A DNA stretch of 64,000 nucleotides from an uncultured Mycoplasmataceae bacterium (lineage in GTDB: Bacteria; Bacillota_I; Bacilli_A; Mycoplasmatales; Mycoplasmoidaceae): NCBI GenBank assembly GCA_947429165.1, contig CANEON010000002.1:124001-188000 (forward strand). The letters are read 5' to 3'. The notes under the pieces were generated by a model, which saw nothing but the letters and a program-made list of their open reading frames with translations, did no database searches and was not told the origin of the DNA. The position numbers and the translations under genes were made by a program. This document shows, piece after piece, positions 1 through 64,000 of this stretch (positions are counted from its first letter, which is position 1; the number at the start of each line of letters is the position of its first letter).

Positions 1-579
1 AATTGTTTTAATACCCATAGTAACTGCTTCACTTGGAACTTTAGATTCGTCACCACCAAAGAATCTTGCATTTGCTTCTTTAGTTGATTTAGTAATTTTT
101 ACAACGTGAGTTTTTGCATTTAATTTTGTTCCTGGTTCATTGAATGCAATGTGCCCATTAACGCCTAAACCTAAAACTTGAAGATCAATACCACCAGCAT
201 TTTTAATATCTTGATCATAGTTTTTGGAATCTTGTTTGTATGGGAAATGAGTGTTATCAACAGATATATTAACAGACTTAAATAAATTATCATTCATGAA
301 CGTTCTGTATGATTGGTCTACAAAATCATGAGACAATCCAATATATTCATCTAAGTTAAATGTTTTAATTTGTTCAAATGAAATAAGTTTTTCTTTGTTT
401 GCCTTTATTAATTTTTTATATAAAGGAACAGGAGATGAACCTGTAGCTAATCCTAAAACCGAATTAGGTTTAGCTATTATTTGATCAATAAAAATCTTAG
501 AAGATTTTTCTGCAATCTCTTCTTCGTTTTTACATACAAATAATTTAATTGTGTATTTTTTCTTTAAAAAATTTAGCAT
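1..579 (-). CDS. nagB: Glucosamine-6-phosphate deaminase (3' end cut by window edge)
   Basis: Converts glucosamine-6-phosphate to fructose-6-phosphate and ammonia, the last step of amino-sugar entry into glycolysis. The visible 193 codons hold the family hallmarks: an ATGSSP phosphate-binding loop near residue 45, the FNLDEY catalytic region, and GLGVNGHIAFNEPG in the C-terminal half. The ATG has a clear AAGGAG ribosome site 5 bases upstream. The gene follows nagA after only 9 bases on the same strand, so the two are co-transcribed. The C-terminus lies beyond base 1. The identification is firm. Confidence 0.95.
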   Translation of the reverse strand, partial: MLNFLKKKYTIKLFVCKNEEEIAEKSSKIFIDQIIAKPNSVLGLATGSSPVPLYKKLIKANKEKLISFEQIKTFNLDEYIGLSHDFVDQSYRTFMNDNLFKSVNISVDNTHFPYKQDSKNYDQDIKNAGGIDLQVLGLGVNGHIAFNEPGTKLNAKTHVVKITKSTKEANARFFGGDESKVPSEAVTMGIKTI

Positions 580-588
580 ATTTACTCC

Positions 589-1719
589 TTATTTTTTATA
601 AATTAATTTACCATTCTTGTATGTTTCTAGTAAATTTAATTTACTATCTACAATTATAAAGTCAGCAAGGTAATTATTTTTAATTATACCTAATTTATTA
701 TCAATTCCTATAGACTTGGCCGCATTTAAGCTTGACATTTTAGCAACTTCTACTAAATTACAGTGTGTTGCATCCATAAAGGTTTGAACTTGTTTGTTAA
801 AAGGTTTAACTGAACCAGCGATTGTGTTGTCTTCTTTTAAACGAACTATTTCATCTGTTTTATAAGTGGCTAAAGGCCCAAGTTTATAGTTTCCATTTGG
901 TAAGCCTTTGCATGAAAGCGAGTCTGTAATGATTACAATTCTGTCAGGTTTAACAATGTCATATGTATTTTTAAGAACAAGTTTATTTACATGATATCCA
1001 TCAGAAATTAATTCACAATATATAGGAACATCCATAAATGACATATTTACTATTCCGGGATTCCTGTGATCAAATTTAGATGTTTGATTATATAAGTGGA
1101 TAATTCTCTTCGCTCCATTTACCATTGCTTCTAAAGCCACATCAGCTGAACAGTTGGAATGTCCAATTGAGACAACGTAGTCTTTTGAAATTTTTGAAAT
1201 TAATTTTAAGTTATTTTTAACTTCTGGAGCAACAGCAAGAATCTTTATAAATTTGTTTTGTTTTTTAATTAAATCTAAAATTTTTGTATCAATAGGCACA
1301 ATTAGTGATTCATCGTGTGCACCTTTCTTTTCTTTAGAAATAAAAGGACCTTCAATGTATCATCCAGCAACAATTTTGTTTTTATCTTTTGCTGAAAAAT
1401 TCTTTCAATTTTTTGATATTGATTTTAAATCTTGTTTTGAGCAAGTAACTGTTGTTCCAATAACAGTTGTAACACCTTCACTACCAATATTTTTTAAATA
1501 TTCATCTGCATTAGATAAATCATTTTTAGCTAATTGGTTGAAGTCTCATCCATATCCACCGTGAGTGTGAGAATCAATAAAACCAGGCAACATGTATTTG
1601 GATGTTGAAGATGGTTTCGAAGAAATCTTTTGAATCTTAGTGAATTTTCCGTTTTCAATTGTTACATTTGCAAGAAAAATTTCTTTATCTGTAACGACAT
1701 TTATTTTGTTAATTTTCAT
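589..1719 (-). CDS. nagA: N-acetylglucosamine-6-phosphate deacetylase
   Basis: Removes acetate from GlcNAc-6-phosphate to give the NagB substrate. The 376-aa product is normal for this amidohydrolase family. The metal and catalytic residues are visible: HTH at residues 51-53, Glu122 in the YIEGPF motif, His187 in GHSN, His208, and the catalytic Asp266 in ITDS. Several tryptophans, such as those in GWY and YGWDF, are encoded by TGA, which splits the frame under the standard code. The start overlaps the stop of the upstream transporter by 11 bases, showing translational coupling. nagB follows. Confidence 0.95.
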
Positions 1720-3253
1720 ACTTAACTAAATTATATTTAGTTTTGCTTGTAGGTACAAACATAACACCTAAGAACAAGAATAATACGACTACAGTCATAA
1801 TGGTGCCAACTAACGCTTCAGTTTGAACGTTTAGATTGTCATACATGTTATGCCCTGCATAATAAACTACTAAACCAAGATTAGCAAAAGTTTGAATAAC
1901 GATCATTACCAAACTATATCCAACAATGATAATTGTTATTCATGATGCTCAATTAAAGTTCTTGTCATCACAAGTCTTGACTTTCTTTGTTTTTTTGTTT
2001 TTAAGGGCGCCAGCTATACCAGCAACAATACAAGCAAAAGCTAAAACAGATGTTCAGTTTGCCATTAAATCTACAAATGAATATAGTTTGCAAGTTGCTG
2101 GCGTGTATCCGATTAATAACGAGCCATAACTATTTGTATCTATGTATCCCAAACCACCTATTAATGTGCAAGCTCAAAACAAAATAAAAAACAATACAAA
2201 CGAATACAAACAACCAATTGTATGTGTGTTTGGGTTTAATTTTTTTTGAAAGAATTTCGCTAACACAATGTCGTTGTTTGCGACTAAGTCTTCATAAAAA
2301 TTACTTGAGTATAAACAAAATCCGTTAATTATTCCGAATATGCCAAAAGCAACGATCATTTGCATAGTTTGTAAAACTCATAAACAGTTTTTGCTTTCAA
2401 ATCAACTTGTTAATCCAGATAATGATCCTTGCCCACTAATCATTAAAGAAATAGAAATTAATAAATCGATAGTTGATACACAAAGTAATCCAATTAACAT
2501 TGCGTTTGAAGTTTTCTTTGGTTCCTTCATTTCTGTTTGTAAACCTGCAGTACTGTAGAACCCATCAAATACAAAGAATATAGAAGGAATAGAAATAAAG
2601 ATTCCTAGTACAGGATTTAATTGATTGAATAGTGGAGTTGAAGTCTCAACAGCAACAGATTCATTTATTGAATGAGTGTCACCGACATAAACATAACCTA
2701 TAATTGCAGCAAAAATTAATGGTAAAAATTTAACTGATGTGATAATTCAATTTTGGATGTTTGTCATTTTAGATGACAAACCAGAAGTAAAAATGAATCA
2801 CATAGATATAGCTAGTGAAATTAGAGCTATGTAATACCAATCTAACTGAGCAAAGGCAGAATTAGGGAATGCCTCTTGCATTGTCATTACTGCATAAAAT
2901 GGCATTATGAAAAAGTTTATTGGAAGATATAAATATGCCATGAATTTCTTACCACTTTGGTATAAATATTCATTGCAGAAAATCTTAATTCATCCAATGA
3001 TTCCAAGTTTATTTTTTGAAGAAGCAGAACATAGTTCTGTTAAACATAAACCTAAACAAATGATTGCAAAAATTGCTATTATTCACGCAATCATTGCCAT
3101 TCAAATATTTCCTTGAGTATTACCTAAAATTTCACCATTCTTCAAAAATATTCCTGCACCAATTGATGAACCAATAACAATCAAAACAGCAGAAATAAAA
3201 TTGATTTTCTGCTTTTTTGTAGATGTTACATTTGTTTTTTTAGATAAAGTCAT
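1709..3253 (-). CDS. APC-superfamily amino acid/polyamine-type permease
   Basis: A 514-aa integral membrane protein with about 12-14 hydrophobic segments. The N-terminal IGSSIGAGIFLKN matches the substrate-binding unwound helix 1 (GSxIGxGIF) of APC-family amino acid transporters, followed by a family-like second helix. The substrate cannot be read from sequence. It is the first gene of a three-gene unit with nagA and nagB, overlapping nagA by 11 bases. That is unusual company for an amino-acid-type carrier and may hint at uptake of an amino compound made or used with amino sugars, but this is inference. Long loops are rich in TGA-encoded Trp. Confidence 0.85.
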
Positions 3254-3298
3254 TTTAGAAATATATTATAAATATAATATTAATTAATATTCTTAATA

Positions 3299-3943
3299 AT
3301 GCAAACAAGAATTGAAAAGTGAAAATTATATCGTCAAGAAATTCTTAATGATGGTTTGATGCTAGACAAACTAGCTAACGAATCATCAGTTATTCAAGAC
3401 TACAAATTAAAAATTGATGAATTAAATCCAAAGATTCTTTATGATATTTCGACAAATTCAGCTCTATCTAATTTAATTTCAATTGATTTAAAAAAATATT
3501 CTGAAATTGAAAATTTAAAAGAATTTTCTAGTCTTATTGATGACCAAAAGTTAAATACCTCTTCTAAGGAAATTGAAGAATATTTATCCAAATCTGATTT
3601 TGTTTCAATTCTTGATGAAAAGGGAAAAATTTCTAACAAATGATTATCTGAAGATAAGAACTTTTTAAAAATTATTGATTATGAAAAGAAATTAAAAAAT
3701 CTTTCAAATACATGATCAACTTTTCAAATTGTAAGTAAAGATCAAATAGACAAATTAGATGATTTAATAAAATCAAAGAAAATTTACGAAGAATTCCAAA
3801 ATTACAAAATTGAAGAATTGGATGAATCACAAATTTTAAGTAGACCTTTTAAAACAGTTTACTTAATCAGTATGATTATTTCTCTTGTAATGTTGGTTGT
3901 GTTAGTGATTTTCCTTGTATTCCAAATAATTTACTATGCATAA
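3299..3943 (+). CDS. Coiled-coil protein with C-terminal membrane anchor, unknown function
   Basis: I do not recognise this 214-aa protein. It is rich in Lys, Glu, Asp and Ser with long helical or coiled-coil stretches up to about residue 185. It ends in one strongly hydrophobic segment (about 188-212) of Ile, Leu and Val followed by only a few residues, which is tail-anchor topology with a cytosolic bulk. Three tryptophans use TGA. The stop overlaps the cmk start by 8 bases, so it heads the cmk-der-gpsA unit. It sits where other Firmicutes carry scpB or rluB, but shows no similarity to those that I can see. Confidence 0.75.
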
Positions 3944-4595
3944 TTCGTTAGTTTACCAAATAGCCATTGACGGCCCCGCAGGAAGTGGAAAGAGTTGCAT
4001 TGCAAAATTAGTTGCAAAGTCTCTTGGTTTTCAGTTTATTAACACTGGCGGAATGTTTCGTTGTTATGCAATAGCTTTAAAAGACACTGATTTATCCAAT
4101 GAACACTTAATAAAACAAGTTTTGCAAAATTCAAAAGTTGAATTAAAAGGTGCTTTATTATTTTTAAATGGTGTAGATGTAACAGAACAAGCTAACTCAA
4201 ATGAAATTAGCATGCTGGCAAGTAGAATTGCAATAATTAAATCTGTTAGACAACATTGTTTGGTTGAACAAAGATTAATTGCAAGCAAACAAAGTTGTGT
4301 TATGGAAGGTAGAGACACAACGAGTGTTGTTTTACCTAATGCAACATTAAAAATATTTTTAACAGCAAGTCCTGAAGTAAGAGCTAAAAGAAGATGACTT
4401 CAGTCTGGTCGAAAATTATCATTAGAAAAAATTACTGAAGATTTAAAACAACGTGATTACCAAGACATAAATAGAAAAATTGCTCCATTAGTTTTTACTC
4501 CTGGATGTATAAAGGTTGATACTGACAACTTAACAATTGATGAAGTTGTTGAATTAATAATTCAATTATTTAAAAAAGAGGTGGGTAATGTTTAA
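3936..4595 (+). CDS. cmk: Cytidylate kinase
   Basis: Phosphorylates CMP/dCMP with ATP for nucleic acid and phospholipid (CDP-diacylglycerol) synthesis. The product is 219 aa, normal for the family. It has the P-loop GPAGSGKS at residues 13-20, FINTGGMFR (the CMP-binding tyrosine/threonine region) and [10 protein letters not shown], matching the conserved GRDxxTVV element. A TGA codes Trp in the lid region after residue 153. The gene overlaps der by 8 bases. The cmk-der pairing is common in Firmicutes. Confidence 0.95.
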
Positions 4596-5922
4596 GGTTG
4601 CTATTGTTGGTAAACCAAATGTTGGTAAGTCCACTCTTTTTAACCGAATTATTTTAAAAAAGAAATCAATCGTTACAGACATGCCTGGTGTAACGCGTGA
4701 TCGTATTTATGCTGAAGCTACATGAATTAACAAAAAATTTACTGTTATTGATACTGGTGGTCTTACTAACGAAAACATGGCTTTCCAACAAAATATTGAA
4801 AAGCAAGTTTTGTTAGCAATCGATGAAGCTAACACAATTATTTTTTTAGTTTCAGAAAAAGACGGAATAAATAAAGATGACTATTATGTTGCAAAGCTTT
4901 TAAAAAAATATCGTGCTAAGAATGTTATTCTTGCTGTAAACAAATCTGAAAATAAACAAGGAGAATATGAAAGAATGTATTATTCTCTTGGGTTTGGAAA
5001 ACCAAATTATATTTCAGCCGAACATAGTATTGGTGTTGGTGATTTACTTGATCTTGCAATTAAGAATATTGGTAGTTCTTCAAACAACAACAAAGATGAC
5101 AGAATTAATTTCTGTGTAATCGGTAGACCCAATGTAGGTAAATCTACATTAGTCAATTCTATTCTTAATGAAGATCGTGTTATTGTTTCAAATATTGCAG
5201 GAACAACAAGAGATAGTATTGATTGTAATTTCAAATACAACAATAAACAATACACAATTATTGATACTGCCGGAATAAGAAAAAAATCAAGAATAACTGA
5301 TCAAGTAGAAAAGTTTGCTTTATCAAGAACTTCAGATGCAATCTCAAGATCAAATTTAATTTTGTTAGTTCTTGATGGAAGCGAAGATTTTAACGAACAA
5401 GATGAAGTAATTGGTGGTCTTGCTTTTGATGCAAACATTCCAACAATTATTGTTGTAAACAAATGAGATAAAATTGAAAACAAAAAAACTAACACTATGA
5501 ATGAAATGACTAAATTGATTCGTAGTAAATTTCATTATTTAACTTGAGCACCAATTGTTTTTATTAGTGCTGCTAACAAGCAAAGAATTCAAAAGATTTT
5601 CGAAACCATGAACAAGATTAATGAACAACTCCATAAATCTGTTGCTACATCAATTCTTAATGACGTATTATCAAAAGCCGAAATTTTAAATCCTCCTCCA
5701 AAATTTAAAGGAAACAGATTTAATATGTCATATGCTACGCAAGTACAAAGTCAAATTCCGACTTTTGTAATTTTTGGAAACGATCCAAAATATGTTCATT
5801 TTAGTTATGCTAGATATTTAGAAAACCAAATAAGAAATTCTTTTGGATTCACAGATATACCAATTACAATATATTTTAAGGATAAGAATTCTCGTATAAG
5901 AGGAATTAAAAAAGATAGATAA
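4588..5922 (+). CDS. der: Ribosome-associated GTPase Der (EngA)
   Basis: A double GTPase needed for late 50S assembly. The 444-aa product carries two G domains: GKPNVGKST at residues 8-16 and GRPNVGKST at 179-187, each with its DTxG switch (DTGG, DTAG), and a C-terminal KH-like domain. The first domain reads VNKSE where VNKxD is usual, so guanine recognition there may be relaxed. The start codon is preceded by a GAGGTGGG ribosome site inside cmk. Its stop and the gpsA start share one base (TAATG). Confidence 0.95.
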
Positions 5923-6908
5923 TGGCAAAAATAGCAATATTAGGTACAGGTGCATGAGGAACAGCGTTAGGTAACGTTTTATTAAAAAACGGCCACGATG
6001 TTTTAATGTATGGTATCGATAAAAAAGAAATATCTGATCTTAAAAAAGGTGTAAATACAAAATATTTTGGAAAGACAAAAATGTTTTGTGCACCAAAGTC
6101 TACATTAAAAGAAAAAGACGTAATCTTGTTTAAACCTTCTTATATCCTTCTTGCTGTACCTAGTGCTTTCATTGAACCAACAGTTAAAAAGTTTGCAAGT
6201 AAACTTTCTAACAAACCTATATGTATAAATGTAGCAAAAGGTTTTAACCCAAAAACAAATGATGTTTGATCTGTTGCGATAAAGAAAATAATTAAACCTT
6301 ATTCAAAAGGTTTTGTATCTTTACTTGGTCCTTCATTTGCTATTGAAGTATTTAACAATCAAGCAACTATGATTAATGCTGTTTCCACAAAGAAAAAGCT
6401 TGCAAAGAACGTTGCTAACTTATTCAACAACTCTACATTTAAATGTATAGTTACAACCGATGAAAAAGGCGCAGAAATAATGGGCAGCTTAAAGAATGTT
6501 ATGGCTATTGCATTAGGATTAGCTTATGAAATGCACACTTCTATTAATACGCGTGCTGCAATGTTAGCTGAAGCAACAAAAGAAATTTCTTTAATTGTTA
6601 AATCGCTTGGTGGAAAACCAGAAACTATAAGCAACTTCTGTGGTATTGGTGATATCTACTTAACATGTACAGATTCAAAATCAAGAAATTTTTCATTTGG
6701 TAAGTCGATTGCTCAAGTTGGTTTAAAGCAAACTTTATCACAAAATAAAAAGACCGTTGAAGGGTATAGCGCAACAAAAATTGCATACAAAATTATTCTT
6801 AAAGAAAAAATTAACGCTCCTGTATTAAGTGAAATTTATAAAGTTCTTTATAAAGACAAAAATCCGAAGTTTTTTGTAAACACAGTTATTAAAAAAATAA
6901 TTAAATAG
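5922..6908 (+). CDS. gpsA: Glycerol-3-phosphate dehydrogenase [NAD(P)+]
   Basis: Reduces dihydroxyacetone phosphate to sn-glycerol-3-phosphate for glycerolipid synthesis. The 328-aa protein starts with the Rossmann motif GTGAWGTALGN, where the Trp is TGA. It carries LLAVPSAF, GPSFA, the catalytic-lysine region GSLKNVMAIALG and the GIGD.YLTC motif of the C-terminal helical domain. It is translationally coupled to der through a one-base overlap. It closes the operon before the separate HU promoter. Confidence 0.95.
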
Positions 6909-6923
6909 CCCATAAAATGTGTA

Positions 6924-6929
6924 TATAAT
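6924..6929 (+). promoter_or_regulatory. Promoter -10 box for HU
   Basis: A perfect TATAAT lies 38 bases before the HU start codon, followed by an A-rich leader with an AGGAG ribosome site at about 6951. No convincing -35 box is visible, as is usual in mollicutes. Confidence 0.6.
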
Positions 6930-6966
6930 TTAAGTATACAAACAAAAACAAGGAGAAAAAAACAAC

Positions 6967-7254
6967 ATGGCAAAGCCACTAACAAAAAACCAAATTATCA
7001 AGAAACTTTCTGAACAATCAGGAGTTGCTTCTAAAGACGTTAAAAACGTTTTAAACTGCTTAAACGAAATGGCTGTTAAAGAAGTTAAATCTAATGGTCA
7101 ATTCAGAATCTGTGATTTAGGTAAATTAAAACTTAGAAAACGTGCTGCAAGAACTATGAGAAACCCTCAAACTGGTAAACCAATCAAAGTTCCAGCTAAA
7201 AAAGTTGTTAAGTTCACAGTTGCAAAAGCTGTAAAAGAAAAAGTTGCTAAGTAA
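6967..7254 (+). CDS. hup: HU/IHF-family DNA-binding protein
   Basis: A small basic nucleoid protein that bends and compacts DNA. The 95-aa sequence keeps the HU layout: an N-terminal helical dimer region, a GKLKLRKRAAR strand, the RNPQTGKPI DNA-intercalating arm tip with its proline, and a Lys-rich C-terminus. It has its own promoter and a strong SD (AAGGAGAAAAAAAC spacing). It is followed by a hairpin terminator that forms part of the 64-bp repeat bordering the restriction-modification island. Confidence 0.95.
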   Translation: MAKPLTKNQIIKKLSEQSGVASKDVKNVLNCLNEMAVKEVKSNGQFRICDLGKLKLRKRAARTMRNPQTGKPIKVPAKKVVKFTVAKAVKEKVAK

Positions 7255-7269
7255 TTAGTAAATTAATTG

Positions 7270-7333
7270 ATTAATAAAAAGTCCAACACCGTGATTAAGT
7301 GTTGGCTTTTTATTTATAAAAATTTTAAATAAT
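7270..7333. repeat. 64-bp direct repeat, left copy (border of R-M island)
   Basis: Bases 7270-7333 are identical to 9525-9588. The unit holds a bidirectional terminator hairpin and, read on the minus strand, the last codons and stop of recU (YLKFL then TAA). Because recU itself uses the right copy, this left copy is the duplicated one or a partial donor end. See the findings for its meaning. Confidence 0.95.
7276..7311 (+). terminator. Rho-independent terminator after HU
   Basis: The stem CCAACAC/GTGTTGG (7283-7289 with 7299-7305) is flanked by an A-run on the left and a T-run on the right, so it can terminate in both directions. It lies within the 64-bp repeat. Confidence 0.9.
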
Positions 7334-7371
7334 TTATATAATCATCATCATGCAAATGATAATTTTATCTA

Positions 7372-7394
7372 ATATATATATATATATATATATA
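7372..7394. repeat. (AT)n dinucleotide tract at R-M promoter region
   Basis: Twenty-three bases of perfect A/T alternation lie between the left repeat copy and the methyltransferase leader. It is the longest such tract in the window. Its place in the only upstream region of the restriction-modification operon makes slippage-dependent promoter variation possible, though unproven. Confidence 0.8.
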
Positions 7395-7423
7395 ACGTTG
7401 TAAAAGGTTGTTATTTTATATAT

Positions 7424-7461
7424 GGAGGTAACTTCTAGTTTTTTTAACTAGAAGTTTTTTT
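7424..7461 (+). promoter_or_regulatory. Hairpin leader between ribosome site and methyltransferase start
   Basis: A perfect GGAGG (7424-7428) is followed by an 11-bp perfect stem (7430-7440 with 7446-7456, five-T loop), a T-run, and then the methyltransferase ATG at 7462. Folded, the hairpin leaves only about 6 unpaired bases between SD and ATG. Alternatively the stem plus T-run is an intrinsic terminator acting as an attenuator. An ATG at 7422 would also start a 9-codon leader frame ending at 7451. Confidence 0.65.
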
Positions 7462-8076
7462 ATGCAAAAAAGAGAGTATAAGAAAATTATTTCCAATCCT
7501 AAAACAACTAAAAATAATAAAACGTTTATAAACATGAATCACAAAAACGATGAATGTTATACAAGGAAATGTGAATCTGATAAATTAATTAAATTTTTAA
7601 TAAAAAACAAAGTAATTAAAAAAACTCAACGTATATGACTTCCTTTTAATGATAACGGGAGCAACATACATAAATCACTGAAAGAAAACGGTTTTAATAA
7701 TTTAAAAATAACAAACAAAGACTTCTACACCATTAATGATAAAGACTTTGACATTATTATTTCAAATCCGCCTTTTTCTGGAAGGAGTAAATTATTTACA
7801 AGGTTAATGGAAATAGATAAACCTTTTATATTGCTTCAACCTATCATGTTTTTTAATAACGGAACTTGCATAAGAATTTTAACAAAAAATGGAGCAAAGT
7901 TTGGTGGTATTTGTCCAAAAAACAGAATGACGTTTGAAAGAAATATGGGATTTTTGTTCCCAAAAAATAGCATGGGTTTTATTGTAAATGGCATTGAGAA
8001 AGAAAAAACAACTGCATTTTATTCTTTTTGACTTTGTTTTAAAACAAAGATTACAGGTTTTACTGATTTAGAATAA
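7462..8076 (+). CDS. DNA N6-adenine methyltransferase of the R-M island
   Basis: Predicted modification enzyme. The 204-aa protein has the amino-methyltransferase catalytic motif NPPF at residues 102-105, preceded by the hydrophobic strand FDIIIS. A WLPFNDNGSN element at 59-68 stands where family members carry a SAM-binding CPFD..S motif. It resembles small phage and EcoRI-type adenine methylases rather than the large C5 enzymes. In-frame TGA Trp codons (in IWLPF and FWLCF) show the donor also used code 4. The ATG lies directly after the hairpin leader, and the endonuclease follows after 1 base. The methylated site is not readable from sequence. Confidence 0.85.
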
Positions 8077-8077
8077 C

Positions 8078-9529
8078 ATGAAAATTAAACTCTTTAATAA
8101 AATAGGCGACACTTGTTTTAGAGTAGGAAATCAAATTAATGCATATCTTTCTTTCTCAAAATGATTTTTAAACTTTATACAAGAGAACAATGCCGAGCCA
8201 ACAGATAACGATTTTAAAAGATGAACAAAGGATTCTGGAATTTATGATTATGGATCAGATCAAACTAACAGATTAAATTTTGTAAAAAGAATTTGTATGG
8301 ACGTTTACAAAATTATTTTTAAAGATAACAATGGCAATTATTACATGAATATTAATGAAAAAAAATTAAAATATTCTTTGCTTAATACTTTATCCGATGC
8401 ACAAAACAACGACCAGTCTTGTGCCGCTTTTAAAGAATTGCTAAAGTTTATGGAGAAAAATCCTGAAAAAAATGATGCAAAAAAAATTTTTTTAGCATTT
8501 GCAATTTATGAAACTGGAGATGATTTCTCAAAAATGTATGATGATGAGAGAATTTTAGAAAAAGCCATCATTGAAAAGTATCCAGATAATGTCGATGTCA
8601 ATCTTATTTATAGAAAAAACTTTTATTCAAGAAAACCATCAAGTTATTTGAAAGAGATCTCAAATAGAATACTTCTGAATAAAAATAATTTTAATATTTC
8701 TTATGTTGAATTTAGAGAATTAAAAAAAACTTATTTAAATTCTTTCGATAGCCAAGAATCTTTTAACACATTTGTTCACTCTAATTCACTTATTGAGATA
8801 GCAAGAACCATAATTTTAAATTCAAAGAAGTCATTACTAACTGGAGATTATTTTGATTTATTTAATAGGGTAATGTGAGGTTTGACCCTTAGTAAATCAA
8901 ATGGTAAAAACACAGAAACATATCTTAACGAAAACATAGGAATAGACAAAAATAATAAATTTTATTTAAAAAACGAGCAAATAGAGCCAAAGCGTTTTCC
9001 TTATTCTGAAAACGAAATAAATATAATGCTAGAAAAAATTCAAAATGGTGATTATAGTTTTATAAATACAGATGAACACTTTTCTTCTTTGCCGAGAGCA
9101 GATATTGCAGAATATCTTGTAAATTTAAAATTTTGTTATTTATTAAAATTAACAATAAATGAAGCAAAAAAATTTGTTAATACGAATCTTGATGTTCTTT
9201 TTTATCCAACATCTCATGCAACCGGCGGAAAAGCTGATATGCTATACACAAATGATAAAATAAATATTAGTATTGAAACAACCATTCATAATACGTGCTC
9301 TTCTGTTTGTAATCATGAATCGTACCCGTGTATTTCGCATCTTGAAGAGTGTGAAAAACCAAAAAAATCGACTTGCCTGTTTCTAATTCAACCATTAGGT
9401 GAGCACGAAAAAATCAAAAGATGATTTGAAATAGTTGGAAAAGGAGTTCTTCAAGATTATCACAATAGAGCTTTTGAATTCAAAACTTTGAATTTTAAAC
9501 AATTAGCTGCTTTAACAACACTAAATTAA
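8078..9529 (+). CDS. AlwI-like type II restriction endonuclease
   Basis: Predicted partner endonuclease of 483 aa. The C-terminal third shows the AlwI-type PD-(D/E)xK core: an IAEYLVNLKF helix, PTSHATGGKAD (Asp387) and the following strand ISIETT (Glu400). AlwI-family enzymes cut a few bases from GGATC; shared specificity here is inference. The N-terminal part is probably the recognition domain. The start is 1 base after the methylase stop. At least four Trp codons are TGA. The stop codon (9527-9529) falls inside the right 64-bp repeat, so the reading frame ends in target sequence. Confidence 0.78.
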
Positions 9530-9588
9530 TAAAAAGTCCAACACCGTGATTAAGTGTTGGCTTTTTATTTATAAAAATTTTAAATAAT
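9525..9588. repeat. 64-bp direct repeat, right copy (border of R-M island)
   Basis: Identical to 7270-7333. It supplies the stop codon and terminator of the endonuclease gene and, on the minus strand, the last six codons and stop of recU. The repeat distance is 2255 bp. Confidence 0.95.
9531..9566 (+). terminator. Terminator after the endonuclease gene and recU
   Basis: Second copy of the CCAACAC/GTGTTGG hairpin with flanking A-run and T-run. It lies between the convergent endonuclease and recU genes, where a bidirectional terminator serves both. Confidence 0.9.
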
Positions 9589-10051
9589 CAATAATTCCAG
9601 GAAATGAAATTTCAATTTCTTTACAATTTCTAATAATGTATTCCATCTTCATTGTCTTAGATTTATTTGTTTTGATTCAGTTAAGAATATCAATAGTATT
9701 AATCATAAATATCTTATCTAATGAATTAAAGTACACGATCAAAAATGATTTAGCACCATGGTTCATTGCATTTATAAGATGTCTTAATTGATGTTCTTTT
9801 ATTAAATTTAAATTAAAGTTTGCATCGTTTGTTTGTTTTGTTTCAAATTCTATGTGTTGTGATTTATATACACCACAATAATCCACAAAAGATTTTGCTA
9901 ATAGTTTTCCAATTATTGTGTTAGCAGAAATATTTTTAACTATTTTTATAGGTAAATATCTCTTCTCAATAATTGCTATATTTCGATCGTAATAGTAAGA
10001 ATTAGTTCGATTAACTAATTCCTCTATATACATGCCACGATTGGCATTCAT
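9569..10051 (-). CDS. recU: Holliday junction resolvase RecU
   Basis: Structure-specific nuclease that cleaves Holliday junctions and works with RuvAB, encoded about 3 kb away. The 160-aa protein starts with the family signature NRGMYIEELVNRTNSYY. It keeps a DYCG catalytic aspartate, the FETKQT (E-x-K) motif and the QLRHL helix. One TGA Trp occurs near residue 125. The last codons and stop fall within the right 64-bp repeat, so the gene's 3' end was the insertion point of the R-M island, yet it remains intact. Confidence 0.93.
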
Positions 10052-10054
10052 TAA

Positions 10055-10831
10055 TTATCTTCTTCCAAATCTCGCAAAGATTGTTGCTACTGTTCAAAGT
10101 AAACCCATTAAGTCTACTAGAAGTTTATAACCGAAATATAAGGCCAGATTAATTTCAGCACGTGAATTGTCAATGTTTAAGAATTGCGCTGTGTTTGTAA
10201 TCATTCAAACATCATATGAAATATATCCCATAAATAATAAAGCTGATAAACCTAGAATTAATCAGTAGTATCATTGGAATCCTCACATAGTAGTTCCAGA
10301 AACTAACATTACAGTCATCGGAATAAACATAAGAAGCATAAGGAACATCATTGCTCCTCAACCGTATCTTAATAATTTAGCTAATCCAAATGCGGCTCTC
10401 ATATTTAACAAGTAACCAACTAATGCACAAAGTACAAACATTGCACCACATACACCAAAAATTAAAATCATTGAATATGAATCTTCTGTAAATAAACTAA
10501 ACAACATTCCACATCCGATTCCTTGACCGATAGAATAAAGAATGATTCAAAAAGCAATTTTAGAAGTTTTTTGTGTAAACAAATTTCTCATTGCTGTCAC
10601 CGAACCAAAAATAGAAATAAAAACTAACAAAATACTAATTATGTATAAAGAGCTAACTATTTGTGTGTAATGTCATTCATAAACACACTTACTAAAAAGA
10701 ACTCCAAACCCATAACCAATTAAAGAAATTAAAAGAAAAGAAATTCCAGTAACTAAAAAAGATTTAGCAAGAATTGATCCTTGCTTTTGGCTTAAAACTT
10801 TATAGTTTTGACCAATATTTACATTTTCCAT
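10055..10831 (-). CDS. Bax inhibitor-1/YccA-family membrane protein
   Basis: A 258-aa protein with about seven hydrophobic helices and almost no extramembrane loops. Order and spacing fit the Bax inhibitor-1 (YccA/UPF0005) family. The last helix region reads YISYDVWM and NLALYFGYKLLVDL, close to the family pattern with its paired acidic residues. Members are calcium-leak channels or protease-interacting proteins; the role here is unknown. A good AAGGAG ribosome site precedes the ATG. It ends 3 bases before the recU start on the same strand. Confidence 0.82.
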
Positions 10832-10883
10832 AAGTACTCCTTATCTAATAATGATATTATATAACTATCATATACTCATATTT

Positions 10884-11615
10884 ATGAAAACAGTACGTCT
10901 TGACAACTACTTGTATGTTAATAAATTATCAAATTCAAGAACAAAAGCTCAAGAATTAATTAAAGCGAATCTTGTGTTTGTTAATGACGTTTGTACTAAT
11001 AAATCTAATTATCAGGTTTCTGAATCAGATAAAGTAAAAGTCATTAACAAGGACATATATGTAAGTAGAGCAGCAAATAAACTAAAACATGCAATTGATA
11101 AATTTAAAATCAATTTAAAAAGTAAAGTAGTTTTGGATATCGGCTCTTCAACTGGTGGTTTTACACAAATCTGTTTATTGAATGGTGCTTCAAAAATTTA
11201 TTCAATTGATGTTGGTACAAATCAGATGGACAAATCCGTTAGTTCAAACAAAAAAGTAAAACTTTTCGAAAACACAGATTTTAGATCTGTTGAATTAAAC
11301 TTATTTGACGAAAAAATTGATTTTGTTTGTTGTGATATTTCTTTTTTATCACTAACAAAGATAATTGATAAACTTACTGAATTAATTCCATATAAATACA
11401 GTGGTGTTTTTTTAATCAAACCCCAATTTGAATTGGATGATATTAAAATTAAAAATTTTAAAGGTGTTGTTAAAGATAACAGTATCAGATTAAAAGTTGT
11501 TTCAAAGATCTCAAAATATTTAACAGAAAAAAAATTCAAAATTATTGAGACTATTGAATCTCCGATAAAAGGTAAAGAAGGAAATATTGAGTATCTTGTT
11601 TATGTCAAAAAATAA
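10884..11615 (+). CDS. tlyA: TlyA-family rRNA 2'-O-methyltransferase
   Basis: The 243-aa protein has an N-terminal S4 RNA-binding domain (about 1-60, RLDNYLYVNKLSNSRTKAQE) and an FtsJ-like methyltransferase domain with VLDIGSSTGGFT (84-95) as the SAM loop. It also has the KPQFEL motif. TlyA methylates cytidines in 16S and 23S rRNA and was first named as a haemolysin. I chose the internal ATG at 10884 because the S4 domain begins there; the longer frame adds 11 non-conserved residues. Its last 14 bases overlap dinB. Confidence 0.9.
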   Translation: MKTVRLDNYLYVNKLSNSRTKAQELIKANLVFVNDVCTNKSNYQVSESDKVKVINKDIYVSRAANKLKHAIDKFKINLKSKVVLDIGSSTGGFTQICLLNGASKIYSIDVGTNQMDKSVSSNKKVKLFENTDFRSVELNLFDEKIDFVCCDISFLSLTKIIDKLTELIPYKYSGVFLIKPQFELDDIKIKNFKGVVKDNSIRLKVVSKISKYLTEKKFKIIETIESPIKGKEGNIEYLVYVKK

Positions 11616-12783
11616 AATAATTTTTCACATCGATATTAATGCCTTCTTTGCTTCTGTCGAACAAGCTAATAATCCTTCTTTAAAAAATAAACCAATTGTT
11701 GTTGCCGGAAAGACAAAACGTTCTGTTGTTTCGTGCCCAAACTATGTTGCTAGAAAGTTTGGAATAAAAGCAGCTATGCCTATTTTTCAAGCAAAAAGTT
11801 TGTGTAAAAATTTAATTATTGTTTCTCATAAATTTCATCTATATGAGGAATACTCAGAGAAGTTTATAAATTTGTTAAGTGAAAAGGTTTCAAATAGGAT
11901 TGAATATATTTCATTAGATGAATGTTATATGGATGTAACTAATTTAGTTACAGAGAAACGGACTCCATTAGTAATTGCTCAGAAAATACAAAACCTTGTT
12001 AAGAAAGAATTAGGATTAGGAACTTCTATAGGTATTTCCTACAACAAATTCCTATCAAAAATGGGAAGCGATTATAAAAAGCCTATGGGAATTACACAGA
12101 TATTTACAAAGAGTGATCTAGAAAGTATTATCTGACCTCAACCAATCGGTAACATGTATTTTGTTGGCAAATCATCTGAAAAGTATTTAATAGAAAACGG
12201 AATAAAAACAATAGGTGATTTAGCTAACACAAAAGACTATGAGTTGCTCGAATCAATTTTTGGTAAGAATTGAAAGCATTTTATTGAAAACGCTAATGGT
12301 GTTGGTGAAGATGAATTAAATTATTCATATGGCGAACCAAAATCTGTTTCAGTTAGTAAAACATTATTAAACGATACTGATGATTTTTCAGAAATAAAAG
12401 TCAATATAAAAGAATTTACAAAAGAAATCGCAGAGCGTTTAAGTCACTATGACTTAGTTGGTAAAACATTATCAGTTTATGTAAAAGACCCAGAATTTAA
12501 ATTACACACAAAGAATAAAACTCTTAAGAATTACATAGGTAATTATGACCAAATGCTTGTTATCTTTTTAGAAATGTATGAAAGATATTTTATTGACATG
12601 AAAGTTAGATTGGTTGGTGTAGGTATATCAAACTTAATTTCAAAAGAACCAGAAATATGCTCAGAACTTTTTGATAAAAAACAAAACAAAAGAGCACATA
12701 AGAAAGATCTTAATGACATCGTAGATGAAATAAATCATAAATTCTCAAGAAACATTTTAAAAGTGGCTTCAAAATCTAAATAG
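11602..12783 (+). CDS. dinB: Y-family DNA polymerase IV
   Basis: Error-prone translesion polymerase. The 393-aa product has the catalytic aspartate in FHIDINAFFASVE (Asp11), the steric-gate-like region, and SLDECYMDV with Asp106-Glu107 in place of the more common SIDEAYLDV. The palm, thumb and little-finger regions are complete across several TGA Trp codons. It starts inside tlyA (14-base overlap) and its stop overlaps the convergent ruvB stop by 8 bases. Confidence 0.93.
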
Positions 12784-13693
12784 AACAAAGGAATTTTTTT
12801 CCTTTTTCTGTAAGTGTTCTTCCTTTTATTGTTTTATTAATGTATTTGCAATAAATTAAGTATGGCTCAATCTTATTTTCAATTGTTGTTTCATCTAACA
12901 AGATAGCATGAGAAATAGTTTTTATTCCTACTGGTGAATCAAAATCATTCAAGATATTTAAATACTTCAAATCTATTGTATTGATTCCGTTTTTAACTAT
13001 TCCTATTCTCTTCAAAATATTTTTAATTGAAATTGAAGAATTGATTGTTTTAAAATCTTTAATTCTTCGAATTATTTTATTTGCAATACGCGGAATCCCT
13101 TTACAGTTCCTAGCAATTAAATTTATCTCTTCCTCTTTTAAGATAACTTTATATTTATCAGAATAAAAATCGATAATTTCTTTCATCTCTTCTTGCTCAT
13201 ATTCTCCAAAGTAAACAATAATTCCAAATCTCTCTTCAAATGACTCTGGTATTTTGCCTAGATTGGTTGTAGCTCCAATTAAAGTAAACTTTGGTATTTT
13301 TACTCTAGTTATTTTTGAATTAAAATCTTTTCCTAAACAAATATCAATTGCAAAATCCTCCATAATTGAATAAAGTAATTCAACTATTTGTGGATTAATG
13401 GTATGAATCTCATCAATAAACAACACATCATTTTCTTGAAGAGTTAATGCCAAATTAATAATGTCTGTTGGCTTTTGAATGTTTGCTCCTTGAACAATTT
13501 TAATTTTCTGATTCAACTCGTTAGCAATTACTATTGCTAGGGTTGTTTTTCCTGTTCCTGCTAGTCCGTGAAACAAACAGTGATCTAATGTCGAGCTATT
13601 AGATAATGCAGATTTAATATAAACAGATATATTTTCTTTTATTTCTTTCTTGCCTTTAAATTCAGAAAGTTTATTGGGCCTTAATAGTTCCAT
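12776..13693 (-). CDS. ruvB: Holliday junction branch-migration helicase RuvB
   Basis: AAA+ motor that, with RuvA, drives Holliday junctions for RecU cleavage. The 305-aa protein has Walker A GLAGTGKT at 43-50, Walker B LFIDEIH (Asp94-Glu95), sensor GATTNLG, the arginine-finger region and a C-terminal winged helix. The start at 13693 has GGAGAAACAA just upstream; an in-frame ATG 18 bases earlier lacks this. It overlaps the end of ruvA by 23 bases and meets dinB tail to tail. Confidence 0.94.
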   Translation of the reverse strand: MELLRPNKLSEFKGKKEIKENISVYIKSALSNSSTLDHCLFHGLAGTGKTTLAIVIANELNQKIKIVQGANIQKPTDIINLALTLQENDVLFIDEIHTINPQIVELLYSIMEDFAIDICLGKDFNSKITRVKIPKFTLIGATTNLGKIPESFEERFGIIVYFGEYEQEEMKEIIDFYSDKYKVILKEEEINLIARNCKGIPRIANKIIRRIKDFKTINSSISIKNILKRIGIVKNGINTIDLKYLNILNDFDSPVGIKTISHAILLDETTIENKIEPYLIYCKYINKTIKGRTLTEKGKKFLCSI

Positions 13694-14270
13694 TTGTTTC
13701 TCCTGAAGCAATGATTTTTATCGCGTTTGAAATTAAATCTGATAAGTCTGAGTTGCTTTCACTAATGTGTTTATCCGATATAGCTAAATCTATTTCTCTC
13801 TTTTCATATCCGAGTGATTTTAATGCACTAACTAATTCTGCTATTTTTGTTGAAGTAGATACAGAATTAACAGATGTAATTGTAATTCCGTCTACTAACT
13901 GGCGTGCTATTCTTTCGTTTATTGACGTTAAAGACGAAAGGCTTTTAATATCTTTATTCAAAATAAAAGTCTTAAGTAAATTAATATCGTTTCTTAAAAT
14001 TTGTGCAGCCGTTTTAGGACCAATACCATTTAAGGTAATTAGTTTTAAGAATAATTCTTTTTCTTCATAATTAGTAAAACCATAATAGTCTTCAACTAAA
14101 TTATTTTTGTTTGATATCACTGAATGTTTGTGTAAGTAAATTTTCTTTACTTTACCTAATTCAAATGATTCTGGATTTGTAACGTTAATTACATACCCTG
14201 TCCAATTACTTTCTAGAGTAATTGATTTTTTGTTAATGGAAATTATTTTTCCAATCATGTATGACAACAT
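13671..14270 (-). CDS. ruvA: Holliday junction DNA-binding protein RuvA
   Basis: Tetrameric junction-recognition subunit of RuvAB. The 199-aa protein has the N-terminal OB fold (MIGKIISI...GYVI), the helix-hairpin-helix LNGIGPKTAAQIL near residues 78-90, and a C-terminal domain with the ALKSLGY motif that binds RuvB. An AAAGGAG site stands 7 bases before ATG 14270; ATG 14258 (MIGK) is the alternative conserved start. Confidence 0.93.
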   Translation of the reverse strand: MLSYMIGKIISINKKSITLESNWTGYVINVTNPESFELGKVKKIYLHKHSVISNKNNLVEDYYGFTNYEEKELFLKLITLNGIGPKTAAQILRNDINLLKTFILNKDIKSLSSLTSINERIARQLVDGITITSVNSVSTSTKIAELVSALKSLGYEKREIDLAISDKHISESNSDLSDLISNAIKIIASGETNGTIKAQ

Positions 14271-14430
14271 ATTTTTTCTCCTTTACACATTCACTATCTT
14301 TTTTAAGAACTACAAATCCAATAATTTTTCATAGACAAAAATTGAAAAGTGCAAGAAATATGGGTTTTTTACTCAATGTTGAGAAATTTTTAAAATAAAA
14401 TAATAAAATTATTAGTATTAAGTTAGAAAT

Positions 14431-15768
14431 ATGAAAGAAAAAAATAATAAAAAATTAATTAAGCAAAAGGATTTGACGTATTTTACTAACCGTACAACTT
14501 CTACAGTTAAGTTCAATACTTCATTCGTTAAACTTGCAAACTTGTATGCAGTTAAAAATAATGCAACAAAATATTTGATTGCAGCTGCAAGTGGTTTTTT
14601 AATGAGTATTGTAACTATCTTTTTAGTTGAGGTTACAGGTCTATATACTGGTGGTACTACCGCTTTCTTCCAAGGATTATCAAGATTCTTCTATTCTTTG
14701 ATCTCTGTATATAGTTCAAACTTAAGAGATGATCCTCAATTAATTGGAATGATTTACAACTTGATGTTCTGAGGATTCTATCTTTTTGCTAATATTCCGC
14801 TTTTATTATTTGCTTTCTTCAAATTAAATAAAAGATTTGCATTATTATCAGCAACATACTTAGTTACTATGCAAGTTTGTGGATTCTTATGATCTTTTAT
14901 TCCTGGAATTCACAATGTAATGTTATTTGGTGACACTGCAACAATTGATGAAAATTTAAGAAATTTTAATATTCAATGTGTTACATTCGCTCCAAATGTA
15001 TTCCCAACATTTCCTGAAGGAAGCCACTTCTTTGATTGATCAGCTATTACATCTGGCGCTTTCTCAAACTCAGTAATTACAAGTACAATTACTTCTCAAA
15101 ATGTTACTGAATTCTTCTTATTAGTTGTTTATGCATTAGTATTTTCATTCTTCTCTTCATTCTTTGGTGCAGTAATGTATATGATTAGTGGATCAACAGC
15201 TGGTGGAGATATTATTACTATTTACTTCTCTCAGGAAAAACACAAGAATCTTGGTGTTATTATGATCTTCTATAACTCAGTAATGATGATTTTAGGAGTA
15301 TTATTTGGTAGCTATTTGTCTGGTGTTGTTTATGGAAATAGTATTGAATTTAAAGAAATACTAGCTTCTGCTCAAGGAATTAGTTCAAACCCATATGTTG
15401 GATGGCAATATGTAATTTCAGGAAACCTTATTGCTTCATTTATATGAGTAATGGCTCACGGTATGTTAATTGATAAATTGTTCCCATGACACAAAATGGT
15501 TCGTGTTGAAATCTTCACTAAGCCTATAAAAGTAAGACAAATTAACTGTAAATTAAAACACATTAAATATACTCACCCAACAACCATTACTAAAAGTATC
15601 GGTGGTTATTCTAAAAAAGATGTTGATAGTTTAGTTACTATTATGCAATGTATTGAATTACCACAATTTATTCAAATCATTCGTCAAATAGATGAGAAAT
15701 GTTTAATCTCAACTATCCACATGTCTGATCTTGATGGATTCATGACTGTTCAAAAACAAACATGTTAG
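14431..15768 (+). CDS. YitT-family membrane protein (DUF161 plus DUF2179)
   Basis: A 445-aa protein. The N-terminal part has about five or six hydrophobic helices, including the family-like stretch GSTAGGDIITIYFSQEKHKNLG. The C-terminal part (about 350-445) is a soluble domain ending in a DUF2179-like IIRQIDEKCLISTIHMSDLDG region. YitT proteins are widespread in Firmicutes and mollicutes; the substrate or role is not established. Five TGA Trp codons interrupt the frame. It overlaps the next gene by 7 bases. About 160 bases upstream carry no gene. Confidence 0.8.
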
Positions 15769-16583
15769 GTTTTAATAAAAAATCAAATAAAGAAAAAGCA
15801 AACAAAATATTTGAAAAGAATACAGAATATCATACATATGATATTGCTAAGTGTTCGTTGATTCACGACGGATTCACTAACATCTCATATAGATATGAAT
15901 TAGAAGATGGGAACGAATACCAAATTAGAATAGGTAATGATCAAAAATTTATTAACCGTAAAAATGAGAAACTATTTCTTGACTCTATCGGAAATAAAGA
16001 CTATGTATCATTAAATGTTAAAAATGGTGATGCTGTAAAAAAATGAATTGTTGGCAATAATCCGGATGCTAAGACAGCTAGAAAAATCTCTTTTCTAAAC
16101 AAATTAAATAAAGCTATTGAACAATTACATAAAAACAAAATTAATAAAGAGATTCTTAATCAAAATTTTGTGGAATTTCTTGAAAAAAGTTCTTTAGAAC
16201 AAAATATCAAAGATAAATATTTATCTTTGCTAAATACATTTAACAACGATAAATTAGTAATGAGTCATAATGACATCAACCCATCTAATATGCTTATCAT
16301 CCAAGATAAAGAAATTTACTTTATCGATTATGAATGGGCAAGAATTAACTATTATTGGTGAGATATCACTAACTATATAAGAGAAGTTAAACTTCCAATG
16401 TGGAAGATATATATATTCTGTCTGTTAAATAAGATTTCATTTAAGCAAATGAAACAACATCTTTTTGTTTGTACTTGCTATGCTTACCAATGAACTTTTT
16501 ATATGCAACAAACAAACAAGATTGTTGCTTACCAAAAAGAAGTAAAAAAAATGATGGAATATTATTTTAAAAAACTTCATTAA
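15762..16583 (+). CDS. Choline/ethanolamine kinase-like phosphotransferase
   Basis: A 273-aa protein of the aminoglycoside phosphotransferase/choline kinase fold. The catalytic loop SHNDINPSN is at residues 168-176 and the metal-binding FIDYEW at 187-192, matching HxDxxxxN and D(Y)E of LicA-like and choline kinases. The N-lobe (GFTNISYRYEL) fits a nucleotide-binding loop. Likely role: phosphorylating choline or a related amino alcohol for membrane glycolipid or phospholipid decoration; this is inference. It is coupled to the upstream YitT gene by a 7-base overlap and lies before two surface-protein genes. Confidence 0.75.
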
Positions 16584-16606
16584 TTCTTTTCCTATTTAAT
16601 TTGTTA

Positions 16607-16622
16607 ATATATATATATATAT
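16607..16622. repeat. (AT)8 tract upstream of surface protein gene
   Basis: Perfect A/T alternation directly before the GGGAG ribosome site of the 16635 gene. Length change here would alter promoter or leader spacing. Confidence 0.75.
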
Positions 16623-16634
16623 TGGGAGAGAGAT

Positions 16635-18149
16635 ATGAACAAACATAGTAAATCTTTTGGCTGAGTTTTGAGTCTAATGCTTTTATTTTTATGCTCAACA
16701 CTTTCATTAGGAACATTAACTGTATTAGGTGGATTTAACATTGGCCCTTTTGCTGGAATTTTTCACAAAAATGATACAACAGCAAAAATTGATATTGGAA
16801 CATTGTTCAATAATGGAACATGAGAATGAAGTTCACAATCAGGAAGTTTCACAACAAGTGATGTTGCAATTAATACAAATCCCGGTGGTGCAACAAACAT
16901 TTTACCTTCTGCACCAGAAAAACAATCTACTGTTGATAGATTTGGAAGTTTCTTTACAAATGATATTGCTTCATATAAACCAGTAATTAATGACATTGAC
17001 TGGGAACGTTCTTTTATAAATTGAACTCCATTAGCCGAACAAAACCACTATAGTTCTCAATTAAAAATTCTTAACTCTTCTCCGGTATTCACAGGAACTC
17101 TTGCTGTTAATGTATATTTCAATAAAGATGGTCAAACTAAAGAATTAGTAGACGATTTGCCATCAAATACTGTTGTATCAATAAATACAGAAGAAACTAC
17201 TTATGCAAATTTAATTAGCAAAATAGCAGAAGTTACTACAAAATCAGATTTAAATAATGACAACATATTAGTTGGGTTTAACAAAAATGGTAGCCCAGAC
17301 AATTTCATTAGTTTATATGATTATTCATCTTTAGATAAAAGAACTTTAGGAAACATCTATGGTGAAAAACTTTGAAAATCAATTCCTGAAACATCTAATT
17401 ACGGATATGAGCTTACAGTTAAACCAAATCCTGCAAAAGCAAGTATTTATTTTGGTAGTGAACCTGTCACTATATTCTTACAACTTAAACGTGAAGCTTT
17501 CCCAAGTGTTTTAGATGTATCACAAGAAAATTTAATTAACAATGCATATTCTGATCCTTCTGGAAACACTCCATGATCTGTAATGCCTTCGCAAGTACAA
17601 ATGGAACAAGCTATCAAATATACATACAATGATAAATACTTTGATTGAGATCATTTTGCTAGTTCTATAGTTGATTCTGATTGAACTTGAACAAGTTCTA
17701 CAGGACAATTAGTTTTAAATTACAAGAATAATAATGAATATTTTGCTAAACCTACAGTTGCTACTTCTGGAGTTAAATTTAAAGCAAACGTTCAAACAAA
17801 ACAACTTTTAAAATTAGCTGACGTTTTTAAAGATAATAATGGCGCTTCATTAAGATGCTTTAATGCTTCAACTCCTGCAACTTGAAACACAGGTAATGAT
17901 GCAACCGCTATTCAAACATCTACTCCATTTATCGACATATATAGTTGTTTAACAAGCAATTACTATATGGATAAATATAGTAAGTTCCAACAAATTAACA
18001 CTTCTGATATCAATGTAAAAAGTGTTACATGCAATAGTCCATCTGCTGGAGACAAATTTATTTGAACAATTACATTAGAAGGCCAAAACTCTATCTATAC
18101 AACTGATCAAATTACTTTTTATTTAACTTCTTCATTTGTAAAAAAATAA
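16635..18149 (+). CDS. Predicted surface protein with N-terminal signal anchor
   Basis: I do not recognise a family. The 504-aa protein begins with a short basic stretch and a hydrophobic segment (about 8-40: VLSLMLLFLCSTLSLG and more) that acts as signal or membrane anchor. The rest is a Thr-, Ser- and Asn-rich extracellular region with many aromatic residues, typical of mollicute surface proteins. The Cys at about residue 20 lacks a good lipobox. Trp is encoded almost wholly by TGA. It has a GGGAG ribosome site preceded by an (AT)8 tract, and is followed after 8 bases by another secreted-protein gene. Confidence 0.75.
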
Positions 18150-18157
18150 TTTAAATT

Positions 18158-19594
18158 ATGAAAAAAATCCTTAAATCGGTAGCCACTTTTTTATTCACCC
18201 CTGTTTGTTGTCTTACACCAACATTATCAGTTTCTAATGTAAATGATAGTAGAACAGATATTACTTCAATTATTCCAAATATGACAAACATCGGAACTTT
18301 TGCTGAAGGTGTTGTTCCTGATTCTTCTAACATTAGACAATTATTAATTTCATATTTAACTAACAATAATAAACCTGTTGATTTGGTAAATGATGTTGAT
18401 TTTTCTGAAATTGGTCCATACAACTGTACTGTTACTGTAATGAATACAAGTCCAACATATAAAGGAACTTGTTTAATTAAATATACTGCTATAAAAACTA
18501 TCTATCCTTTTATTGAAAACAACACATTAATGTTACCTAATAAAGGATCTGCCGAATTAAGAATTGAAGGAATTAATGGGGTTAATTTATCTCAAATCAA
18601 TTTACCAACTGTTGCCGGATTAAATTTTAGTGCTTTTACTACTTCAGGATCTTCAATTGTTTCTAAAATTACTTTAACCGGAAGTTCTTATGCTACTTCT
18701 TATTCAATTCCTATCTCTTCAAAAAAATCTGGTGTATCTGCAAAAGCAATTAGTCTTACTGTAAATAATGCACCAGCTACAAAGTCTGTAACGCTTCAAA
18801 CATCATCAACAACAATTAATAAGGTTAAAGGTGGATTTCTTAATATTACTATTAATGCATATAACTTCTTTTCGACTCCTACATATACATTACAAGAGTC
18901 TGCAAACGGAACAAGTTGATCAACACCTACACATTTCGCTTTAACAAGTGTTTCAAGAATTTCACAAGCTACAAATAATCTTGCGGTTGGTACTACATAT
19001 TATCTAAGAGTTGTAGCTAACAATAACGAAGCTTATTCAAATTTTATCGCTATAGTTTGCAATGTTCCTACTCAACTAGGCTGAGTAAGTCCTTATATGC
19101 CTAATCCTGGAGGAAATCAAGTCGAAATAACTGTTGCTGGCGTTACTGGAACTATATGATGTGATTCTAATTTTAGTTTTGCTAATGCAGATGGCATGTC
19201 AGGGTTTATGCTGTTACAATTACGAGGGTCAGCAAGTGCACCACAAGTATCAATCACATATGAACAATATAATCTTACAGGTTATTATTATTTATCTCAT
19301 AAGATAGTAATTACAAATACAACTGCACTTTGTGATTTTGTTAACAATTATTTTGGAACTTCTTATACGAAAGCAACGTTATCTAGTCATAGATTTGTCG
19401 GTTCTCACCAAGAAGGTACTTTTACAGATTCTACAAAATGAAATTCTAATGGAGTATTAGTTAATGAACAATGGAATGGAAAAACTTTTGATCAAACTAC
19501 AAATTTAATCGGTGGATACATAACTCCAACATCAGGAAAACTTACCGAACAACACCTATCTGGTTCTTCTGCTGTCTTAACTTTTATTACTTAA
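18158..19594 (+). CDS. Predicted secreted surface protein with Ig/FN3-like region
   Basis: No exact family recognised. The 478-aa protein has a signal-like N-terminus (Lys-rich then hydrophobic, with CC at 18-19). The body is Thr/Ser/Asn-rich and beta-strand-like. The stretch around residues 225-310 (YTLQESANGTSW ... TYYLRVVANN) resembles a fibronectin type III or Ig-like repeat. It probably sits on the outer membrane face, possibly as an adhesin; this is inference. It lies 8 bases after the previous surface gene, so the two are likely co-expressed. There is no clear SD, only an A/T-rich leader. Confidence 0.7.
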
Positions 19595-19651
19595 AAAGCT
19601 CAAATAATCTCTAAAACAATATTATTTAATTATTTGTATAATTAATAAATT

Positions 19652-19894
19652 ATGAGAAAACAAATTATTGACGCAATAAAAGAAGTTGCTGCTGAACAAA
19701 ACATTAACATCCAAATGTCAGAAGCAAACTTTTCTAAGCAGCTTAAAGAAATTGGTATTGACTCTATTTCTTCTATATCTATGATTGTAGGAATCGAACA
19801 AAAACTAGGTGTTCGTGTTCCGGACGATCATTTACCTAAAATTACTTCAGTAAATTTGTTAATTGAAGAATTTGAAAGATTGCTTGCTAAGTAA
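19652..19894 (+). CDS. acpP: Acyl carrier protein
   Basis: An 80-aa acidic four-helix protein with the phosphopantetheine attachment serine at residue 38 in GIDSISSISM (normally DSL). Carries acyl chains on a phosphopantetheine arm. It stands alone between surface genes and tRNA-Trp, without fatty-acid synthesis genes nearby, as is normal in mollicutes. Confidence 0.9.
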   Translation: MRKQIIDAIKEVAAEQNINIQMSEANFSKQLKEIGIDSISSISMIVGIEQKLGVRVPDDHLPKITSVNLLIEEFERLLAK

Positions 19895-19904
19895 TCCTCT
19901 TATT

Positions 19905-19979
19905 AGGGGTGTAGTTCAATGGTAGAACTACGGTCTTCAAAACCGTCTGTTGTGGGTTCGAGTCCTGCCACCCCTGCCA
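19905..19979 (+). tRNA. trnW: tRNA-Trp, anticodon UCA (reads UGA)
   Basis: A complete 75-base cloverleaf including encoded CCA: acceptor AGGGGTG/CACCCCT, D arm, anticodon stem ACGGT/ACCGT with loop CTTCAAA (anticodon TCA at 19937-19939), and T loop TTCGAGT. The start, anticodon arm and end match bacterial tRNA-Trp. It decodes UGA, and UGG by wobble, as tryptophan, explaining the broken reading frames across the window. Confidence 0.95.
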
Positions 19980-19990
19980 TTTAAGATATA

Positions 19991-20017
19991 AATACGCCTT
20001 GTGCGTATTTTTTTTAT
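19991..20017 (+). terminator. Terminator after tRNA-Trp
   Basis: Stem AATACGC/GCGTATT with loop CTTGT, then a run of T. Sits 11 bases past the tRNA. Confidence 0.85.
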
Positions 20018-20055
20018 TCTCTAATTATTAAAATCTTATTAATATAATTATTAAT

Positions 20056-20826
20056 ATGTATAAAACAAGCGAGATTTTTTCTTATTTAACAAAGAAATAT
20101 CCTCTAAGACTTCAAGAAAAGTGAGATCAATCTGGAAAGATTACTTTTTTTGATACTAAAGTTACTGGTGTTTTAGTTTGTCTTGATGTAAATACAGTTA
20201 CTGTTAACGAAGCATTAAAGAAGAAATGCAATTTAATTGTTTCTCACCATCCTATTTTTACTAAATCTAAGGAATATCCACTATCAAAAAAAGAAAAAGA
20301 AATTGTTCAAACTCTGACTAAAAACAAAATTTCATTAGTTGCATTACATACTTGCTTTGATAACAACCCAAATGGAATGAATTATTCATTTTTAAGAAAC
20401 TCTAATATTTTCAAAAATATTAAGGTTCTAAAAAACACTAATGGATCATATGCAACAGCTAACTTAACAATTAGCAAAACTACTACCGAATTAATTAGTT
20501 TCATTTCAACTAAAATGAAACCATCAAGAGTTATTGGACTTAATGAATTTAAAAAAGAAGGTATTAAAAAAGTTGCGGTTTGTTGTGGATCTGGTTTTTC
20601 TGTATTAAAACCTTTAATTGAAAAAAATACTGATATTGATTTATTTATTACTGGTGATGTTAAATGACACGATTGACAGTTTGCAAGTTTATATGATGCA
20701 AACGTATTAGATGTTGGTCATGATATTGAAAACTTATTTATAAATGTAATAAATAAAGATTTATCTTATTTTGACGAATTAAAAACTTGTTTATTACCAT
20801 CAAATAAGAAGTTTATTATTAAATAA
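20056..20826 (+). CDS. NIF3-like dinuclear metal-centre protein (GTP cyclohydrolase I type 2 family)
   Basis: The 256-aa protein has the NIF3/YbgI metal ligands: His64-His65 in VSHHP, Asp102 in the HTCFDN motif, and a C-terminal DVGHDIE where DxGHxxxE supplies the last two ligands. Members form hexameric toroids with a bimetal site; the true substrate is unsettled despite the GTP cyclohydrolase label. It ends 1 base before the ezrA-like start. Confidence 0.88.
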
Positions 20827-20827
20827 T

Positions 20828-22549
20828 ATGTTGAAATCTGAGAACATTGTAGATCAAGAATTATTTGTAGCGCTTACAGTATTTGAAATATTGTTTGTTA
20901 TCTGTTTTGCTGTGTTCTTTATCTTTTTTGTAATAAGAAAAAAATTGAATAACGACGAATATGAAATTAAAAATACATTCAATGATATTAATCAAATATC
21001 TAATGTAGATCATTTTACATATTTAGAAATTCTTTCTAAAAATAATCCGCAATTACAAAGCTTAATGAATGATATTAATGCTTCTAAAAAGTTTTTTGAA
21101 GAACAGTTAAAGATTGTTAAAGAAAAGATTATGTACTTAACTGAAGAAAACGAAAAGTTCTCTTTTGGTTCAGCCAACATGTTGCGTGCGCAAATTAATG
21201 ACGATTTAAACTCTTGTTTGTTCATGTCTGAAAAAATTAAAAAGACAATGTCTAATACAACTACTTATAGTAAAGGTGTTTCTGATTTATTAACTCAATA
21301 CCGTTCTATAACAGATGATATATTGACATTTTATGAATTAAACTTATCTCGTAAATATAACAACCGTGTTTTCTTAAATATAGTTGTTGCAATTGAATCC
21401 ACACTATCTGATGTATCAAACTATGTTATCAAGATTGATAACAATAATTTAATTAAGTCATTAAACAAATTAAACGAACACATTGTAAATTTTTACAACA
21501 CAGTAAAGAGTTTGTACATTCTTGATAGAACTCATTTATATCTTTTAAGTTCAGTAACTTACATCAAGAAAGAATTAAGAGAAAAATCTAAGATGCTTTC
21601 ATCAAGTGATGCTTTTGAAGTAGAAAAGAGATCAGCTCTTGCTGCATCTAACATTGCTGAACTTGAAACTAATTTAAATAACATTCAAATTAATACTGCA
21701 TATAGTTGCGCTGTAATTGCAATTAAGAACATTGAAGCCGCAACAAAAATTATTTTCCAAACAGACAAGATTAATATTCTTATTCAAAAGAATATCAAAT
21801 ACTTAAACGAACAAATTACTACTTTAACAAAACAAACAAATGCAATTAGTAAAACATTTGAAATAATTACAAATAGATTTAAATTAAATGATGTTACAAC
21901 TGTAGATAAGATTAAACAAATAACCATAAGATTTACTTCTATTGCTCTAGCTTACCAAACCATCATTAACGAATACAAACGTTATGACACAATTGAAAGA
22001 GATTTATTCTTAACCAAAATTCAAGAAACAGTAGAAGCAATAAGAAAGTTTAAAAAAGATTTAGATGATTTAGCTGTTGAAATCAATGCTAAATACAAGG
22101 AATCAATAATTCTTATTGATGAATTGGCTGATGTTAAACTAACTCTTTCTCAATTATTAGGTATGAAAATTAAATTAAACTCTTCTGATGAAGAATCTAT
22201 GAATTCAATCAGAACTGCCATTAAAAAGGTTGATGCTCTTGAAGAGTTAATTAATAATGATTACTTCTTAAACTATAAGAAAGTTTATGCAGAAATCCAA
22301 GAAACAAAAACACAAATCTTTAATATCATTAAGAGTTGTACATTTGATAACACTTTAAAGTCATATGCTCAACGTCTTTTTGTTTTCTTGAATAAATATA
22401 GAAATGAAGCAAAAGAAATTGATGAAAATTTAAATCTTGCTGAACGTTATTACAATAAAAACAAATTTGAAGATACTCTTGATCTATTAATTGAAACACT
22501 AAAGATTATTAAATACTCTTCACAAGTTAATAAAATATCTTTTAACTAA
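20828..22549 (+). CDS. EzrA-like membrane-anchored coiled-coil protein
   Basis: A 573-aa protein with one N-terminal hydrophobic helix (about 11-36) followed by over 500 residues of nearly uninterrupted helical, Lys/Glu/Asn-rich sequence. Topology and length (EzrA is about 560-570 aa) match EzrA, which restrains FtsZ ring assembly in Firmicutes. Sequence motifs alone do not settle it, so the name is tentative. A TGA-free frame with a stop that overlaps the convergent gene by 4 bases ends it. It is coupled to the NIF3 gene upstream. Confidence 0.65.
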   Translation: MLKSENIVDQELFVALTVFEILFVICFAVFFIFFVIRKKLNNDEYEIKNTFNDINQISNVDHFTYLEILSKNNPQLQSLMNDINASKKFFEEQLKIVKEKIMYLTEENEKFSFGSANMLRAQINDDLNSCLFMSEKIKKTMSNTTTYSKGVSDLLTQYRSITDDILTFYELNLSRKYNNRVFLNIVVAIESTLSDVSNYVIKIDNNNLIKSLNKLNEHIVNFYNTVKSLYILDRTHLYLLSSVTYIKKELREKSKMLSSSDAFEVEKRSALAASNIAELETNLNNIQINTAYSCAVIAIKNIEAATKIIFQTDKINILIQKNIKYLNEQITTLTKQTNAISKTFEIITNRFKLNDVTTVDKIKQITIRFTSIALAYQTIINEYKRYDTIERDLFLTKIQETVEAIRKFKKDLDDLAVEINAKYKESIILIDELADVKLTLSQLLGMKIKLNSSDEESMNSIRTAIKKVDALEELINNDYFLNYKKVYAEIQETKTQIFNIIKSCTFDNTLKSYAQRLFVFLNKYRNEAKEIDENLNLAERYYNKNKFEDTLDLLIETLKIIKYSSQVNKISFN

Positions 22550-23229
22550 CGTTTAGAATTTCTCTTTTGTGCTTGACGTTTAATTTTTTCTTGTTTTTTC
22601 TTATTACGAGCGTTAATTTTAGCTTTTTGCTTTTCTGCTCTTTTCTTTGTTTGTTCGTCTAACTTTTTATTCTTTAATTCTTCAGCTGCACGAATTGGAG
22701 CAATTCATTCCATTTCGCGATCATAATCTAATGCACCATTGATAAGAATCTTTCTATCTCATTGTTTTTTAGATATCTTTGTGTTAACAACTTCACATTC
22801 GATTGCTCTTGGTTGATCATACTGTTTATTCTTAATACTACGTGTTAAGAAACAAACTACATATAGATCTCTTTCTTTAGGAGTGTCGAAATCTGGGGTA
22901 ATACCTTTTTTCTTAGCTCATTTTTTTGATTCAGAAATTTGTTTTTGTCTAATCTTGTTTGCGTATTTTAAATTGTTTTTAGCACAAGCTGGTAAATTAG
23001 GGTTAATGTAATCAACCGGATTTCTTTTTGCCACGTAAGAATCAACAATTTCTTTTCCGTAGTCTCCGGAATCTTTTAAGTATTGCTTAATTGCTTTTCA
23101 TACTTCATCCTTATCACGACGTGATGAAATAGCTTGAGTTGATTGTTTTTGTTTTCTCTTTTTTAATCATCAAGGAATACCAACTGCAGCTACTACAACT
23201 AATAAGATAAGCAATAAGCTATTGTTCAT
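22546..23229 (-). CDS. Membrane-anchored basic protein, unknown function
   Basis: Not recognised with certainty. The 227-aa product has an N-terminal hydrophobic segment (about 3-18, ending IPWW then a KKRKQKQ stop-transfer). A soluble middle includes ERDLYVVCFLTRSIKNKQYD, and a highly basic coiled tail (about 185-227) is rich in KK, KR and Q. It is probably a cytosolic domain held at the membrane. The tail could bind nucleic acid or ribosomes, which is inference. It faces ezrA-like tail to tail and rpsT head to head. Confidence 0.7.
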
Positions 23230-23299
23230 AATTAATTAATTATATAAAAATAAATATAGTTATTTATAATGTATATTACTATATATAAGAGAAAAAATT

Positions 23300-23539
23300 A
23301 TGGCAAATATTAAAGCAAACATTAAAAATATCCGTAAAACAGAGAGAAGAACTAAAGTAAACAGAACTAACGTTTCTGCTACTAAGACTTCAATCAAAAA
23401 AGCAAGAACTAACAAAGATGCTAAATCTTTAAGCGAAGCTTACAAAAGAGTTGATTCTTCTTGTTCAAAGGGAAAAATTCACAAAAACAAAGCTAACAGA
23501 ATTAAATCAAGATTAGCTAAACAAGCTAACAAGAAATAA
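23300..23539 (+). CDS. rpsT: 30S ribosomal protein S20
   Basis: A 79-aa, strongly Lys/Arg-rich helical protein starting MANIKANIKNIRKTE and ending with the GKIHKNKANRIKSRLAK motif typical of S20. Its stop TAA shares one base with the ATG of the following lipoprotein gene. Confidence 0.93.
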   Translation: MANIKANIKNIRKTERRTKVNRTNVSATKTSIKKARTNKDAKSLSEAYKRVDSSCSKGKIHKNKANRIKSRLAKQANKK

Positions 23540-24066
23540 TGAAAAGAAAAATTTTATTTTCTTTTTTACCTATATTAGCAGTTGCTGCAATAGCAACTCC
23601 TTTATTAACTTCATGTAATAAAAATCACGGTCAAAGTTATTCATCTTTAGATACAAACGGTAACTTCACAATTGGTTCAAACGATGATGCTAATAACATC
23701 AAGGCAAAAGCATTGTCGTTCTTACCAAATGTGTCTAGACAAGAAATTACAGCTGCTACTATTGAAATTAAGCAATCAAATCTATATTGAGAATTTGTTT
23801 ATCAATTAGGAAACTATTTTAATACATCTGAAGACGGTGTTCAATCTATAGAAGTTAAAGAATGTAGTTCAACTAATTTTAAATTAACATATAAAACAAA
23901 TTCAACTACAGATGCCGTAACTGCAACTGCAACTTGATTAACATCAAGTGTCTATTCAGCAGATGATGCAAAAATATATATTAAATGTGTTTCTGGTTCT
24001 AACTTACCAAAAGAATTAACTGATAAATTTATTTCTCAAACTTATATAAACTGTATTGGAAAATAG
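23539..24066 (+). CDS. Small lipoprotein, unknown function
   Basis: A 175-aa predicted lipoprotein: Lys/Arg start, hydrophobic core, and lipobox LLTSC with Cys at residue 26 as the lipidation site. The mature part is Ser/Thr/Asn-rich with no recognised domain. The start overlaps the rpsT stop by one base, so its translation is tied to ribosomal protein synthesis, which is odd for a surface lipoprotein. TGA Trp codons are present. A terminator overlaps the stop. Confidence 0.8.
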
Positions 24067-24089
24067 TTAAGCAATTAACTATTTTTTTT
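24064..24089 (+). terminator. Terminator after rpsT-lipoprotein unit
   Basis: Stem AGTTAA/TTAACT around GCAA followed by eight T. The stem also contains the stop of the convergent MFS gene. Confidence 0.75.
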
Positions 24090-25451
24090 AAAATCTTGTT
24101 TGTTAAATCAGAGTCTCTTATACTCTCATTTTTCGATCATACATGTATATGTAAATACAATCCACGCTAATATAAGTGAGCCGATCATAACTCAATTAAT
24201 AATGTCTGATACATGGAAGTAATCGACTTTATCTACTTGTGGTTGTAATACATCTTTTTTTAGCCACGCTGTAAATCATGTACTAATAGTAATTCCAATA
24301 GAAAGAATCGATTGATAAGCTCCCATCGGAGTCACTTTATTGGTCCTAAATGTTCTCATCAAAACAAATCCTAGAATTAGGTTGTAAATAATTCCATAAG
24401 CAAAACCATTTAGAACATGAACTCCTAAATATGCATATGGATTAATAACAAACAATGCTAATATATGATAAACAATTCAAACTATGCTGCCAACAAGAAC
24501 CGTATAAATCTTTCCAATCTTCTTTACTAATACCAATCCTGTTAATAAACCACCAAATAGTTGACCTAAACTAAACATTACAGATAAATATCCATAATAA
24601 GTTTTTACAATTTGGTCATCATCATATGCAAACTTTGCTAATTTTTGAATATGTAATTGAGCAATTGCTCCTGAATTAGCGAATTTTACAAATGCTATTA
24701 AACTTCCTACTAAACAAATCAATACATAATATACTCATTCGTTTCTTGACTGAATATGTTGTTTATATTCAACATCCTTTTGAAAGTAAGATCTGTTTTC
24801 TTTTATAAAGAAAGCCATTACTAAGCAGATTAAAACAAACCCTAATCCTATTAATCAAAAATACTTCATTATATTAGGGTCATAATCAGTCTTACACGCA
24901 GACACAAGCAACGATTGAATAGGACTAGAAATAAAGTCTGCTAACAATGGTGGAATAGATAAAATAGAAACAGTTAAAAACTGTTTACTTCTACCATATT
25001 GTTCATTAAATAACAATTGGTATGTTCCAATAGCGGATGCGCCTATACCTACACCAATTGATTGAATTACGTTTGTTGTAGTGCATGGATAAATAATGAT
25101 TGGTATATATGTAATTAGTTGAACTATGACAGCAAAATATATAAAACTCTTTCTAGATTTTGTTCTGAATCCTAATCAATCAGCAAATATTCTTGCAAAT
25201 ATCCCAACAAAGCCATAAGCTGCTAATGGAATTCACAAATATGTGGTGTCACCTAATCCGTTAGATTCCATTGTTCCCGTTACTGCTCTTAGTAACATTA
25301 ATGGAATTCAAAATATTGTATATAGAACAAATAGTGATTTGTATCCTTTTTGTTCAAAATTTAATTTTCTTATTAACAAGTATGAAAATAAAATTACTGC
25401 TAAGAAAATAGCAATATTAATACAAATGGATAATACTTGTCATTGTTGCAT
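24075..25451 (-). CDS. MFS-family transporter
   Basis: A 458-aa protein with about 12 hydrophobic helices in two halves and a central cytoplasmic loop (about residues 220-240: FFIKENRSYFQKDVEYKQH). The layout and the LADWLGFRTKSRK loop between helices 2 and 3, resembling the MFS motif A (GxLaDrxGrk), support a major facilitator. The substrate is unknown. Reading TGA as Trp near the end extends the protein to the TAA at 24075-24077. The start at 25451 is the likely one but lacks an SD. It is divergent from the cysteine desulfidase gene. Confidence 0.78.
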
Positions 25452-25511
25452 TTTTTAATTATAGTGTTATTATAAAATTAATATTTCTTGAAAATATTAA
25501 GAAGGTTGATT

Positions 25512-26834
25512 ATGGCAAAAAAAATAAGTTTAGCAACTAAGAAAAAGATATTGGAAAAAGTTAAAGAATTATGTGTACCAGCACATGGTTGTACAGAAAT
25601 TGGTGCAATTGGATATGGTGTTGCTGCAGCAAGTGCGCAAATAAAAGGTGATATTAAAAAAGTTGATTCTATTCTTATGGAAGTATCTCCATATATATTT
25701 AAGAATGTAATGAGAGTTGGTGTTCCTAATTTAGGAACATGTGGTATCTTCATGATTGGTGCGGGAGCGGCTGTCATTGCTGATCCTAGCAGAAAACTAG
25801 AAATGTTTTCTTCAATTACTAATGAGCAAAAGCAAATCGCTCAAGAATTAATTGATGAACATATTATGCATATTAAAATTCCTTCACAATGCGAGCCAGT
25901 TCATGTTAAGACTATTATCAAAAGTGGTAAAGACACTATTGAATCATTGATTGAAGGTGTTCATGATAATTTAGTTTACGTTAAAGTTAATGGAAAAGAA
26001 ATTAATATTTCTAAAAATAAAAGTTCTGTTTCTGCTAAAAATAACTCTAAATTAAATGTTAATGTTGATAACTACACAGTACAACAATTAATAGATATTA
26101 CTAATGCATGTAATGCAAAAGAACTTGAATTTTTACCTAAGTTATTCCAATTAAATATTGATATTTCTAATTATGGTAAAGATAATTTAATCCCTGGTTC
26201 ATATACTGAAACATACAAGAAACTAATGTCTAAGAAACCAAGTGTATATGAACAAATGATTTATGACACAGCTGCTGCAATTGATGCAAGAATGAGTGGA
26301 GCTGTATTACCAGTAATGAGTTCTTGTGGTTCTGGCGATCACGGATTGACGGCTTCAATCCCACAATTCACATACCATAAGTATTCAAAGAATAATAATC
26401 TTACATTTTTAAGATCATTATTGCTAACTAATTTATTAGTATGAAAGATTAAATCTAATATTGGTAGTTTATCATGCATGTGTGGTAGTGTAATTGCTGC
26501 AGTTACCGCTACTACTACTTGTGTAGCCTATCAAATGGGTTTTAAAACAAAACAAATGTGTGACCTAATGGAAAATCTTTTGTGTACATTTAACTCTAAC
26601 ATGTGTGATGGAGCAAAATTAAGTTGCACACACAAAGTTTGTACAGCACTAGTTAGTGGTATTCACATGATTGAATTAGTTAAAAAAGGTTATGCCATTA
26701 AACCATTTGACGGAATTGTTGCTGGTGATATCAATAAAACACTGTTAATGTATCGCAAGATGTCTAGGGAAAACTCTAATAAATATAACTTATCGATAGT
26801 TAACGGAATGTGCAAACAAAACATCAAAATATAA
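25512..26834 (+). CDS. CyuA-like L-cysteine desulfidase (UPF0597/serine dehydratase alpha-like)
   Basis: The 440-aa protein matches the CyuA/YhaM family. These are Fe-S enzymes that split L-cysteine to pyruvate, ammonia and sulfide. Seen are PAHGCTEIGAIGYGVA near residue 24, VGVPNLGTCGIFMIGAG, and the C-terminal cysteine-bearing motifs SCGSGDHGLTAS, CGSVIAA and CDGAKLSCTHKV, the last with Fe-S ligand cysteines. An AAGG site before MAKK decides the start at 25512. One Trp is TGA. Pyruvate production fits energy-poor mollicute metabolism; sulfide might feed Fe-S or thiolation needs. Confidence 0.85.
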
Positions 26835-26842
26835 ATAAAAAA

Positions 26843-26869
26843 AATCAACCTCGGTGGGTTGACTTTTAT
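26843..26869 (+). terminator. Terminator after cysteine desulfidase
   Basis: Stem TCAACC/GGTTGA (26845-26850 with 26857-26862) within A-rich and T-rich flanks. It lies between convergent genes. Confidence 0.8.
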
Positions 26870-26924
26870 TTGATTTTTTTAAAGTTTCATGTATTGAATA
26901 TTTTTGCACTATCGCATAAGTTTA

Positions 26925-27638
26925 CTAACATGTTTTTAAAACATCTGTGCTTGCAGATCCACGTATATAAATTGTTCCACCTTCAGGTAAATTCTCAAAT
27001 TGGTTTTTTTGGTCGGAATCACCAACATCTCATGTCACAACTTCGTTCAAATTATCAAAAGTTATTGATTTTAATTTAGTGCAGTCTTTGAAGGCTTCAT
27101 TCTTAATAGAGGTTATTTTTCCCGGTAAAACTATTGATTCAAGTTTTGAGCACCCTTTAAATAAAGAGGCACCAAGTGAATTTAAGTTTACTGCTTTTGA
27201 AAAATCAGCAGATATTAGGCTTTCAACATTTTGAAAATTGTATGCTGCAATATTAGTGCATTTAGAGGCATCTTCTTTGTTTGGATCTCCTAAACTAATA
27301 TATTTAATGTTAGATGGTATATAAGAGGTGTTAGTGCGATTGTCGAAAAAAACTGCTCCCGCTATTTCAGTAGCACCATTTGGGATTGCTAAGCAATTGT
27401 ACTCGTCAGAAATATATTGACTTATATTTGCTTTTGCTTCATTTGTAAGAGTAGCAATCTTGGTGCTAATTTGTGTGTCTCAATTATATATTTCATCTTT
27501 AATATATGGAACTCATTTTTCTTTTTTTGAAGAACTGCACGAACAAGATGTTTGTAAAAAAGGAATAGAAGTAATAGCTGCTATTCCCATTGTTAAACCA
27601 CTAAATAATTTAATTAAGTTTATTTTATTTTTTTTCAT
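26925..27638 (-). CDS. BspA-like leucine-rich-repeat lipoprotein, 3' end frameshifted
   Basis: A 237-aa product as read. The N-terminus is a lipoprotein signal with Cys at about residue 32 (LQTSCSCSS). The middle carries BspA/LRR_5-type repeats (LFKGCSKLESIVLP, AFKDCTKLKSITFDN). It resembles the lipoprotein at 37620. That paralogue ends each half with a segment of form DLLxxLxxxGxPxxW, but here the frame stops right after SASTDVLKT. One extra A in the A5 run (minus strand, 26933-26937) would restore LVNLCDSAKIFNTWNF and a stop at 26866-26868. It is a truncated, slipped or phase-off gene. Its start overlaps the PQ-loop gene by 14 bases. Confidence 0.8.
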
Positions 27639-28014
27639 AGTGTTTTTTATATCATTGGTCTTCTGTCAAGCCTTCTTTTTTAGCTTTTCTCATGTTAATA
27701 ATTTTTTTAGTTAAAATTACTCCACCAAATGAACCAAGTCCTAAATTTGAAATTAAAGTTGCAAATCCACCAACAAATCCTGTTCAGTTTCCTGAGTTTA
27801 CACCACCCGAAACACCAAAGCTAGAAAGCATTAAAATTGAATATACAACTCAAATCAAACACCCAAAGCAAGTTAAACCAAACATTAGAGCTGAAATACC
27901 TCTTGTATCGTTGTATTTAAGTGTTTTAATTGCTCCTGGTAAGTAACAAAAAATTGCGATTGCAGCTCCAATTAATGAAAATGCGAATGCTGCTCAAGTT
28001 AAATTATCTGCCAT
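27625..28014 (-). CDS. PQ-loop/SemiSWEET-like protein 3
   Basis: A 129-aa, three-helix membrane protein of SemiSWEET form. Helix 1 ends in YLPGAIKTLKYNDTRGIS, where the usual PQ pair is PG, then LMFGLTCFGCLIWVVYSI forms helix 2. A Gly-rich linker and a third helix follow, with a basic cytoplasmic tail. SemiSWEETs are dimeric sugar facilitators. It is third of three tandem paralogues. It starts within the previous one (11-base overlap) after a perfect AAGGAG, and runs into the LRR lipoprotein (14-base overlap). Confidence 0.78.
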
Positions 28015-28393
28015 TTGTTTTTTTCTCCTTTTTATTTTTTTGTTTTTTTATGTAGTTATTATAATACACAACTTCCGATAACCCTAATCTTTTAGCGTGA
28101 GCTACGTTTCAAAGTTTTATAGATAAAATTGTTGTTGACAAGATAAATCCAACACAATCATTTACTAACATAAATACAATTCCTAATGAATGTTGTGAAA
28201 TCAACATTGAAACTTCATAAGAAATCCACATTACATTAGACATCGGATAAAACAAATACATTCAAATTGAAATCGAATATGTGTCTCTTGTGGTTACTGT
28301 TTTAATAAACTGAGGAATTAAAACTGTAATCCATATTGCTGTAGCAACTAAGTTAAGGTAGAAGACTCATTGTCATGTTTGGTAGTCAACCAT
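28004..28393 (-). CDS. PQ-loop/SemiSWEET-like protein 2
   Basis: A 129-aa, three-helix protein with the canonical helix 1 end LIPQFIKTVTTRDTYSIS and helix 2 MYLFYPMSNVMWISYEVSM, then helix 3 and a Lys/Asn-rich tail. The start ATG shares one base with the stop of protein 1 (TAATG) and its GGAGG ribosome site lies inside protein 1. Three to four Trp are TGA. Function is inferred as small-sugar or metabolite transport; a hetero-oligomer with its neighbours is possible. Confidence 0.8.
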
Positions 28394-28812
28394 TATTTTC
28401 TACCTCCTTTCTTAGCAAACTTTTCAGTATATTCACGTTCAGAAATTTTTAATTTCTTAGAACAAATTAAATTTTTTAATTTAATAACTAGAATTACTAA
28501 AGCTAATCCCAAACAAATTACGTTTAAGAATAATGTAGGGAAATTAGCTACCAAAATAATTCAAGTACTTACATCATTCGGAAAAGCGCCATTAGCTAAA
28601 TTCTGTAATGCTTCACAAGTATACCCGATTGATCAAATAACCCAAACAACACAACCAATACAATAGATGATGTACATTGATAAAGATATTGATTGGGTAT
28701 CTTTTGTTTTTAATACTTTAAGTGATTGTGGTACACAACCTGCAATGCCAAAACCAAAAGCTATTCAACCTAATATTGTTGAAATAATAAAGCCGGATAA
28801 CTCGCTACTCAT
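28393..28812 (-). CDS. PQ-loop/SemiSWEET-like protein 1
   Basis: A 139-aa protein with helix 1 ending GCVPQSLKVLKTKDTQSIS (canonical PQ), helix 2 MYIIYCIGCVVWVIWSIGY, helix 3 and a basic cytoplasmic tail. It begins 2 bases after the ftsH stop on the same strand, so it is read in the hpt-ftsH operon. It is first of three tandem paralogues sharing the PQ..K...T.D..SIS pattern. The SemiSWEET family is well supported; the substrate is unknown. Confidence 0.82.
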
Positions 28813-28814
28813 AA

Positions 28815-30971
28815 CTAATTAGATTTCTTTGAAGTTTTTGATTTATCTTCTTTCGAAGAATCTTCTTTTAAATCAACTTTTTTAGTTTTAGCTAATTCTT
28901 TTTCCCTAGCAATTGCTTCTTCTGGAAGTTTTAAGTTTTTGTGAATGTAATCGATTTGAGATTTAACAATTGTTTCTAATAACAATAATGATTTAACAAT
29001 TAAATCTAGTTCTTTTTTGTTAGCAGAAATAATTTTCTTTGCTCTATCATATTGAGTTTGAATAATCTTTTCAATTTGAGCATCGATCTTCTTAGCTGTT
29101 TCATCTGAATACAATTTAACTTGTGCAGGGTTAACAACACCTTCACTAGGAATGAATTGAGTCATACCCAATTCAGTCATACCTAATTGAGTAACCATAG
29201 ATCTAACTATGTTAGTTACTTTGTATAAGTCATTTGAAGCGCCGGTAGAAATTGCATCTTTACCATAAATAACTTCTTCAGATGCACGACCACCTAATGT
29301 AGAAGTGATGATTGCAAGTAAATCAGATTTCTTTTGAATTTGAATTTCTTGTTTTTCAGGAGTTGATAAAGTATAACCTGCAGCCATACCACGAGGGATG
29401 ATAGTAATCTTTTCAACAACATCACTACCCGGTAAATGTAAACCGACTAAAGCATGGCCAGCTTCGTGGTAAGCAATTTGTTTCTTTTCTTCATCTGTAA
29501 TTACTCTTGACTTTTTAGCAGGACCAGCAATTACACGATCAATTGCTTCGTCGATTTCTTCCATACCAACAGAAGACTTATTAAGTCTTACAGCTAATAA
29601 TGTAGCTTCGTTTAATACGTTCTCTAGTTGAGCACCAGAGAATCCCGGAGTACGTCTTGCGATTTCATCTAAATTAACTTTGCTTGATAAGTTTTTGTTT
29701 CTTGAGTGAATTCTTAAAATAGCTTCACGTTCTTTAATATCTGGTAAGTTAACTTGAATGTGTCTATCAAATCTTCCTGGACGTAAGATTGCATCATCAA
29801 TTACATCTAAACGGTTTGTAGCAGCCATAACAACTACACCAGTTCTTGTACTGAAACCATCCATTTCAGCAAGTAATTGGTTAATTGTTTGATCAGCTAA
29901 ACCAGATGATCCTGATACATCATATTTACCACGCTTAGAAGCAACTGAATCTAATTCATCGATAAAGATGATTGCAGGAGCAGCTTTCTTTGCTTTAGCA
30001 AATAGATCTCTAACTCTCTTTGCACCAACACCAACTAACATATCTTCGAAAGCTGAACCTGATACTTGGAAGAATGGAACTTTTGCTTCACCAGCAACCG
30101 CTTTTGCTAATAATGTTTTACCTGTTCCTGGAGGACCATATAAAATTACACCTCTTGGAGTTCTTGCTCCCATAGCTGCATATTTATCTGGATTCTTTAA
30201 ATAGTCAACAATTTCGATTAATTCTTCTTTTTCTTCTTCAATACCAGCAACATCAGAGAACTTAACATTTGATTGAGCAATCTTAGCTTGTGATTTACCC
30301 ATACCAAAAATCGAGTCTTCTCCACCCATAGCTCCACCTTGAAGTTTAGCCATACGGTTGTACATTCAAATCATTAATCCAACAAGGATTAAAGTAGGTA
30401 ATAAGTTTATTAAAATATAACTTCAAGAAGTTTGGTTGTTAGGAATTGTAGCTTTGTTAGTTGTAGCATTAATTAATCAAGTTTTAAATGCAACGTCTGA
30501 GTCTTTTAACTCAGCTGCTCCAATTCAAAATTTTTCAACAACCGAACTACCTGAAGGAATTTTCATTTCCTCAACTCTAAAATTTATTGTTCCATAATTT
30601 TCAGATTTTGCATACATAGTGAATACAACACTGTTTCCTGTATTCAAGTAATATTCAGATCAACCTTCAGAATCTAAGTCAAACACAACTTCTGTACCAC
30701 TAGGAGTAATAAGATTAACTTTATTATCTGAAACAGTGTAATCTTTTACGCTTACCTTTTGAGATTTAGGAGCACATGCATATCAAAATAAGAAAACTAA
30801 AAGACCAATAAAGATTAAAGCAATAATTCATTTACCTACAGTTCTTGCTTTACCTTTTCTGTCATCTACATCATATGTAGAAGGTTTTTCTTTTTGAGGT
30901 TTTGATTGATTTGCAGAAGAAGAACTTTGAACATCTTCGTTTGCAAATTTGTTTATTTTTTTGTTTAACAT
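28815..30971 (-). CDS. ftsH: ATP-dependent zinc metalloprotease FtsH
   Basis: Membrane AAA+ protease for quality control of membrane and regulatory proteins. The 718-aa product has two N-terminal membrane helices (about 45-65 and 180-201) around an extracytoplasmic domain, Walker A GPPGTGKT at 279-286, Walker B IIFIDELD, the AAA second-region-of-homology (ATNRLDVID ... RPGRFD), and the zinc site HEAGH at 502-506. An AAAGGAG site precedes the ATG. The start lies within the hpt stop region (7-base overlap). The Lys/Ser-rich tail is longer than in many bacteria. Confidence 0.97.
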
Positions 30972-31546
30972 TTTTTAGCTCCTTTTAGAGTTGATAGGTT
31001 CTTATTATATATTTCTTTCTTTAATATTGCTATATAAGGAAGATTACGTAAAGTTTCATCATAATCAAATCCAAAACCCACAATATAGTAGTTTGGAACA
31101 ACAAAACAGTTGTAATCTGGTTTGAAATTAACTGTTCTTGAATCTTTTTTATCTAATAAAGTAACAACTTTAAGACTTCTTGGTTTTCTTCTTTTTAACA
31201 TCTTAACGACAGCACTTAAAGTTTTACCTGTATCAACAATGTCTTCAACTATGATTACATCTTTACCTTTAATATCGTTTTTTAGATCCATTACAATTTT
31301 AGGTTCGGTTGTAGCTTTAACATTACCATGGTAACTAGAGAATACCATGAAGTCAATAGTAAGATCTGTTTTGATATTTACTACTAAATGTCCAAAGAAA
31401 GGTACAACACCTTTTAAGATACCAACTAATAAAGGCTTTTTACCTTTATAGTTTTTATCTATTCATTTTCCTGCTTTTTTAATAGCAGCATCTATTTGTT
31501 GTTTTGTGAATAGAACTTTTTCTATTCTTTTATCTAGTTTTTGCAT
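30965..31546 (-). CDS. hpt: Hypoxanthine phosphoribosyltransferase
   Basis: Salvages hypoxanthine and guanine with PRPP. The 193-aa protein holds the PRPP-binding motif VIIVEDIVDTGKTL, the flexible-loop FMVFSSYHG and the C-terminal VGFGFDYDE base-binding region. It immediately precedes and overlaps ftsH, matching the hpt-ftsH pairing found across Firmicutes. The usual upstream partner tilS is elsewhere (58721). Confidence 0.95.
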
Positions 31547-31578
31547 AGTTTTAATAATTATTAAAATTATATATTTAA

Positions 31579-32031
31579 TTACTTATTTATAAGAACTATT
31601 GAATAGCAAGCAATAAGATCTGATTTTTGTTCAAATCTTGTTGCTTTTACATTTACATTCTTGCAATTTAATAATTTAGTTAAATTTTGTTTAATTTGTT
31701 TCTTCAAATCTTTAAGAATAATGTCTTCGCATTGAATAGTTAAATCAACATTAACTATCTTTGCTTTATTAAGTTTTTTTAAACAAAATTTAAGTATTTT
31801 AGATGAATTCAGATTTTTATTTTTAGGATCTGTATCTTTAAAGTGTTCTCCAATATCTCCACCTTGAACGCATCCTAAAACGGCATTTGATAGAGAGTGT
31901 AAAACTACATCTCCATCAGAATGAGCTACTATTTTATAATTTGATTTAATTTTTACACCGCCTAACACAATAGTAGAATTAGTTTTCTTCACTAATTTGT
32001 GTTGATCAATACCTTGTCCAATTAAATACAT
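31579..32031 (-). CDS. ispF: 2-C-methyl-D-erythritol 2,4-cyclodiphosphate synthase
   Basis: Fifth enzyme of the MEP isoprenoid pathway; closes the cyclodiphosphate ring with loss of CMP. The 150-aa protein (family about 155-160) has the zinc ligands Asp9 and His11 in GIDQHKL and His45 in HSDGDVVLHSLSNAVLG, followed by GDIGEHF and the FEQKSD end motif. It is divergent from folD and near ispD, so two MEP genes sit within 1.6 kb. MEP enzymes are rare in mollicutes. Confidence 0.93.
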   Translation of the reverse strand: MYLIGQGIDQHKLVKKTNSTIVLGGVKIKSNYKIVAHSDGDVVLHSLSNAVLGCVQGGDIGEHFKDTDPKNKNLNSSKILKFCLKKLNKAKIVNVDLTIQCEDIILKDLKKQIKQNLTKLLNCKNVNVKATRFEQKSDLIACYSIVLINK

Positions 32032-32077
32032 ATTAAATTAAAGTTATTATAAATATAATAACATTAATTGAAAACTT

Positions 32078-32932
32078 ATGAAAATTATTGACGGTAAATT
32101 AATATCATCACAAATTTGTGAAGAACTAAAAAAAGAAATTGAAGAATTAAAATCAAAAAACATTACTCCTTGTTTAAAAATTATCCAAGTCGGTGACAAC
32201 CAAGCAAGTAATGTTTATGTAAGAAATAAAGTTAGACTAAGTGAAACAGTTGGAGTTAACACAACTGTTGACAAATTTCCTGAAACCATTTCTCAAGAAG
32301 AATTAATTAATGAAATTAAAAAACTAAATGAAGATAAATCTGTAAATGGTATTTTGGTCCAATTACCAATTCCAAAACACATTAGTGAAAAAGAAGTAAT
32401 TGAAGCAATTGATGAAGATAAAGATGTAGATTGCTTTAGTCTAACTAATGTTGGTAAACTATGAACTGCTAGAAAATCAGAAATTTATTTAAAACCATGT
32501 ACACCATTTGGTGTAATTGAATTAATTAAGCGTTCTGGTGTTAATATTTCTGGCAAAAATGCTGTTATAGTTGGAAGAAGTAACATTGTAGGTAAACCAT
32601 TAGCCGCATTATTATTGCTTGAAGATGCTACAGTTACTGTTTGCCATTCAAGAACAGCTAATTTAAAAGAAGTTTGCAAACAAGCAGACATACTAGTTGC
32701 TGCTGTTGGTAAAGCAAAAATGATTAACCACGAATATGTAAAAGATGGTACGATTGTTATTGATGTTGGTATTAACCGTGATGAAAATAACAAACTTTGT
32801 GGTGATGTAGATTTTGAAGATGTAAAAGAAATTGCTTCAATGATCACTCCAGTACCTGGTGGTGTTGGTCCAATGACTATCACAATTTTATTAAGAAACT
32901 TAATAGCTGTTACTAAATTACAAAACAAATAA
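32078..32932 (+). CDS. folD: Methylene-THF dehydrogenase/cyclohydrolase
   Basis: Bifunctional one-carbon enzyme interconverting methylene-, methenyl- and 10-formyl-THF. The 284-aa protein has the substrate lysine region YVRNK, the DKDVDCF motif, the Rossmann signature [10 protein letters not shown] and the C-terminal [11 protein letters not shown]. One Trp is TGA. It pairs functionally with fhs at 57146, which also makes 10-formyl-THF. Its stop shares one base with the ispD start. Confidence 0.95.
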
Positions 32933-33627
32933 TGATTTACGGATTAATATTAGCTGCAGGTTTAGGAACAAGATTAGGCTTAAATCGTCCTAAGGCCTTA
33001 ATAAAAATTGATGGATCTGAAATTTTTGTAGATCCAGCTTGTGCTTTTATAAGAAATAAACAAATAGATAAACTTTATATTGCTTGTCATCCTGGTTACA
33101 TTAATGAATATAAAAAAAGAGTTGATGAACTTAAAAAATGAAGTTGAAAAGGTAAAAATGTTGAATTAATTCTTGGTGATTTAAAAGGAAGACAGGAATC
33201 TCTAAAAAAATCTATAGAATATATTAAAAAAAATAACAAATTAAAACCTAATGATATTATTGTTACGCATGATTGCGCAAGAATAAATTTAACTGACAAA
33301 ATCTTAAATGACTCAATTGCAGTTGCAAAGAAACATGGTTATGCAACAGCGGCAATTCAATTAAAAGATTCTATTTATTCGTTTAAAGAAAATAAATATA
33401 TATCTAGAGAGCAAGTTTATCAAATACAAACTCCACAATCATTTATGTTTAAATATTGAAAAAATAAAGATTCAGAAAAATCTACAGACTTATTCTCTTA
33501 CCTAGGATTAAAATTAAAAAAACAAAATCTTTCTTTTGGTTCAATTGAAAATTTAAAAATAACAAACAAAGAAGATTTGAGAATAGTTAGAGAAAATAGT
33601 GATAAAGTAAAGTTTGAATATATCTAA
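32932..33627 (+). CDS. ispD: 2-C-methyl-D-erythritol 4-phosphate cytidylyltransferase
   Basis: MEP pathway cytidylyltransferase. The 231-aa protein begins with the nucleotide loop LAAGLGTRLGLNRPK (Lys21 binds CTP), has THDCAR at 112-117 (usually HDAAR), the acceptor-recognising KDSI and QTPQ at 166-169. A ribitol-phosphate cytidylyltransferase (TarI-like) shares the fold, but no teichoic acid genes are expected here and ispF lies 900 bases away, so IspD is favoured. Start overlaps folD by 1 base; the stop overlaps the convergent gene by 3 bases. Confidence 0.87.
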
Positions 33628-34415
33628 ACTTGTTCAAAAAAATCAATAACACAATCTGTAAATTTGTATTCCTCTTCTTCGAAACAGCAAAGTTTTGAAT
33701 TAAAGAAAGGATACAATTTTATTTTCTTATTACTTCCAAATATTTTTTGAATCTTTTCAAAATTAACCATTTGGTCTTTTTCGCCTAAAAATAACCCAAG
33801 CTTATATTCAAGGTGTTTTTGGTGTTCTTTTATTTGGGTTCTTACGACTAGTTTATGGAAGTAATTAACAATTCTTTTAAAATCTTTAAAATTAGCTTGA
33901 GAAACAATATTTTCTAATCTACTTGTTTGAATTCAGTTAACATCATTCTTTAATTGATCAATGTCGTTATATAGAATAGATGTGCCTTGTGAATCTTTTC
34001 TCAAGATATTTAATAACATCTTCTTTGTTTTTAATGAAAACTTTACAAATGGTGATACATATATCATCTTCTTAATTTTTCCATTAAGTATCCTATTTAA
34101 TGTAGGCATTAATGCACACGCATAATATTGACTAATAATTATTGTCTTAGATAAATCTAATTTATTAGCTTTTATATACATTGCAATGTATTCGCATCAT
34201 TTATTAATATTTGGTTTAGACAATACCATGTGATAATCTGAATCAAAAAACACATTAACAGCATAAAAATTAAAATTTCTAGATAATTGTTCTCCAATTT
34301 TTTGGTATCTATAACTAGAAAGAATATCAAATATATATAGAACATTATTTTTGTTCTTTTTATTTACACAGGGAATAAATACTTCTTGATATTTAGAATC
34401 TTTGGTTAATAACAT
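33624..34415 (-). CDS. Unknown protein, possibly alpha/beta-hydrolase fold
   Basis: A 263-aa cytosolic protein I cannot assign. The order of predicted strands and helices is compatible with an alpha/beta hydrolase: NVLYIFDIL, NFYAVNVFFDSD, KTIIISQYYACALMP at the nucleophile elbow, and LGLFLGEKDQMV at the acid position. However the elbow has no G-x-S-x-G, only ISQYY, so catalysis is doubtful. It is convergent with ispD and divergent from rpsL. Confidence 0.55.
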
Positions 34416-34495
34416 AAAATTATTATTAATAAATTAATAATACTATTATTGGCATAAAAAAATAAAAATAATTGTTGATTTGCTTTCATTTTATG

Positions 34496-34501
34496 TATAA
34501 T
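34496..34501 (+). promoter_or_regulatory. Promoter -10 box of the str operon
   Basis: TATAAT preceded by TG, 42 bases before the rpsL start. A TTGATT or TTGTTG lies 15-18 bases further upstream as a plausible -35. Confidence 0.6.
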
Positions 34502-34542
34502 GATACACACATAGTAGTTGTCAAAGAAAATAGAAAGGAAAT

Positions 34543-34965
34543 ATGCCAACAATATCACAATTAATTCGTAAAGAAAGAAAATCAAAAACAAAGAAGAGTA
34601 AATCTCCTGCGCTTTTAAGTTCTTTCAATACTATCAAAAATACTGAAAAGTATAAACCATCTCCATTAAAGAGAGGCGTATGTACCAGAGTTGGTACAAT
34701 GACACCAAAGAAACCTAACTCTGCGTTAAGAAAATACGCTAAGGTTAAGTTAACAAATAAGCAAGAAGTATTAGCTTATATTGGTGGTGAAGGCCACAAC
34801 CTTCAAGAACACAGTATCGTATTAATCCGTGGCGGTCGTGTAAAAGACTTACCCGGTGTACGTTACCACATCGTTCGTGGTGTTTTAGATACACAAGGTG
34901 TAGCTAAGAGAAACCAACAACGTTCTGCTTATGGTGCTAAGAAACCTAAGAAAGATGCTAAGTAA
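34543..34965 (+). CDS. rpsL: 30S ribosomal protein S12
   Basis: A 140-aa protein with the S12 hallmarks [15 protein letters not shown] and the decoding-centre loop [13 protein letters not shown]. First gene of the str operon rpsL-rpsG-fusA; a strong AGAAAGGAAAT ribosome site precedes the ATG. Confidence 0.97.
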
Positions 34966-34984
34966 TATATAAAGGAGAAACACA

Positions 34985-35452
<468 letters not shown>

Positions 35453-35476
35453 TATAGGAAGGAAAAGGAAATTATT

Positions 35477-37546
35477 ATGGCTAGACAATTCCCAATGGAA
35501 AAATACCGTAACTTCGGTATAATGGCACACATTGATGCTGGTAAAACAACTACATCTGAACGTGTATTATTCCACACAGGTAAAACTCACAAGATTGGTG
35601 AAGTTCATGATGGTGGAGCTACCATGGACTGAATGGAACAAGAAAAAGAACGTGGTATTACTATTACTTCAGCTGCAACTTATGCAGTTTGAAAAGGTTA
35701 TGAATTAAACTTAATTGATACTCCCGGACACGTTGACTTCACAGTTGAAGTAGAACGTTCATTAAGAGTATTAGACGGTGCTGTTACAGTATTAGATGCT
35801 CAAAACGGTGTTGAACCTCAAACTGAAACTGTTTGAAGACAAGCAAACACTTATCATGTACCAAGAATCGTTTATGTAAATAAAATGGATAAGATTGGTG
35901 CTGATTTTGAAATGTCAGTTAGATCTTTAAAAGAAAGATTAGGTGCTAACGGTGTTGCTATTCAATACCCAATCGGTGCTGAAAGCAACTTCACTGGAAT
36001 CATTGACTTAGTAACTATGAAAGCAATGATGTATGACGGTGGAGCTCACGAAGATTTCAAAGTAGAAGAAATTCCTGCTGAATACTTAGACAAAGCTAAC
36101 CAATTCCGTACAATCATGTTAGAAGAAATCGTTAACTTTGACGATGCTTGTATGGAAAAATATTTAGGTGGTGAAGAATTAACAATTGACGAAATTAAGA
36201 AATGTATCCGTAAGGGTGTATTATCTGCTGAATTCTTCCCAGTAATCTGTGGTTCATCATTTAAGAATAAAGGTGTTAAAGCTATGCTTGACTGTGTAGT
36301 TGACTACTTACCTTCTCCATTAGATGTACCTGCAGTTGAAGCACACGATGACTCTGATAATGTAGTTAAAGTTGAATCTACTGACGATGCTAAATTCGTT
36401 GGTTTAGCATTCAAAGTTGCTACTGACCCATTCATTGGACGTTTAACATTCGTTCGTGTTTACTCTGGTGTATTAAAATCAGGTTCATACTTATATAACA
36501 CTAACAAAGGTGTTAAAGAAAGAATTTCTCGTTTAGTTAAGATGCACTCAAACGCAAGAAACGAAATTGAAGAAATTCGTGCTGGTGATATCTGTGCCGT
36601 TGTTGGTTTAAAATCTACAACTACAGGTGATACATTAGCTGAAGAAGGATTAGACATTAAACTTGAATCAATGAAATTTGCTGAACCAGTTATTTCATTA
36701 GCTGTTGAACCAAAAACAAAGGCTGATCAAGAAAAAATGTCTCTTGCTTTAGCAAAATTAGCTGAAGAAGATCCAACTTTTAAAACTCATACTGATGAAG
36801 AAACTGGTCAAACAATTATTTCAGGTATGGGTGAATTACACTTAGACATTATTATTGACCGTATGAGACGTGAATTCAACGTTCAAGTTAACTCAGGTGC
36901 TCCTCAAGTTTCTTACCGTGAAACTTTCACAATCGCTGGTGAAGCTGAAGGTAAATATATTAAGCAATCAGGTGGTCGTGGACAATATGGTCACGTTGTT
37001 ATGAGATTTGAACCTAACAAAGATAAAAGTTATGAATTCGTTAACGAAATCGTTGGTGGTAAAGTTCCTCGTGAATACATTAAGCCAATTGATGCTGGTA
37101 TTCAAGATGCAATGAAATCTGGTCCATTAGCTGGTTATCCATTAATTGATGTTAAGGCTGTATTATTCGATGGTTCTTACCACGAAGTTGACTCATCAGA
37201 AATGGCTTTCAAAATTGCTGCAAGTATGTGTTTAAAAGAAGCAAGCAAGAAGTGTGGTCTAGTGTTACTAGAACCTATCATGTCTGTTGACGTTACAGTT
37301 CCTGATCAATACTTTGGTGATACTATGGGAGACATTTCTTCTAGACGTGGTAACATTGAAGGTACTGAACAAAGAGGAAACGCTCAAGTTATTAAAGCTA
37401 AAGTTCCTTTAAAGAACATGTTCGGTTATGCAACTGACTTAAGATCTTTCACTCAAGGTCGTGGAAACTATATCATGCAATTCTCTCACTATGCACAAGC
37501 TCCTAAGAGTGTTGTAGAAGAAGTAGTTAAGAGTAAACAAAAATAA
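35477..37546 (+). CDS. fusA: Elongation factor G
   Basis: Translocation GTPase. The 689-aa protein has G1 [23 protein letters not shown], then domains II-V with GMGELHLDI and [10 protein letters not shown]. Trp in MDWMEQ is TGA. It ends the str operon; tuf is not adjacent. Confidence 0.97.
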
Positions 37547-37594
37547 TTTTGTTTTAAGTAAAAATACAATTTTCTTGCAAAAAAAGACTATAAT

Positions 37595-37610
37595 TATATA
37601 TATATATATA
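37595..37610. repeat. (TA)8 tract in lipoprotein promoter
   Basis: Sixteen bases of perfect T/A alternation 10 bases before the ATG of the LRR lipoprotein, overlapping where a -10 box would be placed relative to TTGCAA at 37575-37580. Confidence 0.75.
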
Positions 37611-37619
37611 AAAATAAGT

Positions 37620-38825
37620 ATGAATAAAAAATTAATTAAAACTATAGCGAGTATTACTTCTGGGTTAGGAATTGCTGCATCAATTCCGTTTGTAATTACT
37701 AGTTGTGGATCTTCACCAGAAGATGTTGTGCCTTCAAACGCATTGCCTTATGGAGTTTACGAGATTCAAAACAATATTTTATTAGGATTTAAAGAAGGTA
37801 TTGATTTTTCTCAATATGAAGACGACTACGACACTATCCAAATACCTAGTAATGTAACAAAAATTGAATGTGAAGCTTTTTACAAAAATTCAACCACTTC
37901 AATCCCGCCATTTATTAAAAACTTAACTTTTGCTGAAAATTCTAATTGCTCTTCAATTGGTAATCAAGTTTTTAAAAAATGTACATCATTAACTTCTGTT
38001 TCATTACCTAGTAGTCTAGAAAGAATTGAATATGAAGTCTTTAGTAATTGTCCTAATTTAAGCAAAATTGTATGGGATGCTTGGAAAGGTCCGGACCAAA
38101 CTGATTTACAATCTACTTCATTCAGCGGTGTTTGTCCTAATGGTGGAACAGTTACCGTAACTAACCCTAGTGGATATGATAGTATAAAATTGCTTAATTC
38201 TCTTATAGACTCAGCTGGTATGCCAATAGATTGAGGGCTTGCTTTACCAAGTAATGTTTATGACATAGATGAAGAAAATTTCTTAAATGGTTTTACAAAA
38301 GAATTTTTAGACAACAGGGATACTTATAGTGATTATCGCATTATGGAAATTCCTGCAAAAGTAAAACAAATCGCTTCTACTGCATTCTTTACTACAGGTA
38401 TTACTAAAATACCAGGTTACATTAAAAAATTAACTTTTAAGAAAGAAAGTAATTTAACTGAAATTTCAGGAGGGGCTTTTCGTGGCGAGAACAAATCACC
38501 ATTAAAATGAGTCGATTTAAGTAATTGCAGTAGTTTAGTATTGCTTGCTGAAGATTGTTTTTATAGGTGTCCACAATTAAGTTCAGTTCAACTACCTGGT
38601 AGTTTAAACACGATTTGGTATCAATGTTTTGCTGAATGTAATTCTTTAAATTCAATTGTATTCGATAAAATATCAGCTAATCCAACAATTTATGATAACT
38701 GTTTTAAAAACGTCGCTTTATCTGGAGTTGTTAAAATAACTAATCCAGTTCAAGGTTATACATCTTCTGATCTTCTTACATTTTTAAAAACTAAAGGATT
38801 ACCAGCAAATTGAACCGCTGAATAA
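37620..38825 (+). CDS. BspA-like leucine-rich-repeat lipoprotein with duplicated unit
   Basis: A 401-aa surface lipoprotein. The signal peptide ends in a lipobox-like VITSC at residue 29. The mature part is two similar halves (about 45-208 and 209-398). Each has BspA/LRR_5 repeats such as VFKKCTSLTSVSLPSSL and CFYRCPQLSSVQLPGSL, and ends with a [IV]TNP..GY.S..LL segment closing in a TGA-coded Trp. BspA-type LRR proteins bind host surfaces in other organisms. The (TA)8 promoter tract, short leader and paralogue at 26925 suggest a variable surface family. Confidence 0.85.
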
Positions 38826-38837
38826 ATTAATTTAATA

Positions 38838-39060
38838 TCATAAAAATGATTTGTTTAACTTGGACTTAATCATTTTTACCTCATTAGGAGAACAAATCAC
38901 ACTATCTACTCCAGCTTTTTTGCATTGGTTGCATAATGTAAAATTGGTAGTTCGTAGTGAGTACGAACAACTTACTGGAAACATTATCAACAAAGTTGAT
39001 AAGATTAGTCCAGATATCAATGAAAAATATTTTTACGACCTCTTCTCATATAAATTGTAA
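38838..39060 (-). pseudogene. Decayed fragment resembling orotidine-5'-phosphate decarboxylase (pyrF)
   Basis: On the minus strand, the frame ending near 38838 reads CKKAGVDSVICSPNEVK. This aligns with the conserved PyrF segment (GLDGVVCSAQEA) that precedes the phosphate-binding loop. The next expected TPGIR is absent; the frame meets Trp, Tyr and a stop. Further upstream, a different frame gives KLFVLTTN, similar to PyrF VTVLTS. Short matches in shifted frames and lost flanks indicate a relic about 60 codons long. It occupies most of the 359-base gap between genes. Confidence 0.45.
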
Positions 39061-39151
39061 ATATGCAAAGAATTAGTTGTTTAACGACTAAAACATTAAA
39101 TAATTAATTATTTAATTAATTTATCTATATTTTTTTAATAAATGCGTGTTA

Positions 39152-39157
39152 TATAAT
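39152..39157 (+). promoter_or_regulatory. -10 box of the 39185 gene
   Basis: TATAAT 28 bases before the ATG, with an AGAAAGG ribosome site between. Confidence 0.55.
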
Positions 39158-39184
39158 AAGAACATAACATAGAAAGGTTTATTT

Positions 39185-39715
39185 ATGAATACAACAAAAG
39201 TTGGAACTCAACGCGTTAATGTTTCTGGATCTTCTAAGAAGTTCGGATTCTTAAACATCTATTACTTAACTTCTTATATATTTGCATTTACAATGTTTAT
39301 TGTTTTCTTAGGATGCATGTTTGTAAGAAACAATAAATATTGTGGTTTTTACAATATGGATAACAAGATTGCTGGATGAGCTATTTTTCTAATCATTCTT
39401 GCAATTGTAAGTTTTGCATTAGTTTTTGGTGCTCTTCTATTAAGAAGAATCCACCCAAACGACACTAAATGTTCTTATTTAGTTAGAGATTGCTTGTTTA
39501 CAAATCTTGTAGTTCTTTATTTATTGGTCTTAGGATGTTGTACAAGCATTACTGATGGTTGATTATGAAGTGGTAGCAAAATATCTACCGGTGGTGTTAA
39601 TGTTATTATTTGATGTATGGTTTTTGTTTGCTTCTTAACATACTCACAAATTAACCATTTTTGAGGCGCACAAATCAAAACTTGATTTGCAAAACACAAT
39701 CCATTCAAGAAATAA
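39185..39715 (+). CDS. Four-helix membrane protein, unknown function
   Basis: A 176-aa protein with four clear hydrophobic segments (about 25-48, 64-87, 103-121, 139-155), short loops and several cysteines, two of them adjacent (GCC). No family recognised. Trp residues are mostly TGA. It has its own promoter and ribosome site and is followed after 6 bases by the deoxyribosyltransferase-like gene, probably one unit. Confidence 0.75.
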
Positions 39716-39721
39716 TAATCT

Positions 39722-40285
39722 ATGGCTAAAAAATTTCACGAAGGTAAAAAGCACGGCTATTTAGCTGGTGGTCTTTTTAATGAAGCCGAAGTTAACCAAA
39801 GACTAAAAGAAGGTAAATTATTAAGAGAAAAGACCGATGTTGATTGATACAATCCAATTGAGGCTCCTATAAATGATAAAGCAAACCTCCCCACTGCAAG
39901 TGATGTTTTCTGAGGAGACACAAAAGAAGTATTACGTAGTGAATACATCATTGCTGATTTAACAAATAATGATCCGGGCGTTTGCTATGAATTAGGTATT
40001 GCTTGAGCTGTTAATTACATTAGAGACATTTTAAAAAGAAACAATAAACCAGCTCTTGAATTATTAGAAAAATACCGTATAACAAGCAAAAAAGTTATAG
40101 GTGTAGCAAGTGATATAAGATTAAAAACAGCGCATAAATATAAAGACTTTCTAATTCCCTATGGTATGAACCAGTATGTAGTTGGTGGCGTTCTAGACCA
40201 AGGACAAATCGTTCATAAATTTGAAGAGGCTGTAGAGTTAATAGCTAAAACAGAACCAAAGAAAATTGATAAGAAGACCAGATAG
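39722..40285 (+). CDS. Nucleoside 2-deoxyribosyltransferase-like protein
   Basis: A 187-aa protein. AGGLFNEAEVNQRL at residues 15-28 matches the N-terminal base-binding loop of the family. IADLTNNDPGVCYELGIAW holds the expected catalytic Glu90 and Asp84 region. These enzymes swap bases on 2'-deoxyribose or hydrolyse them, salvaging deoxynucleosides, which suits a mollicute that depends on host nucleosides. The precise reaction is not certain. A terminator overlaps the stop codon. Confidence 0.8.
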
Positions 40286-40299
40286 GTCTTTTTATTTTT
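40274..40299 (+). terminator. Terminator overlapping the deoxyribosyltransferase stop
   Basis: Stem AAGACC/GGTCTT with loop AGATA followed by a T-rich run; the TAG stop lies in the loop side of the stem. Confidence 0.8.
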
Positions 40300-40381
40300 T
40301 TATATGTAATTTTTAACTAACATTAAAATAGGACTCTTTAAATTTAAATTGCTCACTTTTCTGTGATGATTTTATTTAAAT

Positions 40382-40633
40382 TTAACTAATTCACCTGTGT
40401 TTCTTAAACTGTTCAAGAACCATTTTATTAAATTCTTCTTGACGTTCTCAACGTTTATTTTGTTCTTCAAAACCTTTATGCATCTCATTAGAAAGTTTTA
40501 AAACTAAGGATCTTAATGATTCCTGTTTTATGCCTGGTTTTCTTTTCTTTATTTTCTTAGAAGGTTCTAACATGACTTTACCTGATGTATTAGTTTCTTG
40601 TTTAAGATTTGAATATTTAAACTCTTTTTTCAT
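40382..40633 (-). CDS. Small charged protein, unknown function
   Basis: An 83-aa highly charged protein (KKIKKRKPG in the middle, Glu/Gln/Lys helix after) with two TGA Trp codons near the end. No family recognised. A TATAAT at 40638-40643 ends 4 bases before the ATG, implying a leaderless or near-leaderless message. It could be a nucleic-acid-binding accessory protein, but nothing proves this. Confidence 0.55.
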
Positions 40634-40637
40634 ATAT

Positions 40638-40643
40638 ATTATA
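40638..40643 (-). promoter_or_regulatory. -10 box of a near-leaderless gene
   Basis: Minus-strand TATAAT a few bases upstream of the ATG at 40633; no ribosome site fits between. Confidence 0.5.
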
Positions 40644-40686
40644 AACTCCCATTTTTCACAGTAGATTAATCTTACTACCAAAGTGA

Positions 40687-40722
40687 AAAAATAGAGGCAC
40701 AAAAAGTGTCTCTATTTTGTTC
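40687..40722 (-). terminator. Terminator after the TSCPD gene
   Basis: Minus-strand stem AAATAGAG.CAC/GTG.CTCTATTT with a T5 loop and trailing T-run, just past the TSCPD stop. Confidence 0.85.
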
Positions 40723-40737
40723 AAAATAAGTTTAAGA

Positions 40738-40992
40738 TTATTTCAATTTATTTTTGTATTCTTTTAATGCTTTTGCTATTTGATCAGGACAACTTGTTCC
40801 TCTACCTCTGCAATCAATTCCTTGAAGGATATTAATAACTTCATCAATTGTTTTACCAGCTATTAACTTGCTAACACCCATTGTGTTTCCGGGACAACCG
40901 TTTGTAATTTTACAAGAGATAATTTTATTACCTTCTATATCAAAGTCAAATTGCGTAGAGCAAACACCTTTTGGAGTATATGTATATTTCAT
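40738..40992 (-). CDS. TSCPD-domain protein
   Basis: An 84-aa protein with the eponymous GRGTSCPDQIA motif near residues 62-72, plus ITNGCPGNTMGVSKLI. The domain also occurs at the C-terminus of vitamin B12-dependent ribonucleotide reductases; stand-alone forms have unknown role. Four cysteines in CxxG-like settings may bind metal. It begins 11 bases after the mgtA stop on the same strand. Confidence 0.85.
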   Translation of the reverse strand: MKYTYTPKGVCSTQFDFDIEGNKIISCKITNGCPGNTMGVSKLIAGKTIDEVINILQGIDCRGRGTSCPDQIAKALKEYKNKLK

Positions 40993-41002
40993 AACAATTT
41001 AA

Positions 41003-43678
41003 TTATAACCACTCATGGAAAATATGTTTGTAACATACCTTTCCTAATTGAGCTGTTAAACAATAGCCTAAACACACTAAGAATGCATATCCAATCATTG
41101 ATGCATGTTTAGTAAGAGTTTCAAAACCCCCAAAATTTAAGTTAGGCATTAATGCAAACATTAATCCTACCATTACTAAACACAATATTGATAAGGTTAT
41201 AGGTAAAGAAGGGCGTGATTGGAATAACGGAATCTTTGAAGTTCTTAAAACTAAAATTACACCCATTTGTGTTAACAGACTTACTAAGAATCATCCTGTT
41301 TGGAACAATTCTAAGTTACCGTTTGCTGGACATCATCCAAATCCATATCTCATGATTGCAAATGTTGTGATATCAAAAATTGTACTTATTGGTCCGATGA
41401 CCAACATAAATTTTAAAATACTCTTAGCATTTCAGTTCTGCGGTCTTTCAATATACTCATTGTCAACACCATCTCACGGTAAAGCAAATTGACAGAAGTC
41501 AGCAATCATATTAAGTATTAGGATTTGTAATGATGTCATTGGATCAAATCTTAATCATATTGATGCAATCAAAATACTTAATATGTTACCAAAGTTAGAT
41601 GACACAGTCATCTTTATATATTTAATGATGTTAGCAAATGTTCTTCTGCCTTCAATAATTCCATTTTCAAGAACCATTAAATTCTTTTCAAGTAAGATGA
41701 TGTCTGCACATTCTTTTGCAATATCAACAGCTGTATCAACAGATATTGCAATATCTGCAGCACGCATTGCAGGAGCATCGTTAATTCCATCTCCCATATA
41801 GCCAACAATATGTTTGTTACTTTTAATTGCTAATACAACACGTTCTTTTTGTTCTGGAGAAAGTTTAGCAAATACATTAACATTCATAACGATGTCTTTT
41901 AATTCTTCATCAGACATTGATTCAACATCACTTCCTAATAAAACTTTATCTGTTTTGATTCCAACTTGTCTACATACATATTGTGCAATTAATTCGTTAT
42001 CACCAGTTAAAACTTTAACTTCGGTACCACGTTTTTGTAACGCTTGAATTGCTCCTGCAGCAGACATCTTAGGAGGATCAAGTAATGCGATGTACCCAAT
42101 CAAACGCATGTTAGATTCATCTTTAACTGAGAAATCAGCTTTCTTATTTAGTCTGTCGTTGTTTATTGCAATAGCAATAACTCTCATTCCTTCTTCAGAA
42201 AGCTCGTGAACAGTATTTTTAATTTTTTCTCTTAATTCATTATTAAGTTTTTTTACTTCACCATTAATCTCAGCATATGTACAAATAGAAACAATTTCTT
42301 CAATTGCTCCTTTTGTAACAAGTTGTGTTTCACCAGCTTGATCACTTAAAACAACTGACATTCTTCTACGTTTGAAGTCAAAAGGAATTTCATCAATCTT
42401 CTTAAATTCAAGAAGGTTATTAGCAAAACCTTCTGTTTCAGCTTTTTCAATAATAGCTAAATCTAAAAGATTTTTTAATCCTGTTTGATAATAACTGTTT
42501 AAATAACCATAAACTAAAACTCTGTTATCTTCTTTACCATCTAAGTTAATGTGTCTTTCTAAAACAATTCTGTCTTCTGTTAGTGTACCTGTTTTGTCAG
42601 TACATAAAACATCCATTGCTCCAAATGATTGGATTGAATTTATATTCTTAACGATAGTTTTTTGTTTAGATAACTTGAATGCTTCTTTAGCTAAGTTAAC
42701 TGTAACTATCATTGGGAGCATTTCAGGAGTAATACCAACTGCAACTGCAAGTGAGAACTCTAAAGCTTCTACTCATGGGTTGCCTTCTGTTTCAATGCTC
42801 AACGCTCCACGAAGAATGAAAACAATCATAGTCATGATAAGCATTGTTCCAATTAATAATCAACTAACTGACTTAATACCTTTGTCAAAGTTTGTTTTAG
42901 GTTTTTTGTTTTGAATACTCTTAGCCACTTTGCCAAAGTAGGTATTCATACCTACTGATACAACTATCCCTTTAGCAGTACCACTTGATACAGTTGTACC
43001 CATAAAACATAAATTATCTCTATCTAATGCTTGTAATGAATTAGACTTGTTAACAACTAGTTTTTCAACTGGTTCAGATTCACCAGTTAATGAAGATTGA
43101 GAAATAAATAAGTCTTTAGCGTTAATAATCTTTAAATCAGCAGGAATCATGTCTCCAGCTGCTAAATGAATAATATCTCCAACACAAACTTCACTGATTG
43201 GAATTTCTCTCTTAACACCATTTCTTTCGACCGCTGTTGTAGTAGTAATCATCTTTTTTAATTTTTCAGATGAACTATATGATCTCATTTCTTGGAAGAA
43301 TCTTATCAATCCAGAAATGATAACCATCGCTAAAATAATTCCAAAACAAATTCAGTTGTCCTTTGTTGGATTAATTCTTCCGTGTACATCAGGAATGAAT
43401 ACATTTAATAATGCAATAAGCATTAATACAATTGAAAAAGGAGTGAAAAATGCAGAAAGCAAGAAGTTATATCAACGATGTTTCTTGTTTGAAATAACGT
43501 TATTAACTCCATATTTTTCTATATTTGATTCAACTTTTTCGATTGTTAAACCACTTTCAGATGAATTAAGATTTTCGTATATGGTTTTGATATCTTGATC
43601 AGAAAAAGACAACAACTTTTTGTTGTATTCTTGAGATATTGTAGGTTTCTTAAAATTCTTTCTCTTTTTAATACTCAT
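41003..43678 (-). CDS. mgtA: Magnesium-transporting P-type ATPase (MgtA type)
   Basis: An 891-aa P-type ATPase. Order: cytosolic N-terminus, two helices, actuator domain with [27 protein letters not shown] (the P-IIIB signature of Mg2+ importers; Ca2+ pumps have PEGLP), phosphorylation site DKTGTLT with Asp361, the nucleotide domain, [10 protein letters not shown], and a C-terminal membrane bundle. It moves Mg2+ inward. Several Trp are TGA. A possible short leader peptide lies upstream. Confidence 0.92.
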
Positions 43679-43770
43679 AATCTTTTTTAATTAACTTAAA
43701 AAAGACGAGTGATGTAATTTTAATAATTTAGAAGCAGAACAAACATATGGATTTTGTTCCATTCTTTAAA

Positions 43771-43800
43771 TTAAAAAGACAACTTCACGGGTCCATACAT
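43771..43800 (-). promoter_or_regulatory. Candidate 9-codon leader peptide upstream of mgtA
   Basis: Minus strand: TATAAT at 43830-43835, an AAGGA ribosome site, then ATG at 43800 and a nine-codon frame MYGPVKLSF ending in TAA. It precedes a 90-base leader with a possible GAACAAA/TTTGTTC hairpin before mgtA. Leader peptides with Pro codons control mgtA in enterobacteria; a parallel here is inference. No M-box was recognised. Confidence 0.4.
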
Positions 43801-43829
43801 TAATTCCTTTCGTTATTATTTATGTAGAT

Positions 43830-43835
43830 ATTATA
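43830..43835 (-). promoter_or_regulatory. -10 box of mgtA; divergent with rpmG promoter
   Basis: Minus-strand TATAAT. The same AT-rich stretch also holds plus-strand TATAAT boxes for rpmG, so it serves as a compact divergent promoter. Confidence 0.5.
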
Positions 43836-43872
43836 ATAGTATAATATTTAATAACACATAAGGAATATTACT

Positions 43873-44034
43873 ATGGCACTTAAAAGACAAGTTAGATTAG
43901 AATGTACAGAATGTAAACACATTAATTATTTAACAAAACGTAACCCTAAATCTACACCAGAAAAATTAGAGTTAAAGAAATATTGCAAATACTGTAAAAA
44001 AACTACAGTTCATAAAGAAACTAAATCTAAATAA
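43873..44034 (+). CDS. rpmG: 50S ribosomal protein L33
   Basis: A 53-aa protein of the zinc-ribbon form: CTEC near the N-terminus and CKYC near residue 38, with [20 protein letters not shown] between. The stop shares one base with the pepP start. Too short to show in larger ORF searches. Confidence 0.93.
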
Positions 44035-45092
44035 TGACTAAATCTTCTTATATATATAAGAAAAACGTTGTATCTAAATTATTAAGTAAAAACAATGCTG
44101 ATGCCATTGTTTTTATTTCTACTTATAATCGTTTTTGAATTACTGGTGCAAATACAACTTTTGGATATGCTATAGTGACAAAGAAAGATACATACTTAGT
44201 AATTGATGCTAGAGATTATGAATGTTGTAAAGACCAATTAACCAACGTTAAGTGCATTTTGTATAACGGATTTAATGATCTTAAGAAATTAGTTAAAGAT
44301 CTAAAAATCAAAACATTATTATTTGAAAATGATTACATTAGTTATTCGGACTTTAACTATGTTTTAAAAAAACTTGGTCCTAAATTAATTCCAGTTGATA
44401 CTTGTATTCTTCGTGCTTCAAAAACACAAGAAGAAATTACAAGTATTAGAAAATCAATGAATATTGCAGCTGATGCAATGAACTATATTAGGAAAACCAT
44501 TAAAGTTGGAATGACAGAAAAACAAGTTAAGCAAATGCTAACTGTTTACATGTTAAATAAAGGAGCAACAGCTACAAGTTTTGATTTAATCGTCGCTTTT
44601 GGTGAAAACACAGCAAATCCTCATCATCAATCAACTAACCGTAAATTAAAGAATAACGAATTTATCACTTGTGATATTGGTTGTATATATGAAGGTTATT
44701 GTTCAGACATTACAAGAACATTCTGATTAGGTAAACCTTCTAAAAAAATGTTAGAAATGTATAACTTAGTTTTGGAATCTAATAAATTAGGTATTAAGAA
44801 AGCAAAGGTTGGTGTTACTGGTAAATATTTAGATGGTGTGTGTCGTGAATACATATCTAAAAACAAAGAATATGCTGATTTGTTTGTTCACGGAACAGGA
44901 CACGGTGTAGGTGTTGAAATTCACGAATTACCAAACGTTAAACCAACTTATAACGAAAAAATTCTTAATAACTCAATTATTACAATTGAACCAGGCGTGT
45001 ATCAACCAGGATTTGGCGGAGTTAGAGTAGAAGATTCCATTTTAGTAACTAACAAAGGTGTTGAAGTATTAACAAAAAAAGCAGGTAAATAA
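44034..45092 (+). CDS. pepP: Xaa-Pro aminopeptidase
   Basis: M24-family metallopeptidase releasing N-terminal residues before proline. The 352-aa protein has a small N-terminal domain and a pita-bread domain with metal ligands: Asp in CDIGCIYEGYCSDITR (two Asp), His in GTGHGVGVEIHE, Glu in IEPGVY and Glu in RVEDS. The translation start overlaps rpmG by 1 base. Useful for peptide scavenging. Confidence 0.93.
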
Positions 45093-45107
45093 TTACTTGC
45101 TTTTTTT
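45074..45107 (+). terminator. Bidirectional terminator between pepP and ldh-like gene
   Basis: Eight-base stem GCAGGTAA/TTACTTGC extended by A7 and T7 flanks, so both convergent genes can use it. Confidence 0.9.
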
Positions 45108-46104
45108 ACTTATTCTCTATTATGTTTTCGAGAATTGGTTTTTTCTTAAAATAACTAATTGCATTGTTCACTGTTGTTTTTGCAATTGCATCCAATGCTT
45201 CAACTGTAAAGAAAGCTTGATGAGATGTAATAATTACATTAGGAAAAGATAAAAGTCTTGAAACTGTTGATTGATCGAGAATCGAATCTTCAAGGTTTTC
45301 GTACACATATTTTCCTTCTTCTTCATAAACATCTAATCCAACTCCGGAAAATTTCTTACTACGTATTCCTTTAATTAGATCACATGTTTTAATTAGTCCA
45401 CCTCTTGATGTGTTTACTAACAATACTCCATCTTTCATTAAATGAATTGTTTCTGCTTTAATTAAATGATAACTTTGTGGTGTTAATGGACAATGTAAAC
45501 TAACTAAATCTGATTGTTTTAATAATGTTTTCAAATCAACATATTGAACAAAGTTTAAATCTTTATTTTGATATTGATCGTATGCTAAAACTTTCATTCC
45601 AAATCCGTTACATATTCTGGCCATAGCCGCACCTATTTTTCCTGTACCAATTATTCCGGCTGTTTTACCATAAAAATCAAAACCTAATAATCCTGATAAT
45701 GAGAAATTATTTTGTAAAACTTTAAAATAAGCTTTATGAATTCTTCTATTAACAGCAAGTGCTAATGCCATAGCCATTTCTGCAACAGCTTCAGGTGAAT
45801 AACTTGGTACTCTCATAACCATGATATTTGCTGCCTTACAAGCTTTCAAATCAACATTGTTAAAGCCTGCACATCTTAATAAGATTAATCTTATTCCTGC
45901 TTCTTTTAGTTTTTTAACACATTTAGCATTAACTTCTGCGTTTACAAAAATACAAATCGCTTTATACCCTTTTGCTAATTTTGCTGTATAGCAATCAAAT
46001 GCACCATCAAAATAAGTAACTTTTATATCTTTAATATCTTTTAAATATTTATCAAAAGATTTCTTATCATAATCTTTTGCATCATAGAACAGAACTTTCA
46101 TCAT
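45106..46104 (-). CDS. D-lactate dehydrogenase-like D-2-hydroxyacid dehydrogenase
   Basis: A 332-aa NAD-dependent enzyme. It has the Rossmann GTGKIG at 153-158 and the catalytic triad Arg234 (NTSRGG), Glu263 and His295 (SHQAFFT). The SHQAFFT context and YSPEAVAEMAM are typical of fermentative D-lactate dehydrogenases (LdhA), so pyruvate to D-lactate with NADH reoxidation is the best guess. ATG 46104 or 46101 may be the start; the AAGGAG site is about 15 bases away. Confidence 0.88.
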   Translation of the reverse strand: MMKVLFYDAKDYDKKSFDKYLKDIKDIKVTYFDGAFDCYTAKLAKGYKAICIFVNAEVNAKCVKKLKEAGIRLILLRCAGFNNVDLKACKAANIMVMRVPSYSPEAVAEMAMALALAVNRRIHKAYFKVLQNNFSLSGLLGFDFYGKTAGIIGTGKIGAAMARICNGFGMKVLAYDQYQNKDLNFVQYVDLKTLLKQSDLVSLHCPLTPQSYHLIKAETIHLMKDGVLLVNTSRGGLIKTCDLIKGIRSKKFSGVGLDVYEEEGKYVYENLEDSILDQSTVSRLLSFPNVIITSHQAFFTVEALDAIAKTTVNNAISYFKKKPILENIIENK

Positions 46105-46154
46105 AATTAAACATCATTTCTCCTTCTTTTATTATAGTTTCATATAATGTTTAC

Positions 46155-46214
46155 ATGAATAGATTGCTCATTGCTATATTGATTTTTGTTATTCTTATTT
46201 TTCTTATATTATAA
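46155..46214 (+). CDS. Possible 19-aa hydrophobic peptide
   Basis: A short frame, MNRLL then almost only Ile, Leu, Val and Phe, ending in TAA. A TATAAT-like box lies just upstream. Its composition resembles single-helix membrane micropeptides or type I toxins, but there is no ribosome site and AT-rich DNA gives such frames by chance. Confidence 0.25.
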   Translation: MNRLLIAILIFVILIFLIL

Positions 46215-46278
46215 TTAATCGAAGTAGGTTTAATAATTAGAAGCAATAGACGCGACTCTAAAGAAAAGGATAAACACA

Positions 46279-46584
46279 ATGAAAAAGAAAATAAATAAAA
46301 ACAACAAGCAAGAACTTAAAAAATTACTTAATTCTAAAATTAAAGAAGCAGAAAAAGAACTAGAATTATGATATGATTTCTCCACGTCTCAACGAGCTCT
46401 TAAATTTTTTTTAGAAACTATTAAAATATTTGAGAATAAACAGCTTAACACCGATTCAAAAAAGGTCAAGAAGATTCAAGAACTTCTTTCAAAAACTTCA
46501 AAAGGTTTTGAATTTGATAACAAAAAATATGAATCTGAATTAAAAGAGTTGAATTGTATAAACAAAAAAGCAACTGGGAAATAG
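46279..46584 (+). CDS. Small charged helical protein, unknown function
   Basis: A 101-aa Lys/Glu-rich protein predicted to be mostly alpha-helical. No family recognised. An AAAAGGA ribosome site precedes the ATG; one TGA Trp is near residue 31. It has its own terminator, overlapping the stop. It lies between the D-LDH-like gene and tRNA-Ser. Confidence 0.6.
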
Positions 46585-46597
46585 TTGCTTTCTTTTT
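46563..46597 (+). terminator. Terminator of the 46279 gene
   Basis: Stem AAAGCAACT/AGTTGCTTT with loop GGGAAAT and a trailing T-run; the TAG stop is inside the stem. Confidence 0.85.
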
Positions 46598-46606
46598 TAT
46601 TTTAAA

Positions 46607-46695
46607 TGGCGGAGACGATGGGACTCGAACCCATGCACCGTAGAACGATCTAACACCTTAGCAGGGTGTCCTCTTAACCACTTGAGTACGTCTCC
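46607..46695 (-). tRNA. trnS: tRNA-Ser, anticodon GCU
   Basis: An 89-base class II tRNA including CCA. Acceptor GGAGACG/CGTCTCC, anticodon GCT at 46660-46662 (minus strand), a long variable arm, and T loop TTCGAGT. Decodes AGC/AGU. Confidence 0.95.
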
Positions 46696-46755
46696 AGATA
46701 TATTAAAATTTTAACATATTTAATGATATATTTTTGTTATATTTATTTTATAGTT

Positions 46756-47514
46756 ATGAAAGCCACTATACCTGCAAGTGCTAAATTAATTAAATTTGCA
46801 AAAAAATTAATTTCAGACAAAAAATATCGTGATAGTTCTAATATGTTTATTTGTGAATCACATAAAGTGATTAACAATTTACTATCACAAGGATTTAAAT
46901 TGGTTAACTTGTTGGTTACAAATGAATCTAGATTTTTAAATAATTTTAAAAACAACTCATTAACTAGAACTATTAATAATCAAACTCTTAGATCGATTTC
47001 GTCTCTTAAAAACTCAGATGGAACAATTGCTATTTTTGAAAAGAAAAACAACAAATTTGAGATTAAAAAAGATGGAAAATATATTGTTTTAAACAAGATT
47101 CAAAATCCCGGAAATTTAGGAACTATCATCAGAACAGCTTGTGCTTTTAATGTTGATGGGATTATCATTACAAATGATTCTGTTGATTTGTATCATCCTG
47201 AGACAATTAGAAACACTATGGGGTATATTGGAATTATTCCAATTGCTATATATCACAATTATTTTGATGCGATTTCTTTACTTCAAAAAAGCAAAATAAA
47301 GGTGTACGCAACAGCATTAAACGACAAAGCAGTTAATGTAAATAAAGTTAAATTATCTAAATCTATTGCTGTTGTATTTGGAAATGAAGGCAACGGATTA
47401 AATCATAAGGAAATTAGGGTTTGTGATGAATCAATTTTTATTGATACTAACCCTAAAGTTGAATCGCTTAATGTTGCAATTGCCGCAGGAATTATCTTAA
47501 GCAAAATTAATTAA
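46756..47514 (+). CDS. TrmH/SpoU-family RNA 2'-O-methyltransferase
   Basis: A 252-aa SPOUT methylase: an N-terminal L30e-like RNA-binding domain, motif 1 NPGNLGTIIRTA, motif 2 VFGNEGNGL and motif 3 SLNVAIAAGI. These knot motifs bind SAM. Likely methylates a ribose in 23S rRNA (RlmB/TsnR-like). The start at 46756 was chosen since the frame upstream is non-conserved. It is followed after 1 base by an RluD-like gene. Confidence 0.88.
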   Translation: MKATIPASAKLIKFAKKLISDKKYRDSSNMFICESHKVINNLLSQGFKLVNLLVTNESRFLNNFKNNSLTRTINNQTLRSISSLKNSDGTIAIFEKKNNKFEIKKDGKYIVLNKIQNPGNLGTIIRTACAFNVDGIIITNDSVDLYHPETIRNTMGYIGIIPIAIYHNYFDAISLLQKSKIKVYATALNDKAVNVNKVKLSKSIAVVFGNEGNGLNHKEIRVCDESIFIDTNPKVESLNVAIAAGIILSKIN

Positions 47515-47515
47515 T

Positions 47516-48454
47516 ATGAAAGCTGTTTTAATTAATAAAAATGATGCAAATCAAAGAGTAGATAACTTTTTAAAAAAGTCTTTTCCTAAACTTTCTTTAA
47601 CACAAATCTACAAATACTTAAGAATCAAGAGAATTAAGGTAAATGGTAAAAAAGTTGATAATAAATATCAACTTAAATTAAATGACAAAATTGAGCTTTA
47701 CGTTAATGATGAATTCCTAACTCAAGATGCAAAAGAAGATTTCTTACTAGCTAAAAAGCCCATAGATGTTGTGTATGAAGATCAAAACATACTTCTTGTC
47801 AATAAACCTGTTGGATTAGTTGTTCACGATGATGAAACAAAAACTCCTGACACGCTGATTAATAGAATTAAAAATTACCTAATTAAAAAAGGTGAATGAG
47901 ACTATAAAAATGAGCACTCATTTTCACCGAGTTTAGTTAATAGAATTGATAGAAATACTACCGGGCTGGTTCTTGCTGCAAAAAATGCAGAATCATTAAG
48001 AATACTTAATGAAAAGCTTAAGAATCATGAAATCCAAAAAACATATTTAGCACGTGTTAACGGAATTATTGATCCCAAACAAGGAACACTAAGACATTAT
48101 TTAACGAAGAACCCAAAGACAAAAATGGTAAGAGTTACAAAAAAACCTGTAACAAATGAATCTAAACAAATCATAACTGAATATAAAACTATCTCTCACG
48201 ATAAACAAACTAGTTTATTAGAAATTAATCTAATTACTGGTAAAACTCATCAAATTAGAGCTCATTTTGCTTTTATTGGACACCCCCTTGTTGGAGAAAG
48301 AAAATATACAAATGAATCTATCTTAAATAAGCAAAAAAACAAATATCAACAATTGTGTGCTTATAAGATTAAATTTGCTTTTTCCACTAATAGTGGAATT
48401 CTTAATTATTTAGCAAATAAAGAGTTTAAAATACCTTATAAGGAATTCAAATAA
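47516..48454 (+). CDS. RluC/RluD-family 23S rRNA pseudouridine synthase
   Basis: A 312-aa protein with an N-terminal S4 domain (about 13-65) and a pseudouridine synthase domain. The catalytic aspartate is in NRIDRNTTGLVL (usually HRLDRxTSG), with KTYLARV and the GKTHQIRAHFA motif following. A TGA Trp splits the frame. It is packed between the SPOUT methylase and udk, making an RNA-modification run. Confidence 0.92.
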
Positions 48455-48455
48455 T

Positions 48456-49085
48456 ATGAATAAAAAACCAATGTTAATTCTTGTAGCCGGTGGAACAGGT
48501 AGCGGTAAAACTACTGTTGCTTATGAAATTAAGAAAATTCTACCTTCTCACATTACTTCACAAATCGTTTGTTTAGATCAATTTTATAAAAGTAGTGAGG
48601 GTTTGACTACAGAACAAGCATATGAAACAGTTAATTTTGATCATCCAAACGCTTTTGATTGAGAATTGTTAAACCAAAAAACTGATAATTTGTTAAACGG
48701 AAACAAAACAGAATTACCACAATATGATTACACTATTTGTAAAAGAAAAAAAGAAGTAAGTGTTGTTGAGCCAACAGATGTAATTATTCTTGAAGGAATC
48801 TTATCTTTATATGACCAAAACATTCTTTCAAAAGCGGATTTAAAAATTTATGTTGATACTCCTGATGATGAAAGGTTCATTAGAAGATTGCTTCGTGATC
48901 GTGCTGAAAGAAAACGTAGTGACGAAGACACAATCTCTCAATGAAGAAAAACTTTAAGACCAATGCAACGTCAGTTTATTAGTCCGCAAAAGACAGAAGC
49001 TAACATCATAATTCCTTGAAGCAAAGTAAATAATATTGCAATTAAAGCTATTCAAGGTGCTATTCAAGAATTCTTAAAAAAATAG
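48456..49085 (+). CDS. udk: Uridine kinase
   Basis: Phosphorylates uridine and cytidine in nucleoside salvage. The 209-aa protein has the P-loop GGTGSGKTT at 12-20, NFDHPNAFDW for substrate binding, and LEGILSLYD as the Walker B region. Trp residues are TGA. It ends the three-gene unit from 46756. Confidence 0.94.
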
Positions 49086-49168
49086 GCTTGTTTGTCTTTT
49101 AAGCATTGTTTTAATAATACTATTAATGATTAAAAACTTATTATTATTTATAATTTATAAATATTAAT

Positions 49169-51574
49169 ATGTATAACCACAACTTAATTGAGAAGAAATG
49201 ACAAAAGTATTGACTTGAAAACAATACTTATAAGTTTGTCGATAGATCTAATGCAAAAAAATTCTATGCATTAGATATGTTTCCTTATCCGTCAGGCCAA
49301 GGTTTACATGTTGGGCATCCAAAAGGTTATACAGCAACTGACATAATTTCTAGATTCAAAGTTCACCAAGGATATGATGTTCTTCATCCTATTGGTTGAG
49401 ACGCTTTTGGTTTACCGGCTGAGCAATATGCTTTGCAAACTGGAAATCACCCTAAAGAATTCACAAATAAGAATATCGATAACTTCAGAAGACAACTTCA
49501 ATCTTTGGGTTTTTGTTTTGATTATTCTAAAGAAGTTAATACGACAGATCCAAAATACTATAAATGAACTCAATGAATTTTTTCAAAATTATTTGAAAAT
49601 GGACTAGCCGAAATAAAAGATGTTGATGTTAATTGATGCGAAAATCTAGGAACTGTTTTATCAAACGAAGAAGTATTGATAATAGATGGCAAAATGGTTT
49701 CTGAACGTGGCAGTCATCCTGTTATTAAGCGTCCAATGCGTCAATGAGTTTTAAAAATCACTCAATATGCCGATAAACTATTAGACGGCTTAAATCAATT
49801 AGATTGACCTGAATCATTAAAATCTATTCAAAAAAAATGAATAGGTAAATCTACTGGTGCAATGATTGATTTCTGCACAGATAAAAAAGTTAAGTTTGAA
49901 GTTTTCACAACTAGACCTGACACAATTTATGGTGTTACATATTTAGCAATCGCTCCTGAACACCCATTATTAAAAAAACTAGTAACAAAAGAAAACGAAC
50001 AAAAAATTAATGAGTATGTTGAATTAGCAAAAGCTAAAACAGAAATTTTAAGAAAAGAAAACAAAGATAAGACTGGATTGTTTACTGGTTCATACGGAAT
50101 CAATCCATTTACTCAAAAACAAATGCCAATTTATGTATCCGACTATGTTCTTATAGATCATGGTACTGGAATTGTTATGGGTGTTCCTGCGCACGATGAA
50201 AGAGACTATGAATTTGCTAAAAAATTCAAACTACCTATTACTTATGTAATTGAGTGTGAACAAGATGGTCCATATACAAAAGACGGTAAACATATCCATT
50301 CAGATTTCATAAATGGTAAATCAACTTTAGAAGCATCAAAACTTGTATTGGATTATCTAGAAAAAAATAAATTAGGATATCCACACACAACATACAAACT
50401 TAAAGATTGATTGTTTAGTCGTCAAAGATATTGGGGAGAACCATTTCCAATAATGTTTGACAAAAACAATAAACCAGTTCTTATTAAAGAATTGCCAGTA
50501 CTTCTTCCTCATATCGAAAACATTAAACTTTCTCACACAGGGGAATCTCCACTTGTTAACGACACAAAGTGAATGCATGTAAATATTAATGGCAAAGAAT
50601 ATATTAGAGAATCTAACACAATGCCTCAATGAGCTGGTTCTTGTTGATACTATTTAGGTTATCTATTAAAAAAATCTAATGGATGTTATGTTGATTTAAA
50701 TTCTAAAGAAGCATATGAAATTTTTAAAAATTGATTACCAGTAGATTTATATATTGGTGGTCAAGAACATGCAGTTCTTCACTTGCTTTATGCAAGATTC
50801 TGACACAGATTCTTATATGACATTGGTGTTGTTCCTACTAAAGAGCCATTCCAAAAAATTATTAACCAAGGAATGATTCTTGGTGAAAACGGTGAAAAGA
50901 TGTCTAAATCTAGAGGTAATGTAATTAATCCTGATGATATCGTTAGAACTCACGGTGCAGATTCTTTAAGAATGTATGAAATGTTTATGGGGCCTTTAAC
51001 AGCTTCTCTCCCATGAACTGATAACGGATTAAATGGTATTAGAAAATGATTAGATAGAGTATATCGTTTGTTTGATGAAGAAAAAATTAACAACGTTGCC
51101 ATTAAAGATGCAAGCAAAGATTTAGTGTTTGCATACAACAACTTTATTAAAAAAGTAACCGCTTGTATTGAAAAACAAAATTTTAATGTTGGTATTTCTG
51201 AAATGATGATATTCATTAATGAATGTTATAAAAATAAATCCATTCCACAAGAATATTTAACTAATTTTTTAGTTGTTCTTTCGTGCTATGCACCACACAT
51301 TTCTGAAGAACTATGATCTAAGTTTAATGACAAATCAATTTTTAAAGCACCATGACCTACATACAATGAAAAAGAATTAGTTAAATCTACGATTAGTATT
51401 CCAATTCAAGAGAACGGTAAACTTCGTGATGTAATGGAAATAAATGTTGATGATAACAAAGAGACAGTAATTGCACTGGCTACATCAAGAGAAAAAGTTA
51501 AGTCTTTTATAAACGGAAGAGAAATCAAAAAGATAATATATGTTCCAAACAAGATATTAAATATCATTTTATAG
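49169..51574 (+). CDS. leuS: Leucyl-tRNA synthetase
   Basis: An 801-aa class I synthetase. HIGH motif HVGH at 47-50, a CP1 editing domain with [20 protein letters not shown], and KMSKS near the C-terminal third ([11 protein letters not shown]). Many Trp are TGA, which otherwise fragments the gene. No T-box or leader is visible in the 83-base upstream gap. The DEAD-box gene starts 1 base after the stop. Confidence 0.96.
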
Positions 51575-51575
51575 T

Positions 51576-52931
51576 ATGCAATTCAAAGAGTTAAATTTAA
51601 AAAAATGAATAACCGAAACATTAAATGGATTAAAAATTAGTAAACTAACTGATATTCAAGAAAAATCAATCCCGTTAGTTTTAAGAAATAATTCATTGAT
51701 TGTTTCATCACAAACGGGTTCAGGTAAAACTTATTGTTATTTAGTGCCGCTATTAAATGGAATTGATTGCTCTAAAAATGAAGTTCAAGCTTTGATTGTT
51801 TTACCAACAAAAGAATTAACTAGACAAGTTGCTTCAAAATTAAACGATTTTAAAAAATATAATCCACTTTTAAAAACATGTAATTTAGTTGAACTAAAAA
51901 ATAATAACCTAAACCAAAATCATTTGCCACACGTTGTTGTTAGCACACCTGTAAAAGCATTTGAATTAGTTAATAAAAAACAGCTATCTCAAAATATTAA
52001 ATATTTTGTTTTAGATGAAGCGGATATGCTGTTTGATTTAGGTTTCACCAACAACATTGATGAAATATTCAAAAAAATTGATTCAAATAGATTAATTAAA
52101 ATTGCCTGCTCTGCAACACTTCACGAATCACTATCTAACAAATTAAGAAAATATTTAAAGAACACCAAAATCATTTTAAATTCGAAGTCTATTTGATTAA
52201 ATCCAAACATTAAGCATAATGTTGTTTATTCTTCTAATTTCGATGATTTTGATGGAACTCTATTAAAACTAACTAAAGCTATCAATCCATATTTTTGTAT
52301 TGTTTTTTGTAATACAAAAAATGAAGTTAATAAAATTTATGAAATGTTCATTAATAATGGCTTAAATGTTGGAATGATTCATAAAGATCTTTCAATTAAT
52401 GAAAGAAAAAAAATCTTTAGAGATGTAAATAACAATAAATACCAATACTTAATTGCTACCGACTTAGTTTCACGTGGTTTAGACATTACGGGAGCTGATG
52501 TTGTAATTTCGTATTCCATGCCAAAAGATGATGTTTGGTATATTCACCGTGTTGGTAGATGTGGTAGAAACAATACAAGTGGTACATCGTTTGTAATTTA
52601 CAACAAAAATTACGATCAGCAAATTAATCGTTTATCAAAAAAAGATATCAATTGAAACTTCTTATTAATAAATAAAAATTCTGAATTAATAAATAAGAAT
52701 CTTCGTCTAAGAATTAAATCAAAACCAAGGTTTGATTCTAAAACTAATGCAGAAATTCAAAAAATAATTCGTGTTAACTCTAAAAAAATTAAACCAGGTT
52801 ATAAGAAGAAAATTAAACAACAAATTAATAAAATTAAGCAAAAGAAAAAACACGAATACATTGAAAGTCAAGTAAAACAAAGACTTTTATCTTCAAATAT
52901 TAAACGTACTAAAAAAAATAGATTCAAATAA
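51576..52931 (+). CDS. DEAD-box ATP-dependent RNA helicase
   Basis: A 451-aa helicase: motif I SQTGSGKT at 45-52, motif II DEAD at 147-150, SAT motif III, and IHRVGRCGR motif VI. The last 90 or so residues are a strongly basic tail rich in Lys and Arg, probably for RNA binding. Roles in ribosome assembly or mRNA decay are likely; the exact partner is unknown. It lies between leuS and a MATE gene with 1-base spacing or overlap. Confidence 0.93.
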
Positions 52932-54622
52932 TGGAAAAAAGATTTGTCGAAAACAAAAGAGCCTATGAGTTGTATGTAAAAACTCCCCTTCTAAAAGCTC
53001 TAATAAAAATTATTATTCCCGGATTATTAATTTCATTAATGATGGGTATTTATTGGTTTGTAGATCAAATATTAATAGCTCGTCTTGTTCCTCATGATGG
53101 AGTACATACATGTGAAAATATATTTGGTTATTCAGAAGAAACTATCAAATCATGAATTAAACAAGTTGATCCCTCATTAATTTTTTATGGTCCTGGTGAA
53201 GTAATCAAAACAGCAATAACTATTTCATCACCTATATCTTTGGTTTTATTATGTATGCCTTTCTTTATTTCTACTGGTACAGGAATCATTTTTACTCAGG
53301 CTATTGGCAAAAACAATAGAGAAAAAGGATATGAATCTTATAAAATGGGTTTTTGAACAACAACCACTATTGGATTATTAATGACTTTTATATTTGGTGT
53401 TTTCTGTACTCAAATATTAACTTCTATGGCAGGCAAAGAAGTTGTTGTTAAAGGTGAAGGCGATATTGTTAACAAGTTAAACGAATATTATCACACTGTG
53501 CATACAACACAAATTAGATATGCTCATGATTTTATTTTTATTTTGTCATTAGGTCCGGTTCTTCCTTGTTTAATTAATTTATTTTCAGTATTGATAAGAG
53601 CAGAGGGCAGACTTCTTTTCCCTACTCTTATTTCTATTGCTGCAAATATAGTAAATGTACTATTAGATTTCTTGTTAATTTGATATGCAAAGAGAGGAAT
53701 GCAATCTGGTGGTATTGCCACTTTTTCTGGATGAGTAATTAATTTAACCTCTTTATTGTGCTACGTTTATTACTTAAACAAAAAGAAAAAATTTACATGA
53801 ATTCATTTTAGAACTTTATCTTTATTTAACAATGTTAAACTAAACTTTAAATTGTATGCACCTATTAATTTGTTAGGGCTTTCTGGATTTTTAACTGATT
53901 TTACTTACTCAATTGCTATGATGGTATATTTACCAATATTGTCACAAACATGTATTGATGTTAATGTTGCTGGTGGTGGTGAATATTTTATGACAATATC
54001 TGCAGGAGTACTACCAATAATGAATTTACTATTTGCTACAATGTGAGGAATAGTAGATGGAAGCAGACCAATCAATTCGTATAATTATGCAATTTGTAAT
54101 TTTAAAAGAATTAAAAAAACATATTGATACACTATTTTTATTTCTTTTACTTTTGCATTGATTTGTTTTGGTTTTATTTCGGGAATCGGAATACAAGTAT
54201 TGCAATTATTTGAAATTAATAAATCAATGATGCACGATGCATACATTTATCTAGTTATTGATTTATTACTTCTTCCTACTTTTTCTTTCCAAGTATCAGG
54301 TATTTTATTATTCCAAGGAACAAACAATATATTAAGAGCAAATATCGCTTCAATCTTACAAGATGTAATAATTTACTATCCTACATTGTTTATCTTAAGA
54401 TTAATATGCGTTGCATCAGATAACATTTGAATACTAATACCAACATATGTTATTAGTGCAAGTATTTCATCTATATTAATGACAGTATATTGCAGTTGAT
54501 ACGTAAATAAAAGACTTGGTTTTACAAAAATTAAAGCGAAAGTTAATGACAAATCTATGACATTCTTTGTTCCTACAAAATACAAAAAAATGTCTATTGC
54601 TGAAAAAGCACTAGATTACTAA
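52931..54622 (+). CDS. MATE-family efflux transporter
   Basis: A 563-aa protein with about 12 membrane helices; N-terminal IPGLLISLMMGIYWFVDQILIARL matches the first MATE helix pair. It is longer than typical MATEs (about 450 aa), with an enlarged loop after helix 1 (DGVHTCENIF...) and a longer central loop. Cation-coupled export of a small molecule is expected. It overlaps the DEAD-box gene by 1 base and is convergent with miaB (12-base overlap). Confidence 0.85.
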
Positions 54623-56053
54623 CGAACCATTTAAAGAGAATCTTGATGCAGAAGTAATTTTTACTTTAACAATATCTCCTATTTTACATTTACCTGCAAA
54701 ATTGACAACTTTTCAATTTGGAGAATACCCCGTGAAAGTATTTGCATTAGTTTTTGATTTCCCTTCAACTAATACTTCAAGAATTCTTCCAACATATTTT
54801 TCATTATTTTCTTTGCTGTATTGTTGAACTAATTTATTTAGTTTCTGTAAACGTTTTTGTTTTGTTGATAGAGATATTTTGTCAGGCATTTTTGCTGCAG
54901 GAGTGCCTTCTCTACGAGAATAAATAAATGTATATGCATTATCAAATTTAACAGTTTTATATAGCTTAAGAGTGTTATTAAAAGCTTTTTCTGATTCATT
55001 AGGAAAACCGACAATTAAATCAGTAGAAATTGCAGTGTCTTTAATGTTTTTTCTTATATATTCAATCTTTTTTAAGTATTCTTTGATTGGAACTTTTCTA
55101 TTCATTCTTTTTAGAATTTCTTCATCGCCAGACTGTACAGGTAAATGAATGTAAGGCATGATGTTTGGGTACTTTTTCATGACATCTACAATTTTTAAAT
55201 CAAAATTTCATGGATTTGATGTAACAAATCTAACACGAGGAATTTTTGTTTTTGCAACATCTTCAAGTAAATTTCAAAATTTATAAGATTTATCTTTAAG
55301 ATCAACACCATATGAATTTACATTTTGACCAAGAAGTGTGACTTCTTTGTAACCTTCTTTGATTAAGTTTTTTACTTCTTTCAAAATGTCATTCTTTGAA
55401 CGACTATGCATTTGCCCTCTTACGTAAGGAACAATACAATAAGTACAGAAATTATCACATCCTTGCATGATGTTTACAAAAGCTTTTACTTTTGATCCAA
55501 CACTTGATGGTATGGATTCGTATAAACTTTTAGGCTTAGATAAAACATTTATTACTCTTTTTTTGTTTTTGATTACTTCATAAAGTAATGATGGCAAATC
55601 GTGTATGTTGTGAACACCAAATACGAAATCAATATTATTGTTTGTGTCCATAATTTTTTGAATGACATGCTCTTCTTGACTCATGCATCCACATATACCA
55701 AAGACAAATTTTGGATTAGTCTTTTTTAATTTGCTTAGAAAACCTATCTCACCAAATACTTTCTTTTCTGCATTTTCTCTAATAGCACATGTATTCAAAA
55801 TTATTAAGTCAGCCTTCAAAATATCGTTTTGTGGTTTAAAACCTAATTTTATTAATATTCCGGATATGTTTTCTGAATCTTTAATATTTGATTGACATCC
55901 GTAAGTTTTAACATAAAATGTTAAACCCTTCCCGATTTTGTCAAATTTAGAAGATAATTTAAAATTCTTTTTTGTTAATATTGAGGTAAAGTCTCTTTTG
56001 CTTGATTCTTTGTACTCAGGGCTTTCTAAAACAATGAATTGATTTTTTGCCAT
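54611..56053 (-). CDS. miaB: tRNA-2-methylthio-N6-dimethylallyladenosine synthase
   Basis: A radical SAM methylthiotransferase acting on i6A37. The 480-aa protein has an N-terminal cluster site (Cys53, Cys89, Cys123), the radical SAM triad Cys199, Cys203 and Cys206 in GCDNFCTYC, and a C-terminal TRAM domain. Its substrate needs a dimethylallyl group, which the MEP enzymes IspD and IspF could help supply. Trp are TGA in part. Confidence 0.95.
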
Positions 56054-56087
56054 ATAAAAATATTTATATAGAAATTAATATAAACAT

Positions 56088-56093
56088 TATAAT
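56088..56093 (+). promoter_or_regulatory. -10 box of a near-leaderless lipoprotein gene
   Basis: TATAAT ends 13 bases before the ATG at 56107; no ribosome site lies in between, so the message is probably leaderless. Confidence 0.5.
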
Positions 56094-56106
56094 AGTAGAA
56101 CTAATT

Positions 56107-56994
56107 ATGAAAAAAATCTTTAAGATTTTACCTTTATTGTTAACTGGAGCAGTAGCATTCCCTGTAGCTACTACCCTTTCTTCTTGTGCTCCTTCAACTG
56201 AGTATTACATTAAATATTTAGACTTCGATAAAATTGATCACGATAAACCTACTGATTTGTGAACATGAAATGATATGAGTTCGCCTAATGTTTCATTAAA
56301 GAAACTACTTTATGGTACTAAAAAATTCCATGATGGAAACTATGCTATATTACTAGGTACTCCTACTGCAAATTCTTCTGATAAAAAAACATCAAAAACT
56401 TTTGATTTTATCTTTAGTAACGCTCACACAAGTACATATGAAATCAACGATTTTAATTTAAATAATTCTTATTTATACCAAGCTTGATTTTCAACAAAAA
56501 CTCAAATTGAAAGCTTCGCTGGTGGAATTGGTTTTGTTACATTGATGGATTTATGAAATGATTCATCTGATGGACCTAGATCTGTTATTTCACCTTTTGC
56601 TAAGTGAACTGAAGCACAAGATGATTTCTTCAACAGAGATCACACAGACCTTCACCCTGAACACAATATGAAAGTTAAAAAAGATACATGAATAAGAAAT
56701 GATGAAGGTGCTAAGTTGTTCAGAAATTACGTTAATGAAATAACTACTTTATTCCCTGATTTTGAAACTAAATTTTTATCTGATTCTTCATCAAGCGATA
56801 CATGAGATGCAATTCCTGGAGAAAGTGCATCAACCTCTTGTGTTGATAATGCTCCTTATATTATTTTCTGAAAAGACGGAAAACCACAAGCAGCTAAAAC
56901 AATCAACACTTCTAGCGTAGAAGATTTAGAAAAACAAATCTTAGACATATATAACAAAACTCCAGATAAACCAGATAATAACACCACCAACTAA
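56107..56994 (+). CDS. Lipoprotein, unknown function
   Basis: A 295-aa predicted lipoprotein with a Lys start, hydrophobic core and lipobox LSSC (Cys at 27). The body has many TGA-coded Trp, aromatic and acidic residues, with no family I recognise. The start at MKKIFK fits the signal peptide better than the longer frame. It lies between miaB and tRNA-Thr. Confidence 0.8.
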
Positions 56995-56999
56995 TTCTA

Positions 57000-57073
57000 G
57001 CTGAATTAGTTTAGTGGCAAAATAAGTGAATGGTAATCACTTGCCCCGAGTTCGATTCTCGGATTCAGCACCA
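57000..57073 (+). tRNA. trnT: tRNA-Thr, anticodon GGU
   Basis: A 74-base cloverleaf including CCA: acceptor GCTGAAT/ATTCAGC, anticodon stem AGTGA/TCACT with loop ATGGTAA (anticodon GGT at 57032-57034), and T stem CCGAG/CTCGG. Confidence 0.93.
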
Positions 57074-57081
57074 TTTAACTT

Positions 57082-57108
57082 AAAAAACCCCAACCCATGG
57101 GGTTTTTA
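57082..57108 (+). terminator. Terminator after tRNA-Thr
   Basis: Stem AAAAACCCC/GGGGTTTTT with a seven-base loop, then T-rich DNA. Confidence 0.9.
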
Positions 57109-57145
57109 TTTTTTACGTGTCTTATTTAATATAATTAAATAAGTT

Positions 57146-58717
57146 ATGACAAATATTAATAAAATTTTAAAGAAATACAACGTTCCTACTAGCGGATGTA
57201 TTAATTATGGTGAATATGTAGCAAAGATTAAACCAATCTTTAAGTCACCAAAGAAAACTAGTAAATTAATTCTAGTTACTGCAACTAGTCCAACACCTGC
57301 TGGTGAAGGTAAAACAACTGTATCAATTGGTTTAAATGATGGATTAAACAAAATTGGTAAATCAAGTATCGTTGCTATTAGAGAACCATCTATGGGTCCA
57401 GTATTTGGAGCTAAAGGTGGTGCAAATGGTGGTGGTAAATCACAAGTTGTCCCAAAGGATGAAATTGATTTCCATTTCACAGGAGACATGCACGCAATTA
57501 CTGCTGCAAACAACTTAATTGCTGCTTGTGTTGATAATGAAGTTTACTGAGACTCACCATTAAACATTGATGTTAATAAGATTATTTGAAAACGTGTTGT
57601 TGATATGAACGACCGTGGGTTAAGAAATATTACTGTTAATATTGATCCAAAGAAAAACATTTCATACAAAACAGGTTTTGATATTACTGCCGCATCAGAA
57701 CTTATGGCAATTTTCTGTTTATCTAAAAACTTAACTGAATTAAGAAATAAAATCGACAACATTATTGTTGCTTATTCTAAAAAGAATAAACCTGTTTATG
57801 TTAAAGATTTGGGAATTACAAATGCAATATTAAAAATTCTAAATACTGCATTTTATCCAAATGCTGTTCAATCTTTAGAGGGAAATCTTGCTCTAATTCA
57901 CGGTGGTCCTTTTGCTAATATTGCCCACGGTTGCAATGCAATTGTTACGACAAACACTGCGTTAAACATTGGAGATTACACAGTAACTGAAGCTGGTTTT
58001 GCTAGTGAATTGGGTGCAGAAAAATTTATGGACATTGTTACAAACGAATTAGGCAAATTCCCTAATGTAATTGTTCTTGTAACAAGTTTAAGATCTTTAA
58101 AATTACATGGTGGTGCTAAAGATTTATCTAAAGAAGATTTATCTTCATTAGAAAAAGGTTTTGACAACTTACAAAGACATATTAATAACATTAAAAACTT
58201 TAATGTTCCGTACATCATTGGTATTAACAAATTCCACACAGATTCATCAAAAGAAATTAATTTAATTCAAAAATTCTTAACTAAACAAAACATTCCTTTC
58301 TCTTTATGTACAAACTTTGTTGATGGATCAAAAGGAACAATTGACTTAGCTAAGAAAGTTGTGAAACTTTGTTCAAAAAAATCAAGTGCTAAAAGAATTT
58401 ATGAATTAAGTGATTCATTAGAAACTAAAGTTAAAAAAATTGTAACTAAATGTTACGGGGCTAAAGGTGTTGTATATTCTGATTTAGCAAAAACTAAGTT
58501 GAAACAATTCTCTAAATTAAAAGGATATTACATTTGCATGGCTAAAACTCCAGCAAGTCTTACCGACGATGCAAATATTTCTGTAATCGATAAACCTTTT
58601 GATATTCATGTAAAAGATATTATTTTAGCTAATGGTGCTAAGTTCATTATCTTATTAACTGGAAGCATCTTTAGAATGCCAGGATTATCTAAGTGTCCTC
58701 AAGCTAAAAAAATGTAA
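57146..58717 (+). CDS. fhs: Formate-tetrahydrofolate ligase
   Basis: Makes 10-formyl-THF from formate, THF and ATP for fMet-tRNA formation. The 523-aa protein (family about 556) has the P-loop-like TPAGEGKTT at 50-58, [15 protein letters not shown] and the ADLAKT-like YSDLAKT region, plus AHGCNA. Several TGA Trp lie at about residues 136-152. Somewhat short but complete in all motifs. Works with FolD. Confidence 0.94.
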
Positions 58718-58720
58718 TTT

Positions 58721-59593
58721 ATGAAAAAATATTTAGCTGCTGTTTCTGGTGGACCGGACTCAATGGCCTTATTGCACAAATACAGAAAAAATATTTGTGC
58801 AGTTTGTCATGTTAACTACAAGAAAAGAGATTCAGCAACTAGAGATCAAAAAATTGTTGAAGATTTTTGTAAACAAAGCAAAATTAAACTATTTACCAAA
58901 ATTGTAAAAAAATCCGAATATAAAAGTGCTAAATCAAATAACTTTCAAACAATTGCTAGATTAATCAGATATGAATTTTTTTGTTCAACATCAAAAAAAA
59001 TAAAAAACAACAATTTATTGGTTGCTCATAACTTAGATGATTTTTTAGAAACTGCATATATGCAGTTGAAAAGAAAATCTAATACTCTTTTTTATGGCAT
59101 CCCTAAAAATTCTATTTATAAGAATTTGATAATTTCTAGACCATTACTAAACAAAAGAAAAAAAGAATTAGAACAATATTGTTTGTCTAATAACATTCCA
59201 TATGGAGTCGATGAAACAAATTTGACCAATGTATACGAAAGAAATATTGTAAGAAAAGAAATTGCTAAATGATCGCAAACAAAATTTAATTCTTTTGTAA
59301 AAAAGATTAATTCATTAAATAAAAAGAATTCGAAAACAAGGAAACTAATTGATTCTAATTTTAGTAAATGAAAGAAAACCAATTATTCAACTAAGTTTTT
59401 TTGTAGCCTATCTAATGAAATTAAAACACATTTAATTTATGTTCTATTATCTTCTGCTGGTATTCACAAAACTTCAAAAGATAAGTTAACAAGTATTCTA
59501 AAGTTTATCAGTTCTTCTAATGTTCATACGAAATATCGTATTGGAGATAATAAATACTTAATTAAAAATAAAAATAATATATCAATATATTAA
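58721..59593 (+). CDS. tilS: tRNA(Ile)-lysidine synthetase
   Basis: Adds lysine to C34 of tRNA-Ile(CAU). The 290-aa protein has the PP-loop SGGPDS at 9-14 and AHNLDDFLET. It is short, with a reduced C-terminal domain compared with E. coli (over 430 aa), as in other mollicutes. It lies 3 bases after fhs, not beside hpt-ftsH where it usually sits. Confidence 0.9.
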
Positions 59594-59618
59594 TTAAAAT
59601 AATAATAAGTATATTATT

Positions 59619-60548
59619 ATGAAAGCAACTAGAAAAAGTATTACTGTTCAACAATTAATTGATCAATTTGATTTTGAAATTGTTTATAAAGGGAACACAA
59701 AAAACAAAATTGAAATTCCAAGTTTGAACCGTACAGGAATTGAACTTGCGTCAAAAGTAGTCTTCAACAAAATTTTGACTACAGTTTTGTGAAGTGGAAA
59801 TGAAAATAAATTTTTAGCTTCATTAAAAGATGAAAAAGAAATTATGGAGAGATTAAAATTTGTTCTTGAATTGTGTCCGCCCGCTATTATTGTTACAAGA
59901 CATTTCACATATACAAATTTGCTTTTAAAAGTTGCTAAAAACTACAAAACTACAATATTACGTAGTGAATTAACTTCTTCTGAATTGTATTTGACTGTTG
60001 CTCAATGAATTAACGTACAACTTGCAAAATATACAATGGTTCATGGTACTTTAGTTAGTGTATTTGGTGTTGGTGTTTTAATTCAAGGTGAATCTGGTGT
60101 TGGTAAATCTGAGATTGCAATGGAATTAATTAAAAAAGGACATTTGTTTGTTGCCGATGATGCTGTTGATATTGCAAATATTGGTGGAGAAATTTACGGT
60201 AAATCTAATGCTATATCTAGTTCATTCATTGAAGTTCGTGGTATTGGTATAGTTAATGTTGCAAAAATGTTCGGAGTTGAAAAAATTGAGAACTCTGCAA
60301 CAGTGGATATGATTATTGAAATGAAAAAGGTTGATAATCTTGAACGCGTTGAATTCGAACGTGTTGGAAAACAAATTAATTATAAAAATGTGATGGGTAT
60401 AAAAGTACCTCTATATACATTGCCAGTAACTCCTGGTAGAAAAATGAGTGATTTAGTTGAATCTGCAGTTACTGACTATAAGTTGAAAGAAGACGGATAT
60501 TTTTCAGCTGTAGAATATCTAGACAATTACAAGAAGGTTATCAAATAA
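59619..60548 (+). CDS. hprK: HPr kinase/phosphorylase
   Basis: Phosphorylates and dephosphorylates Ser46 of HPr, controlling PTS sugar uptake. The 309-aa protein has HGT at 142-144, Walker A GESGVGKS at 157-164, and the signature FIEVRGIGIVNV. It is followed with a 1-base overlap by lgt, the pairing common in Firmicutes. Confidence 0.95.
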
Positions 60549-61723
60549 TGAATTGATTAACAACAGTCCCTGGACCAGATAATCCGTTCGACGTTCTTGC
60601 CGGAGACGGAAGTGAAATAGCTTTCCATATAGGTAGTTTAACTATTGCGTGATATGGTCTTTTTGTTTTCTTTGGATTTGTTGCGGCAATCATCTTTGCT
60701 GTAATAAAATTATGAAAATGATATAAAGTTCCAGTTGATCCTTTTTATTGGTTTTGTTTAATGGGAATCCCCATGGCAATTTTTGGTGCAAGGTTTTGAT
60801 CTTGCTGTCTTGGAGATGCAAAATGAAATTCTTTTTGAGAATTTAAAGGTGGCGGATTAGCAATTGAAGGTGGAGTTATGTTCACTGTTCTATTGGCTTG
60901 TTGATGATTCCCATTTATACTAAAACGCCCTAAGTACCAAATTAGGGATTTATCGAAAGATACAAACAAACCTGTTATCAGAAGAGTTTCGATGTGGGTT
61001 TATGTTGACGCTGTTGTTCCTTGTATATTATTAGGACAATTTTTTGGTAGATGAGGAAATTATTTTAACCAGGAGTTGTATGGTCCAACATTAAACAACG
61101 ATAGCTTTTGTTGGTTTCTTCGTGATTGTCTACCAAGAATGTATATTAACGGCGAGTGACATCATCCTTTATTTTTTTATGAAGCATTAGCTAATCTCGC
61201 ATTCTTCCTAATACTATATTTCGGGATTGAAATGATTCCGTCTAGAAAAGCTGGAGATTTAGGAATTGTTTATTTCTTGTGATATGGTATTTTAAGAATG
61301 TCATTAGAACCTTTAAGAGCTTCTCAGTATACTTTCCATGTAACATATATTACAACCGGATTATGAATTGCTGCTGGAATAATAATTTTATTGTTAAACC
61401 ATTTATTGATTTGCAAATTGCGTAATAAATCTCCATATTATTTTGTTTGAGAACAAATAAGATATAGTCGTGTTAATCGTTCAAACATAACAAGATTAAA
61501 AGCAAAGAATCATTCATTACAAAACAAAAAAGATTCATTAGCCGATGTATCAAGACAATCTAATGCTTCTGAATATAAACAATTGAGTGATGAAATAACT
61601 CAATTAAATAACGATATTTTTAATTTACAAAATAAAATAGTTATAGATAATAAAACACACGAATTAAATACTAAAAAGTTTACAAGAACAGAAGAGCAAA
61701 TGCTTTACTATCTAAATAAATAA
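60548..61723 (+). CDS. lgt: Prolipoprotein diacylglyceryl transferase with long C-terminal tail
   Basis: Transfers diacylglycerol from phosphatidylglycerol to the lipobox Cys of prolipoproteins. The 391-aa protein has seven or so membrane helices, GGLAIEGGVM and the Lgt signature GRWGNYFNQELYG. Most family members end near 280 aa; this one adds about 100 charged, coiled-coil residues (rich in Lys, Asn and Gln) at the C-terminus. TGA Trp are abundant. Lipoprotein substrates occur at 23539, 26925, 37620 and 56107. Confidence 0.94.
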
Positions 61724-61725
61724 TT

Positions 61726-62667
61726 ATGCCAATATACACTAATACAGCTAACGATTCAAATACATATGATGTTTTAATAATTGGAGCAGGGCCTGCAGGT
61801 CTTACTGCTGCAATTTATTTAAAACGTGCTAATTACAAAGTTGCTTTTATTGAAAAAGATGTTCCAGGGGGAAAAATTGTTAATACTCCTGTTGTTGAAA
61901 ACTATCCTGGTGCCGGTAAAATCCAAGGTGCTGACTTAGCATTAAACATGTATCAACAAGCTGTGGATCTAGGTGCTCAATATATTTATGGTAATGTTTC
62001 TTCTTTTGAAAAACAAGATAGATATTTTGTGGTTTTTACAGATGACGGAGTAACAAGGTTCTGCAAAGCATTAATTATTGCTACAGGAACTACAGAAAAC
62101 AAATTAAATTTGCCTAACGAAAAAGAATTTGAAGGAAAAGGAATTTCACATTGTGCAATATGTGATGGATCGTTTGCTAAAGGAAAAAATGTTGCTGTTG
62201 TAGGTAGTGGAAATGGAGCACTAGGTAATGCTCTATATTTATCTACTATATCTGATCATATATATATGATCAATAGATCTGAGAAGTATAAAGATTCTCA
62301 AAGTTTTTTAGATCAATTGTCTAAGAAAGAAAATATAGAATATTTTTATAATTCAGAAATTACAGAATTGGTTGGCGATGGTAAATTAAGTTCTATAAAA
62401 ATAACTTCAAAGGACGGTTCATCTAAAAACTTACCGGTTTCTTTTGTCTTTGTATATGTTGGAAGTAATGCTTCTACATCTTTTGTTAGAGATCAAGAAA
62501 TAATAAACGAAAACGGAACAATTAAAGTGAACCAAAATATGGAAACCTCTATTCCTGGTTTATACGCAATTGGTGACGTAAACAAAATTAGAGTTAGACA
62601 AATTACAGTTGCTGCTAGTGATGGAACAATTGCAGCATTAAATGCTATTAGTTATTTAGAAAGATGA
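61726..62667 (+). CDS. trxB: Thioredoxin reductase
   Basis: FAD/NADPH enzyme reducing thioredoxin. The 313-aa protein has GAGPAG at 20-25, the redox pair Cys143/Cys146 in CAICDG, the NADPH fold GSGNGA and the C-terminal GDV-type FAD motif. It overlaps whiA by 4 bases (ATGA). Confidence 0.95.
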   Translation: MPIYTNTANDSNTYDVLIIGAGPAGLTAAIYLKRANYKVAFIEKDVPGGKIVNTPVVENYPGAGKIQGADLALNMYQQAVDLGAQYIYGNVSSFEKQDRYFVVFTDDGVTRFCKALIIATGTTENKLNLPNEKEFEGKGISHCAICDGSFAKGKNVAVVGSGNGALGNALYLSTISDHIYMINRSEKYKDSQSFLDQLSKKENIEYFYNSEITELVGDGKLSSIKITSKDGSSKNLPVSFVFVYVGSNASTSFVRDQEIINENGTIKVNQNMETSIPGLYAIGDVNKIRVRQITVAASDGTIAALNAISYLER

Positions 62668-63572
62668 GAGTAGGACAAACTTTCAGTGAAAAAATAAAAC
62701 AAGAGTTAACGCAAAATAAATATAGTAACGAAGCGCAAAAAGCTATTCTGTATTCTTTTTTAGTTAATGCATTAACTATAAAACTAACAGAAAATGGGAT
62801 GAGTTGGCAAATTAAATCTCAATTTAACTTTATTGTTAGATTTATAAGCAATATTTTTTCTGATTTGTTTGATATCAACAAAAAGATAATGTACTCTGAT
62901 TTGAAAAACATCAATAACAAGAGAGACTACATCTTATCTATCGCAGGAAATTTTGATCAAATAATTAATGATTTAGGAATTTATCAAAAACCTGTTGATG
63001 TAATTACAACCGAAGCTCAAATGAAAGGTGTCTTAGTGGGTGCTTTTTTAAGTGGTGGTAGTGTTAGTTCTATAAGTGATAGAAGATATCATCTTGAGTT
63101 AAGATCTAACAATATTTCATATTTACTTTTTATTCAAACAATCCTTCAAAAATTTAATATTTCAATTGCTCTTCTTCAAAGAAGAAAAAGTTATTTCTTA
63201 TATATCAAGAAAAGTTATGATATTTCAGATTTTTTAAAATTAATTGGTGCAAATAATTGTATGCTAGAATTTGAAGACCAAAAAATTTCTCGTGATATGT
63301 ATGCTCAAATACACAGATTAAATAATCTTGACATTTCTAATATTAAAAAATCTTCTACCGCAGGCAATAAACAAATACAAAAAATTAATGAAATAATTAA
63401 TACAAAATCTTATTCTAAGCAAAGTGAAAAATTTAAAATTTTCTGTCAAATTAGATTAAAAAATCCTAATGCTTCGCTTACAGAAATTTCAAAAATTTTC
63501 TTGAAAGACTTTAATATTAAAATCCAAAGAACTTCTGTCAATCATTTAGTTAACAAATTAATGAGTCTTTAA
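62664..63572 (+). CDS. whiA: WhiA-family DNA-binding protein
   Basis: A 302-aa protein with an N-terminal LAGLIDADG-like fold (GVLVGAFLSGGSVSS) and a C-terminal helix-turn-helix, AQIHRLNNLDISNIKKS ... NASLTEIS. WhiA is a conserved Gram-positive regulator linked to cell division. It is placed after trxB as in other Firmicutes. Confidence 0.92.
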   Translation: MRVGQTFSEKIKQELTQNKYSNEAQKAILYSFLVNALTIKLTENGMSWQIKSQFNFIVRFISNIFSDLFDINKKIMYSDLKNINNKRDYILSIAGNFDQIINDLGIYQKPVDVITTEAQMKGVLVGAFLSGGSVSSISDRRYHLELRSNNISYLLFIQTILQKFNISIALLQRRKSYFLYIKKSYDISDFLKLIGANNCMLEFEDQKISRDMYAQIHRLNNLDISNIKKSSTAGNKQIQKINEIINTKSYSKQSEKFKIFCQIRLKNPNASLTEISKIFLKDFNIKIQRTSVNHLVNKLMSL

Positions 63573-63872
63573 TTACTTGACAAGGTAAACTTTATACTTA
63601 TTAAATTTTAATATTCTATAGAAACGAGCCATATCGTGATATTCGCCACATAAAACAATATTTTTATTTTTATCTAGTTTTGAACTGTACTCTTCTAAAA
63701 AATTATGTGGATCAATATGAACACTAAAAAGAATGTGGCCTTCTTTTCACATTCTATCGTTTTGTATTTGAACAATTTGATAATTGTCTGTTCCAACTAG
63801 TTTATTTAAATCTTTTTTCTTAATAAACTTTGGAGTGAAACTATTAAAATAATTGTTTCTAATATTAAACAT
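63573..63872 (-). CDS. Rhodanese-like fold protein, probably inactive
   Basis: A 99-aa protein. The pattern LDKNKNIVLCGEYHDMARFYRILKFNKYKVYLV fits the rhodanese core (persulfide loop, then helix and strand). The loop C-x6-x-R is longer than in classic enzymes, so sulfur transfer is uncertain. It is convergent with whiA, 0 bases away, and divergent from secG. Confidence 0.55.
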
Positions 63873-63901
63873 ATTAATATTATAATTCTTATACAATTAA
63901 T

Positions 63902-64000
63902 ATATGAGCGCCGCTTCAATCATAATTTTAATTTTATCTATTGTTTGTTTAATAATTGGACTATTATTGTCTGGTTCTGGAACAACTAATGGTTTAACTA
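63902..64000 (+). CDS. secG: Protein translocase subunit SecG (cut by window edge)
   Basis: The first 33 codons show a hydrophobic helix of Ile, Leu and Val, then GLLLSGSGTTNGLT, similar to the SecG loop after helix 1. Likely the small SecYEG component. The rest lies outside the window. Confidence 0.65.

What the first reader, a model, noticed from the sequence alone, without database searches (positions are those of the whole stretch)
7270..9588. Restriction-modification island bracketed by a perfect 64-bp direct repeat
The methylase and endonuclease genes lie between two identical 64-base copies (7270-7333 and 9525-9588). The unit is the HU-recU intergenic terminator plus the 3' end of recU. 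Insertion therefore left HU, recU and terminators all intact. Insertion of R-M genes with long target duplications is known from Helicobacter, but there is no transposase here. The endonuclease even takes its stop codon from the right repeat.
Basis: partly seen in the sequence, partly recalled or inferred. Interest (0 to 1): 0.85.

Follow-up and report, generated by a model that had tools for sequence, protein, structure and literature searches.

The report
Repeat-bracketed restriction-modification insertion in a mycoplasma
A two-gene DNA-cutting and DNA-marking defence system was inserted cleanly between two housekeeping genes of a mycoplasma-like bacterium, duplicating 64 bases of the target, and a close copy sits at the same spot in a more distant species, so the system has moved between lineages in a way already known from Helicobacter.

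Summary
Two identical 64-bp copies (7270-7333, 9525-9588), the only two in the 710-kb assembly, bracket a 2,191-bp insert holding a small adenine methylase gene and an AlwI-family endonuclease gene, both open with TGA=Trp.

One relative (G026) from another clade carries the same island at the same junction. The island is 88-90% identical in DNA (dS about 0.57); flanking genes are 65-78% identical (dS above 1). So the island moved between lineages after they split. In G026 the left repeat keeps 18 bases resembling the recU end of the window's clade (17/18), not its own (13/18): a possible donor scar. More distant M-R pairs lie at three other loci.

No tyrosine or serine recombinase, rve or DDE_Tnp_1 transposase was found in the genome; RecA and ComEC were. 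Most likely: insertion with long target duplication, then RecA-dependent transfer through the shared terminator, as described for Helicobacter R-M systems. A well-documented new case of a known kind; excision and enzyme activity untested.

The parts
6967..7254 (+). HU-family DNA-binding protein gene (95 aa), left neighbour, intact
   Evidence: ORF; PF00216 E=4.1e-26
7270..7333 (.). left copy of the 64-bp repeat: HU/recU bidirectional terminator plus the duplicated last 20 bp of recU
   Evidence: single copy at the junction in G029 and G032
7337..7342 (+). possible -10 box TATAAT of the R-M operon, just inside the insert; the -35-like TTTATA (7313-7318) would lie in the repeat
   Evidence: consensus scan only; chance matches are common in this AT-rich DNA
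7372..7394 (.). (AT)11.5 microsatellite in the leader, the longest dinucleotide tract in the window
   Evidence: AT or CA tracts also precede M in G026, G003, G021 and G289
7430..7463 (+). terminator-like hairpin plus U-run between a GGAGGT motif and the methylase start codon
   Evidence: similar layout in G026, G003, G289
7462..8076 (+). methylase gene M (204 aa): small adenine-methyltransferase-like protein with motif DIIISNPPFS
   Evidence: phrog_799 E=7.4e-18; PF05175 E=2.3e-5, PF13651 E=5.6e-4 below cut-off; conserved in 4 genomes
8078..9529 (+). restriction endonuclease gene R (483 aa), AlwI family; stop codon inside the right repeat
   Evidence: PF09491 E=1.2e-7, above cut-off; conserved GGKAD...SIETT residues
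9525..9588 (.). right copy of the 64-bp repeat: terminator plus the real recU 3' end
9569..10051 (-). recU, Holliday-junction resolvase, right neighbour, intact
   Evidence: PF03838 E=1.6e-40; found in 35 of 36 genomes of the genus

Best explanation
A complete two-gene type II R-M unit (M then R) of the AlwI endonuclease family was inserted between the convergent genes HU and recU, leaving a duplicated stretch of the target (64 bp) on each side. Because the duplicate carries the terminator and the recU tail, no host gene or terminator was broken. The insert brings no recombinase of its own. The shared terminator sequence then acts as homology: incoming DNA with the island, as a linear piece or an excised circle, recombines at the single terminator of a cell that lacks it, probably through RecA and the resolvase RecU, possibly after DNA uptake. 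This put the island into the G026 lineage at the same junction, with a scrap of the donor-clade recU end left in the left copy. Recombination between the two repeats would delete the island and restore the empty site. Shown: the architecture, empty sites, transfer between lineages, intact genes under purifying selection. Inferred: the recombination route, the direction of transfer, loss by repeat recombination, and enzyme activity.
For: Exact, unique 64-bp repeat. G029 and G032 carry one copy at the junction; G035, G022 and G005 lack the insert. G026 has the same M-R pair between HU and recU with a 44-bp repeat, 43/44 identical. G000-G026 identity is 88-90% for M and R against 65-78% for flanking genes, switching at the repeats; dS is 0.55-0.59 against 1.05-1.6, dN 0.03-0.045; third-position test p=1e-22. 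The island is also less diverged than G000 is from its close relative G029 (p=2e-8). The left repeat tail of G026 matches the G000/G029 recU end 17/18 and its own recU end 13/18. More distant M-R pairs lie at other loci: near rpsD, near tuf and a tRNA, between rnr and smpB. RecA and ComEC are present; no Phage_integrase, Resolvase, rve or DDE_Tnp_1.
Against: No reads, so neither excision nor a circle was seen. A single crossover would leave one recipient-type and one donor-type terminator in G026, but both are recipient-type; this needs gene conversion, two separate crossovers, a second target duplication, or an unsampled donor. The donor-scar argument rests on 18 AT-rich bases. The M-R pairs of G003, G021 and G289 show no long flanking direct repeat, so the duplication is not a constant property of this family. 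The assembly is 92% complete, so a missed recombinase gene cannot be ruled out.
Confidence: 0.72

Rival explanations
1. The island behaves as a site-specific element: the terminator hairpin is an attachment site, and an unidentified recombinase supplied in trans integrates and excises the island there.
For: The same junction is occupied in two clades, and G025 carries a different insert of about 340 bp at this junction. The hairpin core CCAACACCGTGATTAAGTGTTGG is shared by donor and recipient clades.
Against: No Phage_integrase or Resolvase match in the genome. The duplicated length differs (64 against 44 bp). Related M-R pairs sit at other loci without this site.
Confidence: 0.12
2. The island is ancestral to both clades and was lost in the relatives that lack it; the repeats have been kept alike by gene conversion.
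For: The terminator is strongly conserved even between empty sites, so identity of the two copies does not date the insertion.
Against: Island dS of 0.55-0.59 against more than 1 in the flanks between G000 and G026, and lower third-position divergence than G000 against its close relative G029. Several separate losses would be needed.
Confidence: 0.04
3. G026 and the window's lineage each received the island independently from a third, unsampled lineage with the island at HU-recU, by ordinary homologous replacement with long flanking arms.
For: An unsampled donor would explain why both terminators of G026 are of recipient type. Island divergence (dS about 0.57) is too large for a direct recent exchange between the two sampled genomes.
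Against: High identity stops at the repeats on both sides, so no long homologous arms remain visible. It does not explain how the first duplication arose.
Confidence: 0.12

Closest known systems
Insertion with long target duplication of R-M genes in Helicobacter pylori (Nobusato et al. 2000, as described in PMC1643837, PMC3031569, PMC4978471)
   Same: An R-M unit lies between long direct repeats of target sequence; relatives have an empty site with one copy; no transposase in the insert.
   Different: Mycoplasmatales instead of Helicobacter; a bidirectional terminator is duplicated; the same island is found at the same site in a second clade with a possible donor scar.
HpyAII (HpyII) R-M locus of H. 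pylori, deletion and horizontal reconstitution at 80-bp flanking repeats (Aras et al. 2001, as cited in PMC7494987)
   Same: A type IIS R-M locus with flanking repeats of similar length; loss and regain through recombination at the repeats is the model proposed here for G026.
   Different: There it is reported as a working regulation; here it is only inferred from sequence. HpyAII has two methylases and an HNH endonuclease; here one small methylase and an AlwI-type endonuclease.
AlwI-family restriction endonucleases (PF09491)
   Same: R matches the family above its curated cut-off.
   Different: The distant AlwI-type loci read here in G054, G105 and G146 sit beside two larger methylase-like ORFs; the G000 group has a single small NPPF methylase, and R is only about 27% identical to that of G054.

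Membership tests
R-M insertion with long target duplication (Helicobacter type) | R-M genes bracketed by a long direct repeat of target sequence | tested here: met
   64 bp exact
R-M insertion with long target duplication (Helicobacter type) | Empty site with one repeat copy in relatives | tested here: met
   G029 64/64 and G032 63/64; insert also absent in G035, G022, G005
R-M insertion with long target duplication (Helicobacter type) | No transposase or integrase in the insert | tested here: met
   Insert holds only M and R; genome lacks PF00589, PF00239, PF00665, PF01609
HpyAII-type loss and regain by repeat recombination | Observed deletion and restoration through the flanking repeats | not testable with these tools
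   No reads or strains; only empty and filled sites in different species
AlwI restriction endonuclease family (PF09491) | Match above the curated cut-off and conserved candidate catalytic residues | tested here: met
   31.6 bits against a cut-off of 23.1; invariant D387, E400, T402 in five homologues
AlwI restriction endonuclease family (PF09491) | Cleavage at GGATC | not testable with these tools
   GGATC is not avoided in the window (37 seen, 36.3 expected), which says nothing firm about specificity
EcoRI methylase family (PF13651) | Match above the curated cut-off | tested here: not met
   19.8 bits against 26.4; better described by phrog_799 DNA methyltransferase
Site-specific integrative element | Encodes or is served by a tyrosine or serine recombinase | tested here: not met
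   None in a 92%-complete genome

The most novel reading that the evidence does not exclude
The R-M unit is a minimal mobile element that homes to the HU-recU terminator without any recombinase of its own: cutting of DNA in cells without the methylase, plus terminator homology, drives its capture at the same spot in successive lineages.
Probability: 0.08. Interest if true: 0.75.

Novelty: new member of a known kind. Interest (0 to 1): 0.45.

Why it matters
How R-M genes move without transposases has been an open question since the Helicobacter comparisons. This locus gives empty sites, a filled site and a second filled site in another clade with a readable scar, so the intermediate step (transfer through the duplicated target) can be examined in a minimal genome with RecA, RecU and ComEC but no detected recombinase of the families tested.

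Tried and rejected
A longer recU duplication hidden in the leader beyond 7333: rejected, alignment scores are no better than shuffles. Viral carriage: no relative of M found in viral contigs. Plasmids: only two distant M relatives, about 35% identical. The hairpin as a repeated genomic site: only the two copies exist, even with three mismatches. Rfam hits are chance-level. Structure models were weak (pLDDT 56 and 64); M resembles adenine methyltransferases only weakly (E=2e-3), the R search gave nothing usable. Motif avoidance was uninformative. Furuta et al. 2010 (PMC2853133) is not held.

Full report
Setting. The window is 64 kb of a 709,615-bp assembly in 7 contigs, 92% complete, from a bacterium that reads TGA as tryptophan. 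Named relatives that carry the same methylase are Mycoplasmatota MAGs, among them Mycoplasmataceae bacterium isolates, and a bacterium from goat reticulum.

Observation. The repeat is exactly as stated: 64 identical bases at 7270-7333 and 9525-9588, two copies in the whole assembly. It contains the terminator hairpin shared by the convergent genes HU and recU, and the last 20 bp of recU. The insert between the copies is 7334-9524, 2,191 bp. It holds a 128-bp leader, M (204 aa) and R (483 aa). R ends on the TAA at 9527-9529, inside the right repeat.

Gene content. R matches PF09491 (AlwI endonuclease) above cut-off; M is a small methyltransferase with an NPPF motif, best matched by phrog_799. 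Both have homologues in G026 (93% and 90% amino-acid identity), G003, G021 and the goat MAG (G289). M is far better conserved than R among these (69-74% against 36-44% for G003 and G021). The M-R pairs of G003, G021 and the goat MAG lie at three other chromosomal positions: beside rpsD, beside tuf and a tRNA, and between rnr and smpB (gene names from sequence recognition). Long direct repeats were not found around those three; G021 shows only a poly-T match.

Empty sites. In G029 and G032, the closest relatives by flanking genes, HU and recU are separated by a single copy of the repeat (64/64 and 63/64 bases). G035, G022 and G005 also have HU next to recU without an insert, while G025 has a different insert of about 340 bp there. 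The architecture therefore reflects an insertion and not an old arrangement.

Transfer. G026 groups with G025 and G035 by its recU tail and flanking genes, but has the same island between HU and recU. Along the alignment, identity is 60-80% in nearly all 200-bp steps of the flanks (one at 87.5%), 85-93% across the island, and drops again right after the second repeat. Synonymous divergence is 0.55-0.59 for M and R against 1.05-1.6 for six flanking genes; third codon positions differ with p=1e-22. The island divergence is also lower than that between the window genome and its close relative G029 (p=2e-8). So the island moved between these lineages after they split. dN of 0.03-0.045 in both genes points to purifying selection.

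Scar. In G026 the terminator is present on both sides in its own clade's form (44 bp, 43/44 identical). After it, the left copy continues with 18 bases that match the recU end of the window's clade 17/18 and its own recU end 13/18, before the island proper begins. The simplest reading is that the unit came from the window's clade and brought along the left-over recU tail. The evidence is short and AT-rich, so this direction is a moderate inference.

Mechanism. The insert has no room for a recombinase, and none of four major recombinase or transposase families was found in the genome, while RecA and ComEC were. The proposal is target-duplicating insertion once, then spread by homologous recombination in the terminator. 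The two recipient-type terminators of G026 do not fit one simple crossover and require conversion, double crossover, a second duplication or an unsampled donor. How the first duplication arose remains unknown, as in Helicobacter.

Leader. In the window, G026, G003 and the goat MAG, a dinucleotide tract is followed by a purine-rich ribosome-binding motif and a terminator-like hairpin placed directly before the methylase start; the folds are more stable than shuffles (z -2.3 to -3.2). G021 has a long CA tract and a terminator-like sequence further upstream. This could set or vary expression, but was not tested.

Comparison with the literature. The pattern matches insertion with long target duplication of R-M genes in H. 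pylori (PMC1643837, PMC3031569, PMC4978471) and the HpyAII locus, where recombination at 80-bp flanking repeats deletes or restores the system (PMC7494987). The primary papers were not read; they are known here only through these citations.

Verdict. Confirmed, and well explained as a new case of a known kind; the second copy at the same junction in another lineage is the most informative part.

Noticed in passing
7372-7463 and the leaders of M in L052, L058, L071: A dinucleotide microsatellite followed by a hairpin with U-run between ribosome-binding motif and start codon precedes the methylase in four diverged homologues; possible attenuation or phase variation.
   Followed up: partly
L055 (G025), HU-recU junction: A different insert of about 340 bp with a short minus-strand ORF sits between terminator and recU, so this junction received another insertion.
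   Followed up: partly
7290-7298 and 9545-9553; G022 in L057: The terminator loop CGTGATTAA is kept in G022 although the stem sequence differs; reason unknown.
   Followed up: no
7699-7721 and 33550-33572: A 23-bp exact match between M and a nucleotidyltransferase-like ORF (32932-33627); AT-rich, probably chance.
   Followed up: partly
L007, L089, L090: Distant AlwI-type endonucleases in other genera lie beside two larger methylase-like ORFs instead of the small NPPF methylase, so the pairing in the window group appears to be a separate arrangement.
   Followed up: partly
L058:6412-7531: Downstream of the G003 M-R pair lie two similar short ORFs (MARQYKITKATY... and MARRYKITKATY...), a local gene family next to another copy of the R-M unit.
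   Followed up: no
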